A stretch of 64,000 bases of DNA from Sciscionella sediminilitoris (GTDB lineage: Bacteria; Actinomycetota; Actinomycetes; Mycobacteriales; Pseudonocardiaceae): contig NZ_JALM01000013.1 of assembly GCF_000737195.2 (NCBI RefSeq), forward strand, positions 62,001-126,000, written 5' to 3'. The notes under the pieces were generated by a model. The model was given only the letters and a program-made list of their open reading frames with translations, was not told where the DNA came from and made no database searches. Position numbers and translations under genes: made by a program. Of this stretch, positions 1-64,000 are shown piece by piece. How positions within the stretch are numbered: position 1 is the first letter of the stretch; every line of letters starts with the position of its first letter.

Positions 1-1
1 G

Positions 2-484
2 GAAACAGCGTCCGTGACCAAGAAAACCCTCTACGACTGCTTCGGCTCCAAGGACGCGCTCGTGGTGGCGTACCTGCGGCACCGGCACCTGGACTGGTGG
101 GAGTATCTGCAGGCGCAGCTGGCCGCGGCCGCCCCGCCGCGGGTGCTCGTGGTGTTCGACACCTACCTCGAACATCCCGGGGTGGACCTCTCGCGGGGCT
201 GCGCCTTCCTCAACGCCGCGGCCGAACTGCCGCCAGGGCACGAGGGCAGAGCGGTCATCGAGGACCACAAGAACCAGGTACAGCAGCTGCTGGCCAGACT
301 GATCATCGAGGACCACCCGCACATCGCCGAACCGGCCGAGCTCGCCGAGCATCTGTTCCTGCTGCTCGAAGGTGCGACGGTGCACAGCGGGCTGAACGGC
401 AGCCCGGGCGCGCTGCGGCGGGCGGGCGCGATCGCGGTCTCGCTGCTGGCCGGACCTAGCCGACCCCGGCACGTGCTGCGCTGA
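2..484 (+). CDS. TetR/AcrR family regulator, C-terminal part (5' truncated by window edge)
   Basis: The frame is open from base 2 and lacks a start, so the N-terminus lies outside the window. The first visible residues (VTKKTLYDCFGSKDAL) are the end of a TetR helix-turn-helix: recognition helix followed by the conserved Y-x-x-F-x-S-K-D turn. The remaining ~155 residues form the helical ligand-binding domain, whose ligand cannot be told. The gene runs convergently into the GH1 glycosidase, with 3' ends overlapping by 29 bp. A GTG at 14 is internal and not a plausible start because it would remove the DNA-binding domain. Confidence 0.85.
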   Translation, partial: ETASVTKKTLYDCFGSKDALVVAYLRHRHLDWWEYLQAQLAAAAPPRVLVVFDTYLEHPGVDLSRGCAFLNAAAELPPGHEGRAVIEDHKNQVQQLLARLIIEDHPHIAEPAELAEHLFLLLEGATVHSGLNGSPGALRRAGAIAVSLLAGPSRPRHVLR

Positions 485-1808
485 TCCCGGCGGTGGCACC
501 GAGCCGGGCGCGCGGACCGTTCGGGTCGGCCGGGTGCAGGCAGCTGACCGGGGGATCGTCGAGCGAGCAGAAGGCCGGTCCGCGCACCAGCCGGTAGTCG
601 CCGGGAACCCCGCCGCGGGCGATCACATCCCGGTAGGCCGCCACCGCATCGGTTGGTCTCCTGCTCAGCCGCGGATCGGTGCGGGCGTCCACCGTGTACA
701 GCCCGAACCTCGGCCGGTAGCTGCCCCACTCGTAATTGTCGGTGATGCTCCAGTAGTTGTAGCCGATCACGTTCATCCCGTCGGCTTTGGCGCGCTGCAC
801 CCAAAAGATCGAATCGCGCAGTGCCGCCGAGCGGGTGTAGCCATCGGCACGCGGTAAGCCATTGTCGGTCGGCATACCGTTCTCCACGATGTACAGCGGC
901 AGCCCCGGATAGCGGTTCGCGTAGTAGCGCAGCGCATCGTAGATACCCTCCGGCTCGAGCCGGATGTCCCACAGTTTCCCGAATGCGCCGTTGATCGCGG
1001 ACAGATTGTCCAGGCTGGCGCCGTAGTAGTAGTCGATGCCGAGGTAGTCCAGCTTGTCCTTGATCGCATCGAGCACGAGCAGGTCGGTCGCCGGGTTGAA
1101 CACCGAGGTGAAGGACTGGTTGCTGGTGACGAGCGCACCGGGATCGATACGGTGGATCAGATCGTAGGCCTGCCGGTGCGCGGCGACGAGATTCGCCCGC
1201 CACGCGGGAATCCGGCCGAGATCGAGGGTGCCGAGCTTGAGTTCGTCGCCGAGGAACACGGTCGGCTCGTTGAACGTCACCCACAACACGTGCTCGCCCC
1301 GGTAGCGGCGCACGATCTGCTCGGTGAAAGCGAGGAAATCCGTTACGGTGCGGCGTGCGGCGAACCCGCCGTTGTCCCGCACCCATCCCGGGTAGACGAA
1401 ATGGCTGAGCGTGATCATCGGGGTCATTCCCGCCGCGCGGATCCGCCGGACGAGATCGTCGTAATAGGCCAGCTCCCGCCGATCCCACACCCCGGGCCGG
1501 GGCTGTACGCGCGCCCATTCGAGGCTGAACCGGAAAGTGTTCACGCCCATCCCCGCGGCGAGCCGGATGTCCTCGCGGTAGCGATGCCGGAAATCCACCC
1601 CGTTCCCGTACGGATCGATGCCGCCCGTTCCGGCGTTCGCGGCGATATAGCGCGACCAGTTGCTGTCCGGGGCGCTGCCCTCGGCCTGGTATCCGGAGGT
1701 GGCCACACCCCAGTGGAACGGGGCCGGTTCGGCGCCCGCGGACGGCAGGCCGAACGGGGCGAGCAGGACCACGGCCAGGGCCAGGAAAGCCAGGCGCGTG
1801 CGGGGCAT
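456..1808 (-). CDS. Exported GH1 family beta-glycosidase
   Basis: A 450-residue retaining beta-glycosidase of family GH1, normal length for the family. Residues 1-26 form a Sec signal peptide (RTR, hydrophobic core, cleavage near SAGA). TFNEP holds the acid/base Glu181 and IVENG the nucleophile Glu309; the N-terminal FHWGVATSGYQAEG is the classical GH1 opening. The aglycone/sugar specificity (beta-glucosidase, beta-mannosidase or beta-galactosidase) cannot be read from sequence. It lies downstream of an exported GH92 alpha-mannosidase on the same strand but 279 bp away, so it may have its own promoter. No clear Shine-Dalgarno precedes the ATG. Confidence 0.88.
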   Translation of the reverse strand: MPRTRLAFLALAVVLLAPFGLPSAGAEPAPFHWGVATSGYQAEGSAPDSNWSRYIAANAGTGGIDPYGNGVDFRHRYREDIRLAAGMGVNTFRFSLEWARVQPRPGVWDRRELAYYDDLVRRIRAAGMTPMITLSHFVYPGWVRDNGGFAARRTVTDFLAFTEQIVRRYRGEHVLWVTFNEPTVFLGDELKLGTLDLGRIPAWRANLVAAHRQAYDLIHRIDPGALVTSNQSFTSVFNPATDLLVLDAIKDKLDYLGIDYYYGASLDNLSAINGAFGKLWDIRLEPEGIYDALRYYANRYPGLPLYIVENGMPTDNGLPRADGYTRSAALRDSIFWVQRAKADGMNVIGYNYWSITDNYEWGSYRPRFGLYTVDARTDPRLSRRPTDAVAAYRDVIARGGVPGDYRLVRGPAFCSLDDPPVSCLHPADPNGPRARLGATAGISAARAGVG

Positions 1809-2087
1809 GAATCGACGGTAGTGAGGCGGTGTTCGCCGGTCAATGCGGGAAATGGGTGACCGCGGAGCTCCGCGGTGAACCGCTACTCACCCGGGGCGGG
1901 GAGGGGATCGACGTGAATCAGCTCCCTCTCGTCGGCCAAATGCCGAATAGCCTGAGGCAGCACGTAATCGCGGTCGCGGTCCTGGGACACCGCGGCTTTG
2001 TCGAGCTTTTTGGGTCCTGCTCGGTCAGACCGAAGGTGTATTCCCTATTCATCCACCTCGAGGTCGTCCGTACCCAATGGCCCTAGA
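1809..2087 (-). other. Intergenic region with a possible decayed coding remnant
   Basis: This stretch separates the GH92 stop from the GH1 start and is less GC-rich than its neighbours. On the minus strand one frame (about 2084 to 1883) reads like protein but is broken by TAG at 2047-2045: an upstream piece ending LGTDDLEVDE, then 53 residues including DRDYVLPQAIRHLADE and ending at TAG 1885-1883. No start with a ribosome site is seen. It may be the tail of a decayed gene; the family is not recognised. The GH1 promoter must also lie here, but no convincing -10/-35 pair was found. Confidence 0.3.
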
Positions 2088-4309
2088 TTATGGGGAAGGC
2101 GGCGCGTCCGCGTTCGCGGTTCCCCAATCCGTCGGCCGCGCGGCCATGGCGAATTCGAGCGAACCACCGCGCTCGGCGAAGGACTCCGGCAACCAGGGCC
2201 GTGCGGAATCCCGTCCGTTCACCCGTAACCCGGCCACGTATTGGTTCGTCTCGCTGGAATCCGGTGCGGTGATGCGGAATTCGCGGCCGTCCGGGCTGTG
2301 GATCGCAACCCCGGTGAACACCGGTGATCCGGTCACGAGCTCGGCGCGGCCGGGATATTCGGGATACAGTCCCATCGCGGTCCAGACGTACCAGGCGCCC
2401 ATCTGCCCGAGGTCGTCGTTGCCCGCGAGGCCGTCGGGTCCGCTGCGGAACAGTTCGCGCAGCACCCGCCTGGTCAGCTGCTGGGTTTTCGCCGGTGCCC
2501 CGGTGAAATCGGAGACCCAGGGGCTCGCGGCGCCCGGTTCGTTGGACAGGAAGGCGTACGGTTTCCTGGTTCCCGCGTTGAGCCGTGCGAAGAACGCGTC
2601 CAGCCGGTTGTTCACCGCTTTCCTGCCGCCGTAGGCGCGGATGAGTCCAGCGTAGTCGTACGGGACCATCCAGGCGTACTGTGCGCCGTTTCCTTCCACC
2701 CAGCCGTCCGGGGTCGCCGGGTCGAAATCGGCGGGAAAACCGCCGTCGGCATTGCGCGGTTGCAGATAACCGGTCTCCGGATTGTAGAGTTTGTGCCAGT
2801 ACCGCGCGCGTTTCATGAAACCGCGATAAGTGTCGTCGTCACCGAGCCGGTGCGCGAGCTGGGCGATCGCGAAATCGGCGCTGGTGTACTCGAGTGTGTC
2901 CGCTGCTTTTCCCGGAACGTAGCCGAGTTTCAGGTATTCGCCGAGTCCGGGACGTTCCTCGTAGCCGCTGGTCGGCTGATTCGCCCCGCGCAGCATGGAA
3001 AGCAGGGCCCGGTGCGCTCCGAAATCCTTGGCGCCGAAGGCATACGCGGAGGCGAGGATGATGTGCTCGGGATCGCCGTTCATCACCCCGGTGTAGTCGT
3101 TGGCGACCGTCCAGCGGTCCCAGGCTCCGCCCTGTTCGGCGAATTCCCGCATGGTGTAGGCGATATCCGACATCTCTTTCGGCGCGAGCACGGAAAGCAA
3201 CGGCACCTCGGAGCGGTAGATGTCCCAGCCGGAGAAGTCGGTGTAGATGGTCCTGCCCTTCGGTGCGGTGTGGATTTTCCCGTCGAAACCCGGATAGCGG
3301 CCGTCCACATCGGAGAACACGTTCGGCTGCAGATACGCGTGATAGAGCGAGGAATAGAAGGTGCGTTTCTGTTCCTCGGTACCGCCGGTGACCGCGATCT
3401 CGCCGAGCCGCCTGTTCCACGCCGCGTTCGCCTGGCTCGCGATCGCGTCCACATCCCGGCCGCGGTTCTCGGCGGCCAGATTGCGTTTCGCGCCCTCGGC
3501 CGAGACGAAGGAGAGCCCGAGCCGCACATTGACCGTGGAACCCGGCTCGAATTCCGCGTAGCCGCCGCTGTCCTGTACGCCGCTGCGCCGCGGGGTGACC
3601 GTGCCACCGCGCCAGGTTCCGGTCCTCTGGAAGGGTTTGTCGAATTGCGCGTGGAAATACACCCGGTACCGGTTCTTCGTGCCGCAGAAGTCGCCGCTTG
3701 CCGCCCAGCCGGAAATGCTGTCCCTGCCGATCGAGATCCGCGAATCGCGGGTTCCGGTCACCGATCCGGAGGTGTTCACCAGCAGGGTGGCGGGTTTTCC
3801 CTGTGGGAAGGCGAATCGGGCCGCCCCGCTGCGCCGGGTCACCGAGAGCTCGGTGTGCACGCCGTTGTCCAGCCGGACGCCGTAATAGCCGGGGCGGACC
3901 GTTTCGTTCCGGTGGGAGAACCGGGCGACGTAGCGATCCGGGTGAACGGCGGGGATTCGGTGACCTCGCCGGAAATGGGCAGGAACGGAATGTCCTGATA
4001 GGTATCGCAGCCCGCACCGGAGAGATGGGTGAGGCTGAACCCCTTGATCCGGTTGTCGTCGTAGAAATAGCCGCCATGCTGTTCGGTCACCGTGTCCGGG
4101 CTCCGCTGCACCATGCCGAACGGCACATCGGCACCAGGGAAGTTGTTGCCCGCCCCGCCGCCGGTTCCCTGATCGGGTGCGCCCGGTTTGGTGCCCAGAT
4201 AGGGATTCACGTAGCGCGCGGGATCGTGAACGCGCGCCTGAGCGGGTACGGAAAGAGACCCGGCGGCGAGAATGAGCGCGAGCACCGCGATCGGGAACCG
4301 GGACGGCAT
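2088..4309 (-). pseudogene. Exported GH92 alpha-mannosidase, reading frame broken once (frameshift near 3951-3954)
   Basis: Two overlapping frames together give one ~740-residue GH92 exo-alpha-mannosidase, the usual family length. The N-terminal frame starts at ATG 4309 with GGAGGT six bases upstream. It has a Sec signal peptide (MPSRFPIAVLALILAAG...AQA) and the GH92 opening YVNPYLGTKPG, and reads correctly to GEVTESP. From there the homology continues in another frame (AVHPDRYVARFSHRNE, PGYYGVRLDNG) to the stop at 2088. GH92 signatures GWVEGNGAQYAWMVPYD and GNDDLGQMGAWYVWTAMG are intact. The shift is explained by one base missing from the GGGG run at 3951-3954 (C-run on the coding strand), or by a -1 ribosomal slip. 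It could be a sequencing error, a recent pseudogene, or programmed frameshifting. Divergent from a LacI regulator. Confidence 0.88.
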
Positions 4310-4408
4310 GACCCACCTCCGTGCGAACACAGCGTGATGAACAGCTGACGCTGGGACACTGTCACTGTGCTCAGCTGCCGGGCGCCGGTCAATGCGTGGT
4401 GCGGGGCC

Positions 4409-4424
4409 TGTCCGGAACCGGACA
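4409..4424. promoter_or_regulatory. Perfect inverted repeat, candidate operator
   Basis: TGTCCGGAACCGGACA reads as a 7-bp perfect inverted repeat around a central AA. It lies about 100 bp upstream of the GH92 start codon and about 87 bp upstream of the LacI-family gene, in their shared intergenic space. The binding protein is unknown. Confidence 0.4.
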
Positions 4425-4452
4425 AGGAATGCGCCATCCGGACCACGGCGGG

Positions 4453-4470
4453 GTCCCGCGTTCGCGGGAC
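4453..4470. promoter_or_regulatory. Perfect inverted repeat, candidate operator or hairpin
   Basis: GTCCCGCGTTCGCGGGAC has 8-bp perfect arms around TT, between the divergent GH92 and LacI genes. If transcribed from the GH92-side promoter or from the LacI side it could form a stable hairpin; otherwise it is operator-like. It is immediately followed by TTGACG (4474-4479), a possible -35 element reading toward the LacI gene. Confidence 0.35.
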
Positions 4471-4510
4471 ATGTTGACGTGCCTTCGGTGCCCGTGTTGA
4501 ATCGGCTACG

Positions 4511-5536
4511 ATGACAACGTTGTCAGGGACACGGGAGAAACGGGCGCGCCGCGCGACGATGAACGATGTCGCGCGGTTGGCCGGTGTGTCCATCAAGACG
4601 GTCTCCCGGGTGGTCAACGACGAACCGGGAGTGCATGAGCAGACCGCGCGGCAGGTGCTCGCGGCGATCGAGAGCCTCGGCTTCCGGCGCAATATGGGCG
4701 CGCGCAATCTGCGCCAGGGCGTCACCACCGCGACCGTGGGGCTGCTGCTCGAGGATGTGTCGAACCCCTTCTACTCCGGGCTCACCCGCGGCGTGGAAGA
4801 GGTGGCGCGCCAGTTCGGCAGGCGGGTGCTCTCCGCGTCCTCGGACGAGGATCCGGTGCAGGCCCGCGAACTCGCACTGGATTTCTGCGCGCGGCGGGTG
4901 GACGGGCTGCTGATCGTGCCCGCCGGGCGTGAGCAGGGATACCTCGCCGCCGAGATCCGCGCGGGCACCCCGGTGGTGTTCATCGACCGGCCGGGCGGCG
5001 ATGTCACGGCGGACACCGTGCTGATGGACAACGTCGGCGGCACCATGATGGCGGTGGCGCACCTCGCCGAGCACGGGCACCGGCACATCGGATTCCTCGG
5101 TGACGACCCGGAAATCTTCACCGCGGCCGAGCGGCTGCGCGGATTCCGCGAGGGATGCGCGCGGGCCGGGATCGAGCGCGGTGCGGAATTCGCCGCCATG
5201 GGACCGCACGATGAGCACAGCATCGGCACCGCGCTGCGCGCCATGTTCGACCGTTCGGTGACCGCGCTGATCGGCGGGAACAACCGGATCACGATCGGCC
5301 TGCTGCGGGTGCTCGCCGGAATGCCCGAACGGCCGGCGCTGATCGGATTCGATGACTTCGAACTCGCCGATCTGCTCGATCCACCCGTCACCGTGATCGC
5401 GCACGACGCCAAGGCGCTCGGGCACGCGGCGGCCGGGCGGCTGTTCGCGAGAATCCAGGGGGATGACTCGCCGCATCGCGATCTCGTCCTCCCCGCACGA
5501 CTCGTTCCACGAGGATCAGGAGAGATATCACCATGA
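4511..5536 (+). CDS. LacI family transcriptional regulator
   Basis: A 341-residue LacI/GalR repressor. The HTH is seen in MNDVARLAGVSIKTVSRVVND (split here: helix 1-2 from residue 17, hinge to ~residue 70), followed by a periplasmic-binding-like sensor domain (GLLLEDVSNPFYSGLTRGVE; IDRPGG; GFLGDDPE). Its stop overlaps the start of the mannose-6-phosphate isomerase by 4 nt (ATGA), so the two are one operon. It is divergent from the GH92 alpha-mannosidase, hence probably controls alpha-mannoside use. ATG 4511 has no obvious ribosome site; ATG 4559 (MNDVARLAG) is an alternative and would leave the palindrome at 4512-4525 untranslated. Confidence 0.9.
   Translation: MTTLSGTREKRARRATMNDVARLAGVSIKTVSRVVNDEPGVHEQTARQVLAAIESLGFRRNMGARNLRQGVTTATVGLLLEDVSNPFYSGLTRGVEEVARQFGRRVLSASSDEDPVQARELALDFCARRVDGLLIVPAGREQGYLAAEIRAGTPVVFIDRPGGDVTADTVLMDNVGGTMMAVAHLAEHGHRHIGFLGDDPEIFTAAERLRGFREGCARAGIERGAEFAAMGPHDEHSIGTALRAMFDRSVTALIGGNNRITIGLLRVLAGMPERPALIGFDDFELADLLDPPVTVIAHDAKALGHAAAGRLFARIQGDDSPHRDLVLPARLVPRGSGEISP
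4512..4525. promoter_or_regulatory. LacI-type operator palindrome (probable autoregulatory site)
   Basis: TGACAACGTTGTCA is a perfect 14-bp palindrome with the central CG typical of LacI-family operators. It starts one base after the A of the first ATG of the LacI-family gene. This makes it likely that the regulator binds its own promoter or leader, and raises the possibility that translation really starts further in (ATG 4559). A TACGAT hexamer at 4507-4512 could be the -10 box overlapped by the operator. No second copy was found near GH92, GH1 or GH13. Confidence 0.6.
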
Positions 5537-6567
5537 ATGTCAACGGGCCGGCACCGGCGGTGCTCGCGGCGAATCAGCCCGAGCAGTTCTATCGAGGGGG
5601 CGCGGCGATCGCCCGGTTGCGCGGGATGCCCGCGAGCGCGGAATACGGTCCGGAGGACTGGGTCGCCTCGACGACGACCCGGTTCGGGCACGAGGAATCC
5701 GGGCTTTCCCGGCTGCCGGACGGCACCCTGCTGCGCGAGGCCATCAAGCTCGACCCGTACAGCTGGCTGGGGCCCGCGCACACCGCGCGGTTCGGCTCGG
5801 ATCCCGCGCTGCTGGTGAAACTGCTCGACGCGGGCCAGCGGCTCCCGGTGCACTGCCACCCCTCGGACGGGTTCGCGCAGCGGCACCTGGACAGCAGCTT
5901 CGGCAAGACCGAGGCCTGGGTGGTGCTCGAGACCAACGGCGAGGATCCCTGTGTGTACGCGGGATTCCGCGAGGATGTCGACGAGGAGACGCTGCGTTCC
6001 TGGGTGGAGAACCAGGACAGCGCGGCCATGCTCGGTGCGCTCAACCGGCTCAGCGTGGCGCCCGGGGACACCGTGTTCATCCCGGCGGGTCTGCCGCACG
6101 CGATCGGCGAGGGCGTGTTCATCGCCGAGCTGCAGCAGCCAACCGATCTGTCCATAACCCTCGAGTGGAAAGGGTTTCTGGCCGACGCCGAGACCGGATC
6201 GCTCGGACTGGGCTTCGACCTCGCGATGTTCTGCGTGGACCGGACCGGCTGGGAGGAACGCCGCCTCGGCGCGATCGTGCACCGTGCGGAGGCGGACGCG
6301 CCGTGCCGCTGGCTGCTCGACGGGGAACAGGAACGGTATTTCCGGGCGCACCGGCTCTCCACCGCGCGCGGGGTGCTGCTGCGCGCCGGGTACTCGGTGC
6401 TGATCGTGCTCGAGGGGGAGCTGCGGCTCATCCCGGAGAACGGCGAGGAAGTGGTGCTGAGCAAGGGAAACACCGCGGTGATTCCGTACGCGGCCGGGGC
6501 CATCGAGGCGATCGGCGAGGCCACCTCGATCCACTGCAGGCCACCGGCGCCGGGGGAGCCCGCATAA
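5533..6567 (+). CDS. manA: Mannose-6-phosphate isomerase, class I (cupin)
   Basis: A 344-residue type I phosphomannose isomerase interconverting mannose 6-phosphate and fructose 6-phosphate in the cytoplasm. The zinc-site signatures are present: LPVHCHPSDGFAQRHLDS, KTEAWVVLE (metal-binding Glu) and FIPAGLPHAIGEGVFIAELQQ (late His). Translationally coupled to the LacI regulator. It supplies glycolysis with mannose released by the exported GH92 enzyme. No mannokinase or mannose transporter is encoded nearby, so uptake and phosphorylation must be provided elsewhere. Confidence 0.9.
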   Translation: MNVNGPAPAVLAANQPEQFYRGGAAIARLRGMPASAEYGPEDWVASTTTRFGHEESGLSRLPDGTLLREAIKLDPYSWLGPAHTARFGSDPALLVKLLDAGQRLPVHCHPSDGFAQRHLDSSFGKTEAWVVLETNGEDPCVYAGFREDVDEETLRSWVENQDSAAMLGALNRLSVAPGDTVFIPAGLPHAIGEGVFIAELQQPTDLSITLEWKGFLADAETGSLGLGFDLAMFCVDRTGWEERRLGAIVHRAEADAPCRWLLDGEQERYFRAHRLSTARGVLLRAGYSVLIVLEGELRLIPENGEEVVLSKGNTAVIPYAAGAIEAIGEATSIHCRPPAPGEPA

Positions 6568-6588
6568 CGTCCGGTTCCGCTGCCGCGG

Positions 6589-7095
6589 TCAGCGGCGGCG
6601 GAACCGGCGGATCCCGCGGGCGGTGCGGCGCAGCGCGTTGCCCGCCGGGCTGACCGGGCAGCGCCACACCCCGGCCTCGGCATCCCAGAGATGGGCGAGG
6701 TCCGGGTACTCGGTCGCACTGTCCACATCGGAGGGTGTGAGTTCCAGGCAGGGAACCCCGAGCGCGGTACCGGAACCCGTGGACACCCGCGCGGTCGTGG
6801 TGCGCGCGGTGCGCAGCTGCGCCCAGCCGATGGACCAGTCGCGTTCCCCGCCGGATCCGCTGATGCCGTGCTCGTCGAACACGAGCCGTTCCCCGGTGCG
6901 CGCCCGGCTGCTCCCGATCGCCAGGAACACCGCGAACAGCAGGAAGAACACGCCGACGAGCAGGAAGGTCGCCAGGCTGCCCCCGGTGATCGCACCCGCG
7001 ATGCCACCGAGCCCCACCAGCGCGCAGATCAGCGCGGCGAACCGGAGCAGCCGCCGGGTCGCGGCGGCCGGATCGACGATCACCGGGCGGGACAC
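6589..7095 (-). CDS. Small membrane protein with two TM segments and a C-terminal soluble domain
   Basis: A 168-residue protein of unknown function. After a short cytoplasmic N-terminus, two hydrophobic helices (roughly residues 15-33 and 36-53) form a hairpin, followed by a ~110-residue soluble domain of beta-rich composition (ERLVFDEHGISG, CLELTPSDVD) that resembles PH-like domains, though this is a guess. The GTG start at 7095 lies 2 nt after the stop of the dehydratase, so it is the last gene of a MeaB-dehydratase-membrane protein operon. Longer upstream readings would only overlap the dehydratase. Confidence 0.65.
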   Translation of the reverse strand: MSRPVIVDPAAATRRLLRFAALICALVGLGGIAGAITGGSLATFLLVGVFFLLFAVFLAIGSSRARTGERLVFDEHGISGSGGERDWSIGWAQLRTARTTTARVSTGSGTALGVPCLELTPSDVDSATEYPDLAHLWDAEAGVWRCPVSPAGNALRRTARGIRRFRRR

Positions 7096-7097
7096 GG

Positions 7098-8006
7098 CTA
7101 CACCCGCGGGGATTCGATGTTGGCCCCGCAGATGAGCACCACGACCCGCTCGCCATCGCGCGGCCGGTAGGCGCCGCAGCGCAGGGCGGCATAGGCGGTC
7201 GCCGCGCTGTACTCGGCGGCGATCCGGAATTCCTGCCACAGCGCGGTGTGCGCGGCCCGGATCTCCGCCTCGGGCACCAGCACGCTGTGCACTCCGGCCT
7301 CGGCGGCAAGGCGGTAGGGCAGCGCACCGACCTTGCTCGCGCCGAGGGAATCCTTGGTGAGCCCGGAGACCTCGACCGGAACCGGGCCGCCCGCGGCGAG
7401 TGCCGAATGCATGGAGGGGATCAGTTCCGGCTCGACCGCGACGATCCGGGCAGGCGAACCGGCCAGCCCGGCGACGATCCCGCCGAGCAGCCCGCCACCG
7501 CCGACCGCCACGAGCACCGTGTCGAACTCCGCCTGTTCCAGCAGTTCCAGTGCGAGTGTCGCCTGACCGGCCACCACCTCGGGCTGGTCGTAGGCGTGGA
7601 TCTGCATCGCGCCGGTCCGCTCGATCTCGGCGCGGCTGGCCTCCAGCGCGTCGGCGTAGAGCGCACCGGCGACGGTCACCTTCGCCCCGCTGGCCTCCAG
7701 CAGGGCGCGCTTGGCGGGGGAGGCGGCCTCCGGAATGAACACGTGCACCGGGATGCCGAGCGTGGTCGCCGCGGTCGCCACGGCGATCCCGTGGTTCCCG
7801 CCGGAGGCCGCGACCACTCCGGCGGCGGGCAGGGTGCCTTGCTCCCTGGCGAGGCTGAGCGCGGTGAACGCCCCGCGTGCCTTGAAGGTCCCGGACACCT
7901 GGTGCTGTTCGAGCTTGAACAGCAGATCCGGGCGGGCGTGCAGCACCGGGGTGGTCCGGACAAGCCCGTCGATCGCGCGGCGGGCCGTGACTGGGTCGGG
8001 GCTCAT
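7098..8006 (-). CDS. PLP-dependent serine/threonine dehydratase
   Basis: A 302-residue fold-type II PLP enzyme, probably deaminating threonine or serine to the 2-oxoacid. The PLP lysine sits in SGTFKARGA, the substrate loop in ASGGNHG, and the phosphate-binding glycine loop in GGGGLLGG. It lacks the C-terminal ACT-like regulatory domain of biosynthetic IlvA, so it belongs with catabolic TdcB-like or generic short dehydratases. 2-Oxobutyrate from threonine feeds propionyl-CoA, which fits its 4-nt overlap with MeaB. Substrate is not proven. Confidence 0.85.
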   Translation of the reverse strand: MSPDPVTARRAIDGLVRTTPVLHARPDLLFKLEQHQVSGTFKARGAFTALSLAREQGTLPAAGVVAASGGNHGIAVATAATTLGIPVHVFIPEAASPAKRALLEASGAKVTVAGALYADALEASRAEIERTGAMQIHAYDQPEVVAGQATLALELLEQAEFDTVLVAVGGGGLLGGIVAGLAGSPARIVAVEPELIPSMHSALAAGGPVPVEVSGLTKDSLGASKVGALPYRLAAEAGVHSVLVPEAEIRAAHTALWQEFRIAAEYSAATAYAALRCGAYRPRDGERVVVLICGANIESPRV

Positions 8007-8968
8007 GTGTTCCGCAAGGTAGCGATCAGCCGGTCGGCCGCCGCGTACGGGTCGGTCTTGCCGCCCGCGACCTCGGCCGCGAGGTCACCGAGCGTGTCCC
8101 CGCCGCGCAGATCGCCCATCTCGGCGCGCAGCGCGGCCAGTGCGATGGCCTCGATCTCCCGCTCGGCCCGGTGCCGCCGCCGCGCCTCGAGCTCACCGTG
8201 CTCGGTCAGCCAGGTCCGGTGCGCGTCGATCGCGGTGAGCACATCGCCGACCCCCTCGGTCCGGCTGGCCACGGTCGGCACGATCTCCGGGCGCCAGCTC
8301 GGGCCCTCGCGTTCCCTGCGGCCGAGCGAGATCATGTGTTTGAGGTCGCGAACCACCTGATCGGCGCCGTCCCGGTCGGCCTTGTTCACCACGAACACGT
8401 CGGCGATCTCCAGGATCCCCGCCTTCGCCGCCTGGATACCGTCGCCCATGCCCGGGGCGAGCAGTACCAGGGTGGTGTCGGCGAGGCTCACCACGTCCAC
8501 CTCGGACTGGCCGACCCCGACCGTCTCGATGAGCACCACATCGCAACCGGCCGCGTCGAGCACCCGCAGCGCCTGACCGGTGGCCGAGGCCACCCCGCCC
8601 AGATGACCGCGGGTCGCCATGGAGCGGATGTACACGCCCTCGTCGAGCGCGTGGTCCTGCATCCGGATCCGGTCCCCGAGCAGCGCGCCGCCGGAGAACG
8701 GTGAGGACGGGTCCACGGCGAGCACCCCGACCCGCTTGCCCTGCTCGCGCAGCAGCGAGACCAGCGCCGATGTGGAGGTGGACTTGCCGACACCCGGTGA
8801 ACCGGTGATCCCGATGACCGTCGCGTTCCCGGTGAGCGGGGCGAGCCCGGCGGCGACCTCGCGCAGCGCCGGGCTCGCGTCCTCCACCATCGAGATCAGC
8901 CGCGCCACCGCGCGCGGACGACCGTCACGGGCCTGTTCGATCAGCTCCGGAATGCTCTGTTTGGCCAC
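8003..8968 (-). CDS. meaB: Methylmalonyl-CoA mutase-associated GTPase MeaB
   Basis: A 321-residue G3E-family GTPase that protects and loads the B12 cofactor of methylmalonyl-CoA mutase (or ethylmalonyl-CoA mutase). Walker A GSPGVGKS is at residues 56-63; LAVDPSSPFSGGALLGDRIRM, IETVGVGQSEVDV and VVNKAD (GTP specificity) follow in the expected order. The mutase subunits are not in the window. Neighbouring thiolase and methylmalonyl-CoA epimerase reproduce the SCO5398-SCO5400 arrangement of Streptomyces coelicolor. Confidence 0.93.
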   Translation of the reverse strand: MAKQSIPELIEQARDGRPRAVARLISMVEDASPALREVAAGLAPLTGNATVIGITGSPGVGKSTSTSALVSLLREQGKRVGVLAVDPSSPFSGGALLGDRIRMQDHALDEGVYIRSMATRGHLGGVASATGQALRVLDAAGCDVVLIETVGVGQSEVDVVSLADTTLVLLAPGMGDGIQAAKAGILEIADVFVVNKADRDGADQVVRDLKHMISLGRREREGPSWRPEIVPTVASRTEGVGDVLTAIDAHRTWLTEHGELEARRRHRAEREIEAIALAALRAEMGDLRGGDTLGDLAAEVAGGKTDPYAAADRLIATLRNT

Positions 8969-8997
8969 GTGATCACTCTAATTGCGTCGGGCCTCGG

Positions 8998-10188
8998 TCA
9001 GCGCGGCACGGTGAGCAGCAGCGCGTCACCCTGGCCGCCGCCACCACACAGCGCGGCCGCCCCGGTTCCGCCGCCCCGGCGGCGCAGTTCGTGCGCGAGG
9101 GTGAGCGCGAGCCGGGCGCCGGACATGCCGATCGGGTGCCCCATGGCGATCGCGCCGCCGTTCGGGTTGATCCGCTCGTCGTCCTCGGCGTAGCCCAGCT
9201 TGCGGGCCGAGGCGAGCCCGACCGCGGCGAAGGCCTCATTGATCTCGACCACGTCGAGCTTGCCCGGATCGGTGCCGTTCTTGGCGCAGGCCTTGACGAT
9301 CGCGTTCGCGGGCTGCTCCTGCAGGGTGGAGTCCGGACCGGCGACCACGCCGTGCGGGCCGATCTCGGCGAGCCATTCGAGGCCGAGCTCGGTGGCCTTG
9401 GCCTTGCTCATCACCACGACCGCGGCGGCCCCATCGGAGATCTGCGATGCGGTGCCCGCGGTGATCGTGCCGTCCTTGCGGAACGCGGGCTTGAGCTTGG
9501 CCAGCGATTCCGCGGTGGTGTCCGCGCGGATGCCCTCGTCCTCGTTGAACACCACCGGGTCACCCTTGCGCTGCGGGATCTCCACCGGCACCACCTCGTC
9601 GGCGAACAGGCCGTCTTTCCAGGCCCGGGCGGCGCGCTGGTGCGAGCGGGCGGCGAACGCGTCCTGCGCCTCGCGGCTGAGCCCGTCGGAGTCGTTGCGC
9701 TGTTCGGTGAGCAGACCCATGGCCTGGTCGGTGAACGCGTCGTGCAGCCCGTCGTAGGCCATGTGGTCGGTCAGCGTGGTGTCGCCGTACTTGAATCCCG
9801 AACGGGACTTCGTGAGCAGGTGCGGTGCCTGGGTCATCGACTCCTGGCCACCGGCCACGACCACGTCGAACTCCCCGGCCCGGATCTGCTGGTCGGCGAG
9901 CGCGATCGCGTCCAGCCCGGAAAGGCACACCTTGTTGACGGTGAGCGCGGGCACATCCATCGGGATCCCGGCCTTGCTCGCGGCCTGGCGTGCCGGGATC
10001 TGGCCCGCACCGGCGGTGAGCACCTGGCCCATGATCACGTAGTCCACCGCGTCCGGGGCGACCCCGGAACGCTCCAGCGCGGCCTTGATGGCGAATCCAC
10101 CGAGGTCAGCGCCGGAAAACTGATTGAGCGAGCCGAGCAGCCTGCCCATCGGGGTCCGTGCGCCCGCGACGATCACTGATTCGGTCAT
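8998..10188 (-). CDS. Acetyl-CoA C-acetyltransferase (thiolase)
   Basis: A 396-residue type II thiolase. The acyl-carrying Cys is in [11 protein letters not shown] (about residue 89), followed by [11 protein letters not shown]; the catalytic His is in [11 protein letters not shown] and the second Cys in [11 protein letters not shown]. It condenses two acetyl-CoA to acetoacetyl-CoA, or the reverse in degradation. Acetoacetyl-CoA is the entry to crotonyl-CoA, the Ccr substrate encoded at 52886-54253. A strong AGGAGG lies nine bases before the ATG. Divergent from the methylmalonyl-CoA epimerase gene. Confidence 0.92.
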
Positions 10189-10268
10189 GCGTCAAGCCTC
10201 CTGAAACTGGTCCGGCAGGGCTTCGAGGTCGGAAGTTGCACCATCTTGGTCACGAGTTGACAGTTGAT

Positions 10269-10284
10269 GTGACCACGATGTCAC
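10269..10284. promoter_or_regulatory. Inverted repeat between divergent thiolase and epimerase genes
   Basis: GTGAC-N6-GTCAC arms lie in the 140-bp intergenic region, just after TTGACA at 10257-10262, which could be a -35 element for the epimerase. No good -10 at the right spacing was found, so this is only a candidate regulator site. Confidence 0.25.
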
Positions 10285-10328
10285 GCACGCCACAACACGG
10301 AATCGGTTCTTCCCCCTACCGTTGGGGC

Positions 10329-10772
10329 ATGGACAACGCCATCAGCCCCTACGTTGTCGCGATCGACCATGTCGGTGTCGCGGTAGCGGACCTCGACGAG
10401 GCCATCGAGTTCTACCGGACCCACTTCGGGCTCGACGCCTACCACGTCGAGGAGAACGACGAGCAGGGCGTACGTGAGGCGATGCTGCGGGTGCCCGGCG
10501 ACGAGGGCACCGCGGTGCAGCTGCTCGCGCCGACCTCCGAAGACTCCACCATCGCGAAGTTCCTCAAGCGCAACGGGCCGGGCCTGCAGCAGCTCGCTTA
10601 CCGGGTCAGCGATGTGGACGCGGCGACCGCGGCGCTCAAGGAAGCCGGTCTGCGGGTGCTCTACCCCGAGGCCAAGCGCGGAACCGCGGACTCGAGGGTG
10701 AACTTCATCCATCCCAAGGACGCGGGCGGGGTGCTCGTGGAGCTGGTGGAACCGGCCCGCGCCCACGCCTGA
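10329..10772 (+). CDS. mce: Methylmalonyl-CoA epimerase
   Basis: A 147-residue vicinal-oxygen-chelate protein that interconverts (2S)- and (2R)-methylmalonyl-CoA (and probably ethylmalonyl-CoA). IDHVGVAVADLDEAIEFY opens the first VOC module and supplies a metal His. LQQLAYRVSDVDAA opens the second, and GGVLVELVE gives the late metal Glu. Start chosen at ATG 10329; longer readings enter the promoter region. Works with the mutase that MeaB services. Confidence 0.93.
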   Translation: MDNAISPYVVAIDHVGVAVADLDEAIEFYRTHFGLDAYHVEENDEQGVREAMLRVPGDEGTAVQLLAPTSEDSTIAKFLKRNGPGLQQLAYRVSDVDAATAALKEAGLRVLYPEAKRGTADSRVNFIHPKDAGGVLVELVEPARAHA

Positions 10773-10788
10773 GAACCGCCCACCCGGC

Positions 10789-11253
10789 TCACAGCGGGAT
10801 GGCGTGCCGGGTGACGTAGTGGTGGATCAGGGTTTCGAGACAGCGGCGGAACGAGCCCTGTTGCCGCTCGCTCAGCGTGTCCGCCAGATGCCCGATCTCG
10901 GTTCGGACCGCATCGTGCACCAGGCGCACGATGGACCGGCCGGAGTCGGTGACGGTGACGTGGACCGCGCGCCGGTTGCCGGGAACGGCGACCCGCTGCA
11001 CCAGGCCACGCCGTTCGGCCCGGTCGACGAGGCCGGTGACACTGGACTTCTCCAGTTCCAGGATCCCGGCCAGCGCGCGCATGCCGATTTCCCGATCCTC
11101 GAGTACGGCGAGCATCCGTAACTGGGTGACCGACAGCCCTTCCTGGCTGGCCAGGCGCCCGAGAATCGCCTGCAGGATGAACGAGAGCTGGATCAGCCCG
11201 TCGACGAGGCCCAGCTCCGGCGCGGGATCGTGGTCGGGTGAGTGAGTGTCCAC
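10789..11253 (-). CDS. MarR family transcriptional regulator
   Basis: A 154-residue winged-helix repressor. Residues 40-66 (LSVTQLRMLAVLE...MRALAGIL) and 69-85 (KSSVTGLVDRAERRGLV) are the HTH, and VPGNRRAVHVTVTDSG is the wing. The start was set at GTG 11253 (VDTHSPDHDP), because further upstream the frame runs into the operator and the opposite promoter. It is divergent from an FMN reductase operon and probably represses it; tandem 15-bp repeats in between are likely its binding sites. Confidence 0.85.
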   Translation of the reverse strand: MDTHSPDHDPAPELGLVDGLIQLSFILQAILGRLASQEGLSVTQLRMLAVLEDREIGMRALAGILELEKSSVTGLVDRAERRGLVQRVAVPGNRRAVHVTVTDSGRSIVRLVHDAVRTEIGHLADTLSERQQGSFRRCLETLIHHYVTRHAIPL

Positions 11254-11277
11254 GGCGCCCGAGCCTAGCTTGACCGA

Positions 11278-11314
11278 GTTCGTGACACCAACTATTTTGG
11301 TTCGTGACACCAAC
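11278..11314. promoter_or_regulatory. Two 15-bp direct repeats, candidate MarR operator
   Basis: GTTCGTGACACCAAC occurs at 11278-11292 and again at 11300-11314, 22 bp apart start to start, so both copies face the same side of the helix. Between them ACCAA-N5-TTGGT forms an inverted repeat (11288-11302), and TTGGT-N7-ACCAA also frames the second copy. The position, between the divergent MarR and FMN reductase starts, suits an autoregulatory MarR operator. Confidence 0.55.
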
Positions 11315-11353
11315 AGTGTGTATAGCGAACAATAGTGTGGAAGCGGTACTCCC

Positions 11354-11923
11354 ATGGCAGGCAAGAAACGCATCGCCGTGCTCATCGGCAGCACGCGTCC
11401 CACCCGGATCTGCGGTGCCATCGCCGCCTGGGTGCGCGAGGTCCTCGGCGAGGACAGCGAGCTGGACTATGACCTGGTCGACCTCGCCGCGGTGGGACTG
11501 CCGTTCCTGGACGAACCACGCAGGGCCGCGCTATGGCAGTACGAGCACGAGCACACCAGGGCCTGGAGCCGGCTCGTGCAGAGTTACCACGGATTCCTGT
11601 TCGTGTTCCCGCAGTACAACTGGGGCTACCCGGGCGTGCTGAAGAACGCGCTCGACTACCTCTACCACGAATGGCGGGACCGGCCCGCGAGCCTGGTCAC
11701 CTACGGCACCCGCGGTGGCGACAAGGCCGCCGAACAGTTCCTCGGCGTGCTGCACGGACTGCACATGCACGTGCTCGACACGCACGTCGAAGCCGTCATC
11801 ACGGACCAGGACGTGGACGAGAACTGGCAGCTGCGCGATCCCGGGGCCACGCTCGAGCCGAACCGGGAGCTGCTGCGCCGGATCGACGAGCAGCTGACCG
11901 TGACACTCGAGGCGAGCCGATAG
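11354..11923 (+). CDS. NADPH-dependent FMN reductase (flavodoxin-like fold)
   Basis: A 189-residue flavodoxin-like oxidoreductase of the NADPH-dependent FMN/quinone reductase type. The FMN phosphate loop is IGSTRPTRICGAIAAWV near residues 12-28, and the flavin contact PQYNWGYPGVLKNALDYL is the family hallmark. TYGTRGG follows. It probably reduces FMN or quinones in the cytoplasm. Located 33 nt upstream of the next gene on the same strand and under likely MarR control, suggesting a response to an electrophile or oxidant. Confidence 0.85.
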   Translation: MAGKKRIAVLIGSTRPTRICGAIAAWVREVLGEDSELDYDLVDLAAVGLPFLDEPRRAALWQYEHEHTRAWSRLVQSYHGFLFVFPQYNWGYPGVLKNALDYLYHEWRDRPASLVTYGTRGGDKAAEQFLGVLHGLHMHVLDTHVEAVITDQDVDENWQLRDPGATLEPNRELLRRIDEQLTVTLEASR

Positions 11924-11956
11924 ACCGCGATCCGCGCGGAGAACGGAGAAACGATC

Positions 11957-12829
11957 ATGACGAATCAGCACATCGGGTTCATCGGGCTCGGCAGGATGGG
12001 TACCGCGATGGCGCACCGCCTGCTCGATGCCGGTTACCGGGTCACCGTGTGGAGCCGCAGCGCGGGCAAGGCGGACGAACTGGTGGCCCGCGGCGCGCGG
12101 CGCGGTGACCGGCCGGAGGACGCGATCGCGACCGGGACCGTCTTCTCGATGCTCAGCAACGAGGAAGCAGTGCGCGCGGTCTTCACCGCCGAACGCGTGG
12201 CCGCGGCTCCGGAGGGCTTCGTGCACGTCAACCACGCCACGATCAGCCCGGAAGCGGCCCGTGAGTTCGCCGCGCTCGGCGGGGGATACCTCAGTGCCCC
12301 GGTCGTCGGCCGACCGGAGGCGATCACCGCTGGGAACCTGACGGTGCTGCTTTCCGGGGACGCGGAGGTCCAGGCCGCAGTGGCGCCGATGCTCGCCGCG
12401 CTCGGCAAGGGGGTGTGGGACTTCGGTACCGCCGTGGACGCCGCGCCGACGGCGAAGATCTCGGTCAACTACCTGCTCATCCACGCGCTGCAGGCACTGT
12501 CCGAATCGATCACCCTGCTCCAGAAAGCCGGTCTCGACGCCGGGCGGTTCGTCGACATGATCAACGACTCGGTCTTCCCCGGACCGGCCTACCGCGGTTA
12601 CGGCGAGGCCATCGCCACGGGGACCTATTCGCCACCGGGGTTCACCACCACGCTCGGGTTGAAGGACCTGAATCTCGCGCTGAGTGCGGCAGACGAGCTC
12701 GGTACCGCACTGCCGACCGGGCCGGTACTGCACGAGGTGTTCACCACCGCGGTCGAGCAGGTCGGCGCGGACCTGGACTGGGCGAGCATCGCCGAGGTCA
12801 CCCGGCAGCGTGCCACCGGATCGCGCTGA
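11957..12829 (+). CDS. NAD(P)-dependent beta-hydroxyacid dehydrogenase / imine-reductase-like oxidoreductase
   Basis: A 290-residue protein with an N-terminal Rossmann fold (GFIGLGRMGTAMAHRLL) and a C-terminal helical domain as in 6-phosphogluconate/3-hydroxyisobutyrate dehydrogenases. The segment APVVGRPEAITAGNL is more like the imine reductase side of this superfamily than classical 3-hydroxyisobutyrate dehydrogenase. The catalytic-lysine position appears kept (TAKISVNYLL). GGAGAA sits upstream of the ATG. Co-transcribed with the FMN reductase; substrate unknown. Confidence 0.8.
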   Translation: MTNQHIGFIGLGRMGTAMAHRLLDAGYRVTVWSRSAGKADELVARGARRGDRPEDAIATGTVFSMLSNEEAVRAVFTAERVAAAPEGFVHVNHATISPEAAREFAALGGGYLSAPVVGRPEAITAGNLTVLLSGDAEVQAAVAPMLAALGKGVWDFGTAVDAAPTAKISVNYLLIHALQALSESITLLQKAGLDAGRFVDMINDSVFPGPAYRGYGEAIATGTYSPPGFTTTLGLKDLNLALSAADELGTALPTGPVLHEVFTTAVEQVGADLDWASIAEVTRQRATGSR

Positions 12830-12834
12830 GGCGG

Positions 12835-13131
12835 TCAGTCCGTCCACCGGTAACGGCGCATCGGGATCCGCTCCCCGTCGGCGAGCACTCCTTCCGCGCG
12901 CAACCGGGCCAGCTGCTCGCGCGCGATGTGCGGGGCCGGGTATCCGCTGGTGCGCAGCACCCGGTGCCACGGGATGTCCTGCCCGTCCTCGGCGAGAATG
13001 CGGCCGACGAGCCGGGGTGAGGGCGCACCCGCGCGTGCCGCGATATCGCCGTAGCTGGCCACCGTGCCCTCGGGGATGGTGCGCACGATCTCGCGCACCC
13101 GCTCGTGCAGTTCCTCGTCCACATCCGCCAT
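12835..13131 (-). CDS. atl: Alkyltransferase-like protein (MGMT family, catalytic Cys replaced by Trp)
   Basis: A 98-residue ATL protein. The methyltransferase PCHRV active site reads PWHRVLRTSG here, and Trp for Cys is the hallmark of ATLs. These bind O6-alkylguanine, cannot remove the alkyl group, and flag the lesion for nucleotide excision repair. The HTH (EGTVASYGDIAARAGAP) and the following SPRLVGRIL helix are intact. Start ATG 13131 gives the short single-domain form. Divergent from adnA, with only 28 nt between starts; M. tuberculosis has the same pairing (Rv3204 beside Rv3202c/Rv3201c). Confidence 0.88.
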   Translation of the reverse strand: MADVDEELHERVREIVRTIPEGTVASYGDIAARAGAPSPRLVGRILAEDGQDIPWHRVLRTSGYPAPHIAREQLARLRAEGVLADGERIPMRRYRWTD

Positions 13132-13159
13132 TGTCGGCCCCGCGTGGTTGCATGTTGGC

Positions 13160-16100
13160 GTGACACCCCAACTCGTGCGCCAGCAGCGGCGCGATGAACG
13201 GACCCGGTGGGACGAGTCCGCGCGCGCCCTCCTGGAACGCGCGCACGGCTTCGTCCGGGTGCGGGGTGGACCGGGAACCGGCAAGACCACGCTGCTCGCG
13301 GAACTGGCCGCGGCGCGCATCCTGGCCGGAGACGGCGAACAGGTGCTGGTGCTGGCACCCAATCGCCGGGCGGCGAACGCGATGCGGATCCGGATCTCGG
13401 CGCTGCTCGCGGGCGAGGGGGTGCGTACGCGGCGCGAACCGCTGGTGCGCACCGTGCACTCCTATGCCTTCGGCGTGCTGCGCAGGCACGCGGCCATGCA
13501 CGAGCAGCCCTCGCCGCGGCTGCTTCCCGGGCCGGAACAGGACGCGATGGTGCGGGTACTGCTCGCCGGGGACATCGAGGACGAGGCCGACTACTGGCCG
13601 GCGAGCCTGCGCCCGGCGATCGGGTTGCCGGGGTTCGCCAGCGAGGTGCGGGATCTGCTGCTGCGGGCCTCCGAACGCGGGCTCGGTCCCGAGCACCTGA
13701 TCAAGCTCGGCCGCGCGCACAAGCGCCCGGAATGGGTGGCAGCGGGCAAGTTCGGCCGCACCTATGAGCAGGTCACCCTGTTGCAGGGCACGGTGGGCGC
13801 GCAGCACCCGCAGGCGACCGCGCCCGCGCTGGACGCCGCCGAACTGGTCGCCGCGGCGCTGCTCGCCTTCGACACCGACGAGGTGCTGCTCTCCGCGGAA
13901 CGCGCCCGGATCCGGCATCTGCTGGTGGACGACGCCCAGCACCTGGACCCGCAGGCGTTCGCGTTCGCCAAGCTGCTCGGGGAGACCGGGGCCGAGTTCG
14001 TGCTCGCCGGGGACGCGGACCAGAGCGTGTTCTCCTTCCGCGGTGCGGACGCGGGCCTGTTCACCGGCGCGGAACCGGACTACGAGGTGCGCCTCGGGGA
14101 GCAGCACCGGATGGCGAAACCGATCGCGACCGCGGTCGGCCGGGTGTGCTCCCGGTTGCCGGGTACCCGGTTCCCGGTCCCCGAGGGGGAACGCGCGGAG
14201 GGCTCGGTCGAGGTACGGCTGCTGCCCAGCCAGGCGGCGGAGGCGAACTGGATCGCGGGACGGCTGCGCCGCGCGCACCTGATGGAGGGCGTTCCGTGGT
14301 CCCGGATGGCCATCGTGACCAGGTCGGTGCCCCGCTCGCTTGCCGCGCTGCGCCGGGCCCTGCTCGCCGCCGGGGTCCCCGTCTCGATCCCGGCCCGGGA
14401 GATCCCGCTGCCCACCCACGAGGCGGTGCGCGGGTTCCTGACCCTGCTGCGCTGCGCCGCCGACCTGCGTGAACTCGATGCGGAGACCGCGGCGGCGCTG
14501 CTGTCCTCGCAGCTGGGCGGGGCCGATGCGCTTGCCATGCGCCGGGTGCGCCGTGGCCTGCGCAGGCTGGAGCTCGCCGGTGGCGGGGACCGGCCGAGCG
14601 GGGAAGTGCTCGCCGAGGTGTTGCGGGACAACGATCCGCTCACCGCGCTCGAACCGGACGCGGCCGCCCCGGTGCGCCGGGTCGCCGATCTGCTGCACAC
14701 CGCCGTGGATGCGCTCGACGAAGGCGTCGAACGGATGCTGTGGCGGGTCTGGGAACGCAGCGGGCTGCAACGGCGCTGGACCGAGGCCGCGGCACGGGGC
14801 GGGCATCTGGGCCGGATGGCCGACCGGGACCTGGACGCGATGGTCGCCCTGTTCGACGCGGCGGCCAGCTATGTGGACCGGCTGCCCGGCGCCTCGCCCG
14901 CCGGGTTCGTGGAATACCTGGGCGGCCAGCAGATCGCGGGGGATTCACTCGCCCCGACCGCCCCGGACTCCGAGTCGGTCACCGTGACCAGCGCGCACGC
15001 CGCGTGCGGGCGGGAATGGGACCTGGTCGCGGTCGCCGGGGTCGCCGAGGGGAGCTGGCCGGACCTGCGCACCAGGGGCACCCTGCTCGGGGTGGAGCGG
15101 CTGGTCGACACGCTGTCCGGGATCCAGACCGACAACACGTCCACCACATCCGAACTGCTCGCCGAGGAGCGCAGGCTGTTCGTGGTCGCGGCGAGCAGGG
15201 CCCGGCACACCCTGCTGGTCAGCGCGGTGCGCGGGGAGGAGGAGCAGCCTTCACGATTCCTCGACGAACTGGTCACCGAGCAGGAGGACCCGATACCGGA
15301 GCCGCAGCAGGCGAGCAAACCCGAACGCGGGCTCGTGCTCGCCGAACTGATCGGGGAACTGCGCAAGGCGCTCGCCGATCCGGGCACCCCGGACGATCGG
15401 CGCGCTCGGGCCGCCCGCCAGCTGGCCAGGCTCGCCCGCGCCGGGGTCCCCGGTGCGCATCCGGACACCTGGTACGCGCTGGCCGAACCGTCGAGCACCG
15501 CCCCGCTCTGGGGCCCGGAGGACACCGTCGACCTGAGCCCCTCCACCGTGGATGTGCTCACCACCTGCCCGCTGCGCTGGCTCGTGCAGCGGGTCGGCGG
15601 CACCGATCCGGCCGAGCTGCCCGCGACGACCGGGAGCCTGATCCACGCGCTCGCCCAGGCCGCCGCCGAGGGCGCGAGCACCGAGGAGGTGGACGCCGAG
15701 CTGGACAAGGCCTGGTCCCAGCTGGACATCGCCGCGCCCTGGTTCTCCCGCCGCGAGCAGGACCGGCTGCGCGGGATGCTGCGCGCCTTCGAGACCTGGC
15801 TCAAGGGCAGCCGCGAGGAGCTGACCCAGCGCGCGCTCGAGGCGCCGCTCTCGGTGCAGCTGGAGGATTCCCGGGTCCGGCTGCGCGGCCGGGTGGACCG
15901 GCTCGAGGTGGACGCCGAGGGCAGGCCGGTGATCGTGGACATCAAGACCAGCAAGACCGCGGTCTCCGCCGAACAGGCCGCCGAACACGCGCAGCTGGCC
16001 GTGTACCAGCTCGCCGCCGCGCTCGGTGCGTTCGAGGGCGTGTCCCGGCAGCCCGGCGGGGCGCGGCTGCTCTACGTCGCCGCACCCAAGAAACGCACCG

Positions 16101-16288
16101 GGGTCACCGAACGCGGCCAGGACGCACCGGATGCCGAACGCCTCGCCGCCTGGGCGCGCATGGTCATCGATGCCGCCGAGACCGCGGCCGGCCCCGGCTA
16201 TCTGGCCGTGGCCAACGACCAGTGCCCGACCTGCCCGGCGCGCACCAGCTGCCCGGCGCACGAGGACGGCAGGCAGGTGACCGAATGA
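13160..16288 (+). CDS. adnA: AdnA: UvrD-like helicase with C-terminal RecB-type nuclease
   Basis: The 1042-residue A subunit of the actinobacterial AdnAB double-strand-break resection machine. Walker A GGPGTGKTT is near residues 36-44, followed by LVDDAQHLDP (motif II) and DQSVFSFRGAD (motif III). The C-terminal nuclease has VIVDIKTSK with the metal Asp near 927, and QLAVYQL. A late Cys cluster (CPTCPARTSC) plus Cys in TTCPLRW fits an Fe-S clasp. The length and Asp position agree with AdnA of M. smegmatis as remembered. GTG 13160 was chosen; further upstream the frame enters the divergent ATL gene. The stop overlaps adnB by 4 nt. Confidence 0.9.
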   Translation: MTPQLVRQQRRDERTRWDESARALLERAHGFVRVRGGPGTGKTTLLAELAAARILAGDGEQVLVLAPNRRAANAMRIRISALLAGEGVRTRREPLVRTVHSYAFGVLRRHAAMHEQPSPRLLPGPEQDAMVRVLLAGDIEDEADYWPASLRPAIGLPGFASEVRDLLLRASERGLGPEHLIKLGRAHKRPEWVAAGKFGRTYEQVTLLQGTVGAQHPQATAPALDAAELVAAALLAFDTDEVLLSAERARIRHLLVDDAQHLDPQAFAFAKLLGETGAEFVLAGDADQSVFSFRGADAGLFTGAEPDYEVRLGEQHRMAKPIATAVGRVCSRLPGTRFPVPEGERAEGSVEVRLLPSQAAEANWIAGRLRRAHLMEGVPWSRMAIVTRSVPRSLAALRRALLAAGVPVSIPAREIPLPTHEAVRGFLTLLRCAADLRELDAETAAALLSSQLGGADALAMRRVRRGLRRLELAGGGDRPSGEVLAEVLRDNDPLTALEPDAAAPVRRVADLLHTAVDALDEGVERMLWRVWERSGLQRRWTEAAARGGHLGRMADRDLDAMVALFDAAASYVDRLPGASPAGFVEYLGGQQIAGDSLAPTAPDSESVTVTSAHAACGREWDLVAVAGVAEGSWPDLRTRGTLLGVERLVDTLSGIQTDNTSTTSELLAEERRLFVVAASRARHTLLVSAVRGEEEQPSRFLDELVTEQEDPIPEPQQASKPERGLVLAELIGELRKALADPGTPDDRRARAARQLARLARAGVPGAHPDTWYALAEPSSTAPLWGPEDTVDLSPSTVDVLTTCPLRWLVQRVGGTDPAELPATTGSLIHALAQAAAEGASTEEVDAELDKAWSQLDIAAPWFSRREQDRLRGMLRAFETWLKGSREELTQRALEAPLSVQLEDSRVRLRGRVDRLEVDAEGRPVIVDIKTSKTAVSAEQAAEHAQLAVYQLAAALGAFEGVSRQPGGARLLYVAAPKKRTGVTERGQDAPDAERLAAWARMVIDAAETAAGPGYLAVANDQCPTCPARTSCPAHEDGRQVTE

Positions 16289-19200
16289 GGGAACCGCTCT
16301 CGCCGCTGCACATCTCCGCCGCGCTCGGCCTGCCCGCGCCGACCGGGGAACAGGCCGAGGTGGTCGGCGCCCCGATCGAACCGGCACTGGTCGTCGCCGG
16401 TGCGGGCGCGGGCAAGACCGAGACCATGGCCGCCCGTGTGGTGTACCTGGTGGCGAACGGCTTCGTGACCCCGGAACACGTGCTCGGCCTGACCTTCACC
16501 CGCAAAGCCGCGCGCCAGCTCGCCGAACGGGTGCGGGCCCGGTTGCGGCGGCTGGCCGGTTCGCCGCTGCTCGAACAGACCGACCCCAGCGGGGCACTGC
16601 GGGCCGAGGTACTGGCCAGCGAGCCGACCGTGCTGACCTACAACGCCTACGCCGGACGGCTGGTCGCCGAGCACGGGCTGCGGCTGCCCGTGGAACCGGG
16701 AGCGCGGGTGCTCACCGAGACCGCGGCCTGGCAGCTGGCAAGCAACGTGGTGTCCACATGGGACGGTGAACTGGAGACGAGCTACGTGCCCGCCACGGTC
16801 ACAGCGCACCTGCTCGCCCTTGCCGGGGAACTGGCCGAACACCTCGTGGACACCGAAACCCTCGCCGCGCACGCCGAACGGATCTGCCAGGCGGTGGAGC
16901 ACGCGCCGCGGGCCAAGGGGCAGGGCACCGCGATCAAGGAGGAGACCCGCAAACGCCTGGATGTGCAGCGGCTGCGGGTCGCCCTGCTCCCGCTGGTCGC
17001 CGAATACCAGCGGCGCAAACGGGCCGAGGGCGCGATCGACTTCGCCGACCAGATGGCGCTCGCCGCAAGGCTGGCCGCCGAGCATCCGGAGGTGGGGGAG
17101 GCCGAACGCGGGCGCTACCGGGCCGTGCTGCTCGACGAGTACCAGGACACCGGGCACGCCCAGCGGGTGCTGCTGCGCACCCTGTTCGGCAACGGGGCGC
17201 CGGAAAGCGTCCCGGTGACCGCGGTCGGCGATCCCGCGCAGTCGATCTACGGCTGGCGCGGGGCGAGCGCGGCGAACCTGCCGCGGTTCACCACCGACTT
17301 CCCCAACGGCGGGCGGCCGGCGGGGGAGTACTCGCTGCTGACCAGTTTCCGCAATCCGCCGCAGGTGCTCGCGATCGCCAACCGGACCGCGAAGGAACTG
17401 CGGGACGCCGGGCTGCGGGTCGGCGAGCTGCGCGCCCGCGCGGACGCCGAGCCCGCCGAGGTGCGCGCCGCACTGCACGCCGATGTGGAGGCCGAGCGCG
17501 AATGGGTCGCGGGAGAGCTCGCCGCGCGCTGGCACGCCCACGTGGAGCGCAATGGAAGCGCGCCGACCGCAGCGGTGCTCGTGCGCAGGCGCGCGGACAT
17601 GGCCGAACTGGCCGCGGCGCTGCGGGCGCGCGGACTGCCGGTCGAGGTGGTCGGGCTCGGCGGGCTGCTGCGCGAACCTGAGGTGCGCGATCTGGTCAGC
17701 ACCCTGCGCGTGCTCATCGATCCGCTCGCGGGCACCGCGGCCGCGCGCCTGCTCACCGGGGCGCGCTGGCGGATCGGGGCGGCCGACCTCTCCGCCTTGT
17801 GGGCCCGCTGCCGGGAACTCGCCGAGGCCGACGAATCCGGGCAGTCCAGCCCCGAACTGCTCGCCGGGGTGGATGTGCGCGGCGCGCTGCCCGGTGAGCT
17901 CGCCGAACAGGCCGGGCTGGTGGACGCGATCGACGATCCCGGTCCGCCGGAGCGCTACACCGAGGTGGGCTATGCCCGGATCCGGGCGCTGGGCAGGGAA
18001 CTCGGCATGTTGCGCTCCCGGATGGACCAGCCGCTGGCCGAACTGGTCGCCGATGTGGAACGCACCATGCGGCTGGACATCGAGACCCTGTCCCGGCCCG
18101 GTCCGGTCGGACGCACCCAGCTCGACCGGTTCGCCGAGGTGGTCGCCGACTACGCGGCGTCCAGCCCGAACGCGAACCTGCGTGCCCTGCTCGACTACCT
18201 GGCCACCGCCGAGGACGCCGAGGACGGGCTCGAACCGGGCGAGGTGGTCGTCGCCGAGGACCGGGTGCAGGTGCTCACCGTGCACGCGGCGAAGGGCCTC
18301 GAATGGCAGCTGGTCGCCGTGCCGCATCTGGTCGAAGGGGTGTTCCCGGCCCGTAAACAGGCTTCGAGCTGGCTCGGGAACGTCGCCGAACTGCCCGCCG
18401 AACTGCGCGGGGATTCCATCGACCTCCCGGATCTGCGGCTGCCCGCGGGCGGGGACCGCAAGGAACTCGAGGAAGCGCTCGCCAAACACGAGGAGGACTT
18501 CGACGACCGGCGGCTCACCGAGGAACGGCGGCTCTGCTACGTCGCGTTCACCCGGACCGAGCACACCCTGCTCGCCTCCGCGCACTGGTGGGGGGCCACC
18601 GGGAAGAAACCGCGCAAACCCTCGCTGCTGCTCGAAGAGGTGCGCGAACTGCTCGAGGCCGATCCCGAGCTCGGCGAGATCTCCTGCTGGGCACCGGAAC
18701 CCGAACCGGACGCGGAGAACCCGGTCGCGGCCCGCCAGCACAGCGCCGAATGGCCCGCCGATCCGCTCGGTGACCGCCGGGAGGCTGTCGCCGAGGGCGC
18801 GGCCCTGGTGCGCGCCGCGCTGGAAACCGAGGACTCCGGAGACGCCGAGGATCCCGAAACCGCGGACGACCCGGAAGGCTGGGCCGCCGAGGTCGACGTG
18901 CTGCTCGCCGAACGGGCCGCGCGGGCCGAACGCGCCGAACGGGTCGCGCTCCCCGCCCAGCTCTCGGTGAGCCAGCTCGTGGAACTCGCCGAGGACCCCG
19001 GCGCGCTCGCCACCCGGTTGCGCCGCCCGCTCCCGTTCGAACCCAACCCGGCGACCCGGCGCGGTACCGCCTTCCACGCCTGGCTCGAGCACAGGTTTGC
19101 CTCCAACGCCCTGCTCGAGTTCGACGAGCTGCCCGGGGCCGCGGACGGGGACGACACCCCGGAGGCCGATCTCGACCGGCTGCGCGCCGCTTTCCTCGGC

Positions 19201-19545
19201 GGCCAATGGGGAAACCGGGTGCCGCAGGAGGTCGAGGTCGGTTTCGAGACCGAGGTCGAGGGAATCGTGGTGCGCGGGCGGATGGACGCCGTGTTCGCCG
19301 ACTCCGACGGCGGCTGGACCGTCGTGGACTGGAAGACCGGCATGGTCCCGGACGAGGAACACATGCGCGCCGTTTCGGTGCAGCTGGCGATCTACCGGCT
19401 GGCCTGGGCCGCGATCGCCGGTGTCGGGGTCGAGCGGGTGCGGGCGGCGTTCTACTACGTGCGCGCCGACCGCACCGTGGCCCCCGCGGACCTGCTCGAC
19501 GTGGACGGCCTGCGCGAGCTGCTGCGCACCGTGCCGAGCGAGTGA
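16285..19545 (+). CDS. adnB: AdnB: UvrD-like helicase with C-terminal RecB-type nuclease
   Basis: The 1086-residue partner of AdnA, carrying the canonical motor. AGAGAGKTE (Lys about 44) is Walker A, FTRKAARQLAERV motif Ia, LLDEYQDTG motif II, DPAQSIYGWRGA motif III, and TVHAAKGLEWQLVAVP and VAFTRTEHTLLAS motifs V-VI. The nuclease domain ends the protein with VVDWKTG (metal Asp about 1015) and VQLAIYRLAW. AdnAB unwinds and trims DNA ends for recombination and non-homologous repair in the cytoplasm. Start ATG 16285 overlaps the adnA stop (ATGA), implying equimolar synthesis. Confidence 0.92.
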   Translation: MREPLSPLHISAALGLPAPTGEQAEVVGAPIEPALVVAGAGAGKTETMAARVVYLVANGFVTPEHVLGLTFTRKAARQLAERVRARLRRLAGSPLLEQTDPSGALRAEVLASEPTVLTYNAYAGRLVAEHGLRLPVEPGARVLTETAAWQLASNVVSTWDGELETSYVPATVTAHLLALAGELAEHLVDTETLAAHAERICQAVEHAPRAKGQGTAIKEETRKRLDVQRLRVALLPLVAEYQRRKRAEGAIDFADQMALAARLAAEHPEVGEAERGRYRAVLLDEYQDTGHAQRVLLRTLFGNGAPESVPVTAVGDPAQSIYGWRGASAANLPRFTTDFPNGGRPAGEYSLLTSFRNPPQVLAIANRTAKELRDAGLRVGELRARADAEPAEVRAALHADVEAEREWVAGELAARWHAHVERNGSAPTAAVLVRRRADMAELAAALRARGLPVEVVGLGGLLREPEVRDLVSTLRVLIDPLAGTAAARLLTGARWRIGAADLSALWARCRELAEADESGQSSPELLAGVDVRGALPGELAEQAGLVDAIDDPGPPERYTEVGYARIRALGRELGMLRSRMDQPLAELVADVERTMRLDIETLSRPGPVGRTQLDRFAEVVADYAASSPNANLRALLDYLATAEDAEDGLEPGEVVVAEDRVQVLTVHAAKGLEWQLVAVPHLVEGVFPARKQASSWLGNVAELPAELRGDSIDLPDLRLPAGGDRKELEEALAKHEEDFDDRRLTEERRLCYVAFTRTEHTLLASAHWWGATGKKPRKPSLLLEEVRELLEADPELGEISCWAPEPEPDAENPVAARQHSAEWPADPLGDRREAVAEGAALVRAALETEDSGDAEDPETADDPEGWAAEVDVLLAERAARAERAERVALPAQLSVSQLVELAEDPGALATRLRRPLPFEPNPATRRGTAFHAWLEHRFASNALLEFDELPGAADGDDTPEADLDRLRAAFLGGQWGNRVPQEVEVGFETEVEGIVVRGRMDAVFADSDGGWTVVDWKTGMVPDEEHMRAVSVQLAIYRLAWAAIAGVGVERVRAAFYYVRADRTVAPADLLDVDGLRELLRTVPSE

Positions 19546-19562
19546 CCCGCGCTCAGCTCACC

Positions 19563-19639
19563 GCACCTCCAACGTCACAGCACCTCCAACGTCACAGCAC
19601 CTCCAACGTCACAGCACCTCCAACGTCACAGCACCTCCA
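19563..19639. repeat. 17-bp tandem repeat, about 4.5 copies
   Basis: The unit GCACCTCCAACGTCACA begins at 19563, 19580, 19597 and 19614; a ninth-base partial copy (GCACCTCCA) at 19631-19639 is inside the end of the DUF2961 gene. All full copies are identical. On the minus strand each unit re-creates GAGGTGCTGTGA, the last codons and stop of that gene (MEVL-stop). The array therefore looks like slippage amplification of the gene's own 3' end. It lies between the convergent adnB and DUF2961 stops and has no hairpin. Confidence 0.95.
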
Positions 19640-20687
19640 TGCGGTCGTAGTCCGGTTCCGGCGGGCGGTGGGTGCTCGTCCGGTCCAGATAGAACAGCGC
19701 GGTCGAGGCCATGTCGTCCTGGAGCGGGAGGTACCGGTCCAGTGAACGCCAGCCGAGCGCCTGCACGGTGATCCGCAGGTTCTCGGAGAACCGGAGCGGA
19801 TCCGGGATGTGCCAGCGGTACATGCCGAAGCGCTGCTGGCTGCGGTAGAGCCCGTCCGGTCGGAGTATCTGCGGCAGTCCGAGGTACGGGGTGCTGTAGG
19901 CGGTGTAGCCCTCGCCGGGCAGGTCGAAATTCCACGCGCCACCGAAGTAGTCCTCGGTTCCGGTGCCGCAGATGGTCGGGAATTCCCCGTCCCCGTCCAC
20001 GTAGAACTTGAATTCCCCTTCGCCCCACCACTCGGAATTGTGTGTCCCGGTCGCCAGATAGGTGCCCACATAGTGCCCGGCTCCCTCGACGCCCTCGAGC
20101 ACCGTGTGCACTTCCTTGTACGGCAGGGGATTGTTCCGCCGCCATTGCGCGTGCAGATAACCCGAACCCTGCGGAACCTCGGTGAGTTCGTAGTCGACCT
20201 GGTAGTAGACGCGGGCCTGTTCGGGGCCGAGATTGGTGAGGGTGAGCAGCGCGTGCTCGGTGAAGGGCATTTCCCAGTAGCTGTTGAACCCGCCCTTGGG
20301 GTTCACCGCGATCGGCACCGAATTCACCTGCGCGAATTCACCCCAGCCCTGGCAGAAGAAATCCCCGAGCGGGACCTCCACGGCGGGCTGCTCGTCGTGC
20401 TCCCAGTACATGCGCAGCACCATGCTGCGCCAGTTCTTCGCGTCGGTGGTCAGCCAGATGTGCCGGATCACGGCGGGCCCGGAGATCTCGGCCATGGTGA
20501 ACCCGGTGCCCGCTGGGATGTCCACGCTCGGGGAGACCTTCCAGCCCTGTCCGAGCTCGCGTGCCGGGTGTGCGCCGGTGCCTTCGGTCGCGGCTCCGCC
20601 CGCGCCCTTGTCCCCGGTGAAGTTCTCCGGGGAGATCGAACGCGAGCGGCCGTCGGTGATTCGTGCCAAGTCTGTGATCCGAGTCAT
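19626..20687 (-). CDS. DUF2961 / GH172 family glycoside hydrolase
   Basis: A 353-residue DUF2961 protein; this family is now classed as GH172 (difructose anhydride, alpha-D-fructofuranosyl and D-arabinofuranosyl active enzymes). GEGEFKFYVDGD (Glu225) and TGTEDYFGG (Glu246) carry two acidic residues 21 apart, the spacing I recall for the characterised pair of catalytic glutamates. No signal peptide is visible, so it appears cytoplasmic. ATG 20687 was chosen; longer frames run under the K+ channel promoter. It sits as an insert between adnB and the K+ channel gene. Substrate unknown; D-arabinan fragments are a possibility given the cell wall genes. Confidence 0.82.
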   Translation of the reverse strand: MTRITDLARITDGRSRSISPENFTGDKGAGGAATEGTGAHPARELGQGWKVSPSVDIPAGTGFTMAEISGPAVIRHIWLTTDAKNWRSMVLRMYWEHDEQPAVEVPLGDFFCQGWGEFAQVNSVPIAVNPKGGFNSYWEMPFTEHALLTLTNLGPEQARVYYQVDYELTEVPQGSGYLHAQWRRNNPLPYKEVHTVLEGVEGAGHYVGTYLATGTHNSEWWGEGEFKFYVDGDGEFPTICGTGTEDYFGGAWNFDLPGEGYTAYSTPYLGLPQILRPDGLYRSQQRFGMYRWHIPDPLRFSENLRITVQALGWRSLDRYLPLQDDMASTALFYLDRTSTHRPPEPDYDRMEVL

Positions 20688-20822
20688 AGGCACCACGGTA
20701 AACGCCCGTGCGTGCGGGGAAACCCTCCGTTCGGGCCTTGCCCGGATGCGGGTTCGCGAATAAGGGCGGTTCGTCCGTGTCGCGGGTGTACTCCCGGTGC
20801 GCGCCCAGTACGCTGCCCGATC

Positions 20823-21914
20823 GTGACCGGGAAGCAGCGAGGCGGCATCTTCACCAAACTGCGTTCGCGCGAGGAACTGTCCGATCAGCCGGACCACTCG
20901 CTCGTGGGTGTCGTGACGATGCCGGAGATCAAGGTCAGCCCGGTCCGGTCGATCGGCAGGCGGGTGCTGTGGGCACTGCTCGCGCTCGCCGCGGCGGTGG
21001 TGATCGTCTACGTCGACCGGGACGGCTACCGGGACTCGTCCAAGCCGGGACCGCTGTCCTGGCTGGACTGCCTCTACTACGCGACCGTCTCGCTCTCCAC
21101 GACCGGATACGGGGACATCACACCGGTCACCGCGACCGCCCGGCTGGTGAACATCGTGCTGGTCACCCCGCTGCGGGTGCTGTTCCTGGTGGTCCTGGTC
21201 GGTACGACACTTTCCGTGCTCACCGAACGTTCCAGGCAGGTATTCCGCATTCAGCGTTGGAGGACCAAGGTGCGCGACCATGTGGTGGTCATCGGCTACG
21301 GGACCAAGGGCCGCTCGGCGGTCGGTGCGCTGCTCGGCGAGGGCACCGATCCGGGCCAGGTGGTCGTCGTGGACACCGACCAGTGGGCATTGGAGGCCGC
21401 GTCCGGGCTCGGCTGCGTGACCGTGCACGGCTCGGGAACCCGTTCCGATGTGCTCCGGGTTGCCGGTACCAACCGGGCACGGGCCATCGTCGTCGCGCCG
21501 AGCAGGGACGACACCGCCGTGCTCGTCACGCTCACCGCGCGCGAACTCGCCCCCAAGGCACAGATCGCCGCGTCCATCAGGGAAACCGAGAACGTGCACC
21601 TGCTGCGCCAGTCGGGCGCCGATTCGGTCGTGGTGTCCAGCGAGACCGCGGGGCGGCTGCTCGGCATGGCGACCTCCACACCGAACGTGGTCGACATGGT
21701 CGAGGACCTGCTCACCCCGGACGCGGGCCTGGCCATCGCGGAACGGGATGTGGAGCGCGCCGAGATCGGCGGGTCACCGCGGCATCTGCCCGACCTGGTG
21801 CTCGGCGTGGTGCGCGGCGGCCGACTCTATCGGGTGGACGCGCCGGAGGCGGACACCATCGAACGGGGTGACCGACTGTTGTACGTGCGAAAGGTGACCC
21901 CCGCTACCGAGTGA
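20823..21914 (+). CDS. Two-TM potassium channel with RCK/TrkA-N regulatory domain
   Basis: A 363-residue K+ channel subunit (tetramer expected). TM1 is about residues 47-64, the selectivity filter TTGYGD is at 93-98, and TM2 is about 108-130. A TrkA-N Rossmann domain (VVVIGYGTKGRSAV, with acidic VVDTD at the end of the second strand) begins near 152, followed by a C-terminal TrkA-C-like part (VLGVVRGGRLYRVD). GTG 20823 gives a 40-residue cytoplasmic leader; ATG 20919 is an alternative. Equivalent in position to Rv3200c next to adnB in M. tuberculosis. Confidence 0.9.
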   Translation: MTGKQRGGIFTKLRSREELSDQPDHSLVGVVTMPEIKVSPVRSIGRRVLWALLALAAAVVIVYVDRDGYRDSSKPGPLSWLDCLYYATVSLSTTGYGDITPVTATARLVNIVLVTPLRVLFLVVLVGTTLSVLTERSRQVFRIQRWRTKVRDHVVVIGYGTKGRSAVGALLGEGTDPGQVVVVDTDQWALEAASGLGCVTVHGSGTRSDVLRVAGTNRARAIVVAPSRDDTAVLVTLTARELAPKAQIAASIRETENVHLLRQSGADSVVVSSETAGRLLGMATSTPNVVDMVEDLLTPDAGLAIAERDVERAEIGGSPRHLPDLVLGVVRGGRLYRVDAPEADTIERGDRLLYVRKVTPATE

Positions 21915-21965
21915 TCGGATGCTCAACGGGCAGCGATGCGCCGGTGAATCTGTCAGTATCGAAGG

Positions 21966-22400
21966 GTGACAAGCTCGCGCAGGACCCGGCTGCTCCCGAT
22001 CGCGATCGCCGCCGTACTCGGCGTCGGCTTCGCCGCGCTGGTGCTGTGGCTGCTCCCGAGTGTGCTCGGCGGAGACACCGCTGCCGGGCAGCAGAACGCC
22101 GTGGACGCGACGGTCAAGTCGAGCGCGCAGTGCACCGGAGCGGATCCGCACGACACGGTCAGCTACACGGTCTCCGGCGAGTCGCACAATGCCAAGCTCG
22201 ACGGCTGCGGGAGCGAGGTCGGCCAGCAGGTGCGGGTCGTGCTCCCCGGGCCCGGCGAGCAGTACGCCAGCCTGGCGAACAGCGCGGGCAGTGGAGCGGG
22301 TTCCAAGCGGCTCTCGTTCGTCGGCCTCGCGCTCGCCGGGATCTGCGGTGGGTTGTTCATCGGATTCAGCCCGGTCGTCCGGCGCCCGCACGCGCTCTGA
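21966..22400 (+). CDS. Conserved-type small membrane protein with extracytoplasmic loop
   Basis: A 144-residue protein of unknown function. A basic start (MTSSRRTRL) precedes TM1 (about 9-32). Residues ~35-110 form an extracytoplasmic domain with two Cys (SAQCTGAD and LDGCGSE) that could form a disulfide, and TM2 is about 117-135 with a short basic cytoplasmic tail. GTG 21966 is the only sensible start. Located 51 nt after the K+ channel and 64 nt before the M16 peptidases on the same strand. Confidence 0.7.
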   Translation: MTSSRRTRLLPIAIAAVLGVGFAALVLWLLPSVLGGDTAAGQQNAVDATVKSSAQCTGADPHDTVSYTVSGESHNAKLDGCGSEVGQQVRVVLPGPGEQYASLANSAGSGAGSKRLSFVGLALAGICGGLFIGFSPVVRRPHAL

Positions 22401-22464
22401 GGCTTCGCGCCCGGTGTGGACCGGGTCACGACGAGCCCGCGCGCCTGCGGCTACTGTGGGGAGC

Positions 22465-23748
22465 ATGATCAGCCCGGACATCCATCGGTTCACGTGTTCG
22501 AACGGCCTTCGGGTGCTGCTCGCCCCGGACAGCGGGCTCGGCCTCGTCGCGGTGAGCGTGCACTACGACGTCGGTTTCCGCTCCGAACCCGAGGGCCGGA
22601 CCGGGTTCGCGCACCTGTTCGAGCACCTGATGTTCCAGGGAAGCGAATCGCTGGAGAAACTCGCGCATTTCCGGCATGTGCAGGGGTCGGGTGGCTCGTT
22701 CAACGGATCCACGCACCCGGACTACACCGACTACTTCGAGGTGCTGCCCTCAGCCGCGCTGGAACGAGCCCTCTTCCTCGAGGCGGACCGGATGCGCGCG
22801 CCCCGGATCACCGAGGAGAACCTGCGCAACCAGGTCGACGTGGTCAAGGAGGAGATCCGGCTCAACGTGCTCAACCGGCCCTACGGCGGGTTCCCGTGGA
22901 TCACCCTGCCACCGGTGCTCTACCAGACGTTCCCGAACGCGCACAACGGTTACGGCGACTTCTCCGAACTGGAGAGCGCGACCGTCGAAGACTGCGCCTC
23001 CTTCTTCGACACCTACTACGCCCCGTCGAACGCGGTGCTCACCATCGCCGGAGAGTTCGATGTGGACACCGCGATCGCCTTGGTGGAGAAGCACTTCGGC
23101 GATGTTCCGGCCCGCCCGCGCCCGGTCCGCCCGGACTTCGGCGAGCCGGCACCCGAGAGCCAGCGCACCGGGAACGTGGTCGACGCGCACGCCCCGCTTC
23201 CCGCCCTCGCGGTCGGGTACCGGCTGCCCGACCCGGTGAACGACCTGGACGGCTACCTCGCCAGTCACGTGCTCGGCGCGGTGCTCACCGAGGGCGATGC
23301 CTCGCGGCTGCAGCAGCGGATGGTGCACACCGAACCGCTGGTGGTGGAGGTGAACGCGCGCTGCGGGCTGATGGGCGCCCCGCTGGATTCCCGTGATCCG
23401 GACACCTTCGTGCTCACCGCGATCCACACCGACGAGGTGGCCAGCGAGAAGGTGCTCGCGGTCGTGGACGAGGAACTGGAGCGCCTCGCCGAGACCGGCC
23501 CGGACGAGACCGAACTGGCCCGGGTGTCCGCCCGCTGGGCCGCCGCGCTGCACGGCAACCACGACCGGCTGGTCTCCCGCGCGCTGGACTACGGTGCCAC
23601 CGAGCTGCTGCACGGGAGCGCCGAACTCGTCGCCGAACTGCCCGAGCGCATCGGCGCCGTGACCGCGAACCAGGTCGCCGAGGCGGCCGCCGCGAAACGA
23701 ACCACGGCCCGCGCCGTGCAGACCGTGACCCCAGGAGGACAGCAGTGA
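22465..23748 (+). CDS. M16 family zinc metallopeptidase (catalytic subunit)
   Basis: A 427-residue M16 (pitrilysin/processing peptidase) protein. The inverted zinc motif HLFEH lies at 50-54 and the third ligand Glu near 130 in VVKEEI, the usual 76-residue spacing. FNGSTHPDYTDYFEVLP is the typical substrate-cleft segment. No signal peptide is present, so it acts in the cytoplasm or is leaderless-exported. It overlaps the next M16 gene by 4 nt and should form a heterodimer with it. Start is ATG 22465; an earlier frame overlaps the preceding gene. Confidence 0.9.
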   Translation: MISPDIHRFTCSNGLRVLLAPDSGLGLVAVSVHYDVGFRSEPEGRTGFAHLFEHLMFQGSESLEKLAHFRHVQGSGGSFNGSTHPDYTDYFEVLPSAALERALFLEADRMRAPRITEENLRNQVDVVKEEIRLNVLNRPYGGFPWITLPPVLYQTFPNAHNGYGDFSELESATVEDCASFFDTYYAPSNAVLTIAGEFDVDTAIALVEKHFGDVPARPRPVRPDFGEPAPESQRTGNVVDAHAPLPALAVGYRLPDPVNDLDGYLASHVLGAVLTEGDASRLQQRMVHTEPLVVEVNARCGLMGAPLDSRDPDTFVLTAIHTDEVASEKVLAVVDEELERLAETGPDETELARVSARWAAALHGNHDRLVSRALDYGATELLHGSAELVAELPERIGAVTANQVAEAAAAKRTTARAVQTVTPGGQQ

Positions 23749-25118
23749 CCCGAACCGCAGCGGAGATCGCGAGCACCGAGCGCGGACCGCGCGAGCTTCC
23801 CCCGCTCGGCGTCCAGCCGCCCGCCGCCGAGCTCGAACACGTGGACACGGTGCTGCCGAACGGATTGCGGGTACTCGCGGTGGCCTCGCGCGGGGTGCCG
23901 CTGGTGGAGCTGCGACTGCGCATCCCGTTCGCCAAGCGCGGGGCGAGCACCGGCGACCCCGCCTACGCCGCGCGCGCCGAGGTGCTGGCCGGCACGATCC
24001 TGACCGGGACGAGCAACCGGGACCGGATCGCCATGGACACCGATCTGGCGCTGGTCGGCGGCGAGCTCGACGCGGTCGTGGACCCGGAGAAACTGCTCAT
24101 CGAGGGCAGCTGCCTGGCCGAGGGGCTGGACAGACTGCTCGAGGTACTCGCCGACGCGCTCACCTCGGCGAGCTATGTTCCGTCCGAAGTGGACAATGAG
24201 CGGGCCCGGCTGGTGGAACGGCTCTCGGTCGCCTGGTCCCAGCCGAGCATCATCGCCCGCGCCGCGCTGCAACGGCACCGCTACGCCGATCACCCGTACG
24301 CGCTCGAGGTTCCGCAGGCCTCGGACGTCACCGCCGTCACCGGCGAGGACGTTCGCGCCATGCACGCGGAATCGGTGCTGCCGCGCGGATCGAGCCTGGT
24401 GCTGGTCGGCGATTTCGACCCGGCCGAGGTGACCGGGCGGCTCGCGCAGGCGCTCGGCGGCTGGACCGGGGAGCAGACCGCGCAGGAGATGCCGCCGCTT
24501 CCGGAACTCACCGGCGGCGATACCGCGCTGGTGCACCGGGACGGCGCGGTGCAGTCGCAGATTCGCCTTGCCGCACAGGGAATCGCGCGCACCGATGAGC
24601 GCTATGCCGCGCTGCAGCTGGCGAACATGATCTACGGCGGGTACTTCTCCTCCCGGCTGGTGGAGAACATCCGCGAGGACAAGGGCTACACCTACGGGGC
24701 GAGCAGCAGGCTCGAGTTCACCCCGGCGGGCTGCTCGGTGCTGGTCGGCGCGGACACCGCGAGCGAGGTCACCGCGGCCGCCCTGCTCGAGACCCGGTAC
24801 GAGCTCGCGCGCCTGGCGATCGTGGAACCGAGCGAGGCGGAGACCGAATCCGTTCGCCAGTACGCCATCGGTTCGCTGCTGACCGCGCGTTCCTCACAGG
24901 CCGGGCTGGCCAGCCAGCTGGCCGCGCTGGTGGCGGTCGGGCTCGGCGTGGAGTGGCTTTCCGGGCACCAGGCCAGGCTCGAGGCGGTCACCCGGGAGCA
25001 GATCGCCGAGGCGGCCGCGGAGTTCTTCGCCCCGTCCAGGTTCACCGGCGTGGTCGTCGGCGATGCCGAGCTGCTGTCGGCGAAGCTGCGCGTGCTCGGC
25101 GGTGTGGTGATCCCGTGA
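23745..25118 (+). CDS. M16 family peptidase-like protein lacking the zinc motif (partner subunit)
   Basis: A 457-residue M16 homologue. The region where HxxEH should be (AYAARAEVLAGTILTGTSN) has no zinc ligands, whereas the C-terminal R/Y signature FSSRLVENIREDKGYTYGA is perfect. This is the division of labour of mitochondrial-type and Sphingomonas-type M16B heterodimers: one subunit supplies zinc, the other the Arg-Tyr pair. The GTG start overlaps the upstream stop (GTGA), with AGGAGG at 23733-23738. Its own stop overlaps nudC by 4 nt. Confidence 0.9.
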   Translation: MTRTAAEIASTERGPRELPPLGVQPPAAELEHVDTVLPNGLRVLAVASRGVPLVELRLRIPFAKRGASTGDPAYAARAEVLAGTILTGTSNRDRIAMDTDLALVGGELDAVVDPEKLLIEGSCLAEGLDRLLEVLADALTSASYVPSEVDNERARLVERLSVAWSQPSIIARAALQRHRYADHPYALEVPQASDVTAVTGEDVRAMHAESVLPRGSSLVLVGDFDPAEVTGRLAQALGGWTGEQTAQEMPPLPELTGGDTALVHRDGAVQSQIRLAAQGIARTDERYAALQLANMIYGGYFSSRLVENIREDKGYTYGASSRLEFTPAGCSVLVGADTASEVTAAALLETRYELARLAIVEPSEAETESVRQYAIGSLLTARSSQAGLASQLAALVAVGLGVEWLSGHQARLEAVTREQIAEAAAEFFAPSRFTGVVVGDAELLSAKLRVLGGVVIP

Positions 25119-26026
25119 AGTTCGCCCTCGACGGACTGCCGAGGCTTTCGCGGTCCACTGTGGACAGGACGGAACCGTTGCGCGACGACGTGCAGCGGCT
25201 GCGCTCCGGCTGGGCGGACGCGCTCGTGCTCGGTGTCGACGAGAAGGGGCGTGCGCAGGTCACCGAGGACGGTGGCGCCCTGGTTTTCCAGCCGGCCAAG
25301 GAACTCGGCGAGCTGCCCCCGGATGGCGCGGTGCTGCTCGGTGAGCAGGACGAGCTCGCCTACTGGGCGGTGCGCGCCGAACTTCCCGAGGACGCGCGGC
25401 ACACCGATCTCAGGCTTGGCGGGGCCTTGCTGGACGACACCGGCGCCGGGCTGTTCGTCACCGCGGTCGCCACCCTGAACTGGCAGCGGAGCACGCGATT
25501 CTGCACGCGTTGCGGTAATCCCGTGCGGATCATCCGCTCCGGCTGGGCGAGCTGGTGTGCGCACTGCGAGATCGAGGACTATCCGCGCACCGATCCGGCG
25601 GTGATCTGCCTCGTGCACGACGGCGAGGGCGAGAACGGCCAGCACGTGCTGCTCGCGCGCCAGCCGAGCTGGCCGGAGACCTTCTTCTCGGTGCTCGCCG
25701 GGTTCGTCGAGGCGGGCGAAGCACTCGAAGCCTGTGTGCACCGGGAGATCTGCGAGGAAGTGGGCATCGAGGTGGATGCGGTGCGCTACCTCGGCAGTCA
25801 GCCCTGGCCGTTCCCGCGCTCGCTGATGCTCGGGTTCACCGCCGTCGCCGACCGGTCCGCGCCGCTGCGGCCCGCGGACGGGGAGATCGCCGAGGCGCGC
25901 TGGGTGTCCCGGGACACGCTGCGCGCGGCGATCGAGGCGCGTGGCGAGGTCGTGGACGGCCTCATGATGCCGGGCAATTCCTCCATCGCCGCCTCGATGT
26001 TGCGCTCCTGGGCGCAGGCAGGCTGA
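25115..26026 (+). CDS. nudC: NADH pyrophosphatase NudC
   Basis: A 303-residue Nudix enzyme that splits NAD(H) to NMN(H) and AMP and can remove NAD caps from RNA. A four-Cys zinc ribbon (FCTRCGNP...SWCAHCEIED) precedes the Nudix box GFVEAGEALEACVHREICEEVG, and the NudC-specific SQPWPFPRS follows. The GTG start at 25115 overlaps the M16 stop. nudC near adnAB and the K+ channel matches Rv3199c in M. tuberculosis; here the M16 pair has been inserted upstream. Confidence 0.94.
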   Translation: MKFALDGLPRLSRSTVDRTEPLRDDVQRLRSGWADALVLGVDEKGRAQVTEDGGALVFQPAKELGELPPDGAVLLGEQDELAYWAVRAELPEDARHTDLRLGGALLDDTGAGLFVTAVATLNWQRSTRFCTRCGNPVRIIRSGWASWCAHCEIEDYPRTDPAVICLVHDGEGENGQHVLLARQPSWPETFFSVLAGFVEAGEALEACVHREICEEVGIEVDAVRYLGSQPWPFPRSLMLGFTAVADRSAPLRPADGEIAEARWVSRDTLRAAIEARGEVVDGLMMPGNSSIAASMLRSWAQAG

Positions 26027-26081
26027 GGCTCGCTGAGGTTGTGACGGGTGCCACGTCGGTGGAAACCCGCCTCGCGGAATC

Positions 26082-26095
26082 GTTGAACGCTCAAC
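26082..26095. promoter_or_regulatory. Inverted repeat upstream of nitroreductase, candidate operator
   Basis: GTTGA-ACGC-TCAAC lies 45 bp upstream of the RutE-like ATG in the 113-bp gap after nudC. It may be a repressor site; no regulator is encoded next to it. Confidence 0.3.
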
Positions 26096-26139
26096 TACGT
26101 TGCACGGGTGGGCAAAGCCGAGTGAGAAGGAGACACCCG

Positions 26140-26748
26140 ATGACGACCGCAACCGAGCTGCTCTCGATTCCCGCCGAGGTTCAGGACCTGCTGTTCCGTG
26201 AGGCACGCACGGCGAACACGTTCACCGAGGAACCGGTGAGCGAGGAGCAGCTGCGCGCGATCTACGACCTCGTCAAGTGGGGCCCGACCTCGATGAACCA
26301 GCAGCCGCTCCGGGTGGTGCTGGTGCGCAGCGAGGAAGCACGGCAGCGCCTGCTGCCGCACCTGATGGAGGGCAACCGGGCCAAGACCGAGCGCGCCCCG
26401 CTGACCGCGCTGCTCGCCGCGGACACCGAATTCCACGAACGGCTGCCCGAGGTCTTCCCGCACAACCCGGACGCCAAGAACCTCTTCGCCGGCAACGAAG
26501 ACCTCCGGCACACCAACGCGAAGCTGAACGCCTCCCTGCAGGTGGCCTACTTCATCATCGGGGTGCGTGCGGCCGGGCTCGCCGCGGGCCCGATGACCGG
26601 ATTCGACGGGGCCGGAATCGCCGAGGAGTTCTTCCCCGGCGGAACCCAGCACCCGCTGGTCGCGATCAACATCGGCAAGCCGGGGGAGGACGCCTGGTTC
26701 GGCAGGCTGCCGCGACTGTCCTACGAGGACGTCGTCACCACCGTCTGA
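26140..26748 (+). CDS. Malonic semialdehyde reductase-like nitroreductase (RutE family)
   Basis: A 202-residue nitroreductase-fold flavoprotein. KWGPTSMNQQPLRVVLV, AAGPMTGFD and the ending LPRLSYEDV match the RutE/HadB subgroup that reduces 3-oxopropionate (malonic semialdehyde) to 3-hydroxypropionate. No other rut pathway gene is present, so another aldehyde or a nitro/quinone substrate remains possible. A GAAGGAGA site precedes the ATG. Its 3' end overlaps the convergent P-loop kinase by 14 bp. Confidence 0.82.
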   Translation: MTTATELLSIPAEVQDLLFREARTANTFTEEPVSEEQLRAIYDLVKWGPTSMNQQPLRVVLVRSEEARQRLLPHLMEGNRAKTERAPLTALLAADTEFHERLPEVFPHNPDAKNLFAGNEDLRHTNAKLNASLQVAYFIIGVRAAGLAAGPMTGFDGAGIAEEFFPGGTQHPLVAINIGKPGEDAWFGRLPRLSYEDVVTTV

Positions 26749-27265
26749 GCCAGGCCTCGAGTTCACGGGTGGAACGGAACAGCAGCACCTCGGGACCGTC
26801 CTGCGCGGCGGCCCAGGTGCGCATCCGGCGGCGTTTGCGGCCGAACGAGCGGAAATGCCAGACCAGGATGGAGTCCGGGCTCAGCATGGTGCCGACCGTC
26901 TCGACGTTCTGATTGCAGACGAACTCCCTGGTGCGGATGCGGCGCACCGTTCTGCGCACCAGCCGCCCCAGGGAGACCAGCCGCGGGAAGTCCAGGCAGA
27001 CGATCAGGTCCACGCGGTCGAGTACGAGATCCGCCCATTTCCCGTAGGCATTGTCGAGCACCCACCGCCGGCCGGAGACGACCGCGCGGATGCGTTCGCG
27101 CTGGCTCGCCGTGTCGACCGGAACCCAGCCGGGTTCCCAGGTCAGTTCGTCGACCAGGGTCAGCGGCAGCCCGGTCGCCGTGGCGATGCGGTGCGCGGTG
27201 GTGCTTTTCCCGCTGCCGGTCACCCCGTACACGAGGATCCGCTCGGCACTCGGCGGGCCGCTCAC
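26735..27265 (-). CDS. P-loop nucleotide kinase-like protein (topology modulation/adenylate kinase type)
   Basis: A 176-residue P-loop protein with Walker A GVTGSGKSTTAHRIA at the N-terminus, an acidic substrate strand (LVDELTWEPGWV), the motif WVLDNAYGKW and a basic lid (RRTVRRIRTREF). This pattern is seen in small adenylate-kinase-like proteins often labelled topology modulation; the substrate is unknown. GTG 27265 overlaps the stop of the histidine phosphatase, making it the ninth and last gene of the operon that starts at 35372. Confidence 0.75.
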   Translation of the reverse strand: MSGPPSAERILVYGVTGSGKSTTAHRIATATGLPLTLVDELTWEPGWVPVDTASQRERIRAVVSGRRWVLDNAYGKWADLVLDRVDLIVCLDFPRLVSLGRLVRRTVRRIRTREFVCNQNVETVGTMLSPDSILVWHFRSFGRKRRRMRTWAAAQDGPEVLLFRSTRELEAWLRRW

Positions 27266-27864
27266 ACCTCGGCGTTGAACTCGAGCAGCGCGATCGAGTC
27301 CCGGCTGACGCGCAGGGTCGTGCGGGCCACATTGCGCATCTCGGGGAACAGCTCGCGGTAGCGATCCGGGGCGATGCCGAGGAATTCGCACAGCAGCAGG
27401 CGGTTCGTGGTGGAGTGCCCGACCACGAGCAGGTGCCCGTCCGGGAACTCGTGCACCAGTTCGCGGATCGCGGGCAGCGCGCGGGCGATCACCCGCGCCC
27501 CGGGTTCCCCGCCGGGGAGCGGATTCGTCGCCGGTGCGGCGTGGAACCGGCGTACATCCTCGGGGAACCGTTCGAGCATTTCCGCCTTGGTCAGTCCTTC
27601 GCCGGACCCGAAGGAGATCTCGCGCAGCCGCGGTTCGACACGCGGCACCAGCCCGGTCGCCTCGGCCGAAGGTGCCGCGGTCAGCTGGGAGCGTCGCAGG
27701 TCGGTGACCACGATCGCGTCCAGCCCGGCGTTCGCGGACCAGGCGGCCAGCTTCCCGGCCTGCGCTTCGCCGAGCTCGGTCAGGTCGATATCGGTGCCGC
27801 CCGCGTAGCGGTTTTCCTTGTGCCACACGGTTTCCCCGTGTCGTACGAAGGTGAACGTGGTCAT
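27262..27864 (-). CDS. Histidine phosphatase (phosphoglycerate mutase superfamily)
   Basis: A 200-residue branch-1 histidine phosphatase. FVRHGETVWHKENRYAG carries the phosphorylated His and VVGHSTTNRLLL the second His; the proton donor Glu is likely in LREISFGSGEG. It probably removes phosphate from a small sugar phosphate. ATG 27864 overlaps the kinase stop (ATGA) and is preferred over ATG 27876. Eighth gene of the coupled operon, so it may clear a phosphorylated intermediate or dead-end product. Confidence 0.86.
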   Translation of the reverse strand: MTTFTFVRHGETVWHKENRYAGGTDIDLTELGEAQAGKLAAWSANAGLDAIVVTDLRRSQLTAAPSAEATGLVPRVEPRLREISFGSGEGLTKAEMLERFPEDVRRFHAAPATNPLPGGEPGARVIARALPAIRELVHEFPDGHLLVVGHSTTNRLLLCEFLGIAPDRYRELFPEMRNVARTTLRVSRDSIALLEFNAEV

Positions 27865-29336
27865 GATCGGAGCCATCCTCGGTTCTGCAGTGCCGCGCGG
27901 AATGCCGCGTACTGATCATCATGACGGGTGCCGCCGGGCTCGTAGACGCGGGCCACCCCGCTCATGGTCTCGGCCACCTCGGCGAGGCCCCGGTCCCCGG
28001 CGGCCCAGGCCGCGAGCACGGCCATACCGGCCGCGGTCTCGGTATTGACCGTGCGTTCGAGCCTGCGCCCGAGCACATCGGCACGCAACTGGTTCCACCA
28101 CTCGTTCTTCGTGCCACCGCCGCCGATCCGCACCCGGCCGTGCACCGGGAGGCCAGCGGTGGCGAGCAGGTCGAAACACAGCCGTTCGGCGAAGGCGACC
28201 GCGTGCAGCACCGAGGAGAACACCCGGGCCGCGCCGAACTCGGCGACCGCCCGCGCGTCGAGTGGTTGCGCACCGAGGCTGCGGTCACCAACGAATCCGT
28301 ATGCCTCGGGGGCGATGAACGGGAACCGCTCGCCCTGCGCGGCGAGCGGATAGCAGTCCAGCGGTTCGGCCGATTCCGCTTGCGCGGTCAGCGAATCCAG
28401 CTCCGCACCGGCGAACAGTCCGCTGAGCACACCGGCCCCGGCCCCGCTCGCCCCGCCGGGCAGCCAGGTTCCCGGCTCCGGACCGCGATGCGAATAGACG
28501 GCGCCGGTCGGCTCGCCGCGCAGTTCGGTGCTGACCCCCTTGAGTACCAGGGTGGTGCCGAGCACGCTGTTCCAGTCCCCGGGGGCCAGCGCCCCGGAAC
28601 CGAGCTGGGACGCGCAGCCATCGGTCATCCCGGCGAACACCGGAATCCCCCGTGGCAGGCCGGTTTCGTCGGCCTCGCTCGCGCACAGCTCGCCGATCCG
28701 GGTTCCCGGGGTGACCACATCCGGCAATACGGCCTCCGGGATACCGAGCCGGTCGAACAGCGCCTCCGGCCAGCGCAGGTGCACGATGTCGAAACCGGAT
28801 TTCAAGGCATGGCTGGAATCCGTGGCCACCCGCGGGTTCCCGGTGAGCATCGCGGTGACCACATCGGCCTGGTGGGCGAGCCGGTTTCCCCGTGCGGCAA
28901 GGAGATCCGGATCGGTGTGGACGATCCCGGACAGTTTCGTGAGCGCCCAGCTCGGGCTCGCGGTGTAGCCGAGTTTCTCCCACAGCGCCGATCCCGCCTC
29001 GCGCACCGCACCGACCCGGTCCGCCGCGCGGTTGTCGTCGTACATCAGGCCGGGGCCGCGCGGATTCCCGTCCGCGCCGAGGATCGTGAAGGTGCCGGAT
29101 GTGCTGTCCACCGCGATCCCGCCGATCGCCGAGCGCTGTGCCGGGCTCAGTTCCCCGGCGAGCGCCCGCAGCGCGGTACGCACTCCCGCGCGCCAGTGCG
29201 CGGGATCCTGCACGTGGCGGGCTCCTTCGCGGTCACCGTGCAGCGCGGCCGAGCCGACCGCGAGCTGGGTGCCGTCCTCGGCCACGGCGACCGCTCGCGC
29301 GCTCTGCGTACCGAGGTCGACACCGAGCCAGATCAC
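27861..29336 (-). CDS. FGGY family carbohydrate kinase (xylulokinase/ribulokinase-like)
   Basis: A 491-residue two-domain FGGY kinase. N-terminal phosphate loop is [15 protein letters not shown], the catalytic Asp is in [14 protein letters not shown], and [21 protein letters not shown] is the C-terminal ATP site. LMYDDNRA near residue 100 resembles kinases for D-ribulose or D-xylulose, but the sugar cannot be assigned. The GTG start at 29336 overlaps the stop of the RpiB-like isomerase (GTGA). It is the second FGGY kinase in the operon and differs clearly from the one at 32151-33611, implying two different substrates. Confidence 0.86.
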
Positions 29337-29803
29337 GAGTCGCCGAGATCGTAGGAATCGATGGCGGCGACCTTCTTGGCCGAATTCGAGGTCTCGTCGA
29401 AGGTGTAGTCCAGCCACTGACCGGCCAGCATCCTGGCGAGCTCGACCCCGATGACCCGCTGCCCGAAGCAGAGCACCTGGGCGTTGTTGGACAGCACCGA
29501 GCGCTGCACCGAGTAGGAATCGTGCGCGGTGACCGCGCGGATCCCGGGCACCTTGTTCGCGCTGATCGCCACTCCGAGCCCGGTGCCGCAGACCAGCAGC
29601 GCGCGGTCGGCCTTCCCTTCGGCGACCAGGCGCGCGGCGGCCACGCCGATGTGCGGGTAGTCGGTGTGCTCCTCGGCACCCACCCCGACATCGGTCACCT
29701 CGGCGACCCGGGGATCGGCCGCGAAATCCGCCTTGAGCGTTTCCTTGAGCCCGAATCCGGCGTCATCCCCGCCGACGACGATCCGCCAAGCCTTGTCCGT
29801 CAT
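29333..29803 (-). CDS. RpiB/LacAB-family sugar-phosphate isomerase (D-erythrulose-4-phosphate isomerase-like)
   Basis: A 156-residue RpiB-fold isomerase. The catalytic Cys is in [20 protein letters not shown] and the conserved HD follows in VTAHDSYSV. After this the sequence reads [20 protein letters not shown] rather than the ARMAREHNDANVL typical of ribose-5-phosphate isomerase. From memory this variant matches DerI/EryI enzymes acting on D-erythrulose 4-phosphate. It sits right after a DhaK-DhaL kinase, the pairing used by D-erythrulose kinase and isomerase in Mycobacterium smegmatis. ATG 29803 overlaps the kinase stop (ATGA). Confidence 0.82.
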
Positions 29804-31512
29804 GCTTTCTCCTCCAATACTTCCGCGATCGCGGTGACCGCGATACCGAATGAAACCGCCCCGGGATCCGGGGTTCCGACACTGCGCTCGGCGAGCGGGC
29901 GCGCCCTGCCGACCTTCGGGGACAGCGAGGCGGTCGCGGCACCGGCCTCGGTCGCCGCCCGCGCCGCCTTCCGCCACGCGGTCGCGGGATCGTCCCCGCT
30001 CGCCTCGCGCAGCGCGGTGACGAACGGGTCGACCGCGTCCAGCATCGTCTTGTCCCCGAGTTCGGCCTTGCCCAGGCTCACGAGTGTTTCCAGCGCCTTT
30101 TCCGCCCCAGCGGCCACATCCGCGGTGCTCGCCGCGCGGTCCGCGGGCAGCGCGGTGCCGAAGGCGCGCAGCGCGGCACCCCAGAGCACCCCGGATGTCC
30201 CGCCCGCGTCCGCGGCCCAGGCGTCCCCGGCAGCGGCGAGCACATCCGCGGGACCGGCGTGCGCCTGCGCGGTGCGGCGCGCGGCCTGATCAGCCGCGGT
30301 GGCGCCCTTGCTCATGCCCCGGCCGTGGTCCCCGTCCCCGGCGATCGCGTCCAGCCTGCCCAGTTCCTCGCTGGCCTGTTCGATGGCGGCGGAGAGGGCA
30401 CCGAGCGCGGCGGCCACCGTGCGCGCGCAGCGCTGCCCGGCCTCCGGGGCGACCGCGAGCTCGGTCTTGCGGGCGGCCGCGTGCCGGTGCGTATGGGTCC
30501 CCGAGGAGGCGGCGACCGCGACTCCCTTGCGGTAGGCCGGGGTGTCCACTCCGGCGGACCAGAACCGTTCGAGTTCCTCGTCCAGCCAGGTCACGGTGAG
30601 CGAGCAGCCGGCCATGTCCAGGCTGGTGACCAGTTCACCGACCTCCGGTTCGACCAGCTCCAGTCCGGCATCGGCGAACAGCGTGGTCATCCGGGACCAC
30701 AGCACGAACAGCTCCTCGTACTTGGTGCGCCCCAAGCCGTTCAGCAGTACCGCGACCCGGTTTCCCGCGCCCTGCGGGGCTTCCGCGAGCACCCCGTCCA
30801 CGAGCCGCTGCGCCAGTTCGCCAGCCGAGGGCAACTCCGTCTCGGAAATGCCCGGCTCGCCGTGGATTCCGAGGCCCACACCCATTTTCCCGTCCGGAAC
30901 GGTGAACAGCGGCTCCTGCTGACCGGGCATCGTGCACCCGTCGAAGGCCACCCCGAGGCTGCGGGTGCGGGCGTTCGTGGTCTCGGCGACCCGGCGCACC
31001 TCCTCGAAGGAGTACCCGGCCTCGGCCGCCCCGCTGGCCAGTTTGAACACGGTGAACCCGCCCGCGATCCCGCGCCGTTTCCCGTGTTCGGCGGCCGGTG
31101 CGCTGGCGATGTCGTCGGTGATCACGATGTTCGCCGCCGGGATCCCCTCGGCCTCGAGGCGTTGCACGGCGAGCCCGAAGTTCATGTTGTCGCCCGCGTA
31201 GTTGCCGAAGGCGAACAGCACCCCGCCACCGCACTCGGCCTCGAGCGCTACCGAGTAGGCCTGCTCGGCGGACGGCGAGGTGAAGATGTTGCCGATCACC
31301 GAACCGTCGGCGAAACCGGGGCCGACCACGCCGCAGAACGCGGGGTAGTGCCCGGAGCCGCCGCCGGTGATGACCGCGACCTTGCCGTCGGCCCCGGGCT
31401 GCGCGCGCACCACGCCACCGGGAACCTGCCGCACGTATTTCGCGTTCGCCTCGGCGAATCCGCGCACCATGTCCTCGGCGAACCGCGCCGGATCGTCGTA
31501 CAACCGGGTCAT
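29800..31512 (-). CDS. Dihydroxyacetone/erythrulose kinase, DhaK-DhaL fusion (ATP-dependent)
   Basis: A 570-residue single-chain kinase. The DhaK half (1-~335) has GGGSGHYP where well-known dihydroxyacetone kinases have GGGSGHEP, and keeps GLGIHGEPG with the His that binds the ketone covalently. The DhaL half (~365-570) has the nucleotide/Mg motifs [33 protein letters not shown] and [18 protein letters not shown], so it should be active with ATP. Together with the RpiB-like partner, a tetrulose such as D-erythrulose is a better guess than dihydroxyacetone. ATG 31512 overlaps the aldolase stop. Confidence 0.88.
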
Positions 31513-32150
31513 TGCGAAGCCTCCTTTGGCTGTCCGTAACCGCGGATCTTCTCGGCCACGGCGGTCATTTCCTTGTCCTCGAGCAGATTCGGCTCACCTG
31601 CGGCCTTCGCGGTGAGCCACAGCTGGGCGCACCACTCCAGGGTGCTCGCCTTGCCGTAGGCCGATTCCAGGTCTCCGGCAAGGCTCAGGGTGCCGTGATT
31701 GCGCAGCAGCGCGGAACTCGCACCCTCGAGCGCGCGCACCGCGTTGCGGGCGAGCTCATCGGTGCCGTAGGTCGCGTACTCGGCGACGCGCACCGGGTTC
31801 CCGCTGGTGGCGAGCATGTAGTGAATCGCGGGCACCGTCTCGCACAGCGTGGAAACGGCGGTGGCGTGCAGCGCGTGCGTGTGCACGATCGCCGAGGCGT
31901 CCGGACGGGCCGCGTACACCGCGAGATGCAGCGGAAGCTCACTGGTGGGCGCGAGTTTTCCCGCCAGCTGCACGCCTTGCGGGTCCACCACCGGGATGTC
32001 CCCGGGCCGCAGGCTGCGGTAGTCCACCCCGGTCGGGGTGATGTGGATGCGGTCGCCCTCACGCACCGAGACATTGCCCGAGGTGCCGATGACCAGTCGC
32101 TCCTCGAGCATCCGCAGACACACCGCGACGATGTGTTCGCTCGTGTCCAT
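31509..32150 (-). CDS. Class II aldolase/adducin family sugar-phosphate aldolase
   Basis: A 213-residue zinc aldolase of the FucA/RhaD/AraD/YgbL superfamily. SGNVSVREGDRIHITPTG is the phosphate/Gly motif, and HTHALH supplies two zinc His, with a further His in LLRNHGTLS. Members cleave ketose 1-phosphates to dihydroxyacetone phosphate plus an aldehyde, epimerise ribulose 5-phosphate, or decarboxylate 3-oxotetronate 4-phosphate; sequence alone does not decide. ATG 32150 directly abuts the stop of the FGGY kinase. Confidence 0.86.
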   Translation of the reverse strand: MDTSEHIVAVCLRMLEERLVIGTSGNVSVREGDRIHITPTGVDYRSLRPGDIPVVDPQGVQLAGKLAPTSELPLHLAVYAARPDASAIVHTHALHATAVSTLCETVPAIHYMLATSGNPVRVAEYATYGTDELARNAVRALEGASSALLRNHGTLSLAGDLESAYGKASTLEWCAQLWLTAKAAGEPNLLEDKEMTAVAEKIRGYGQPKEASQ

Positions 32151-33611
32151 TCAGGACTCCTTCCAGGTGGGCCTGGCGTGTTCGACACTGTCCAGGTAGT
32201 GCCGGAAACCCGAGGCGTAGAACGTTGTCGCCCGCTCGTCCGGGCGGATCACCGTGCGGTCGGCGCGCCAGATCTCTCGGTCGACCGGTTCACCGACACT
32301 GTCCCACGCGGTGAGCGCGGCACCCCGGGCGCCGACCCCGGCCTCGTTGGGGATGTGCACCTCCCTGCCGAGCACATCCACGAAGATCTGCCGCCAGGCC
32401 CGCGAGCGCATCCCGCCGCCGCAGGCGGACAGCTCCCCGGTGAGCCCGGCCGCCTCGATGCTGTGCCGGGCCGCGTAGGCGAGGCCCTCGCACAGCGCGC
32501 GCACCAGATCCGCGCGCGTGGTGTCGATGCGCAGCCCGGTGAACTGGCCGCGCGCCGCGGGGGCCACGAAGGGAGCGCGTTCGCCAGCCGGGGAGAGGAA
32601 GGACAGCGCCGAGACCCCGTTCGCACCCGGTGGGCTGGCCTCCAGCAGCGCGTCGAGTTCATCGGTGTTCGCGCCGACCATGCGCAGCACCCAGTCCAGG
32701 CTCGCGGTACCGACCATGGAGGGCATCGCGCGCAGATACTGTCCGTCGTTCGGCTGGCTCGGCAGCGCGATCCACATGCCCGCGGGTTCACTGTCCGGAT
32801 CGAGGTCCACCCGGTCGGTCAGTACCTCGGCGCCGAGCGTGGTGCCGACCACGATGGTCCCGTCGCCCGGCGCGTTCACCCCGGCGCCGAGCGAGCAGGC
32901 GGGCAGGTCGAACGGGCCCGCGGAGACCGGGAGCCCGGAGGGCAGCCCGAGTGCCGCGGCAGCCTCCCTGGTCAGCGAGAACAGGGTGCCGCGCGGGGCG
33001 GGATCGACCAGCAGCCGCCGGTGGTCGCCGAGCCCGCAGGCCTCGATGGCCGCCGTGGCATAGGAACGGCTCGGCACGTGCAGGAACGGCAGCGAGGCAT
33101 CGGAGGCGTCCACGGTCACCGCGCCGGTCAGCCGCTGCACCACCCAGTCGAGGCAGTACCCGGCGACGGCCGCGCGCTCCAGGCGTTCGGGCTCGTGCTC
33201 GGCGAGATGCGCCAGCAGCGGCCCCGCGCTGCCCGGGAACATCCCGGAACCGGTCAGCCGGTGCACCGCGCGCACCGTGCCGTCCGCGCGCCAGCGTTCC
33301 AGGGTCGGGTTCGCCCGCCCGTCCAGCCAGGAGATCGCGGGCCCGACCGCCACGCCGTCGGCGTCCCGCAGCCAGAGTCCATCGCCCTGACCGGTCAGCG
33401 CGAGCGCGGTGACCGGAGCGGGGGCCTCGGCGGCGGTCGCCCGGATCACCTCGACCGCGCTGGTCAGTACCTCCTCGAAATCCTGTTCCACATGCCCGTG
33501 CTCCAGCACGTTCAGCGTGCTGGGTTTGGTGTGCGTGACAACCGCTTTCCCCGCGCGGTCAAGCAGGAACGCCTTCGTCACGGACGTTCCGATGTCGACG
33601 CCGAGGATCAT
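32151..33611 (-). CDS. FGGY family carbohydrate kinase (second, YoaC/EryA-like)
   Basis: A 486-residue FGGY kinase: ILGVDIGTSVTKAFLLD loop, ALTGQGDGLWL, SWLDGRANP substrate strand, catalytic Asp likely in SAGPFDLPACSLGAG, and SACGGGMRSRAWRQIFVDVLG at the ATP site. Being next to a 2-hydroxyacid dehydrogenase recalls the yoaC-yoaD pair of Bacillus subtilis. Sugar unknown; tetritols, pentuloses and autoinducer-like ketones are all possible for this branch. ATG 33611 is preceded by AAGGAG. Confidence 0.84.
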   Translation of the reverse strand: MILGVDIGTSVTKAFLLDRAGKAVVTHTKPSTLNVLEHGHVEQDFEEVLTSAVEVIRATAAEAPAPVTALALTGQGDGLWLRDADGVAVGPAISWLDGRANPTLERWRADGTVRAVHRLTGSGMFPGSAGPLLAHLAEHEPERLERAAVAGYCLDWVVQRLTGAVTVDASDASLPFLHVPSRSYATAAIEACGLGDHRRLLVDPAPRGTLFSLTREAAAALGLPSGLPVSAGPFDLPACSLGAGVNAPGDGTIVVGTTLGAEVLTDRVDLDPDSEPAGMWIALPSQPNDGQYLRAMPSMVGTASLDWVLRMVGANTDELDALLEASPPGANGVSALSFLSPAGERAPFVAPAARGQFTGLRIDTTRADLVRALCEGLAYAARHSIEAAGLTGELSACGGGMRSRAWRQIFVDVLGREVHIPNEAGVGARGAALTAWDSVGEPVDREIWRADRTVIRPDERATTFYASGFRHYLDSVEHARPTWKES

Positions 33612-33636
33612 CGCGCAGCCTCCTTGCCGCGAACCC

Positions 33637-34677
33637 TCATCGGGCGAGTACGTCCGGATTGGCGAGGTGCTCCGGACGCTCGCCGCGCAGGAAACGGGCC
33701 GCATCGCGGGCGACGATGTGCGCGGCCCGGTGCGCGGTCTGCCGGGTGGCCCCGGCCAGGTGCGGTGTGGTGATCACGTTCGGCGCCGAGTGCAGCGGCC
33801 AGTCGGCGGGCGGTGGCTCGATGTCGTACACATCCAGGGCCAGTGCGCCGAGTTTTCCGCTGCGCAGCAGTTCGGGGAGCGGCTCGTAGTCCAGCAGTCC
33901 GCCGCGCGCCGAGTTCACCAGCACCGCGCCCTCGGGGAGTAGTTCGAGCTGTTCGCGCCCGATCAGCTGCCGGGTCTCCTCGGTGAGCCGCGCGTGCAGG
34001 CTCAGCACGGAACTGTTGCGCAGCAAGGTTTCCAGCTCCACCAGCTCGACGCCCTCGGTGTGCAGCTCCGCCGCGTCCGCGTACGGATCCGCGACGAGCA
34101 CCCGGGATCCGAAAGCCCGCAGCACCCGCGCCACGATGCGCCCGATCGCGCCGTAGCCGACGAGGCCGACCGTGGTCCGGTCCAGTTCGATGCCCGCGTT
34201 CGGGTAGGCGTAGTAGTCCCCGCGCCAGGTGCCCTGCTTGAGTTCCCCGTCGCTGGCCGGGATCCGGCGCAGCGCGGCGAGCATCAGCCCGATCGCGAAC
34301 TCCGCGGCGGCCGCGGCATTACGGCCGGGGGCGAACCCGACGAGCACCCCGCGGGCGGTCGCCGCGGCGAGGTCCACGTTCACCGGGCCGCCCCGGCACA
34401 CGCCGATGAACTTCAGCTCCGGTGCGGCGGCGAGCACCGTGTCGGTGAACGGGGCCATCTGGGTCAGCGTGACCGAGACCCCGTCGAGCGCGGCGATCAG
34501 TTCCTGCTCGGATCCGCTGGCCTCGTCCACGGTGCCGACCGCGCCGAACGGTTCGTGCGGCCACGGTGCGCGCAGGGTGCGGAACTCCAGTTCGGTCCCG
34601 GTCTGTTCGCCGCGCAGCGCGTCGACGAACAGCTCCGGGGCGACGAACCCGTCACCCGCGGCGAGGATCTTGGCCAT
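33637..34677 (-). CDS. D-isomer-specific 2-hydroxyacid dehydrogenase (phosphoglycerate dehydrogenase-like)
   Basis: A 346-residue dehydrogenase. The NAD domain has GLVGYGAIGRIVARVLRAFG with acidic VADPY. Catalytic Arg, Glu and His are in VNSARGGLLDYE, LDVYDIEPPP and TTPHLAGATRQT. It lacks an ACT domain, so it is not feedback-regulated SerA. It should interconvert a 2-hydroxyacid and 2-oxoacid, perhaps a sugar acid or its phosphate within this operon. ATG 34677 shares one base with the HAD stop (TGATG). Confidence 0.85.
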   Translation of the reverse strand: MAKILAAGDGFVAPELFVDALRGEQTGTELEFRTLRAPWPHEPFGAVGTVDEASGSEQELIAALDGVSVTLTQMAPFTDTVLAAAPELKFIGVCRGGPVNVDLAAATARGVLVGFAPGRNAAAAAEFAIGLMLAALRRIPASDGELKQGTWRGDYYAYPNAGIELDRTTVGLVGYGAIGRIVARVLRAFGSRVLVADPYADAAELHTEGVELVELETLLRNSSVLSLHARLTEETRQLIGREQLELLPEGAVLVNSARGGLLDYEPLPELLRSGKLGALALDVYDIEPPPADWPLHSAPNVITTPHLAGATRQTAHRAAHIVARDAARFLRGERPEHLANPDVLAR

Positions 34678-35372
34678 CAGCGGTTCTCCTTCGTGCTCAG
34701 CCCGCGCAACAGGTATTCGCGCACCTGATAGAGGTCCTTCGCGGCGAACACCGCTTTGTCCAGCGCGTCCGCGGCCGGTGGATAGGTGGGATTGGGCAGC
34801 GCGACCACGCGCATGCCCGCGGCAGCGGCGGCACGCAGCCCGTTGCTGGAGTCCTCGACCGCGAGGCAGCGCTCCGGGGCCGCGCCGAGTTTGCGCGCCG
34901 CGGCCAGGTAGACGTCCGGATTCGGTTTCCCGCGCGGCACCTCGGCGCTGGACACGGTCGCGGTGAAGTGCCCGAGCAGTCCGTGGTGTGCGAGCACCGC
35001 GTCGATCACCCGGCGCGGCGCGGAGGAGGCCATCGCGATCGGGGCACGGGCGCTGACCTCGCGCACCATCTCGGGTGCCCCGTCGAGCGGATCGATCCGG
35101 CCCTGCTCCAGTGCCCGGACCATGCCGTCGACCACGGCTTTCTCGGTGGCCTCCGCGGATTCCCCCGTCCCGGCGAAGTCGGCGAGGTAGCGCGCCCATT
35201 CCGGGGCGCTCATGCCCTGTACCGCCCTGGTCTGTTCGCTGCCCCAGTCCGCCCCGCGTTCGGCGGCGAACGCCGTCCACAGTTCCTCCCAGAGGTGTTC
35301 GCTCTCCACGATCACCCCGTCCATGTCGAAGACGACCGCGGTCGCGGTCGACGGGGGACTGGCGTTGGACAT
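34677..35372 (-). CDS. HAD-superfamily hydrolase, beta-phosphoglucomutase-like (subfamily IA)
   Basis: A 231-residue HAD phosphatase with motif I VVFDMDGVIVESE, motif II MASSAPRR, Lys in GKPNPDVYLAAARKLG and motif III VEDSSNGLRAAAAAGM. The ~70-residue helical cap after motif I is that of sugar phosphatases and beta-phosphoglucomutases. First gene of the nine-gene minus-strand operon, starting 132 bp from the divergent DeoR gene. An AGGAG site precedes the ATG. Likely removes phosphate from an operon intermediate; substrate unknown. Confidence 0.84.
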   Translation of the reverse strand: MSNASPPSTATAVVFDMDGVIVESEHLWEELWTAFAAERGADWGSEQTRAVQGMSAPEWARYLADFAGTGESAEATEKAVVDGMVRALEQGRIDPLDGAPEMVREVSARAPIAMASSAPRRVIDAVLAHHGLLGHFTATVSSAEVPRGKPNPDVYLAAARKLGAAPERCLAVEDSSNGLRAAAAAGMRVVALPNPTYPPAADALDKAVFAAKDLYQVREYLLRGLSTKENR

Positions 35373-35428
35373 GTACTCCTCCGGTCAAATCCGACCCTAC
35401 CCGGCACGTCGAATATAACTCTGTCGAC

Positions 35429-35456
35429 GTTAATAGTCACGTTTTGGGTGTTAATA
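35429..35456. promoter_or_regulatory. Direct GTTAATA repeats in divergent promoter, candidate DeoR operator
   Basis: GTTAATA occurs at 35429-35435 and 35450-35456, 21 bp apart (two helical turns), in a short AT-rich tract (35411-35468) that stands out from the GC-rich surroundings. It lies between the HAD-operon start and the DeoR start, so binding there could control both directions. Confidence 0.45.
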
Positions 35457-35504
35457 ATCCCGATAATGGCGGATGTCGGCGCCCGGATGGTGCACGATGG
35501 CCGC

Positions 35505-36290
35505 ATGAGTGGGAAGTCACGCCAGACGGCACGGCAGTCGCGCCAGCGCACCATCGTGGACCACGTCGTCAGCAACGGGTTCGCCTCCGCCGCGGATCTG
35601 GCCGGGCTCACCGCGGTGAGCCTGATGACGGTGCACCGCGATATCGACGAGCTCGTCGGGCGCGGGGTGCTGCGCAAGTACCACGGCGGGGTTTCCGCGC
35701 AGCCCTCCACGGTTTTCGAGAGCAGTTCGGATTTCCGGATGCACGCCGCGGTCCGGGAGAAGGAGGCGCTGGCCAGGGCCGCGCTGCGGTTCGTGCACCC
35801 GGGAATGTCGGTGATCCTGGACGATTCCACGACCGTGCTCGCGCTCGCCAGGCTGCTCGTGGACATCGGCCCGCTCACCGTCGCCACGAACTACCTGCGC
35901 GCGATCGAGGTGTTCCGCGAGGCCGAGGATGTACGGCTGCTCGGCCTCGGCGGGGAGTACTCGCGCACCCACGACTCGTTCATCGGGCTCTCCTGTCAGG
36001 AGGCGATCGGGCGGCTCTCCCTGGACGTGATGTTCCAGTCCACCTCCGCGATGACCGAGTCGATGACCTTCCACCAGGAGCAGGAGATCGTCCTGGTCAA
36101 GCGCGCACTGATGGCATCGGCCTCGTTGAAGGTCCTGCTCATGGACGGGAGCAAGGTGGGAAGGACCGCCCTGCACCGGTTCACCCCGGTCGCGGACTTC
36201 GACCACGTGCTCATCGCGGGCGAGGTGGACGAGGCGATCCTGGACGCGCTCGGGGAACGCACGGACGTGATCCGGGTCCCGGTGACCTGA
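35505..36290 (+). CDS. DeoR family transcriptional regulator
   Basis: A 261-residue DeoR/GlpR repressor. The N-terminal HTH (TIVDHVVSNGFASAADLAGLTAVSLMTVHRDI, split around residue 22) ends in the family signature RDIDELVGRGVLRKYHGG. A sugar-phosphate-sensing isomerase-like domain follows (VILDDSTTVLALARLL, TNYLRAIEVF, LMDGSKVGRTAL). DeoR proteins usually sense a phosphorylated intermediate, which suits the divergent sugar kinase operon. ATG 35505 was preferred; in-frame ATGs at 35466 and 35487 would add 13 or 6 residues. Confidence 0.88.
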   Translation: MSGKSRQTARQSRQRTIVDHVVSNGFASAADLAGLTAVSLMTVHRDIDELVGRGVLRKYHGGVSAQPSTVFESSSDFRMHAAVREKEALARAALRFVHPGMSVILDDSTTVLALARLLVDIGPLTVATNYLRAIEVFREAEDVRLLGLGGEYSRTHDSFIGLSCQEAIGRLSLDVMFQSTSAMTESMTFHQEQEIVLVKRALMASASLKVLLMDGSKVGRTALHRFTPVADFDHVLIAGEVDEAILDALGERTDVIRVPVT

Positions 36291-36405
36291 GCTTTTCCCA
36301 GCTTCGTTGTTAACTTTCACATCGAGAGCGCCGGATGGGTGCTGATCATCTCCCGGGTAGGCTGCGCGCGATCAGGATTGCGGCTAGACGAGGCGAGGAT
36401 TTGCT

Positions 36406-37350
36406 GTGGGCATGGCGCGTGCGTTCGGGATCGTGCTCGGCGTCGCCGTGGACGAGGTGCTCGCGGATCCGCGGCGCGGTCATCCGGTCGCGCTGTTCGG
36501 CACGGCCGCGGCGAAGACCGAGCGGCTGACCTACCGGGACAGCGTGCTGCCCGGCGCGGTGCACACGCTGGTGCTCGTCGGCGGGGTCGCCGGGATCGGC
36601 CTGCTCGCCGAACGGCTGGGGAAGCGGCATCCGCTGCTGCGCGTGCTCGGCACCGCGGCGGCCACCTGGGCCACGGTCGGCGGTTCCACACTCGCCGCCG
36701 AGGGCACCGCCATGGGCCGCTCGCTCGATGCGGGGGAGATCGAGGCCGCCCGCGCCCGGCTGCCGCACCTGTGCGGGCGCGATCCGGAGCTGCTGGACGG
36801 CACCGAACTCGCCCGTGCCACCGTGGAATCGGTCGCCGAGAACACCTCCGATGCCGTGGTGGCCCCGCTGTTCTGGGGCGCGGTCGCCGGGATTCCCGGG
36901 CTGCTCGCCTACCGCGCGGTGAACACCCTGGACGCGATGATCGGGCACCGCAGCGAGCGCTACCGGCGATTCGGCATGGTCGCCGCCCGCGCGGATGATG
37001 TGGCGAACCTGATCCCGGCCCGGCTCGCCGCCGCGCTGACCGGGTTCTGCGCCCCGGTGGTCGGCGGTTCCTCGGCCTCGGCGTTGCGCGCCTGGCGCCT
37101 GGACGCGGGCGCGCACCCGAGCCCGAACGCGGGCCAGGTCGAGGCCGCCTTCGCCGGGGCGTTGCAGATCCGGCTCGGCGGGCGCACCGTGTACCGGCAC
37201 GGCGTGGAGGACCGCCCGGTCCTCGGGGACGGCCGCAATCCGGATGCCGGGCACGTGACCCGCGCGGTGGAACTGTCGAGGGTGACCGGCTGGGCCGCCG
37301 CGGCGCTGTGCGGGCTGCTCGGGCTCGCCATCGGCGGGCGCGCCCGCTGA
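36406..37350 (+). CDS. cobD: Adenosylcobinamide-phosphate synthase CobD/CbiB
   Basis: A ~314-residue integral membrane protein of cobalamin biosynthesis that attaches aminopropanol (or its phosphate) to the corrin ring. VDEVLADPRRGHPVALFG is the CobD N-terminal signature; ESVAENTSDAVVAPLFWGAVAG and GPSPNAGQ-like SPNAGQVEAAFAGAL follow. Several hydrophobic segments are present. Either GTG 36406 or ATG 36412 could start. No cobalamin riboswitch is recognisable in the 115-bp gap upstream. cobD with SURF1 and ptpA reproduces Rv2236c-Rv2234. B12 is needed by the mutase that MeaB serves. Confidence 0.92.
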   Translation: MGMARAFGIVLGVAVDEVLADPRRGHPVALFGTAAAKTERLTYRDSVLPGAVHTLVLVGGVAGIGLLAERLGKRHPLLRVLGTAAATWATVGGSTLAAEGTAMGRSLDAGEIEAARARLPHLCGRDPELLDGTELARATVESVAENTSDAVVAPLFWGAVAGIPGLLAYRAVNTLDAMIGHRSERYRRFGMVAARADDVANLIPARLAAALTGFCAPVVGGSSASALRAWRLDAGAHPSPNAGQVEAAFAGALQIRLGGRTVYRHGVEDRPVLGDGRNPDAGHVTRAVELSRVTGWAAAALCGLLGLAIGGRAR

Positions 37351-37351
37351 C

Positions 37352-38209
37352 TCAGCGCGAGGACAGCTCCTCGGCGCGCTCCTCCTCGGCGATCGCGGCG
37401 GCAACCGCCTTGCGCCCGTGCGGACGGCCGCGCTGGGGGCCCTGTCCGCGCTGACCGTCGTGTGCGCGCTGGGCCCGCCGCTCGGGGGAGAGCGCGCCGC
37501 CCGGTTTGAGCTCGCGCCAGGTGAAGTAGCCGAGCCCGAGCAGGGCCATCACGCCGAACGCGATCCACTGCAGTGCGTAGGAGAGGAACGGCCCGGAATC
37601 GCGCTGGGGGAGCGGGATCACGCCGAGCGCCCCCGGCTGGCCCTCGGTGAGCGTGTAGGAACCGGAGCGCAGCGCGACCCCGGTGGCCTTGCCGACGGTG
37701 CCCGAGTTGACCGCGTAGACCTGGGTGCGCCCGTCCGCGCGCATGGTCTGCCCGCTGCGTTCCCCGGTCTCGTCCGGATGCACCCGCGCGGTGACCGTGA
37801 CCGCGCCACCGGGAGCGGCCGGGTAGGCCGGGGGTTTGCCGTTCTCCTGCTTGACGTAGCCGCGGTTGATCAGCAGCGGGGCGCCGCCGTCCGGGCGGAA
37901 CGGGGTGAGCACCTCGTAGGCGGGATTCCCGTCCACCGAACGCAGCCTGGCCAGCACCTCCTTACCGGGCAGGTAGTGCCCGCGCACGGTGACCGCGCGC
38001 CAGGCGTTGCTCTGCGGGTCCCCGTGCAGCGAGCTCAGCGCCACCGGATCGGAGTCGAGTGCCCTGGTGATTGCGGAGTTCTGCTGTTCCCGCTCGGAAT
38101 TGCGGCCGAACTGCCACGGGGAGAGGATCCAGAAGCACGCGCCGGCGAACACGAGTACACCGAGTACCGTGGCCAGCCATCCGGGGCGAAGCAGAAACCG
38201 CAACCGCAC
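37352..38209 (-). CDS. SURF1 family cytochrome oxidase assembly protein
   Basis: A ~285-residue SURF1 protein needed to assemble the aa3 cytochrome oxidase. TM1 (about residues 9-27, WLATVLGVLVFAGACFWIL) is followed by WQFGRNSER, the periplasmic domain, LLINRGYVK and the second TM near YALQWIAFGVMALLGLGYFTW. The C-terminal ~55 residues are charged and low-complexity, an actinobacterial extension. GTG 38209 is used, but TTG 38203, with AAAGG at better spacing, is also possible. Only 1 nt separates its stop from that of convergent cobD. Confidence 0.88.
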   Translation of the reverse strand: MRLRFLLRPGWLATVLGVLVFAGACFWILSPWQFGRNSEREQQNSAITRALDSDPVALSSLHGDPQSNAWRAVTVRGHYLPGKEVLARLRSVDGNPAYEVLTPFRPDGGAPLLINRGYVKQENGKPPAYPAAPGGAVTVTARVHPDETGERSGQTMRADGRTQVYAVNSGTVGKATGVALRSGSYTLTEGQPGALGVIPLPQRDSGPFLSYALQWIAFGVMALLGLGYFTWRELKPGGALSPERRAQRAHDGQRGQGPQRGRPHGRKAVAAAIAEEERAEELSSR

Positions 38210-38226
38210 CCTTTCACGGTAGCCCC

Positions 38227-39051
38227 TCAGCCGATTCGCAGTGCGGCCAGTGCCGCCCTGCGGGCCGATCCGGCGTACCCGCCGCCGAACAGCACGGTGT
38301 GCACGAGCAGCGGGAACAACTGGTGCAGCGGGATCCGCTCGCGCCAGCCGTCCGCGAGCGGCCACCGATCGGTGTACCCGTCCAGGATCTCGGGCAGCCG
38401 CGGGCAGCCGAACAGGGCCAGCATCGCCAGGTCGGCCTCCCGGTGCCCGCCGTGCGCGCTCGGGTCGATCAGCCAGGCCTGCCCGGCGCCGTCCCAGAGC
38501 ACATTGCCGTTCCACAGGTCCCCGTGCAGCCGGGCGGGAGGTTCGGGCGGGCCGCCGAGCTCGGGAAGCCGCTCGGCCACCCGTTCGATCAGCCGGGCCC
38601 CCTCGGCGTCGATGCTGCCCTGGTCCACGGCCAGGCGCAGGTAGTACAGCACCCGGTGCTCGGCGTACCACCGCGGCCAGGAATCGGATTCCGCGAGCGG
38701 CAGCGGGGCGGTGCCGATCCACCCGCCGAGTTCCTGGGCACTGGCCACCGCGCCGAACGCGGGTGCCCCGCTGGCGTGCAGCCCGGCCAGTGCCGCGCCG
38801 AACTCCGCCGGTGCGCCGGCCGAACCTTCCGCGATCCGCTCGGTGAGCAGCCACTGCTCGTCGGCCGCGTACACCTCGGGCACCCGGACCGTTCCCGAGG
38901 AACGCAGCCAGTCCAGCCCGGCGGCCTCGACCAGGCTCGCCCCGCGCGCGTGCGCCCGTTTCGCGACCGCGAGCCGCCCGTCGGGCAGCCGCAGCTCGCC
39001 CGCCCCGCGCCCGTTCGCGTACCGCTCACCGAGCAGGGCCTGGATGTTCAC
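38227..39051 (-). CDS. Fructosamine kinase family protein
   Basis: A 274-residue aminoglycoside-phosphotransferase-fold kinase of the fructosamine/ribulosamine kinase family. LHGDLWNGNVLW is the catalytic loop (Asp base, Asn) and LIDPSAHGGHREADLAML the Mg-binding DPS...H and the family-specific GHREAD. It phosphorylates ketoamines (for example ribulosamine-lysine) so that the adduct falls off proteins. GTG 39051 overlaps the ptpA stop (GTGA) and is preferred to GTG 39066. ptpA and this kinase are widely neighbours, consistent with a low-MW phosphatase-linked deglycation function. Confidence 0.86.
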   Translation of the reverse strand: MNIQALLGERYANGRGAGELRLPDGRLAVAKRAHARGASLVEAAGLDWLRSSGTVRVPEVYAADEQWLLTERIAEGSAGAPAEFGAALAGLHASGAPAFGAVASAQELGGWIGTAPLPLAESDSWPRWYAEHRVLYYLRLAVDQGSIDAEGARLIERVAERLPELGGPPEPPARLHGDLWNGNVLWDGAGQAWLIDPSAHGGHREADLAMLALFGCPRLPEILDGYTDRWPLADGWRERIPLHQLFPLLVHTVLFGGGYAGSARRAALAALRIG

Positions 39052-39503
39052 GCCGTCCTGATCCACCCCAGCAAGCCTGGCATGCAGCGCTCGATGCACG
39101 CGAGCAGTTCGGTGAACCCGTGTTCGCCGCCGTAGTAGGGATCGGGCACCTCGGGCTCGGGATCCTCGGCAAGCGGGTCGAAGCTGCGGAACAGCCGCAC
39201 CCGGTCCGGATCGGCGGCGCGCAGCAGGGCGCGGCGGTGCCCGGAATCCATGGCGAGCAGCAGATCGGCCTCGATGTGGTTCGGGTTGACCTGCGCCGCC
39301 CGGTGCTCGTTGTCGTATCCGGCCTCGGCGAGCACGGCCGCGGCGCGCTCGTCCATCGGTTCACCCGCGTGCCAGGGCCCGATGCCCGCGCTGCTGACCG
39401 TGACGTCCTCGATGCCCTCCTCGGAGAGCTTCGCGCGCAGCACCGACTCGGCCATCGGGGACCGGCAGATGTTGCCGGTGCACACGAAACACACGTGCAT
39501 CAT
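39048..39503 (-). CDS. ptpA: Low-molecular-weight protein tyrosine phosphatase
   Basis: A 151-residue LMW-PTP. The P-loop CTGNICRS (Cys8, Arg14) starts right after the first strand, and the general-acid loop is PDPYYGG. In M. tuberculosis the homologue PtpA is secreted and acts on host proteins; in a free-living actinobacterium a role on bacterial phosphotyrosine or protein ribulosamine phosphates is as likely. ATG 39503 overlaps the methyltransferase stop. Neighbouring SURF1 and cobD match Rv2234-Rv2236c. Confidence 0.92.
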   Translation of the reverse strand: MMHVCFVCTGNICRSPMAESVLRAKLSEEGIEDVTVSSAGIGPWHAGEPMDERAAAVLAEAGYDNEHRAAQVNPNHIEADLLLAMDSGHRRALLRAADPDRVRLFRSFDPLAEDPEPEVPDPYYGGEHGFTELLACIERCMPGLLGWIRTA

Positions 39504-40126
39504 TCGGCGACCGCGTACAGGTACAGCTGGTCCTCGAACTCGCCGGGGGTGAGCTCGATCTCCTGGCGCTGCACGGTTTCCACGGTGAACCCGGCCCGGC
39601 GCACCACGGCGATCAGTTCGTCCTCGGGGTAGGCGCTGAACCGGACCTGGACCCCGAAGAACTCGCCAGGGGTGTCGTCCAGGTCGCCGTCCACCATGCC
39701 GAGTGCGAACGGGGCGCCGGGGTGCAGCAGCGAGCGCACCGTGGCCAGCACCCGGTCGATGTCCGCGCGCGGCAGCATGAGCAGGGAGAAGAAGGCGGTC
39801 ACCGCGTCGAAGCGGCCGATGTCCTCGGGCAGTTCGCGCATATCGGCGTGCACGAACTCACCGGAGGGGACCCGTTCGCGGGCCTTCTCCAGCATGCGTT
39901 CGGAGGTGTCCACGCCGACGATGTCCAGACCGCCCTCGGCGAGCTGCTGCGCGGTCGGCCAGCCGCTGCCGCAGCCGAGGTCGAGCACCCGGGAGCGAGG
40001 ACCAGTGCGGTCGGTGAGCCAGGCCCCCGCCGCGATCTGAGCCGAGCGCTGGGTGAATGCTTCGTCGTAGCGCTCGCCGATCTCATCGAACGCGACGTGC
40101 TCGGTTTGTTCCTCCATCCGGCCCAT
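39500..40126 (-). CDS. Class I SAM-dependent methyltransferase
   Basis: A 208-residue Rossmann methyltransferase. Motif I is VLDLGCGSGWPTAQQLA, followed by the acidic GVDTSERML, HADMRELPEDIGRFDAVTAFFSLLML and a post-motif region. The substrate is not identifiable; small-molecule or tRNA/ubiquinone-type targets all have this look. ATG 40126 or 40117. The stop overlaps ptpA, so the two are translated together. Confidence 0.82.
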   Translation of the reverse strand: MGRMEEQTEHVAFDEIGERYDEAFTQRSAQIAAGAWLTDRTGPRSRVLDLGCGSGWPTAQQLAEGGLDIVGVDTSERMLEKARERVPSGEFVHADMRELPEDIGRFDAVTAFFSLLMLPRADIDRVLATVRSLLHPGAPFALGMVDGDLDDTPGEFFGVQVRFSAYPEDELIAVVRRAGFTVETVQRQEIELTPGEFEDQLYLYAVAE

Positions 40127-40143
40127 TGTGCTTTGCGCGGAAC

Positions 40144-40551
40144 TCACACCCGGAACTGGGTCAGATCGATCAGCCCCGCGCTCGTCGAGGTGAACCCGCA
40201 GGAGTCGAAGTAGAACGGGGCGAGTTCGGGGCGGAAGTCCACGTGCAGCCACTCGCAGCCGGCCCGGTGCGCGCCCCGGGCCGCGTGCCCGCACAGCGCG
40301 GTGCCGATGCCCTGCCGCTGGTGCTCCGGATGGGTCTTGGTGTCCAGCAGGAAGGCGTGATCACCGCCGTCCCAGGCCACGTTCACGAAACCGACGAGCC
40401 GTCCCTGACCGGTGCGCGCGCTCACCCAGCCGAGGCTGTGCGGGCGGATCCGGTCCCACCAGCCGGGTTCGGTATTCCCGCCGTGCGCGCGGGTCAGTTC
40501 CACGAGTTCGGGGTCGGTGACCGTGTCCCGCCACCGGTATTCGATGTCCAT
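40144..40551 (-). CDS. GNAT family N-acetyltransferase
   Basis: A 135-residue acetyltransferase. The acetyl-CoA pyrophosphate loop is HPEHQRQGIGTALC (R/QxxGxG/A) near residues 74-87, preceded by the beta-4 strand HAFLLDTKT and followed by the beta-5 region WLHVDFRPELAPFYFDSCGF. Acceptor unknown. Shares one base with the upstream glycosylase stop (TGATG). Confidence 0.85.
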   Translation of the reverse strand: MDIEYRWRDTVTDPELVELTRAHGGNTEPGWWDRIRPHSLGWVSARTGQGRLVGFVNVAWDGGDHAFLLDTKTHPEHQRQGIGTALCGHAARGAHRAGCEWLHVDFRPELAPFYFDSCGFTSTSAGLIDLTQFRV

Positions 40552-41444
40552 CAGCGATCACGGTAGTCGCGCGCCGGACTGCGCGGGCCGAAGCGGGGGC
40601 GTTGCCAGCCCGCGGCCTCGAGGTAACGCACCACGCGATGACGCTGCGGGGCATACGGTTCGAGTAGTTCGGCGAGACCGTCGTCGTCCAGATCGTGCCC
40701 GAGCAGGGCGTGCCCGACCACGCTCGGAATGTGGAAGTCCCCGAAGCTCACCGCGTCCGGATCGCCCCAGGCGCGCTGGGCGACCTCGGCCGCGGTCCAC
40801 ACCCCGATCCCGGGGACCTTGCACAGCAGCGCCCTCCCGGGTTCGCCGCGCAGCCGCACCGCCTGCTCCAGCCGGTCGGCGACCACGGCGGCCCGCTGGA
40901 TGGCGCGCCGCCGCGCCCCGTCCACCCCGCAGCGGTGCCATTCCCAGTCGCGCAGCCCGCGCACGGTCGCCGGGGCGGGGGCGGTGTGCATCCCCTCGCC
41001 GAGCGGGGTGCCGTGCCCGCGGGCGAGTTCCCGCCAGGAACGGCGCGCCTCGTGCCCGGTCACCAGCTGCTCGAGGATCGCGGCGAGCAGCACATCCCAG
41101 AGGTGCCCGGTCGCGCCGAGCCGCAGCCCGGGCAACCGTTTCCGCGCCTCGGCGACCGGACCGTGGTGCGCGGTGAACGCCGAATCGTCATCGCCGGAGC
41201 CGAGCAGCGCGGGCACGGTCTCCAGGCACCAGTCCGCGCCCGGCCCGCTCGCCCGTACCGCGATCTCCCCGCCGGCCTGCGCGATCCGCTGCAGCGCGGG
41301 GCCCTGCGGGGTGTTGCGGGCGAGCAGCACCGCACCGGTCCGCTCGGTGCGGAACGCCGGGTCCCCGGAACCCCTGCGCAGCGGGGCGAGCACCGCGTGC
41401 ACATCGAGCGGGTACCCCGGCCGCCAGCGGCGCTCACTCGTCAC
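40551..41444 (-). CDS. HhH-GPD DNA glycosylase (AlkA/3-methyladenine type)
   Basis: A 297-residue base-excision glycosylase. The helix-hairpin-helix LCKVPGIGVWTAAEVAQ is followed by the Gly-Pro-Asp-type loop WGDPDAVSFGDFHI, whose Asp is the probable catalytic residue. The N-terminal ~110 residues resemble the AlkA-type beta domain. No Fe-S Cys cluster is present, arguing against Nth/MutY. GTG 41444 overlaps the end of the mannose-1-phosphate guanylyltransferase gene by 11 bp. Lesion specificity cannot be told. Confidence 0.82.
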   Translation of the reverse strand: MTSERRWRPGYPLDVHAVLAPLRRGSGDPAFRTERTGAVLLARNTPQGPALQRIAQAGGEIAVRASGPGADWCLETVPALLGSGDDDSAFTAHHGPVAEARKRLPGLRLGATGHLWDVLLAAILEQLVTGHEARRSWRELARGHGTPLGEGMHTAPAPATVRGLRDWEWHRCGVDGARRRAIQRAAVVADRLEQAVRLRGEPGRALLCKVPGIGVWTAAEVAQRAWGDPDAVSFGDFHIPSVVGHALLGHDLDDDGLAELLEPYAPQRHRVVRYLEAAGWQRPRFGPRSPARDYRDR

Positions 41445-42516
41445 TGGAGAACCGGATCCCCGTTTCCGGAAGCTGCACGCCCGGCCACACCCGCGCCCCG
41501 CAGAGCAGTTCGCAGTTCGGGCCCACCTCGGCACCGTCCCCGATGACCGCCCCGTCGAGCACCGCGCCGGTGCCGATCCGCGCGCCCGCGCCGATCACCG
41601 AACGGCGCACCAGCGCCCCGGCGCCGACCTGGGCGTCGTCGAACACCACCGAAGCGGTCACCTGGGCCTCGGCGCCGATCTCGGTGCGTGCCCCGATCGT
41701 GGAGCCCCCGGTGACCGTGCCGTACACCACCGCATCCTCGAGCAGGATCGCCTCGCCCGGCGCGGAGGGCAGCGCCGCGGACGGGGCGAGCCCGGTAGCC
41801 AGGTCCACCGCGCCCTGCACGAAGGCCGAGGGGGTGCCCAGATCCAGCCAGTAGGAGGAATCCACGTGGCCGTGCACCCGGGCACCCGCGGCGAGCAGTC
41901 CGGGAAAGGTCTCACGCTCCACCGAGACCCGCCGCCCCGCCGGGATGTCCTCGATCACCTCGCGGCGGAACGCGTAACAGCCCGCGTTGATCTGATCGGT
42001 GGGCGGATCGGCGGACTTCTCCAGGAACGCGGTCACCCAGCCTTCGTCATCGGTCGGCACGCAACCGAACGGGCGCGGATCGTGCACCTTCACCAGGTGC
42101 AGCGTGGCGTCCGCGGAATTCTCCCGGTGCGTGGCGAGCACCGCGCGCGGATCGACCCCGGAGAGAATGTCCCCGTTGAACACGAGTACATCCTTGTGCC
42201 GCAAGCGATCGGCGACATTACGGATCGCGCCCGCGGTGTCCAGCGGCTCGGACTCGACCACGTACTCCAGCTCGATCCCCAGTTCCTCGCCGTCGCCGAA
42301 GTACTCGGTGAACACCTCGGCCTTGTAGGAGGTGCCGAGCACCACGTGGCGCACCCCGGCCGCGGCGATGCGGGAGAGCAGATGACGCAGGAACGGCACC
42401 CCCGCGGTCGGCAGCATCGGTTTCGGAGTGGCGAGGGTGAGCGGCCGCAACCGGGTGCCCTTGCCGCCGACGAGCACGACCGCGTCGACGTCACTGACGG
42501 TTGTCCCTGACGACAT
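41434..42516 (-). CDS. manC: Mannose-1-phosphate guanylyltransferase (sugar nucleotidyltransferase)
   Basis: A 360-residue NDP-sugar pyrophosphorylase making GDP-mannose from mannose 1-phosphate and GTP. Signature VLVGGKGTRLRPLTLATPKPMLP, VFNGDILSG (Mg Asp), FLEKS, and a C-terminal left-handed beta-helix (repeated I/V-G-A hexapeptides from ~260). Length and context agree with Rv3264c (named manB in M. tuberculosis), which is also next to wbbL. It links to ManA in the first cluster through mannose phosphates. AAGGAG is 11 bases before ATG 42516. Confidence 0.88.
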   Translation of the reverse strand: MSSGTTVSDVDAVVLVGGKGTRLRPLTLATPKPMLPTAGVPFLRHLLSRIAAAGVRHVVLGTSYKAEVFTEYFGDGEELGIELEYVVESEPLDTAGAIRNVADRLRHKDVLVFNGDILSGVDPRAVLATHRENSADATLHLVKVHDPRPFGCVPTDDEGWVTAFLEKSADPPTDQINAGCYAFRREVIEDIPAGRRVSVERETFPGLLAAGARVHGHVDSSYWLDLGTPSAFVQGAVDLATGLAPSAALPSAPGEAILLEDAVVYGTVTGGSTIGARTEIGAEAQVTASVVFDDAQVGAGALVRRSVIGAGARIGTGAVLDGAVIGDGAEVGPNCELLCGARVWPGVQLPETGIRFSSDE

Positions 42517-42554
42517 GCCGAATTCCGCTCCTTGTCCTGACACCGGGCCCTGGT

Positions 42555-42592
42555 GGCGATACGCTTTACGCAGAGGAGTTAACCGTATCGCC
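42555..42592. promoter_or_regulatory. Inverted repeat in divergent promoter
   Basis: GGCGATACG (42555-42563) and CGTATCGCC (42584-42592) are perfect 9-bp arms separated by 20 bp. They lie between the divergent guanylyltransferase gene and the hypothetical gene at 42626, so they could be operator half-sites or a leader hairpin. AGAGGAGTTAAC in the spacer resembles a ribosome site but no start follows at correct distance. Confidence 0.4.
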
Positions 42593-42625
42593 GTCAGCAT
42601 GCGCGGCGTGAAAAGGGAGGTCGCC

Positions 42626-43030
42626 ATGGACCCCCGCGATCGGGCGGATGCGGTGCTCGAACGCGCCAGTGCTCTGCGGCGCGGTGTCGTCACCCCCATC
42701 AATGCCACCTCCCCGATGGATGCCTCCGCGACCTCCAGAATCCGCCGCTCGGTCGTGGAAGAGGCGCAGCGCAGGGTCGAGGAGCAGGACACCCAGTCGA
42801 TTCCCGCCCCGGGCGCGCCGCGCGAGGGCGAGGAGACCACCCAGCCGGTGCGGGACGTGCGCGAAGGCGCCACCCAGCCCGTGCACCGCCCGCAGGCCGC
42901 GGCGCCGCACGCCGAGCAGCGGGTCGCCGAGGACGAGCCGACCACCGACCTCGGCGGGCTCATCCCGACCGTGGCGCAGCAGCCGAAGAAGCCGCGATCG
43001 CTCTCCGAGCGTCTGTCCGGTTTGGATTGA
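42626..43030 (+). CDS. Hypothetical hydrophilic protein
   Basis: A 134-residue protein with no recognised domain. The first ~55 residues look helical and charged (DPRDRADAVLERASALRRG, SRIRRSVVEEAQRRVEEQ). The middle is Pro/Gln/Glu-rich with two TTQPV/ATQPV repeats, and the end is a basic tail (QQPKKPRSLSERLSGLD). Probably cytoplasmic and partly disordered. GGGAGG at 42615-42620 supports ATG 42626 and argues for a real gene. TQPV repeats could be Thr-phosphorylation or FHA-binding sites, which is only a guess. Confidence 0.7.
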   Translation: MDPRDRADAVLERASALRRGVVTPINATSPMDASATSRIRRSVVEEAQRRVEEQDTQSIPAPGAPREGEETTQPVRDVREGATQPVHRPQAAAPHAEQRVAEDEPTTDLGGLIPTVAQQPKKPRSLSERLSGLD

Positions 43031-43121
43031 TAGTTGTCGGGTGGCCTGCGTGGCGGGGCCGCCGCAGTGCCGGTTGGCAGGGTGGTAACAGCGGCCATAC
43101 CGCCGAAAGGTCCTCGGCGAA

Positions 43122-43997
43122 CTACCGTTCCGCGCGGATCTGCAGGGCCGCGCGGGCCGCGAGTCCGGCCTTGATCGCCAGGCGCAGCGGTAGCCAGCGC
43201 GGGCCTTGGTGCCGGTCGGCGAGGTAACGGTAGGCGCTGTCGTGGTGGGCTCGCACCATGCGCGCCGAAGCCTGCTTGGTGGAGTGCCCGCCGATGTGGG
43301 TGATCTCGGCGCTGGGCACGTACACGTTCAGCCAGCCCGCGCAGGTGAGCCGGTCGCCGAGGTCCACATCCTCGAAGTACATGAAATACCGGGTGTCGAA
43401 GCCGCCGATCTGCTCGAAAGCCTCGCGGCGCAGCAGCATGCAGGAACCGGAAAGCCATCCGGCGGTCCGTTCGGTCACCGCCGTGTCGGACTGCCGGTAA
43501 CCGCGGCTGGCCGGGTTGTCCGGCCACACCGCGCCGAGTGCCGCGTGTAGCGCGCCGCGCCACAGCGAGGGCTGCAGCCGGGCCGAGGGGTAGACGCTGC
43601 CGTCCACCTCGCGCACCAGCGGACCGAAGGCGCCGCCGCGCGGCCACCGCTCGGTCGCGGTGAGCAGTTCGTCGATGCTGCCCTCGCCGAAGAACAGGTC
43701 GGCATTGCAGATGACCACCCAGCCGTACTCCGGGCCGAGCTCGGCGACCCCGCGGTTCATCCCGCCGCCGTAGCCGAGGTTGCTCCCGGTCGGCACCAGT
43801 GTCACGTTGTCCCGTGCCGCGGCCACCTTTTCCGGTGCGCCGTCGGTGGATCCGTTGTCCGCGACGATGATCCGCACTGCGCGTTCGGTCGCCTTGGTCA
43901 CCGATTCGCACATCGCGTCGAGGGTTTCACCCGGCGAGTAGGTCACCGTGACAACGGCGAGTTCCTCGCCGTACTGGTCGCGATACTGGGAGTCCAC
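43122..43997 (-). CDS. wbbL: GT2 rhamnosyltransferase WbbL (decaprenyl-PP-GlcNAc L-rhamnosyltransferase)
   Basis: A 291-residue GT-A enzyme that adds L-rhamnose to decaprenyl-diphosphoryl-GlcNAc, forming the linker between peptidoglycan and arabinogalactan. VTVTYSPGETLDAM opens the fold, ADNGSTDGAPEKV is the nucleotide loop, CNADLFF the DxD-like metal site, and GSCMLLRREAFEQIGGFDTRYFMYFEDVDLGDRL the acceptor/catalytic ED-x-D segment. Next to the guanylyltransferase as in Rv3264c-Rv3265c. Its presence implies an arabinogalactan-type wall. Confidence 0.88.
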   Translation of the reverse strand: MDSQYRDQYGEELAVVTVTYSPGETLDAMCESVTKATERAVRIIVADNGSTDGAPEKVAAARDNVTLVPTGSNLGYGGGMNRGVAELGPEYGWVVICNADLFFGEGSIDELLTATERWPRGGAFGPLVREVDGSVYPSARLQPSLWRGALHAALGAVWPDNPASRGYRQSDTAVTERTAGWLSGSCMLLRREAFEQIGGFDTRYFMYFEDVDLGDRLTCAGWLNVYVPSAEITHIGGHSTKQASARMVRAHHDSAYRYLADRHQGPRWLPLRLAIKAGLAARAALQIRAER

Positions 43998-44040
43998 GGC
44001 TGGTTATTGTGCCCGAGCTCATCGCGGCGCCGTGCGCCGG

Positions 44041-45189
44041 TCACCGTCGCCGGTAGCGGGCGGCGGCGCGCGCGTAGGCCTCGCGGTGCTGCGCGGCCGT
44101 CGTCGCCCAGGAGAACTCCTTGGCTCTGCGCTGCGCGGCCGCACCGAGCTGGGCACGCTGCGAGGGATCGTCGAGCAGCTCGTCCAGTCCGGCCGCGATG
44201 TCCCCGGCGCCCACTCCCCGGTAGTGCACCGCGTCCCCGCCGACCTCGCCGATCGCCAGCCGGTCGGTGGTGAGCACGCAGCCGCCGCAGCTCATCGCCT
44301 CGAGCACGGGAAGACCGAAGCCCTCCCCGAAACTCGGATAGGCCACGATGCCCGCCCCGCCGAGGAATCCGGAGAGCAGATCCAGTGGCAGATATCCGGC
44401 GCGCAGCACCCGCAACCGCCGCGGCACCGAGGCCAGCGCCCGCTCGACCTGTCCGTCCCAGCCGGGCTGCCCGGCGAGCACCAGCACCGGCGGTTCCGCG
44501 CGGTGCGCGCTCGCCTCGGTGAATCCGCGGATGAGCGCGGGCACGTTCTTGCGTGGTTCCAGCGCGCCGAGGAACGCGATGAACTCGGCGTCCCCGAGAT
44601 CGAGCAGCGCGCGGACCTCGGCGACCTCCTCCGGGGACGGCGGATGGAAGGTCGCGGTGTCCACCCCGTGCGGGCTCACCCGCAACATTCCCCGGTCCGC
44701 CCCGGCGACCTGGACCAGCTCGTTCGCCGTCGCCTCCGAGGGCACCACGCACAGTTCGGCGGCGGCCAGTGAACGGCGGGTCCAGGTGCGGAAGAACATC
44801 GCCTTGACCGTGGAGTGCATCGCGGCGCCGGTGAAGAAGGTCGCGTCGTGGATGGTCACCACCGAGGCGGCCTGTTTGGCCAGCGGCATCGTGTAGTGCG
44901 GGGAGTGCAGCACATCCGCGCCGAGCGAGCGCACCAGCCTGGGCAGCTGCACCTGCTCCCACACCAGGCGGGCGGTACGGGTGGCGACCGACTCGGCCGC
45001 GGTGACCACCTCGGCGTGCGGGGCGAGTCCGGCGTAGAGCTCGGTGTCCCGCGGCTGGCAGACGACGGCGAGCCGGGCACCGTCCGCGTCCAGGGCGGCG
45101 ACGAGGGAGTCCACATAACGGCCGACGCCACCTCGATCAGCGGGGACCGCGGTGGCGTCGATGAGCACACGTGGATCTGACACCGTCAC
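44041..45189 (-). CDS. GT4 family glycosyltransferase
   Basis: A 382-residue GT-B retaining glycosyltransferase. RGGVGRYVDSLVAAL is the N-terminal glycine loop, LHSPHYTMPL and IHDATFF line the acceptor cleft, LGALEPRKNVPALIRGF begins the donor domain, and YPSFGEGFGLPVLEAMSCGGCVLT is the E-x7-E nucleotide-sugar motif. Mannose or another NDP-sugar is a plausible donor. Upstream of wbbL on the same strand, 43 nt away. Acceptor probably a cell-surface polysaccharide. Confidence 0.87.
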   Translation of the reverse strand: MTVSDPRVLIDATAVPADRGGVGRYVDSLVAALDADGARLAVVCQPRDTELYAGLAPHAEVVTAAESVATRTARLVWEQVQLPRLVRSLGADVLHSPHYTMPLAKQAASVVTIHDATFFTGAAMHSTVKAMFFRTWTRRSLAAAELCVVPSEATANELVQVAGADRGMLRVSPHGVDTATFHPPSPEEVAEVRALLDLGDAEFIAFLGALEPRKNVPALIRGFTEASAHRAEPPVLVLAGQPGWDGQVERALASVPRRLRVLRAGYLPLDLLSGFLGGAGIVAYPSFGEGFGLPVLEAMSCGGCVLTTDRLAIGEVGGDAVHYRGVGAGDIAAGLDELLDDPSQRAQLGAAAQRRAKEFSWATTAAQHREAYARAAARYRRR

Positions 45190-45244
45190 GTGCAGCAGGG
45201 TACGACGTGGACAACCCTCGGTGGTCGGCTACGGCGAGATTCCC

Positions 45245-46357
45245 TCACCCCGGGCACCGAACGTGATGCGCCTCCAGATGCGCGGCCCACACCCGCGCCG
45301 CGGAATCCGCCCAGGTGAACGCCTTCGCGCGGGCCTTGGCCGCGGTGACCCGTGCCGCGGTGGCCGCCGTGTTCTCGAACACATCGCGTAGTACGGCGGC
45401 CAGGGCGTGGGCGTCGCCGACCGGGAAACCGAGCCCGGTGCCGTCCGCGAGCTCGACGAGGGCGGGCGCGTTCGAGTGCACCACGGGGACCCCGGCGGCC
45501 ATCGCCTCGAGCACCGGGAGACCGAAGCCCTCCGAACGGCTCGGCGCCACCAGGGCCGCGGCCCGGTGCAGCACGGTGGCCAGTTCGGCATCGGTGACCG
45601 CGCCGAGCTCCAGCGGAGCGGGTACCCCGAGTCCGGCGGCGAGCCGGTCCGGTTCGACCTGCCCCCAGCCGCGCGGCCCGGCGAGCACCAGCGGCAGCGC
45701 GGGCGCGCCCGGCTCGGCGAGCGCGCGCAGCAGCACCTCGACGCCCTTGCGCGGTTCCACGGTGCCGATCATCAGCAGGTACTCGGGCGGCAGCCGCAAC
45801 CGCGCCGCGATGGCCGCCGCGTCCCCGGGTGGCTGCGCGAGCGCCGCGGTCCTGCCGTGCCCGACCACGGTCAGCGGTGTGCCGCCGATCCGCGGGCCCA
45901 GCTGCGCGCCGACCGCGGCGGTGGGCACCAGGATCGTGTCCGCCGCGCGCGCTGCCTGTGCGATCGCCTTCCGGTGCCAGCGCGCACCGCGCGGGGTCAG
46001 CGTCTCCGGATGGGTGAACGGGACGGCATCGTGCACCGTCACCACCAGCCCCTTGCCGTGCCGCGCGGGCGGGGCGAGCGGGGTGGGGGCGTGCACCGAA
46101 TCGCCGCCCGGCCACAGCGGGATCCGCCGCTCCCAGGCCGCGATCAGGGCCCGGCGGGGCAAGGCGAGCACGCTCGGGCCCGCGACCCCCTCGATCGCGG
46201 CCACCGTGGGATCCGCGCAGCGCGGCACCACCGAGCGCACCGTCCAGCCGGGTGGTGCCGTCGCGGCCAGCGCCGCGCCGAGCTCGCGCGTGTAGCGCCC
46301 GGTGCCGCCGGGGACCGGGGCGAGCAGCTGATCGGCAAGCAGGACGAGCTCAGGCAC
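45245..46357 (-). CDS. GT4 family glycosyltransferase
   Basis: A 370-residue GT-B glycosyltransferase similar in plan to its downstream neighbour: PVPGGTGRYTRELGAAL loop, VVTVHDAVPFTHPE, MIGTVEPRKGVEVLLRAL, and APSRSEGFGLPVLEAMAAGVPVVHS (E-x7-E). The two are likely paralogues adding successive residues. GTG 46357 is only 11 nt from the divergent GT2 start. TAGGGT lies six bases upstream of the GTG, a spacing expected for a leaderless transcript. Confidence 0.86.
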   Translation of the reverse strand: MPELVLLADQLLAPVPGGTGRYTRELGAALAATAPPGWTVRSVVPRCADPTVAAIEGVAGPSVLALPRRALIAAWERRIPLWPGGDSVHAPTPLAPPARHGKGLVVTVHDAVPFTHPETLTPRGARWHRKAIAQAARAADTILVPTAAVGAQLGPRIGGTPLTVVGHGRTAALAQPPGDAAAIAARLRLPPEYLLMIGTVEPRKGVEVLLRALAEPGAPALPLVLAGPRGWGQVEPDRLAAGLGVPAPLELGAVTDAELATVLHRAAALVAPSRSEGFGLPVLEAMAAGVPVVHSNAPALVELADGTGLGFPVGDAHALAAVLRDVFENTAATAARVTAAKARAKAFTWADSAARVWAAHLEAHHVRCPG

Positions 46358-46368
46358 AATGGCACCCT

Positions 46369-47307
46369 ATGCGGACCCGGACGACCGTGGTGGTGGTGAC
46401 CTGGCGCGGGCGCGAGCACGTCCGGGACTGCCTCGCCGCCCTCGCCGCCCAGGAACGTCCACATCGGACGCTCGTGGTGGACAACGCCTCGGACGACGGC
46501 ACCGCGGAACTGCTGGCCGGGCACGAGGTACTGCGGCTGCCGGTGAACACCGGCTACGCGGGCGGGATCGCCGCCGCGCTCGGGCAGGTGCGCACCGAAT
46601 ACCTCGCCTGGCTCAACGACGACGCCGCCCCCGAACCGGGCTGGCTCGCCGCGCTCGAGGACGAGCTGGACGCCCATCCCGATGCCGCCGCGGTCTCCTC
46701 GGTGCTCGTGGACGCCGGGGGAGCGGTCACCTCGGCGGGCACGGCGCTGGACCGGGACGGGTACGGGCTGGACCTCACCGGGGACGCGGAGCCGTTCGGC
46801 TTCTGCGGTGGTGCGGTGCTGCTGCGCACCGGGGCACTGCACGCGGTCGGCGGGGTGCCCGCGGAGTTCTTCTGCTACTACGAGGACACCGACACGGCGT
46901 GGCGGCTGCGTCTTGCCGGGTACGGGATCCGGCACGCGAACGAGGCCCGCGCCCGGCACCGGCACGGCGCCTCGACCCGGCCCGGTTCCTGGCGGTTCCA
47001 CCACTGGAACGAGCGCAACCGGCTGTTCATGCTCGCCCGGTGCGCCCCGGCCACGGTCGTGGGCGCCCAGCTGGCGAAGTTCGCCCTGCTGGCGCTCAAA
47101 CCCGGGCTCCCGGCGACCCCGAACTTCGCGCCGCGGCTGCGGCTGCGGGTGCTCGGGGAACTACTGCTCGCAGCGCCGCGGCTGCTCGCCGAGCGCAGGG
47201 CGGTCGGCCGGATCGCGCGCCGCGGGCGGGCCCGGGTGTGGCGCGCGGCGAGCTCCGGTGCTGCGGCTAGGATCGGCGCGGACGCCCGAGGGGATCGCAT
47301 TGACTGA
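46369..47307 (+). CDS. GT2 family glycosyltransferase
   Basis: A 312-residue GT-A glycosyltransferase: VVVVTWRGREHVRDCLAAL, VVDNASDDGTAELL, WLNDDAAPEPGWL (metal DD), GGAVLLRTGALHAVGG, FFCYYEDTDTAWRLRLAGY. It resembles rhamnosyl/galactofuranosyl transferases of cell-wall loci. A C-terminal basic amphipathic stretch (LLAERRAVGRIARRGRARVWR) may hold it on the membrane. Its end overlaps the TTG start of the next gene by 8 bp. Confidence 0.86.
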   Translation: MRTRTTVVVVTWRGREHVRDCLAALAAQERPHRTLVVDNASDDGTAELLAGHEVLRLPVNTGYAGGIAAALGQVRTEYLAWLNDDAAPEPGWLAALEDELDAHPDAAAVSSVLVDAGGAVTSAGTALDRDGYGLDLTGDAEPFGFCGGAVLLRTGALHAVGGVPAEFFCYYEDTDTAWRLRLAGYGIRHANEARARHRHGASTRPGSWRFHHWNERNRLFMLARCAPATVVGAQLAKFALLALKPGLPATPNFAPRLRLRVLGELLLAAPRLLAERRAVGRIARRGRARVWRAASSGAAARIGADARGDRID

Positions 47308-49810
47308 CGCTGTACTGCCACTGGTCTCGGTTGTCGTGGTGAACTATCGCGGCGCCGAGCACACCATCACGTGTCTGCGCGCGCTCGCCGCCGAGCTGGA
47401 CTACCCGGCCGAGCGGCTCGAGCTGATCTGCGTGGACAACGCTTCCGGGGACGGCAGTGCGGAACGGATCCGCGCGGCGCTCGGCGAGCGGGCCACGCTC
47501 ATCGAGTCCCCGCGGAACACCGGGTTCGCCGGTGGCTGCAATCTCGGCGCGCGGCACGCGAGGGGTTCGGTGCTCGCTTTCCTCAACTCCGATGCCCGCC
47601 CGCATCCGCGCTGGGTCAGCGCAGCGGTCGAGGTGCTCGCCAGCCAGCCGGGGATCGGTGCGGTGGCGAGCAAGGTGCTGGACTGGGACGGCGAGCGGGT
47701 GGACTTCACCGACGCCGGGCTCACCTGGTTCGGCATGGGGTACTCGCACGGCGGCGGTCAGCCGGACGCCCCGGAACGGGACACCGCGCGCGATGTGCTG
47801 TTCGGCACCGGGGCGGCGATGTTCGTGCGCGCGGGACTGTTCGCCGAGCTCGAGGGCTTCGACGAGCGGTTCTTCATGTTCTACGAGGACGTGGATCTGG
47901 GCTGGCGGCTGAACAATCGCGGCTGGCGGTTCCGCTTCGAACCCGGATCGGTCGCCTATCACCGGCACCACGCCGCGGTCTCCGATGTGGACGGCAAGGA
48001 CTCCGCGCGGGAGCTGTACCTGCTCGAGCGCAACGCCCTGTGCGCGCTGTACAAGAACCTCGAGGACGAGACGCTGGCCAGGGTGCTGCCCGCCGCACTC
48101 GCGCTCGCGGTGCGCAGGGCGACCGCGCGCGGTGACCTCGATGCCACGCAGCTGGAGATGAACCGGGCGGGCGAGGAAGCCCCGCTGCTCTCGGTACCGC
48201 GCCCCACGATGGCCGGGGTGTTCGCCATCGACCAGTTCGTGGAACTGCTGCCGCACCTGCGCGAGTCCCGCGAACTCGAGCAGCGCGAGCGCACCCGCAC
48301 CGATGCCGACCTCGTCACCCTGATGCGCAAGGCGCTGGAGCCGGCCTATCCCTTGCCGCGCTACCTCGCCGCGCACGACATTCTCACCGAGGTCTTCGGG
48401 ATCGGCGAGGTGTTCGGCCGCCCGCGCCGGATCGCGGTGCTCACCGGGGACGCGGTCGCCGAGCGGATGGCCGGTCCCGCGATCCGGGCCTGGCACACCG
48501 CGGAGGTCCTGGCGGTCGAGCACACGGTCCGGCTGGTCTCGGTGAACCCGAACAACGCGCCCCCGGACGCGAGCTTCGAGGTGCACGCGTGCACGCCGAA
48601 GGAACTGCACGCGCACGTGGACTGGGCGGATGTGGTGGTGCTGCAGGGGCACACCCTGCAGATGGTGCCCGAGCTCGCGCGGATGGACTCCCGCACGATC
48701 CTGGTCTGCGATGTCTACGATCCGATGCACCTGGAACTGCTCGAACAGAGCAAGCAGGCCCCGGAGGCGCAGCGCGGCGCGGATGTGGCCGGGGTGACCG
48801 AGGTGCTCAACACCCAGTTGCGCCGCGGGGATTTCTTCCTCTGCGCCTCGGAACGGCAGCGGCATTTCTGGCTGGGGCATCTCGCCGCGCTCGGCCGGAT
48901 CGGCCCGGGGATCTACGACACCGATCCGACGATGCGCTCGCTGATCGCGGAGGTCCCGTTCGGGCTGCCCGCCGCGCAGCCACACCGGAACGGCCCGGGA
49001 ATCCGGGACGCCTTTCCCGCGATCGGGGAGCGGGACAAGGTGATCCTGTGGGCGGGCGGGGTCTACTCCTGGTTCGATCCGCTCACCCTGATCCGGGCGG
49101 TGGACCGGTTGCGCGCCGAGCACCCCGATGTGCGGCTGGTGTTCCTCGGCATGCGCCACCCCAATCCGGATGTCCCGGACATGGAGATCGCGGTGCGCAC
49201 CAGGCAGCTTGCCGGTTCGCTCGGCCTCACCGGGAAACACGTCTTCTTCAACGAGGGCTGGGTGCCCTACACCGAACGGCAGAACTGGCTGCTCGACGCG
49301 GATGCCGGGGTCACGACGCATTTCCAGCACGTGGAAACCGAATTCGCGTTCCGCACCAGGGTGCTCGACTACCTGTGGTCCGGGCTGCCGATCGTGACCA
49401 CCGACGGGGATTCCTTCGCCGACCTGGTCCGCGCCGAGCGCCTGGGTTCGGTGGTTCCCGCCGAGGACGCCGAGGCGCTCGCGGCGGCACTGGCCTCGGT
49501 GCTCTATGACGAATCCTTCGCGCAGGACTGCGTGCACAACATCGCCGCCGTCCGGGAACGGTTCACCTGGGAGCACGCCCTCGCCCCGCTGCTGGCGTTC
49601 TGCCGCAACCCGCGACCGGCCGCGGACCGGCTCGCCGGGGCGGCACCGCTGACCGAGCCCGCCCCGCTGACCCTCGCGCAGGGCGTGCTCCGGGACATCG
49701 GCCTGGTGCGCGAATACCTTGCCGCGGGCGGGGTGCGCGAGCTCGGCAAGCGGGCCGGTGGCCGGGTACGCAAACTCGCCTCGAACGTTCGGAGCCGCCG
49801 TGGCAGCTGA
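47300..49810 (+). CDS. Bifunctional glycosyltransferase: N-terminal GT2 fused to C-terminal GT4-like domain
   Basis: An 836-residue fusion. Residues ~9-280 are a complete GT2 (VSVVVVNYRGAEHTITCL, VDNASGDGSAERI, FLNSDARPHPRWV, FFMFYEDVDLGWRLNNRGW). A ~90-residue helical linker follows. Residues ~375-780 are a GT-B domain (VLTGDAVAERMAGPAIRAW, ILWAGGVYSWFDPLTLIRAV, HFQHVETEFAFRTRVLDYLWSGLPIVTT). Fusions suggest polymerisation of a two-sugar repeat. TTG 47300 is the only start before the GT2 fold and has GAGGGG upstream; the stop overlaps the next GT by 11 bp. Confidence 0.86.
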   Translation: MTDAVLPLVSVVVVNYRGAEHTITCLRALAAELDYPAERLELICVDNASGDGSAERIRAALGERATLIESPRNTGFAGGCNLGARHARGSVLAFLNSDARPHPRWVSAAVEVLASQPGIGAVASKVLDWDGERVDFTDAGLTWFGMGYSHGGGQPDAPERDTARDVLFGTGAAMFVRAGLFAELEGFDERFFMFYEDVDLGWRLNNRGWRFRFEPGSVAYHRHHAAVSDVDGKDSARELYLLERNALCALYKNLEDETLARVLPAALALAVRRATARGDLDATQLEMNRAGEEAPLLSVPRPTMAGVFAIDQFVELLPHLRESRELEQRERTRTDADLVTLMRKALEPAYPLPRYLAAHDILTEVFGIGEVFGRPRRIAVLTGDAVAERMAGPAIRAWHTAEVLAVEHTVRLVSVNPNNAPPDASFEVHACTPKELHAHVDWADVVVLQGHTLQMVPELARMDSRTILVCDVYDPMHLELLEQSKQAPEAQRGADVAGVTEVLNTQLRRGDFFLCASERQRHFWLGHLAALGRIGPGIYDTDPTMRSLIAEVPFGLPAAQPHRNGPGIRDAFPAIGERDKVILWAGGVYSWFDPLTLIRAVDRLRAEHPDVRLVFLGMRHPNPDVPDMEIAVRTRQLAGSLGLTGKHVFFNEGWVPYTERQNWLLDADAGVTTHFQHVETEFAFRTRVLDYLWSGLPIVTTDGDSFADLVRAERLGSVVPAEDAEALAAALASVLYDESFAQDCVHNIAAVRERFTWEHALAPLLAFCRNPRPAADRLAGAAPLTEPAPLTLAQGVLRDIGLVREYLAAGGVRELGKRAGGRVRKLASNVRSRRGS

Positions 49811-50882
49811 TCGCGTCCGGGTCCTGCTCGACGGCACCCCGTTGCTCGGCAACCGCACCGGTGTCGGGCACTACACGGCGGCGCTGGCCGAGGAACTGGC
49901 CTCGCGCTCGGATGTCCGGGTGCGCGCGGTCGCGTTCACCCTGCGCGGCTGGCGCAGGCTGCGTTCGGCGCTGCCGCACGAGGTCACCGCGCGCGGGATG
50001 CCGGTCTCGGCGCGGTTGCTGCGCCGCTGCTGGGAACGCGGGCGGATGCCACCGATCGAGTTGTTCGCCGGGCCGACCGATGTGGTGCACGGGACCAATT
50101 TCGTGCTGCCTCGCTCGCTGGCCGCCGGTGGTGTGCTCACCGTGCACGATCTCGCCTTCCTCGACCATCCCGAGGATCTGCCGCCCGCGGACTCCCGGCT
50201 GCCCGCGCTCGTGCGCAAGGGCGCGGAACTGGCCGCGGTGGTGTGCACCCCGACGCAGGCGGTCGCCGAGCAGGTCGTGGACCGGCTCGGGGTGCCCGTG
50301 GAACGGATCCGGGTGACCCCGCTCGGCGTGGACCCGGCCTGGTTCGCCGCGCGCCCGCCGACCGAGGTGCTGCGTGGCAAGCTCGCGCTGCCCGCCGAGT
50401 ATCTGCTGCACGTCGGGGATCACGGGCCACGCAAGGGAATCGAGCACCTGATCGCCGCGCACGCCGCACGTCCCGAGCTGCCCCCGCTGGTGCTCGCCGG
50501 TCCGCACCGCGCGGGTACCGAGGGCCGGGTACTGCGCACCGGGTATCTGTCCGATGTGGACCTGCGCAGTGTGGTCGCCGGTGCCGCGGCGCTGGTGCTT
50601 CCCTCCCGTGACGAGGGGTTCGGCCTTCCCGTACTGGAAGCACTGGCCTGCAATGTCCCCGTGGTGTGCACCGATGTGCCCGCGCTGCGCGAGGTCGCGG
50701 GCGGGCACGCCACCCTGGTGCCCTACGGCGAACCGGAAGCGCTCGGCGCGGCGCTCGCCGAGGTACTGGACGCCGAACCGGAACCGGGGACCTGGATGGC
50801 CCGGCGCAACCACGCGGCCGGGTTCACCTGGCGCCGGTGTGCCGAGGAGACGGTCGCCGCGTACCGGCAGGCCGCAGGATGA
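49800..50882 (+). CDS. GT4 family glycosyltransferase
   Basis: A 360-residue GT-B enzyme: LLDGTPLLGNRTGVGHYTAALAEEL, VVHGTNFVLPRS, TVHDLAFLDHPEDLP, LHVGDHGPRKGIEHLI and LPSRDEGFGLPVLEALACNVPVVCT (E-x7-E). GTG 49800 overlaps the fusion gene's stop. It is the last gene of the plus-strand GT2/fusion/GT4 set; its 3' end overlaps the convergent acetyltransferase by 59 bp. Confidence 0.86.
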   Translation: MAADRVRVLLDGTPLLGNRTGVGHYTAALAEELASRSDVRVRAVAFTLRGWRRLRSALPHEVTARGMPVSARLLRRCWERGRMPPIELFAGPTDVVHGTNFVLPRSLAAGGVLTVHDLAFLDHPEDLPPADSRLPALVRKGAELAAVVCTPTQAVAEQVVDRLGVPVERIRVTPLGVDPAWFAARPPTEVLRGKLALPAEYLLHVGDHGPRKGIEHLIAAHAARPELPPLVLAGPHRAGTEGRVLRTGYLSDVDLRSVVAGAAALVLPSRDEGFGLPVLEALACNVPVVCTDVPALREVAGGHATLVPYGEPEALGAALAEVLDAEPEPGTWMARRNHAAGFTWRRCAEETVAAYRQAAG

Positions 50883-51393
50883 CCTCCGGGTGCCCGTCCC
50901 GGATCCGCCTGCGGTGCTCGGCGAATCCGAGCCGGTGCGCCAGCCGCAGCGAGGCGGCGTTGTCCGGATCGGTGACGATCGAGGGCGGCACCGCGGGGAG
51001 CGCGCGCCGCGCGTAGCCGAGTGCGGCCTCGGCCATCTCCTGCGCGAATCCCTTTCCCCAGGCTTTCGGCAGAAACCGGTAGTAGACGTTGAGCACCGGT
51101 TCCCCGTCCTCGCACGCGTGCCGGATCCCGCCGAAACCGATGAGCTCGTCCTCGTGCTCGATCACCCAGTAGCCGATTCCGTGTTCGGACCAGTCGCGCA
51201 GGAGCATCTCGAGCAGTTCACCCGCCTGCTTCTCGGTGCGCGGCCCGCGCGGGGTGTGCCGATGGGCTTCCGGATCGCAGTGCACCGCCACACACGCGGC
51301 AAGGTCTCGCGCGGTCGGGGCCCGCAGCACGAGCCGTTCGGTGTGCACCAGCCGGGGCGGCGCGTCGCCCTCGGGCTCCGTCGCTTCGGACAC
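50824..51393 (-). CDS. RimJ/RimL-like GNAT N-acetyltransferase
   Basis: A 189-residue acetyltransferase of the type acting on protein N-termini or small amines. LVHTERLVLRAPTARDLAACV is the RimJ/L opening, GFGGIRH and the loop LPKAWGKGFAQEMAEAAL (CoA binding) follow, then DPDNAASLRLAHRLGF. The start GTG 51393 lies 8 nt after the stop of the coiled-coil gene. The last ~20 codons overlap the convergent GT4 gene, an unusually long 3' overlap that may make both ends evolve together. Confidence 0.82.
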   Translation of the reverse strand: MSEATEPEGDAPPRLVHTERLVLRAPTARDLAACVAVHCDPEAHRHTPRGPRTEKQAGELLEMLLRDWSEHGIGYWVIEHEDELIGFGGIRHACEDGEPVLNVYYRFLPKAWGKGFAQEMAEAALGYARRALPAVPPSIVTDPDNAASLRLAHRLGFAEHRRRIRDGHPEVILRPAGTRRPSPRHTGAR

Positions 51394-51401
51394 CGCGGTA
51401 C

Positions 51402-52835
51402 TCAGGCGCCGCGCTGACCGAGGTGCCCTGGCGCGGGCAGGCTCTCGGTCGGGCGGTCGTGCTCCAGATCCTCCACCTCGGCCTCGTGGGTTTCCTGGCT
51501 GTCCCCGGGCTGCTCGTTCGGCGGCTGCTCGTTTTCCGGCCGCTGGTCCTCGGCGGCCCCGGCGAAGTCGGCGAACTCCGGGTCCTCGCCCGCGCCGCGT
51601 TCGGCGGGCAGCTCCTCGAGCGAGGGCGTGGAACTGGCGAGCAGCTCCCGTGCCGAGGCCAGTTGCTCGGCGACCTTGGCGCGCACCGAGCGCAGCACGT
51701 CGACGCGTTCGTTGGCCTGGTCGATCCGGCTGTTCGCCTCCGCCGTGGCCTCGTCCACCCTGCGGTGGGCTTCCTGGGTCGCCTCGTCCAGGCGCTGCTT
51801 GCACTCCTGATCGGCCTCGCGCAGCCGCTGCTCGGCCTCGGCCTGGCCAGCGCGCTGTTCCTCGGCGACCTGGGCGCGCAGCGCGGTGACCTCTTCGTTG
51901 ACCTGGTTGCGGATCTTGGCGGCTTCTTCGGTGGCCTCGGTGATGCGCTGGGCGGCGTCGGCCTTGCTGACCCGCTGCTCTTCGGCGACCTGGGCGCGCA
52001 GCGCGGTGACTTCCTCGTTGACCTGGTTGCGGATCTTGGCGGCTTCTTCGGTGGCCTCGGTGATGCGCTGGGCGGCGTCGGCCTTGCTGACCCGCTGTTC
52101 CTCGGCGACCTTCGCACGCAGCGCGGTGACCTCTTCGTTCACCTTGGCGCGGATGCTCGCGGCCTCCTCGCCCGCCTCGTGCACCCGGCGCTCCGACTCC
52201 GCCTTCGAGGTGGCCTCGGCCTCGGCGAGCTCGCGCATCGCCTCGGTACGCCGGGAGGCCATGGCGATCTCGAAGTCCTCCTCGACCTGGACCCGGGCCG
52301 CCTCGGCCTCGGCATCGGCCTTCTGCCGGGCGGTCTCCGCATCCTTGACGATCTGCTCGGCCTCGGCGTTCGCCTTGGCCAGCACCCCGCGGTGCTCGGC
52401 TTCCATGTCCGCGCGCCGCTTGTCCAGCTCACCGATCAGCTGCTCGTAGCGGGCCCGCAGGGCGTTCGCGTCCGCCTCCGCGCGGCCGCGGATGTGGCCC
52501 GCCTCGGCCTCGGCACGGGCCCTGGTCTCGGCGGCCTCGTCCTGGGCGAGCCGCAGCATCCGCTGCAACCGCTCGGAGAGCCCTTCCAGCGTGGTCGGCG
52601 GCAGCGAGAGCCGGTCGATCTGCTGGCTCTTCTCGTCCAGGTCCGCGCGCGCCGACTCGAGCTGACGGGCGAGCTCGGTCGCCTGGGAAACCGCGGCGTC
52701 CCGATCGGCGGCGAGCAGGCGCAGATCGCCGTCGAGCCGTTCGAGGTGCTCCTCGACCTGGGTACGGCTGTACCCCTTCTTCACGATGTCGAATCCGGTC
52801 CCGAGGGGGACGAGATCGCCGTCGGAGAGTCCCAT
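51402..52835 (-). CDS. DivIVA-like/FilP-Scy-type coiled-coil cytoskeletal protein
   Basis: A 477-residue protein. Residues ~14-60 resemble the DivIVA N-terminal domain (FDIVKKGYSRTQVEEHLERLDGD). Residues ~60-420 are nearly uninterrupted Ala/Glu/Arg-rich coiled coil, and the C-terminus (~425-477) is acidic, Pro/Gln/Glu-rich and probably disordered. Such proteins in Streptomyces (FilP, Scy) build polar scaffolds for hyphal tip growth; older annotations call them cellulose-binding. A 40-residue unit beginning VNEEVTALRA is repeated in the centre. ATG 52835 precedes a well-formed N-terminus. Confidence 0.82.
   Translation of the reverse strand: MGLSDGDLVPLGTGFDIVKKGYSRTQVEEHLERLDGDLRLLAADRDAAVSQATELARQLESARADLDEKSQQIDRLSLPPTTLEGLSERLQRMLRLAQDEAAETRARAEAEAGHIRGRAEADANALRARYEQLIGELDKRRADMEAEHRGVLAKANAEAEQIVKDAETARQKADAEAEAARVQVEEDFEIAMASRRTEAMRELAEAEATSKAESERRVHEAGEEAASIRAKVNEEVTALRAKVAEEQRVSKADAAQRITEATEEAAKIRNQVNEEVTALRAQVAEEQRVSKADAAQRITEATEEAAKIRNQVNEEVTALRAQVAEEQRAGQAEAEQRLREADQECKQRLDEATQEAHRRVDEATAEANSRIDQANERVDVLRSVRAKVAEQLASARELLASSTPSLEELPAERGAGEDPEFADFAGAAEDQRPENEQPPNEQPGDSQETHEAEVEDLEHDRPTESLPAPGHLGQRGA
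51901..52140. repeat. Two tandem 120-bp units inside the coiled-coil gene
   Basis: Positions 51901-52020 and 52021-52140 align base for base with period 120. The first 60 bases of each are identical and the second 60 differ at a few positions. Each unit encodes 40 residues, including EEQRVSKADAAQRITEATE. A more diverged related unit flanks them. The 40-residue period keeps coiled-coil phase close to 11-residue hendecads (about 3.6 turns), and near-identity of DNA implies recent duplication. Confidence 0.95.
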
Positions 52836-52885
52836 GGGCAATACGGTACCGCCCGAATCCGGCAAGCCGGGTAACCGAGCCGGGA

Positions 52886-54253
52886 TCAGATGCCCCTGAA
52901 CCGGTTGATTTCGTTCAGATGGCGGGCACGCAGCTCCTGATCCCGGATGCCGAGCCCTTCCTCCGGGGCCAGCGCCAGCACGCCGACCTTGCCCTGGTGC
53001 AGGTTGCGCTGCACGTCGTAGGCGGCCTGCCCGACCTGGTCGAGCGGGTAGACCCGGGACAGCGTCGGGTGGACCTTGCCCTTGGCGATCAGCCGGTTCG
53101 CCTCCCAGGCCTCGCGGTAGTTGGCGAAGTGCGAGCCGATGATCCGCTTCAGGTTCATCCACAGGTACCGGTTGTCGTACTGGTGCATGTAGCCGCTGGT
53201 GGACGCGCAGGTCACGATGGTTCCGCCCTTGCGGGTGGCGTAGACCGAGGCGCCGAAGGTCTCCCGGCCCGGGTGCTCGAACACGATGTCCACGTCCTCA
53301 CCGCCGGTGAGTTCGCGGATCTTCTTGCCGAACCGCTTCCACTCCTTGGGGTCCTGATTCTCCTCGTCCTTCCAGAACTGGTACCCCTCCGCGTTGCGGT
53401 CGATGATCAGCTCGGCGCCCATGGAGCGGCAGATCTCGGCCTTCTCCGGGCTGGACACCACGCACACCGGGGTAGCGCCGCCGTTGAGGGCGAACTGGGT
53501 GGCGTACGAACCGAGGCCACCGGAAGCGCCCCAGATCAGCACCACATCGCCCTGCTTCATGTCCGCCCCGTTGCGCGAGACGAGCTGGCGGTAGGCGGTG
53601 GAGTTCACCAGGCCAGGCGAGGCGGCCTCTTCCCAGGTGAGGTGCTTCGGCTTCGGCATCAGCTGGTTGGACTTGACCAGCGCGAGGTGCGCGAGCCCGC
53701 CGAAGTTCGTCTCGAAGCCCCAGATGCGCTGCTCCGGGTCGAGCATCGTGTCGTTGTGCCCATCGGCGTGTTCGAGCTGCACATCCAGGCAGTGCGCGAC
53801 CACCTCGTCGCCGGGCTGCCAGGCGTGCACCCCGGGGCCGGTGCGCAGCACGACACCGGACAGGTCGGAGCCGACGACGTGGTAGGGGAGGTCGTGGCGG
53901 GCTCCGAGCGGGGAGGTCTTGCCCAGCTTGTTCAGGAACCCGAAGGTGGGCAGCGGCTCGAAGATCGAGGTCCACACCGTGTTGTAGTTGATCGCCGAGG
54001 CCATCACCGCGACGATCGCCTCGCCCGGGCCCAGTTCCGGCGTGGCGACCTCTTCGACGTGCAGCGATTTACGCGGGTCCTTGTCCCGCGTCTCGAGCCC
54101 GGCGAACATTTCCGTTTCGTCCGCATGCACCGTCACCGCGGTGTAGCTGTCCGGCACCTCGAGGTCGGCGACATCGGCAAGCCGGTCGTTGAGGATCGCG
54201 TCGCGGATCTTCTCCATGGCAGTGGGCCTCCAAGGACGGACTGTCGTGGACAT
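52886..54253 (-). CDS. ccr: Crotonyl-CoA carboxylase/reductase
   Basis: A 455-residue MDR-superfamily enzyme that reduces and carboxylates crotonyl-CoA to (2S)-ethylmalonyl-CoA with NADPH and CO2. VMASAINYNTVWTSIFEPLPTF, HVVGSDLSGVVLRTGPGVHAW and HCLDVQLEHADGHNDTML are CCR signatures. WGASGGLGSYATQFALNGG binds NADPH, and DIVFEHPGRETFGASVYA carries CCR-type active-site residues. It is the key step of the ethylmalonyl-CoA pathway and of butyryl-type polyketide extender supply. Its usual partner meaA is not adjacent. Confidence 0.94.
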   Translation of the reverse strand: MSTTVRPWRPTAMEKIRDAILNDRLADVADLEVPDSYTAVTVHADETEMFAGLETRDKDPRKSLHVEEVATPELGPGEAIVAVMASAINYNTVWTSIFEPLPTFGFLNKLGKTSPLGARHDLPYHVVGSDLSGVVLRTGPGVHAWQPGDEVVAHCLDVQLEHADGHNDTMLDPEQRIWGFETNFGGLAHLALVKSNQLMPKPKHLTWEEAASPGLVNSTAYRQLVSRNGADMKQGDVVLIWGASGGLGSYATQFALNGGATPVCVVSSPEKAEICRSMGAELIIDRNAEGYQFWKDEENQDPKEWKRFGKKIRELTGGEDVDIVFEHPGRETFGASVYATRKGGTIVTCASTSGYMHQYDNRYLWMNLKRIIGSHFANYREAWEANRLIAKGKVHPTLSRVYPLDQVGQAAYDVQRNLHQGKVGVLALAPEEGLGIRDQELRARHLNEINRFRGI

Positions 54254-54335
54254 GGTGGATTGCTCCGGGAGGTTACCGACGGGTAATCGCCCTGGCTACC
54301 CCTTCGGCATCGCTCAAGGGGGCGGTGAGATGGAG

Positions 54336-54353
54336 GTCACCGCGAGTGGTGAC
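54336..54353. promoter_or_regulatory. Inverted repeat between ccr and SPW genes
   Basis: GTCACC-N6-GGTGAC lies in the 169-bp divergent intergenic region, about 80 bp upstream of both start codons. It may be an operator for a regulator of either gene; the TetR protein at 54864 is a candidate. Confidence 0.3.
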
Positions 54354-54422
54354 GCGCAATCTTGACCGGGCGCCCAACCAAGAGCATCATCAAACATGTA
54401 CTTCACACAGGAGGTGATCGAG

Positions 54423-54794
54423 ATGGCCACGATGACAACCAGGTCATGGAGCCGTCCGCAAGACTGGGTCGAACTCGCCGCCGGTGTGGTCGCCGCGCTG
54501 TCACCGATCTGGCTGACGACCTCGACGGCCGCGATGTGGACGATGATCGTGCTCGGTGCGCTGATCGCCATCGACGGTCTGTGGTCGCTCGCTCAACCGG
54601 GCGCACTGGCCAGCGAGGGCATTCAGATCGTGCTCGGTGCGCTGCTGTTCGTCTCGCCGTGGGTGCTCGGCTTCACCACGGACCTGTACACCACGTCCTG
54701 GTGGGCGTGGGTGCTCGGCGGGGTGACCGTCATCGCCGGGGTGCTCGCCCTGCCGATGGCCTCTTCCGCGCACCGTGCCGCAGGCCAGCACTGA
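54423..54794 (+). CDS. SPW-repeat integral membrane protein
   Basis: A 123-residue membrane protein of the SPW family, named for Ser-Pro-Trp motifs: the pattern occurs as ALSPIWL and VSPWVLGF at the starts of the two halves. Four TM helices are predicted from hydrophobicity (about 25-43, 48-65, 74-88, 97-115). Function unknown. ATG 54423 is fixed by an almost perfect ribosome site, AGGAGGTGATCG, ending just upstream. A strong hairpin terminator lies downstream. Confidence 0.84.
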   Translation: MATMTTRSWSRPQDWVELAAGVVAALSPIWLTTSTAAMWTMIVLGALIAIDGLWSLAQPGALASEGIQIVLGALLFVSPWVLGFTTDLYTTSWWAWVLGGVTVIAGVLALPMASSAHRAAGQH

Positions 54795-54810
54795 TCCGAA
54801 TCCGGTAGCC

Positions 54811-54838
54811 GGGGCCCACAACATCGGTTGTGGGCCCC
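54811..54838 (+). terminator. Perfect 12-bp stem hairpin, intrinsic-type terminator
   Basis: GGGGCCCACAAC, loop ATCG, GTTGTGGGCCCC form an uninterrupted 12-bp stem 16 bases after the SPW stop. It has no U-run, as common in actinobacteria. It separates the SPW transcript from the TetR gene that starts 25 bases later. Confidence 0.8.
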
Positions 54839-54863
54839 ACTCATGTGAGTAAGGATGATCGTC

Positions 54864-55436
54864 ATGGCCGAGACCGAGGATTCCACCCGCGAACGCATTC
54901 TGGCGGCCGCCCAGGATTTGTTCGCCCGCCACGGTTTCGACGCCACCCCCACCTCGAAGATCGCCACCGAGGCGCAGGTGCCCAAGGGCCTCGTGCACTA
55001 CTACTTCAACCGCAAACCCGATCTGCTCACCGCCCTGGTCGACAAACTGCCGAGCGAGCACGTGGAACTGGGCGAGGTCGTGGTCGACGGGGATGTGTGC
55101 ACGAGCCTGTGCCGGTTCGTCGACCGGCTGGACCGGAATCTGGATGGTTCCTCGCTGTTGTCCCATCTGCTCTGGCGCGAGGCCGACACCCACGAGGTGG
55201 TGCGGGACGCGCTCCAGGCCCGCTACCGGAAGATGGTCGCGCAGATCGGTGAGGTGATCACCGCGGCGAGCAGGCACCGCATCGCGGCCGAACGGATTTC
55301 CGCGGCCGCCGCGCTGCTGGCGCACGCGCTGAGTTTCCGGCACTCCATGGCCCGGCACGACGGCGGCGCGGGCCACGGCGACGGGGCGAGCATGGATGCC
55401 GAGGTCCGGTTCGTCGCGGAGGCACTCGCGAGCTGA
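54864..55436 (+). CDS. TetR family transcriptional regulator
   Basis: A 190-residue TetR protein. The HTH spans residues ~9-53 (ILAAAQDLFARHGFDATPTSKIATEAQVPKGLVHYYF, broken around ATPTS), with the Y-Y-F-x-x-K-x-x-L end typical of the family. A ~135-residue ligand domain follows, ending in a His-rich stretch (FRHSMARHDGGAGHGDGAS) of unknown meaning. AAGGA at 54851-54855 fixes ATG 54864 rather than 54855. Targets unknown: SPW or ccr promoters are nearest. Confidence 0.86.
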   Translation: MAETEDSTRERILAAAQDLFARHGFDATPTSKIATEAQVPKGLVHYYFNRKPDLLTALVDKLPSEHVELGEVVVDGDVCTSLCRFVDRLDRNLDGSSLLSHLLWREADTHEVVRDALQARYRKMVAQIGEVITAASRHRIAAERISAAAALLAHALSFRHSMARHDGGAGHGDGASMDAEVRFVAEALAS

Positions 55437-55448
55437 ACCGGAATCCGC

Positions 55449-57095
55449 TCAGCCGTTCAGGTCCAGGATCGCGTAGCCGAAGCCGTGCACGGTGAGGTTC
55501 CCGCCCTCGACGTGGGTGCCGCTGTTCTCGATCGCCCGCGCTCCGGGCAGCCGGGGATCCTCGACGGTGATCCGCGCGGTCTCCCGGCGCGGGTTGACGG
55601 TGACCAGGTACCGGTCCCCGCGCAGATAGGTCAGCGGGTATCCGGTGCCGAACACGCGAACACTGCCCAGCGCGCCGAATTCCGGGTTCGCCTTGCGCAG
55701 CGCGATCATCCGGTGCACGAAGTTCAGCAGCGAACCTGGCTTCGCGCGCTCGCCCGCGACATCCGGCCTGCCGGGGTCCGGGTCGATGGGCAGGTACAGC
55801 TTTTCCGGTGCGGCGGTGGAGAATCCGGCGTTCGCCCCGGTGTTCCACTGCATCGGGGTGCGGTTGCGCTGCCTGCCGTTGCTGCCTTCCTTGTCGGGCA
55901 GCCCGTCGAGCATCCGCATGCCGATCTCCTCGCCGTAGTAGATGGCGGGCACGGTCGGCCAGGTCAGCCAGAAAGCGAAGGCGGCGGGCAGTTCCGCGCG
56001 GGTGCGCACCCCGTTGTTCAGCCGGTCGGCGTCATCGTGATTGGCGGTCGGCAGCGAGATGTAGCCGAGTTCGCGGGTGCTCGCGTGCGCTTTTTCCCAG
56101 GCGTCCACGAAGATCCGCGCGGTGCCCGTGCCCTCGGCGCCGAAGAACGGATGCTCTTTCCACAGCGATTTCCACGGCGCGCCGTCGCCGGGACCGCCGA
56201 AGTGGAACAGGAAATCGGCGTTGAAACCGCCCGGTATCGAGGTGGCCGGATCGCCCCATTCGGCGATGAGCGCGGAATCGGGATACTTCCGGTCCAGCCA
56301 GCCGCGCAGCTCGTTCCACAGTTTCCCGGTCTCGACGTATCCCGGATCGTCCTTGACGAGTGAGAAGGCCATATCACAGCGGAATCCGGAAACCCCGATG
56401 TCCAGCCAGTGCGCCATGATCTCGCGCACCGCGGCCCGGTTCCGCTTCGGCCCTTCCGCGTCGACAGGTTCCCGCCACGGTTCGCCGTCCCGGGGCCGCG
56501 CGTAGCCGAAATTGATCGCGGGCTGGGTGGCGTAGAAGTTCTTCCGGAACGCGCCCTTTCGCGGTCCGGGGGAGGGGACGAAATCCTCCGGGAGCTCGCC
56601 ACCGGGAAGCTGGTCCGGGCTCGCCCAGATATAGCGGCGATCGGAATCATCGTGCAGCGAGTTCCGGAACCACGGATGCTGATCGGATGTGTGCCCGACG
56701 ACCAGATCGAGGAGCACCCGGATGCCGCGTTTCCGTGCCGCGCCCACGAGTCGCGCCAGATCCTCGTTGGTGCCGTAGCGCGGGGCCACGGTCAGATAGT
56801 CGGCCACGTCGTACCCGGCATCGGTGAACGGTGAGACGAAGACTGGATTCAGCCAGACCGCGGTGACCCCGAGCCAGGACAGATGATCGAGATGATCGGC
56901 GATACCGGCGAGATCGCCGATCCCGTCGCCGTTCGAATCCGCGAAACTCTGCGGATAGATCTGATAGAGCACCGCATCGGCGAGCCAGCCGGGCTGGGGC
57001 CGGGAATCGGGGGAAGCCAGGGCCGGGGCCGCGAACGCCGAGGCGATCGCGGTGCGGCCGGCACCGGCCATGAAGGATCGCCGGGAAACGCCCAT
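55449..57095 (-). CDS. Tat-exported GH13 alpha-glucosidase / trehalose-synthase-like enzyme
   Basis: A 548-residue alpha-amylase-family enzyme. SRRSFMAGAG at the N-terminus followed by a hydrophobic stretch and APALA is a twin-arginine signal, so it is folded before export. GH13 regions are intact: AVLYQIYPQSFADSNGDG, GFRCDMAF (nucleophile Asp241), LIAEWGD (acid/base Glu279) and TANHDD (Asp354). The close match of the N-terminus to trehalose synthase and oligo-1,6-glucosidase types does not settle the reaction. Export of this subfamily is uncommon. A 14-bp tandem repeat sits upstream. AGGAG precedes the ATG. Confidence 0.87.
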   Translation of the reverse strand: MGVSRRSFMAGAGRTAIASAFAAPALASPDSRPQPGWLADAVLYQIYPQSFADSNGDGIGDLAGIADHLDHLSWLGVTAVWLNPVFVSPFTDAGYDVADYLTVAPRYGTNEDLARLVGAARKRGIRVLLDLVVGHTSDQHPWFRNSLHDDSDRRYIWASPDQLPGGELPEDFVPSPGPRKGAFRKNFYATQPAINFGYARPRDGEPWREPVDAEGPKRNRAAVREIMAHWLDIGVSGFRCDMAFSLVKDDPGYVETGKLWNELRGWLDRKYPDSALIAEWGDPATSIPGGFNADFLFHFGGPGDGAPWKSLWKEHPFFGAEGTGTARIFVDAWEKAHASTRELGYISLPTANHDDADRLNNGVRTRAELPAAFAFWLTWPTVPAIYYGEEIGMRMLDGLPDKEGSNGRQRNRTPMQWNTGANAGFSTAAPEKLYLPIDPDPGRPDVAGERAKPGSLLNFVHRMIALRKANPEFGALGSVRVFGTGYPLTYLRGDRYLVTVNPRRETARITVEDPRLPGARAIENSGTHVEGGNLTVHGFGYAILDLNG

Positions 57096-57109
57096 GTTCC
57101 AGACTCCTC

Positions 57110-57151
57110 TCTGCAGAAGAAATTCTGCAGAAAAAATTCTGCGAAGGAAAT
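57110..57151. repeat. Three 14-bp imperfect tandem repeats upstream of the GH13 gene
   Basis: TCTGCAGAAGAAAT (57110-57123), TCTGCAGAAAAAAT (57124-57137) and TCTGCGAAGGAAAT (57138-57151) follow one another. TTCTGCAGAA inside the second junction is a 10-bp palindrome. They lie 15-56 bases upstream of the GH13 start, in the leader or core promoter, and are much more AT-rich than the surroundings. This looks like an operator array for a sugar regulator. Confidence 0.85.
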
Positions 57152-57201
57152 TCCGCGGTGCCCGACGCTACCCGGCCGGTCCCGGCGGCGACAGCCCCCG
57201 A

Positions 57202-58611
57202 TCAGCCGAGCGAGCGCTTGAGGATCTTGCCCATATCGTTGCGGGGCAAGGATTCCCGGAACCGGACGACGCGCGGGCGCTTGTGCGGGGTGAGCGTGCT
57301 CGCGACGTGTTCGATCAGCTCGGCCTCGCTCGCCGGGCTCGCCGAGGAGACGATCCAGGCGATGATGCGCTCACCGAGATCCTCATCCGGCTCGCTGGTC
57401 ACGGCGGCCTCGGCGACCCCGGGATGTTCGAGCAGCGCGTTCTCGATCTCCCCGGCGCCGATCCGGTAGCCGCCGGACTTGATCAGGTCGGTCGAGCGCC
57501 GCCCGACGAGGCGCAGATAGCCGTCCGGATCCCGGGTGGCCATGTCCCCGGTGCGGAACCAGCCGTCCCGGAAGGCTTCCGCGGTGGCGTCGGCCCGGTT
57601 GAGGTATTCCCGGAACACGTTGGGCCCGCGCACCTCGACCTCGCCGACGAGCCCGGGCTCACCGATCTCGGTACCCGCGTCGTCGGTGATCCGCAGGTCC
57701 ACACCGGCCAGTGGCAGGCCGACGGTGCCCGGCCTGCGTTCCCCGTCGATGCGCACGCTGGTGTTCATGAAGGTCTCGGTGAGCCCGTAGCGCTCGATGA
57801 TCTGCTGCCCGGTGGCCGCGGTGATCCGCTTGTGCACGCTCGCCGGAAGGGGAGCCGAACCGGAGACGAGCAGCCGGGCCGCGCCGAACCGCCCGGCGAG
57901 CCCGGTGTCCGCCTCGACGGCCTCCGCGACGCGGGAGTACATGGTCGGCACGCCGAACAGCATGGTGCTCGGGTACGCGGTGAGCGCCTCGGCGGCCGCC
58001 TCGGCTTCGAAGCGCCCCAGGTGGTGCACGCTCCCGCCGAGCAGGATCGGCCCGAGCGTGCCGAGCACCAGCCCGTGCACGTGGAACAGCGGGAGCCCGT
58101 GCACGACGACGTCCTCGGCGGTCCAGGCCCAGGCCTCGGCCAGCCCGGAAACGGTGGCCTCGAGCGAACGCCGCGGCTGGACCACACCCTTGGGCGCCCC
58201 GGTCGTCCCGGAGGTGTACACGATGAACAGCGGGTCCTCGGAATCCGTCGCCGGTTCGGTGAACGAGGCCCGCGCCGCCGGATCGACCTCGTGCCGGTCG
58301 AGCGCGATGTGGCCGCCCTCGTCCGGGGCGCACAGCAGCAGATCGGGCGCGGAGTCGGTGAGGATGTGGGTGAGTTCGCGGTCCCCGAGCTTCGGGTTGA
58401 GCGGGACGACGGGCACCCCGGCCGCGATCGCGCCGAGCACCGCGATGGCGGTGTGCGGGCGCGCGCTCGCGTACACCGCGACCCGCCGCTTGCCCGCCAC
58501 GGCCTCGGCGACCGCGCCGGAGGCGGCGGCGAGCCCGGCGTAGTCCAGGGTCAGTTCGGGGAAACGCAGCGCGAGCCTGCTGCCGGCCGCGCCGAGATCA
58601 GACAACTTCAT
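57202..58611 (-). CDS. matB: Malonyl-CoA synthetase (MatB-like acyl-CoA ligase)
   Basis: A 469-residue ANL-superfamily ligase. YTSGTTGAPKGVV is the ATP loop, ERYGLTETFMNTSVR the MatB-type A5 motif, GWFRTGDMATRDPDGYLRLVGR the hinge with the ATP Asp, and the adenylation Lys is in LPRNDMGKILK near the C-terminus. It activates malonate or methylmalonate to the CoA thioester. Between the GH13 and tsaB genes; read away from tsaB, with starts 56 bp apart. With Ccr it could supply extender units. Confidence 0.86.
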   Translation of the reverse strand: MKLSDLGAAGSRLALRFPELTLDYAGLAAASGAVAEAVAGKRRVAVYASARPHTAIAVLGAIAAGVPVVPLNPKLGDRELTHILTDSAPDLLLCAPDEGGHIALDRHEVDPAARASFTEPATDSEDPLFIVYTSGTTGAPKGVVQPRRSLEATVSGLAEAWAWTAEDVVVHGLPLFHVHGLVLGTLGPILLGGSVHHLGRFEAEAAAEALTAYPSTMLFGVPTMYSRVAEAVEADTGLAGRFGAARLLVSGSAPLPASVHKRITAATGQQIIERYGLTETFMNTSVRIDGERRPGTVGLPLAGVDLRITDDAGTEIGEPGLVGEVEVRGPNVFREYLNRADATAEAFRDGWFRTGDMATRDPDGYLRLVGRRSTDLIKSGGYRIGAGEIENALLEHPGVAEAAVTSEPDEDLGERIIAWIVSSASPASEAELIEHVASTLTPHKRPRVVRFRESLPRNDMGKILKRSLG

Positions 58612-58667
58612 GCCCGAGACTGAACACGTGCGGGCCTGCGTTGGCAAGCCACGTATCCTCGGCGACT

Positions 58668-59303
58668 GTGCACGTCCTCGCAATCGACACCTCGACCCCC
58701 GTGGTCACGGCCGGGATCGTCGAGCTGACCACGGACGCGGTACGGGTCACGGCCACCAGCACCGTGAGCCGGACCCGGGCACACGCCGAACTGCTCGGGC
58801 CCGAGGTGCGGGAGCTGCTGCGCCGGGCGCCCGCCGGGATCGCCGCGATCGTCTGCGGCGTCGGACCCGGCGCGTTCACCGGGCTCCGGGTCGGCATGGT
58901 CACCGCGGCGGCGCTCGGGCACGCGCTCGAGGTCCCCGTGTACCCGGTGTGCACCCTGGACGCGATCGCGGCGCTCGCCGGTCCCGGCCCGTTCCTGGTG
59001 GCCACCGACGCGCGGCGCAAGGAGCTCTACTGGGCGGTCTACGGCGCGGACGGGACCCGAGTGGCCGGACCGGATGTGGGCGCCCCGGACATGGTGCGCG
59101 CGGTCGCCGCCGAACACGGCATCACCCGGATCCTCGGCGACGGGGTGCTCGACGGCGAAGTCCTCGCCTGCGATCCGCTCGGTCTGGTCCATGCCGCCGA
59201 GGACGCGGTGCGCGCGAACACCGAACCCGCCGCGCTCACCCCGCTGTATCTGCGCCGCCCGGACGCGAAAGAGCCGGCCGGACGGAAACGGGTGAGCCGG
59301 TGA
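58668..59303 (+). CDS. tsaB: tRNA N6-threonylcarbamoyladenosine biosynthesis protein TsaB
   Basis: A 211-residue ASKHA-fold protein that scaffolds TsaD in making t6A37 of ANN-decoding tRNAs. VLAIDTSTPVVTAGI and VCGVGPGAFTGLRVGMVTAAALGHAL are the TsaB signatures. GTG 58668 removes a nonhomologous 9-residue extension. It overlaps rimI by 4 nt (GTGA). tsaE and alr, which precede tsaB in mycobacteria, are missing here; matB occupies that position. Confidence 0.92.
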   Translation: MHVLAIDTSTPVVTAGIVELTTDAVRVTATSTVSRTRAHAELLGPEVRELLRRAPAGIAAIVCGVGPGAFTGLRVGMVTAAALGHALEVPVYPVCTLDAIAALAGPGPFLVATDARRKELYWAVYGADGTRVAGPDVGAPDMVRAVAAEHGITRILGDGVLDGEVLACDPLGLVHAAEDAVRANTEPAALTPLYLRRPDAKEPAGRKRVSR

Positions 59304-59788
59304 TCCCCGAAGACGTCGAGCAGAAAGCGGGCGATGTCACGCTCGCCCCGCTGCGGCACACCGACGCGGACCGGTGCGCGGAGCTGGAACGCGAACTGTT
59401 CGCCGGGGACGATCCGTGGAGCGCGCGGGCGTTCCGGGCCGAACTCGACGCCGGGCACTACTACCTCGGCGCCTACACCGGTTCCGGCGAACTGCTCGGC
59501 TACGGCGGGCTCGCGCTGCTCGGCAGGCCCGGTGACCTGGAGGCCGAGGTGCACACCATCGCGGTCACGGAATCCGCGCAGGGCAAGGGAATCGGCGCGC
59601 TGCTGCTGGACGCGCTGCTCGCGCAGGCGGACGCGCACTCGGCCGCGGTGTTCCTCGAGGTGCGCACCGACAATGAGGCGGCACAGCGGCTCTACGAGCG
59701 GCGCGGGTTCCGGATACTCGATGTGCGCAAGGGTTACTACCAGCCATCGGGTGCGGACGCGTACACGATGATGAGGGACAAGTCATGA
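59300..59788 (+). CDS. rimI: RimI-like ribosomal protein S18 N-acetyltransferase
   Basis: A 162-residue GNAT enzyme. [24 protein letters not shown] is the acetyl-CoA site, followed by [20 protein letters not shown] and the RimI-like ending [17 protein letters not shown]. It probably acetylates the N-terminal Ala of S18. The GTG start at 59300 overlaps tsaB, and its stop overlaps tsaD (ATGA), forming a fully coupled tsaB-rimI-tsaD operon. Confidence 0.9.
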
Positions 59789-60825
59789 TCATCCTCGGGA
59801 TCGAGAGTTCCTGCGACGAGACCGGTGTCGGCATCGCCGAGCTCGGCGCGGACGGTTCGGTGCGCCTGCTCGCCGACCAGGTCGCCTCGAGCGTCGGACA
59901 GCACGCCCGGTTCGGCGGGGTGGTCCCGGAGATCGCCAGCCGCGCGCACCTGGAGGCGATGCGCCCGACGATGGATCGCGCGCTCGCCGAATCGGGTCTC
60001 GCGCTCTCCGACGTGGACGCGTTCGCGGTCACCAGGGGGCCCGGGCTCGCCGGTGCGCTGATGGTCGGGGTCGGCGCGGCCAAGGCGTACGCGCTCGCGC
60101 TCGGCAAACCCTGTTACGGGGTCAACCACCTCGCCGGGCACGTCGCCGCGGACACGCTGCAGCACGGCTCGCTGCCCAGTCCGTGCCTGGCCCTGCTCGT
60201 CTCCGGCGGGCACACCCAGCTGCTGCTCGTCGAGGATCTCGCGGGCAAGATCACCGAGCTCGGCTCCACCATCGACGACGCGGCGGGGGAGGCCTACGAC
60301 AAGGTGGCGCGGCTGCTCGAACTGCCGTATCCGGGCGGCCCGCCGATCGACAAGCTCGCCGCGGAAGGGGACCCGGAGGCCATCGCCTTTCCCCGCGGCA
60401 TGACCGGACCGCGGGACGCCCGGCACGACTTCTCCTTCTCCGGGCTCAAGACGGCCGTCGCGCGGTGGGTGGAGCGCGCCGAGGCGGCGGGGGAGACCGT
60501 TCCCGTCGCGGATGTCGCGGCCTCGTTCCAGGAAGCCGTCGCCGATGTGCTGACCATGAAGGCGGTGCGCGCCGCCGAGGAATACGGCATCGGAACCCTG
60601 CTGATCTCCGGCGGGGTCGCGGCGAACTCCCGCATCTCCGGGCTGGCCGCCCAGCGCTGCGCCGCGGCCGGGATCGAACTGCGGGTGCCCCGGCCCCGGC
60701 TGTGCACCGACAACGGCGCCATGATCGCCGCGCTCGGTGCCGCGCTGGTGCACGCCGGGGTCGCGCCGACGGCGATGGAGTTCGGCGCGGATCCGGCCAT
60801 GCCGGTGGAACTGATCAGTCTCTAG
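59785..60825 (+). CDS. tsaD: tRNA threonylcarbamoyltransferase TsaD
   Basis: A 346-residue universally conserved enzyme that transfers the threonylcarbamoyl group from TC-AMP to A37. [15 protein letters not shown] at the start, [14 protein letters not shown] and NHLAGHVAA (Fe/metal His ligands), [10 protein letters not shown] and [12 protein letters not shown] are all present. Colinear with Rv3421c-Rv3419c. Its 3' end overlaps the convergent phoD gene by 4 bp. Confidence 0.96.
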
Positions 60826-62381
60826 TTCCGGTGCAGTCCCGGCTCACGGTCGGCGACGGTGAAGCTCGCCCGGGTGGAGATCGGCGCGCCCTTGCGGCTC
60901 ACATAGGGCACCACGCGGTAGTCGGCGCGCACCTCGGACGGGGTGAACTTCGTCCGCACATAACCGCGCTGGCCGTTGTAGAACTTCACGTGCGGGTTCT
61001 CCTTCAGGATCCCCGCGGTGTCCTTGTTGGTGTCCGAGCCGTCCCCGTTGCTGGTGATCGAGGTGGTCACAAGTTCGGTGCCCACGACGGGGGATTCCGG
61101 GTCGGTGAACCGCTTCTTGATGTCCGCGGCCCAGTTCGCGTGCACATCCCCGGTGAGCACGACGACATTGCGGGTCTTGGCGGCGACCCAGGCGTCCACG
61201 ATCCGGTCCCGGTTCGCGGCGTAGCCGTCCCAGGCGTCCATGTTGTTCGTCTCGCCCGCGCCCGGAGTGAAATCCAGCTGGGAGAAGAACACCTGCTGGC
61301 CGAGCACATCCCAGCGCGCGGCAGAGGACCGCAGCCGGTCGCCGAGCCAGCGCTCCTGGTCCGCGCCCATGATCGTGCGGTGGGCATCCTTGCGGTGCGG
61401 GTCGTACTTGATGCCGTCCCCGGAGAGCTGGTCGTCGCGGAACTGCCGGGTGTCGAGCATGTGCAGGTTCACCAGCCCGCCCCAGGCGCGCTCCCGGTAG
61501 AGCTGGATCGCCGAACCGTCCGGGCGCTGGGCCGGACGCAGCGGCATGTTCTCGTAGTAGGCCTGGAACGCCCGCGCCCGCCGGGCCAGGAACTCCTTGC
61601 GGGAGGCGTGATCGGACTCCTCGGGTACCTCTCCGGCCCAGTTGTTCTCCACCTCGTGGTCGTCGAACACCGGGGTCCACGGCGCGATCGCGTGCGCGGC
61701 CTGCAGATCCGCGTCCGCCTTGTACTGGGCGTACCGCTGCCGGTAGTTGGCCAGCGAGACCGTCTCCGGTCCGGCGTGTTTGCGCACCTTGCCGCTCGAA
61801 CCACCGTTCTCGTACTGGTAGTCGCCGAGGAACGCGACCAGATCGGGCTCCTCGGCCGCCAGGTGCCGGTAGGCGGTGTAGTAGCCGTACTCGTAGTGCG
61901 CGCAGGAGGCGAAGCACAGCAGCAGCGGAGTGCTCAGCACCCCGGCCGCGGGCGCGGTGCGGGTGCGCCCGTGCGGGGACAGATGCCCGTTCGCGCGAAA
62001 CCGGTAGAAGTACTCGGCTCCCGGTTTGAGTCCGCTCGCCTCGACGTGCACCGAGTGCCCGGAAGCGGGCTCGGCCTTCGTGGTCCCGCGGCGCACGATC
62101 TTGGTGAACCGCTCGTCCTCGGCCAGTTCCCAGTCCACCTCGGTGGCCTTCGCGGGCATGCCGCCGAACCCGTCCTCGGCGAGCGGATCGTGCGCGAGCC
62201 TGGTCCAGAGCACCACGCTGTGCGCGTCCGGTTCCCCGGAGGCCACGCCGAGGGTGAACGGATCACCGGCCCGGGGCCGCGGGCGTACCGGGGACTGGGC
62301 ACTCGCGGGAACGGCGGCGACGGCGGAGGCGGCCGCGGTCAGCGCGGCCCCGCGCAGCAGGGCGCGGCGGGTGGTGGTCAT
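60822..62381 (-). CDS. phoD: Tat-exported PhoD-family alkaline phosphatase
   Basis: A 519-residue PhoD phosphatase/phosphodiesterase. [25 protein letters not shown] is a twin-arginine signal (motif TRRALLRG at 4-11). An N-terminal fibronectin-like domain ([17 protein letters not shown]) precedes the metallophosphatase core: [46 protein letters not shown], and a late VTTSIT. It frees phosphate from organic esters outside the cell. The insertion between tsaD and groES breaks the order seen in M. tuberculosis. GAGGTG precedes the ATG. Confidence 0.9.
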
Positions 62382-62685
62382 GGCGGTTCACCTCGGGATG
62401 GTTCGGGAGTTTCTTCGCGAACAACCCAAACGAGGGAAGGTGTCGGCGGCCCGGCGTGGAAGTGATCGCGCGGTGAACAGCCGGACAGCATCACAAGGAG
62501 AATCGGAGCCGCTTGAAGGTTTAGCACTCGGGCGGGTAGAGTGCTAAACGAACGGCGCAAGCCGCCTCGGCACCCGCGACGACGGGGTGGTGCGAGCCGT
62601 CACTCGTGGCTCGGGAACACGTGTCCCGGACCACATTAACTTGTACCTACCCAACGCTTTCATTCGACCCATGGAGGTCCTAGCG
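62382..62685 (+). promoter_or_regulatory. groES upstream region: promoter and long leader
   Basis: A 304-bp gap between divergent phoD and groES. TTGAAG (62513-62518) and TAGAGT (62537-62542), 18 bp apart, make a good vegetative promoter whose -10 lies inside the CIRCE repeat. The transcript would then have a leader of about 135 nt before GTG 62686. Nothing else was recognised in 62382-62510, which must contain the phoD promoter. Confidence 0.65.
62521..62547. promoter_or_regulatory. CIRCE element (HrcA operator)
   Basis: TTAGCACTC, nine bases, GAGTGCTAA: a perfect 9-9-9 CIRCE inverted repeat. It overlaps the groES promoter, so the operon should be repressed by HrcA and induced by heat shock. 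Confidence 0.97.
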
Positions 62686-62979
62686 GTGAGCGTGAACATC
62701 AAACCGCTCGAGGACAAGATCGTTGTCCAGGCGAGCGAAGCCGAGGCGACGACCGCGTCCGGTCTCGTCATCCCGGACACGGCGAAGGAGAAGCCCCAGG
62801 AGGGCAAGGTCCTCGCCGTCGGCCCCGGTCGCGTCGACGAAAAGGGGAACCGGGTTCCCGTCGACGTCAACGAGGGCGACGTCGTCATCTACTCGAAGTA
62901 CGGCGGGACCGAGGTCAAGTACAACGGCGAGGAGTACCTCATCCTCTCCGCGCGCGACGTGCTTGCCGTGGTCAACTGA
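62686..62979 (+). CDS. groES: Co-chaperonin GroES
   Basis: A 97-residue GroES, the heptameric lid of the chaperonin. [38 protein letters not shown] (mobile loop region) and [32 protein letters not shown] cover the family from end to end. GTG 62686 is chosen because GGAGG at 62673-62677 is at the right distance; an in-frame ATG at 62671 would place that site inside the coding region. Confidence 0.97.
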
Positions 62980-63003
62980 CCACACGGTCACAGGCAATAC
63001 AGG

Positions 63004-63038
63004 AGCCCCGGTGGCCCCACTCCGGGGTCGCCGGGGCT
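63004..63038 (+). promoter_or_regulatory. Intercistronic hairpin between groES and groEL
   Basis: AGCCCCGG (63004-63011) pairs with CCGGGGCT (63031-63038), and an inner GGCCCC/GGGGTC stem closes a short loop. The result is a long stable hairpin 25 bases after groES and 32 bases before groEL. It may stabilise or end part of the transcript, or mark an RNA-cleavage site, allowing different groES and groEL levels. Confidence 0.7.
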
Positions 63039-63058
63039 TCTGCGTTCCACACTCCTGA

Positions 63059-64000
<942 letters not shown>

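Follow-up and report, generated by a model that had tools for sequence, protein, structure and literature searches.

The window (the whole stretch of 64,000 nucleotides of Sciscionella sediminilitoris DNA that was analysed) carries a gene for a two-module glycosyltransferase, the fusion, in a run of other glycosyltransferase genes. The genes, and the modules of the fusion protein, are as follows.

41434..42516, minus strand: manB, mannose-1-phosphate guanylyltransferase (NF052502, 597 bits, cut-off 440)
43122..43997, minus strand: wbbL, a GT2 gene, assigned as WbbL by synteny and a single strong match per genome
44041..45189, minus strand: GT4a, a GT4 gene, 382 aa
45245..46357, minus strand: GT4b, a GT4 gene, 370 aa, divergent, its start 11 bases from the GT2b start
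46369..47307, plus strand: GT2b, a GT2 gene, 312 aa, 8-base overlap with the fusion
47300..49810, plus strand: GT2-GT4 fusion, 836 aa, TTG start, TGA at 49808-49810
47324..47977, plus strand: GT-A (GT2) module, residues 9-226, with DN 46-47, NxD 96-98, EDxD 196-199 and HxH 221-223
47987..48412, plus strand: helical connector, residues 230-371, from the secondary structure of the AlphaFold2 model
48413..49633, plus strand: GT-B (GT4-like) module, residues 372-778, with MAGPAIR 390-396, WFDP 591-594 and ETxFxFRTRxLDYLW 679-693
49800..50882, plus strand: GT4c, a GT4 gene, 360 aa, GTG start, canonical RK and EX7E motifs, 11-base overlap with the fusion

The first-pass annotation had described GT-A and GT-B domains in one polypeptide, started from TTG, overlapped on both sides by glycosyltransferase genes and lying near a GDP-mannose synthesis gene (manB) and three GT4 genes (GT4a, GT4b and GT4c); all of this was borne out. 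The frame is open throughout from the TTG at 47300, and Pfam families matched both modules above their curated cut-offs: Glycos_transf_2 (PF00535) on residues 10-120 (E 5.4e-18, 65.9 bits, cut-off 23.3), Glyco_trans_1_4 (PF13692) on residues 580-736 (E 2e-13, 51.2 bits, cut-off 27) and Glycos_transf_1 (PF00534) on residues 574-747 (E 1.2e-11, 44.9 bits, cut-off 26.4). In the AlphaFold2 model (mean pLDDT 82, pTM 0.80) residues ∼3-366 superpose on the GT-A enzyme ppGalNAc-T2 (Z 25) and residues ∼373-775 on the GT-B enzymes HepE, BshA and PimA (Z 30-32). The downstream overlap with GT4c is retained in 33 of 39 loci of relatives; the upstream overlap with GT2b, considered as a conserved trait, was rejected, being present in 2 of 38 loci.

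That donor-binding residues are in place in both domains was upheld for one half only. The GT2 half keeps its motifs: N96, D98, E196, D197 and D199 are each present in 32 rows, that is in all fused rows aligned, and one further aligned row with a letter at 196-199 deviates. The GT-B half, however, departs from the EX7E motif and the Arg/Lys pair, which we take to be the canonical GT4 donor-site motifs: Trp591-Phe592 stand in place of the pair, the first Glu of EX7E is replaced by Phe, Tyr or Leu and the second by Asp690. We therefore characterized this half as a GT4-like GT-B module rather than a canonical GT4. One could argue that it is inactive as a glycosyltransferase and serves as an acceptor-binding or chain-length module, the protein being a single-function GT2, as the replacement of the Arg/Lys pair and of the first Glu might indicate. 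Yet all 48 of the 48 sequences compared across the phylum share one and the same replacement set (W591, D593, E679, R685-T686-R687, D690), which argues against decay, and the GT-B half is also found standing alone, outside the fusion; both observations suggest a differently built catalytic site, and we regard an inactive half as quite improbable.

Relatives of the fusion (E<=1e-50) were found in 126 of 150 family genomes, the window genome included; seven of these 126 rows (G027, G065, G092, G113, G146, G109 and G111) have one in-frame stop within the match. With full-length fusions in 37 of 296 phylum genomes (again counting its own), the architecture is old, and the notion of a new one was rejected. 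A distant fusion, L204, lies amid methylmalonyl-CoA mutase genes, a context that counts against the wall-glycan reading given below. The possibility that the cluster is random in relatives fails, since it is strongly conserved: of 39 other genera, 37 have wbbL, GT4a, GT4b, GT2b, the fusion and GT4c side by side. Counted singly in these genera, GT4c is present in 39, wbbL, GT4a, GT4b and GT2b in 38 each, rmlD in 31, manB and rmlB in 28 each and LCP in 27. In 80 named loci, the best 80 of 530 relatives, the counts are wbbL 76, GT4a 77, GT4b 77, GT2b 79, GT4c 80, manB 63, rmlD 75, rmlB 74 and LCP 71. A literature search, which covered mainly open-access papers, judged by title and abstract opening, gave no description of this cassette of five genes (GT4a, GT4b, GT2b, fusion and GT4c).

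The position of the cassette, together with a galactan-type exporter encoded elsewhere in the window genome, makes the product, which the first-pass annotation had called undefined, less so. In most relatives among the 39 genera the five glycosyltransferase genes sit between wbbL and rmlD-rmlB-LCP (RmlD, LCP and FbiB were confirmed by Pfam, RmlB is consistent); rmlD is absent from the fetched stretch in eight of the 39. Eighteen fusion-lacking genomes keep wbbL and all or part of fbiB, manB, rmlD, rmlB and LCP, with some or all cassette genes missing. The locus of most relatives is an arabinogalactan-linker locus with a five-gene insert. Like the mycobacterial linker locus (manB, wbbL1, rmlD, lcp1) it holds wbbL, rmlD and LCP together, and manB beside wbbL is common to both, given the location beside wbbL1 that we assume for M. 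tuberculosis; unlike there, five additional glycosyltransferase genes separate wbbL from rmlD. In the window genome rmlD, rmlB and LCP are on another contig, C5, apart from wbbL and the cassette, a further difference from the mycobacterial arrangement and, like the eight genera without rmlD in the fetched stretch, a point against the reading proposed below. PMC4981717 describes lcp1 of M. tuberculosis as a neighbour of rmlD and wbbL1, and the Lcp1 protein as a ligase that joins arabinogalactan to peptidoglycan.

It is very likely that the cluster serves polysaccharide assembly. Alternatively, the cassette could make a glycolipid, a glycoprotein or a free capsule, sharing with the linker locus the nucleotide-sugar supply only; it has no exporter or ligase of its own, and in the window genome it is separated from rmlD-rmlB-LCP. 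Yet wbbL accompanies the cassette in 38 of 39 genera, and in 27 of them LCP also falls within the stretch that was fetched; this speaks against the alternative, which we consider unlikely.

The statement that no flippase, polymerase or ABC exporter lies in the window stands with narrower scope: the genes examined around the cluster include no exporter. Contig C36 of the window genome, however, carries a galactan-type set: Wzm (43% identity to that of G043), Wzt (75%), a GlfT1-like gene, glf and two GlfT2 genes. A Wzm query from the distant locus L176 (cut-off E<=1e-6) had given matches in 11 of the 19 genomes searched and nothing in the window genome; it was superseded by the family's own Wzm, which did find one there, the L176 query being too insensitive. 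Next to distant fusions in L176 and L208 we saw Wzm together with Wzt bearing Wzt_C (in L211 Wzt alone was checked), and rmlB-rmlD adjoin distant fusions in L208, L211 and L212 and, within the order, in L174, L178 and L181. A profile search with matching positive controls detected a Wzt_C protein in none of the 150 family genomes; therefore the family has not kept the pairing with an exporter that some distant relatives show.

With galactan genes and a galactan-type exporter present in the window genome, a GlfT2_N match in 139 of 150 family genomes and a cassette residing in the arabinogalactan-linker locus of most relatives, one could speculate that the cassette decorates or branches galactan or arabinogalactan instead of making a separate chain, the fusion adding a two-sugar side chain. 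However, GlfT2_N and Emb matches are both missing from seven fusion-bearing genomes (G001, G021, G045, G047, G059, G087 and G104), although three of these, G001, G047 and G059, still have glf, a GlfT1-like gene, Wzm and Wzt. No galactan gene was among those checked at L176, L208 and L211. We hold decoration to be rather unlikely, if less so than a glycolipid, glycoprotein or capsule product. A galactan-free reading of G001, G047 and G059 was not upheld: Wzm, Wzt, GlfT1-like and glf are present in all three, and at the GlfT2 place of G001 and G047 there is a pair of related ORFs (90% identity, some 770-800 aa, no Pfam match), so that galactan may be made there.

Emb was found in 22 of 24 fusion-lacking and 79 of 126 fusion-bearing genomes. 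A rule of 'cassette or arabinan, never both absent' was dropped as evidence because the phylogeny-aware test, with five independent pairs on the locus tree, gave a median p of 1; G118 is without both fusion and Emb. The tree had 57 rows, built from wbbL, manB and an AlkA-labelled gene, nine of them less than half filled; G011 (74% complete, its contig ending in GT4b) was omitted from the cassette label in the test.

The fusion probably contributes to the synthesis of a wall polysaccharide not described so far. Our tentative reading, held with a little less than even confidence, is that it is the chain-extending dual-module glycosyltransferase of the five-gene cassette of most Pseudonocardiaceae, usually located inside the arabinogalactan-linker locus; we infer that it most likely extends, and may polymerise, a rhamnose/mannose-containing, lipid-linked wall glycan; the alternating repeat suggested in the first-pass annotation is a conjecture. 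M. tuberculosis WbbL transfers rhamnose to lipid-PP-GlcNAc. By synteny the WbbL here would do the same, after which the single glycosyltransferases of the cassette would attach an adaptor. The GT2 half would then act as an inverting transferase for one sugar, for which alpha-L-rhamnose from dTDP-rhamnose is the most likely candidate, and the GT-B half would add a second in turn, perhaps alpha-mannose from GDP-mannose. The galactan-type Wzm-Wzt might export the lipid-linked chain, and an LCP protein might ligate it to peptidoglycan.

In keeping with this reading, whole-cell sugars of Lentzea atacamensis, a carrier of the cluster (DSM 45479, L100), are listed as galactose, mannose and rhamnose in PMC7861442. 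Another named carrier is Saccharopolyspora hirsuta VKM Ac-666 (L124); both are actinomycetes of soil type. The five Saccharothrix strains in the table of PMC12983401, three without rhamnose listed and one without mannose and rhamnose, may count against the wall-glycan reading; the strains were compared by their listed sugars.

A broader proposal is doubtful: most Pseudonocardiaceae would make an undescribed peptidoglycan-linked rhamnose/mannose polysaccharide whose linker, exporter and ligase are those of arabinogalactan and whose polymerase is a dual enzyme with an altered donor site in its GT-B half, and it would be the main polymer on the linker in lineages without arabinan and GlfT2. If it is right, genes are named for a second wall polymer in these genera, which include makers of well-known antibiotics, the arabinogalactan linker is common to another chain, and a family of GT-B modules with a remodelled donor site becomes available for study.

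Among known enzymes, the best NCBIfam match of the fusion is the mycofactocin GT2 MftF (TIGR03965), over the GT2 half and at 115.6 bits, well short of the 280 bits that the curated cut-off requires; its gene context is also unlike that of the fusion. As a single sequence the GT4 half matched only the GDP-mannose GT4 PimA in PDB (2gej, 4n9w; E 2e-4), while a profile search also matched 2r60, weakly. It shares the GT-B fold with PimA (Z 30), but the canonical donor residues of PimA are replaced in it. Also akin are the dual-module glycosyltransferases that PMC11231755 describes for ABC-transporter-dependent O-antigens (Klebsiella O12 and O7, E. coli O9 WbdA): such enzymes, broadly of the same type, polymerise ABC-transporter-dependent glycans, they carry two modules per polypeptide as the fusion does, NxD is also the motif that characterises the second TDP-Rha module in ORF6 of Klebsiella O7, and some distant relatives of the fusion likewise adjoin Wzm and Wzt with Wzt_C. 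In contrast to them, the fusion belongs to a family without Wzt_C, lies in a Gram-positive wall locus and joins a GT2 to a GT-B module with a rewritten donor site.

The GT2-GT4-like fusion, an open frame of 836 residues, lies among four other glycosyltransferase (GT) genes, the five making up a cassette that wbbL and manB adjoin:

41434-42516, minus strand: manB (NF052502)
43122-43997, minus strand: GT2 gene, WbbL by synteny
44041-45189, minus strand: GT4a
45245-46357, minus strand: GT4b
46369-47307: GT2b, overlapping the fusion by 8 bases
47300-49810, plus strand: GT2-GT4-like fusion, from TTG at 47300 to the stop at 49810
49800-50882: GT4c, overlapping the fusion by 11 bases

Both flanking GT genes thus overlap the fusion, as the first-pass annotation had described; the overlap with GT4c was retained in 33 of 39 other genera, that with GT2b in just 2 of 38 loci (L052 has no GT2b). 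The TTG start is not odd, since the start codons nearest to the expected place in the 39 other genera were GTG (28), TTG (9) and ATG (2). GT4b and GT2b stand head to head (46357-46369), their starts 11 bases apart; in other genera this gap, counted between the starts nearest to the expected place, was ≤30 bases in 18 of 37 loci and reached 752 bases. A short gap leaves little room for a promoter. Further downstream, the window has genes with no apparent connection to the GT cluster: crotonyl-CoA carboxylase/reductase, a GNAT protein, SPW and TetR proteins, an amylase and a repetitive coiled-coil-like ORF.

Pfam found a GT2 domain (residues 10-120) and GT4 domains (574-747) in the fusion, both above curated cut-offs. 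In the AlphaFold2 model (43 rows; pLDDT 82, pTM 0.80) a helical connector joins a GT-A module to a GT-B module; residues 3-366 aligned to ppGalNAc-T2 (Z 25) and residues about 373-775 to HepE, BshA and PimA (Z 30-32).

The fusion was found at E≤1e-50 in 126 of 150 genomes of Pseudonocardiaceae, its own included (40 of 46 genera), with a single match per genome. We compared loci in one genome fetched from each of 39 other genera. The cluster was not random in relatives: wbbL, GT4a, GT4b, GT2b, fusion and GT4c were all within the fetched stretch in 37 of the 39, the first three genes on one strand and the last three on the opposite one. In L028, a 7.8 kb spacer between GT2b and the fusion pushes the left arm (wbbL, GT4a, GT4b) outside the stretch; in L052 GT2b is missing. 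In five genera (L027, L034, L047, L052, L064) the GT operon is interrupted by small genes inserted between the fusion and GT2b (or the position of GT2b); those in L047 match a WXG100-like domain, YbaB and DUF6346. Of the 39 fetched stretches, 28 contained manB, which in one case (L042) was on the opposite strand. In a set of named loci, the best 80 of 530 relatives, wbbL was within the stretch in 76; L113, L115 and L139 have <3 kb of upstream sequence, and L144 has 10 kb, yet lacks wbbL, GT4a, GT4b, GT2b and rmlD. The record titles of these loci name genera, which we take to be Pseudonocardiaceae, or Pseudonocardiales MAGs. One in-frame TAG or TGA was seen within the fusion match in each of G027, G065, G092, G113, G146 (genus g28), G109 and G111.

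RmlD, RmlB and a LytR-CpsA-Psr (LCP) protein adjoin GT4c in relatives, a locus that matches the mycobacterial lcp1-rmlD-wbbL1 locus as described in an excerpt of PMC4981717. On the manB side of relatives are FbiB and a gene labelled AlkA-like by eye, without Pfam match. The window genome has its rmlD, rmlB and LCP gene on another contig, C5. Of the 24 fusion-lacking family genomes, 18 were read at the locus: 13 had none of the five cassette genes in the stretch (L156-L159, L161, L163, L165-L169, L172, L173), three retained GT4b and GT4c only (L162, L164, L170), one GT4c only (L160), and L171 is a contig fragment ending inside GT4b. Of those 13, L156 and L157 have wbbL, rmlD, rmlB and LCP together; in the other 11, at least one of rmlD, rmlB and LCP is absent from the stretch. 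Cassette state changed five times on the locus tree. A wbbL search at E≤1e-30 covered 22 genomes, 20 of them without the fusion, and gave a single match in each of 21.

Beyond the family, 31 of 298 genomes of the order matched the fusion; a single row spanned both halves in 12 (G233 with a stop), and the remainder matched mostly over the GT4 half alone; in the phylum, 57 of 296 genomes matched the profile, 37 of 296 at full length, a count that includes the window genome. In a tree of 56 GT4 halves, 40 from fusions and 16 free-standing, four switches between these two states are required, three or more of them on well-supported branches, and those of Pseudonocardiaceae form a single clade with full support; the tree is unrooted, so that gain and loss are indistinguishable. 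Judging from the phylum-wide full-length matches and this tree, the fusion is old. A very long branch carries the fusion relatives of L183 and L184, whose open frames are long (1202 and 1242 aa from stop to stop) and have a free GT4 half beside them.

We read 40 loci outside the family, chosen among order and phylum matches. At E≤1e-15, tblastn found RmlD in 10, RmlB in 12, wbbL-like genes in 7, LCP in 5, and relatives of GT4a in 5, GT4b in 10, GT2b in 14 and GT4c in 13. Selected genes of L176, L179, L204, L208 and L211 were scanned. The order in L208 is rmlC-like, rmlB, DUF3048, rmlD, Wzm, Wzt with Wzt_C, pyruvyl transferase, GT4, fusion; in L176, Wzm, Wzt with Wzt_C and the fusion precede relatives of wbbL, GT4a, GT4b, GT2b and GT4c; L211 has rmlB, rmlD and Wzt. 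The neighbour link is not universal, as in L204 the fusion adjoins methylmalonyl-CoA mutase genes.

Wzt_C was found in none of the 150 family genomes (controls Synechococcus elongatus and Methanosarcina acetivorans were positive). A galactan-type Wzm-Wzt pair was found in G043 (NF050109 and NF050108 above cut-off), and contig C36 of the window genome (L242) carries relatives of both, along with GlfT1-like, glf and two GlfT2 paralogues. Emb matches were missing from 49 of 150 family genomes, the window genome among them; the two GlfT2, glf and galactan-type exporter, with Emb match absent, suggest galactan without Emb-made arabinan in this genome. GlfT2_N had no match in 11 of 150; seven family genomes with neither an Emb nor a GlfT2_N match retain the fusion. 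Related ORFs of about 770-800 aa, 90% identical and without Pfam match (L237:12543-14942, L238:4853-7156), occupy the GlfT2 position of relatives that have GlfT2.

For Lentzea atacamensis, a carrier of the cluster (L100), an excerpt of PMC7861442 gives galactose, mannose and rhamnose as whole-cell sugars; in Lentzea californiensis (G122, L146) a search for Emb gave no match. One table in the part of PMC12983401 available lists mannose and rhamnose for two of five Saccharothrix strains, galactose and mannose for two, and galactose and ribose for one. These sugars fit a Rha/Man polymer but do not prove it, because lipids may supply the mannose and the linker the rhamnose.

The fusion is a real, conserved, dual-module protein, whose role is most likely wall-glycan assembly. 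The GT2 half has D46-N47, N96-x-D98, E196-D197-x-D199 and H221; N96, D98, E196, D197 and D199 each occur in 32 rows, which equals the count of aligned fused rows. The GT4 half differs from the neighbouring enzymes, with SWF-D and TEFAFRTRVLD where GT4a, GT4b and GT4c carry PRK and EGFGLPVLE. W591, D593, E679, R685, T686, R687, D690 and W693 were identical in 48 of 48 sequences, and as a single sequence against PDB this half matched PimA only (E 2e-4). Given this departure, invariance and match, the GT4 half is a GT4-type GT-B protein whose donor site differs from the usual one. The NxD of the GT2 half is also the motif that an excerpt of PMC11231755 reports for Klebsiella O7 ORF6, in its second rhamnosyl module. 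The architecture is thus already known in kind; what is unusual is the locus and the GT-B donor site.
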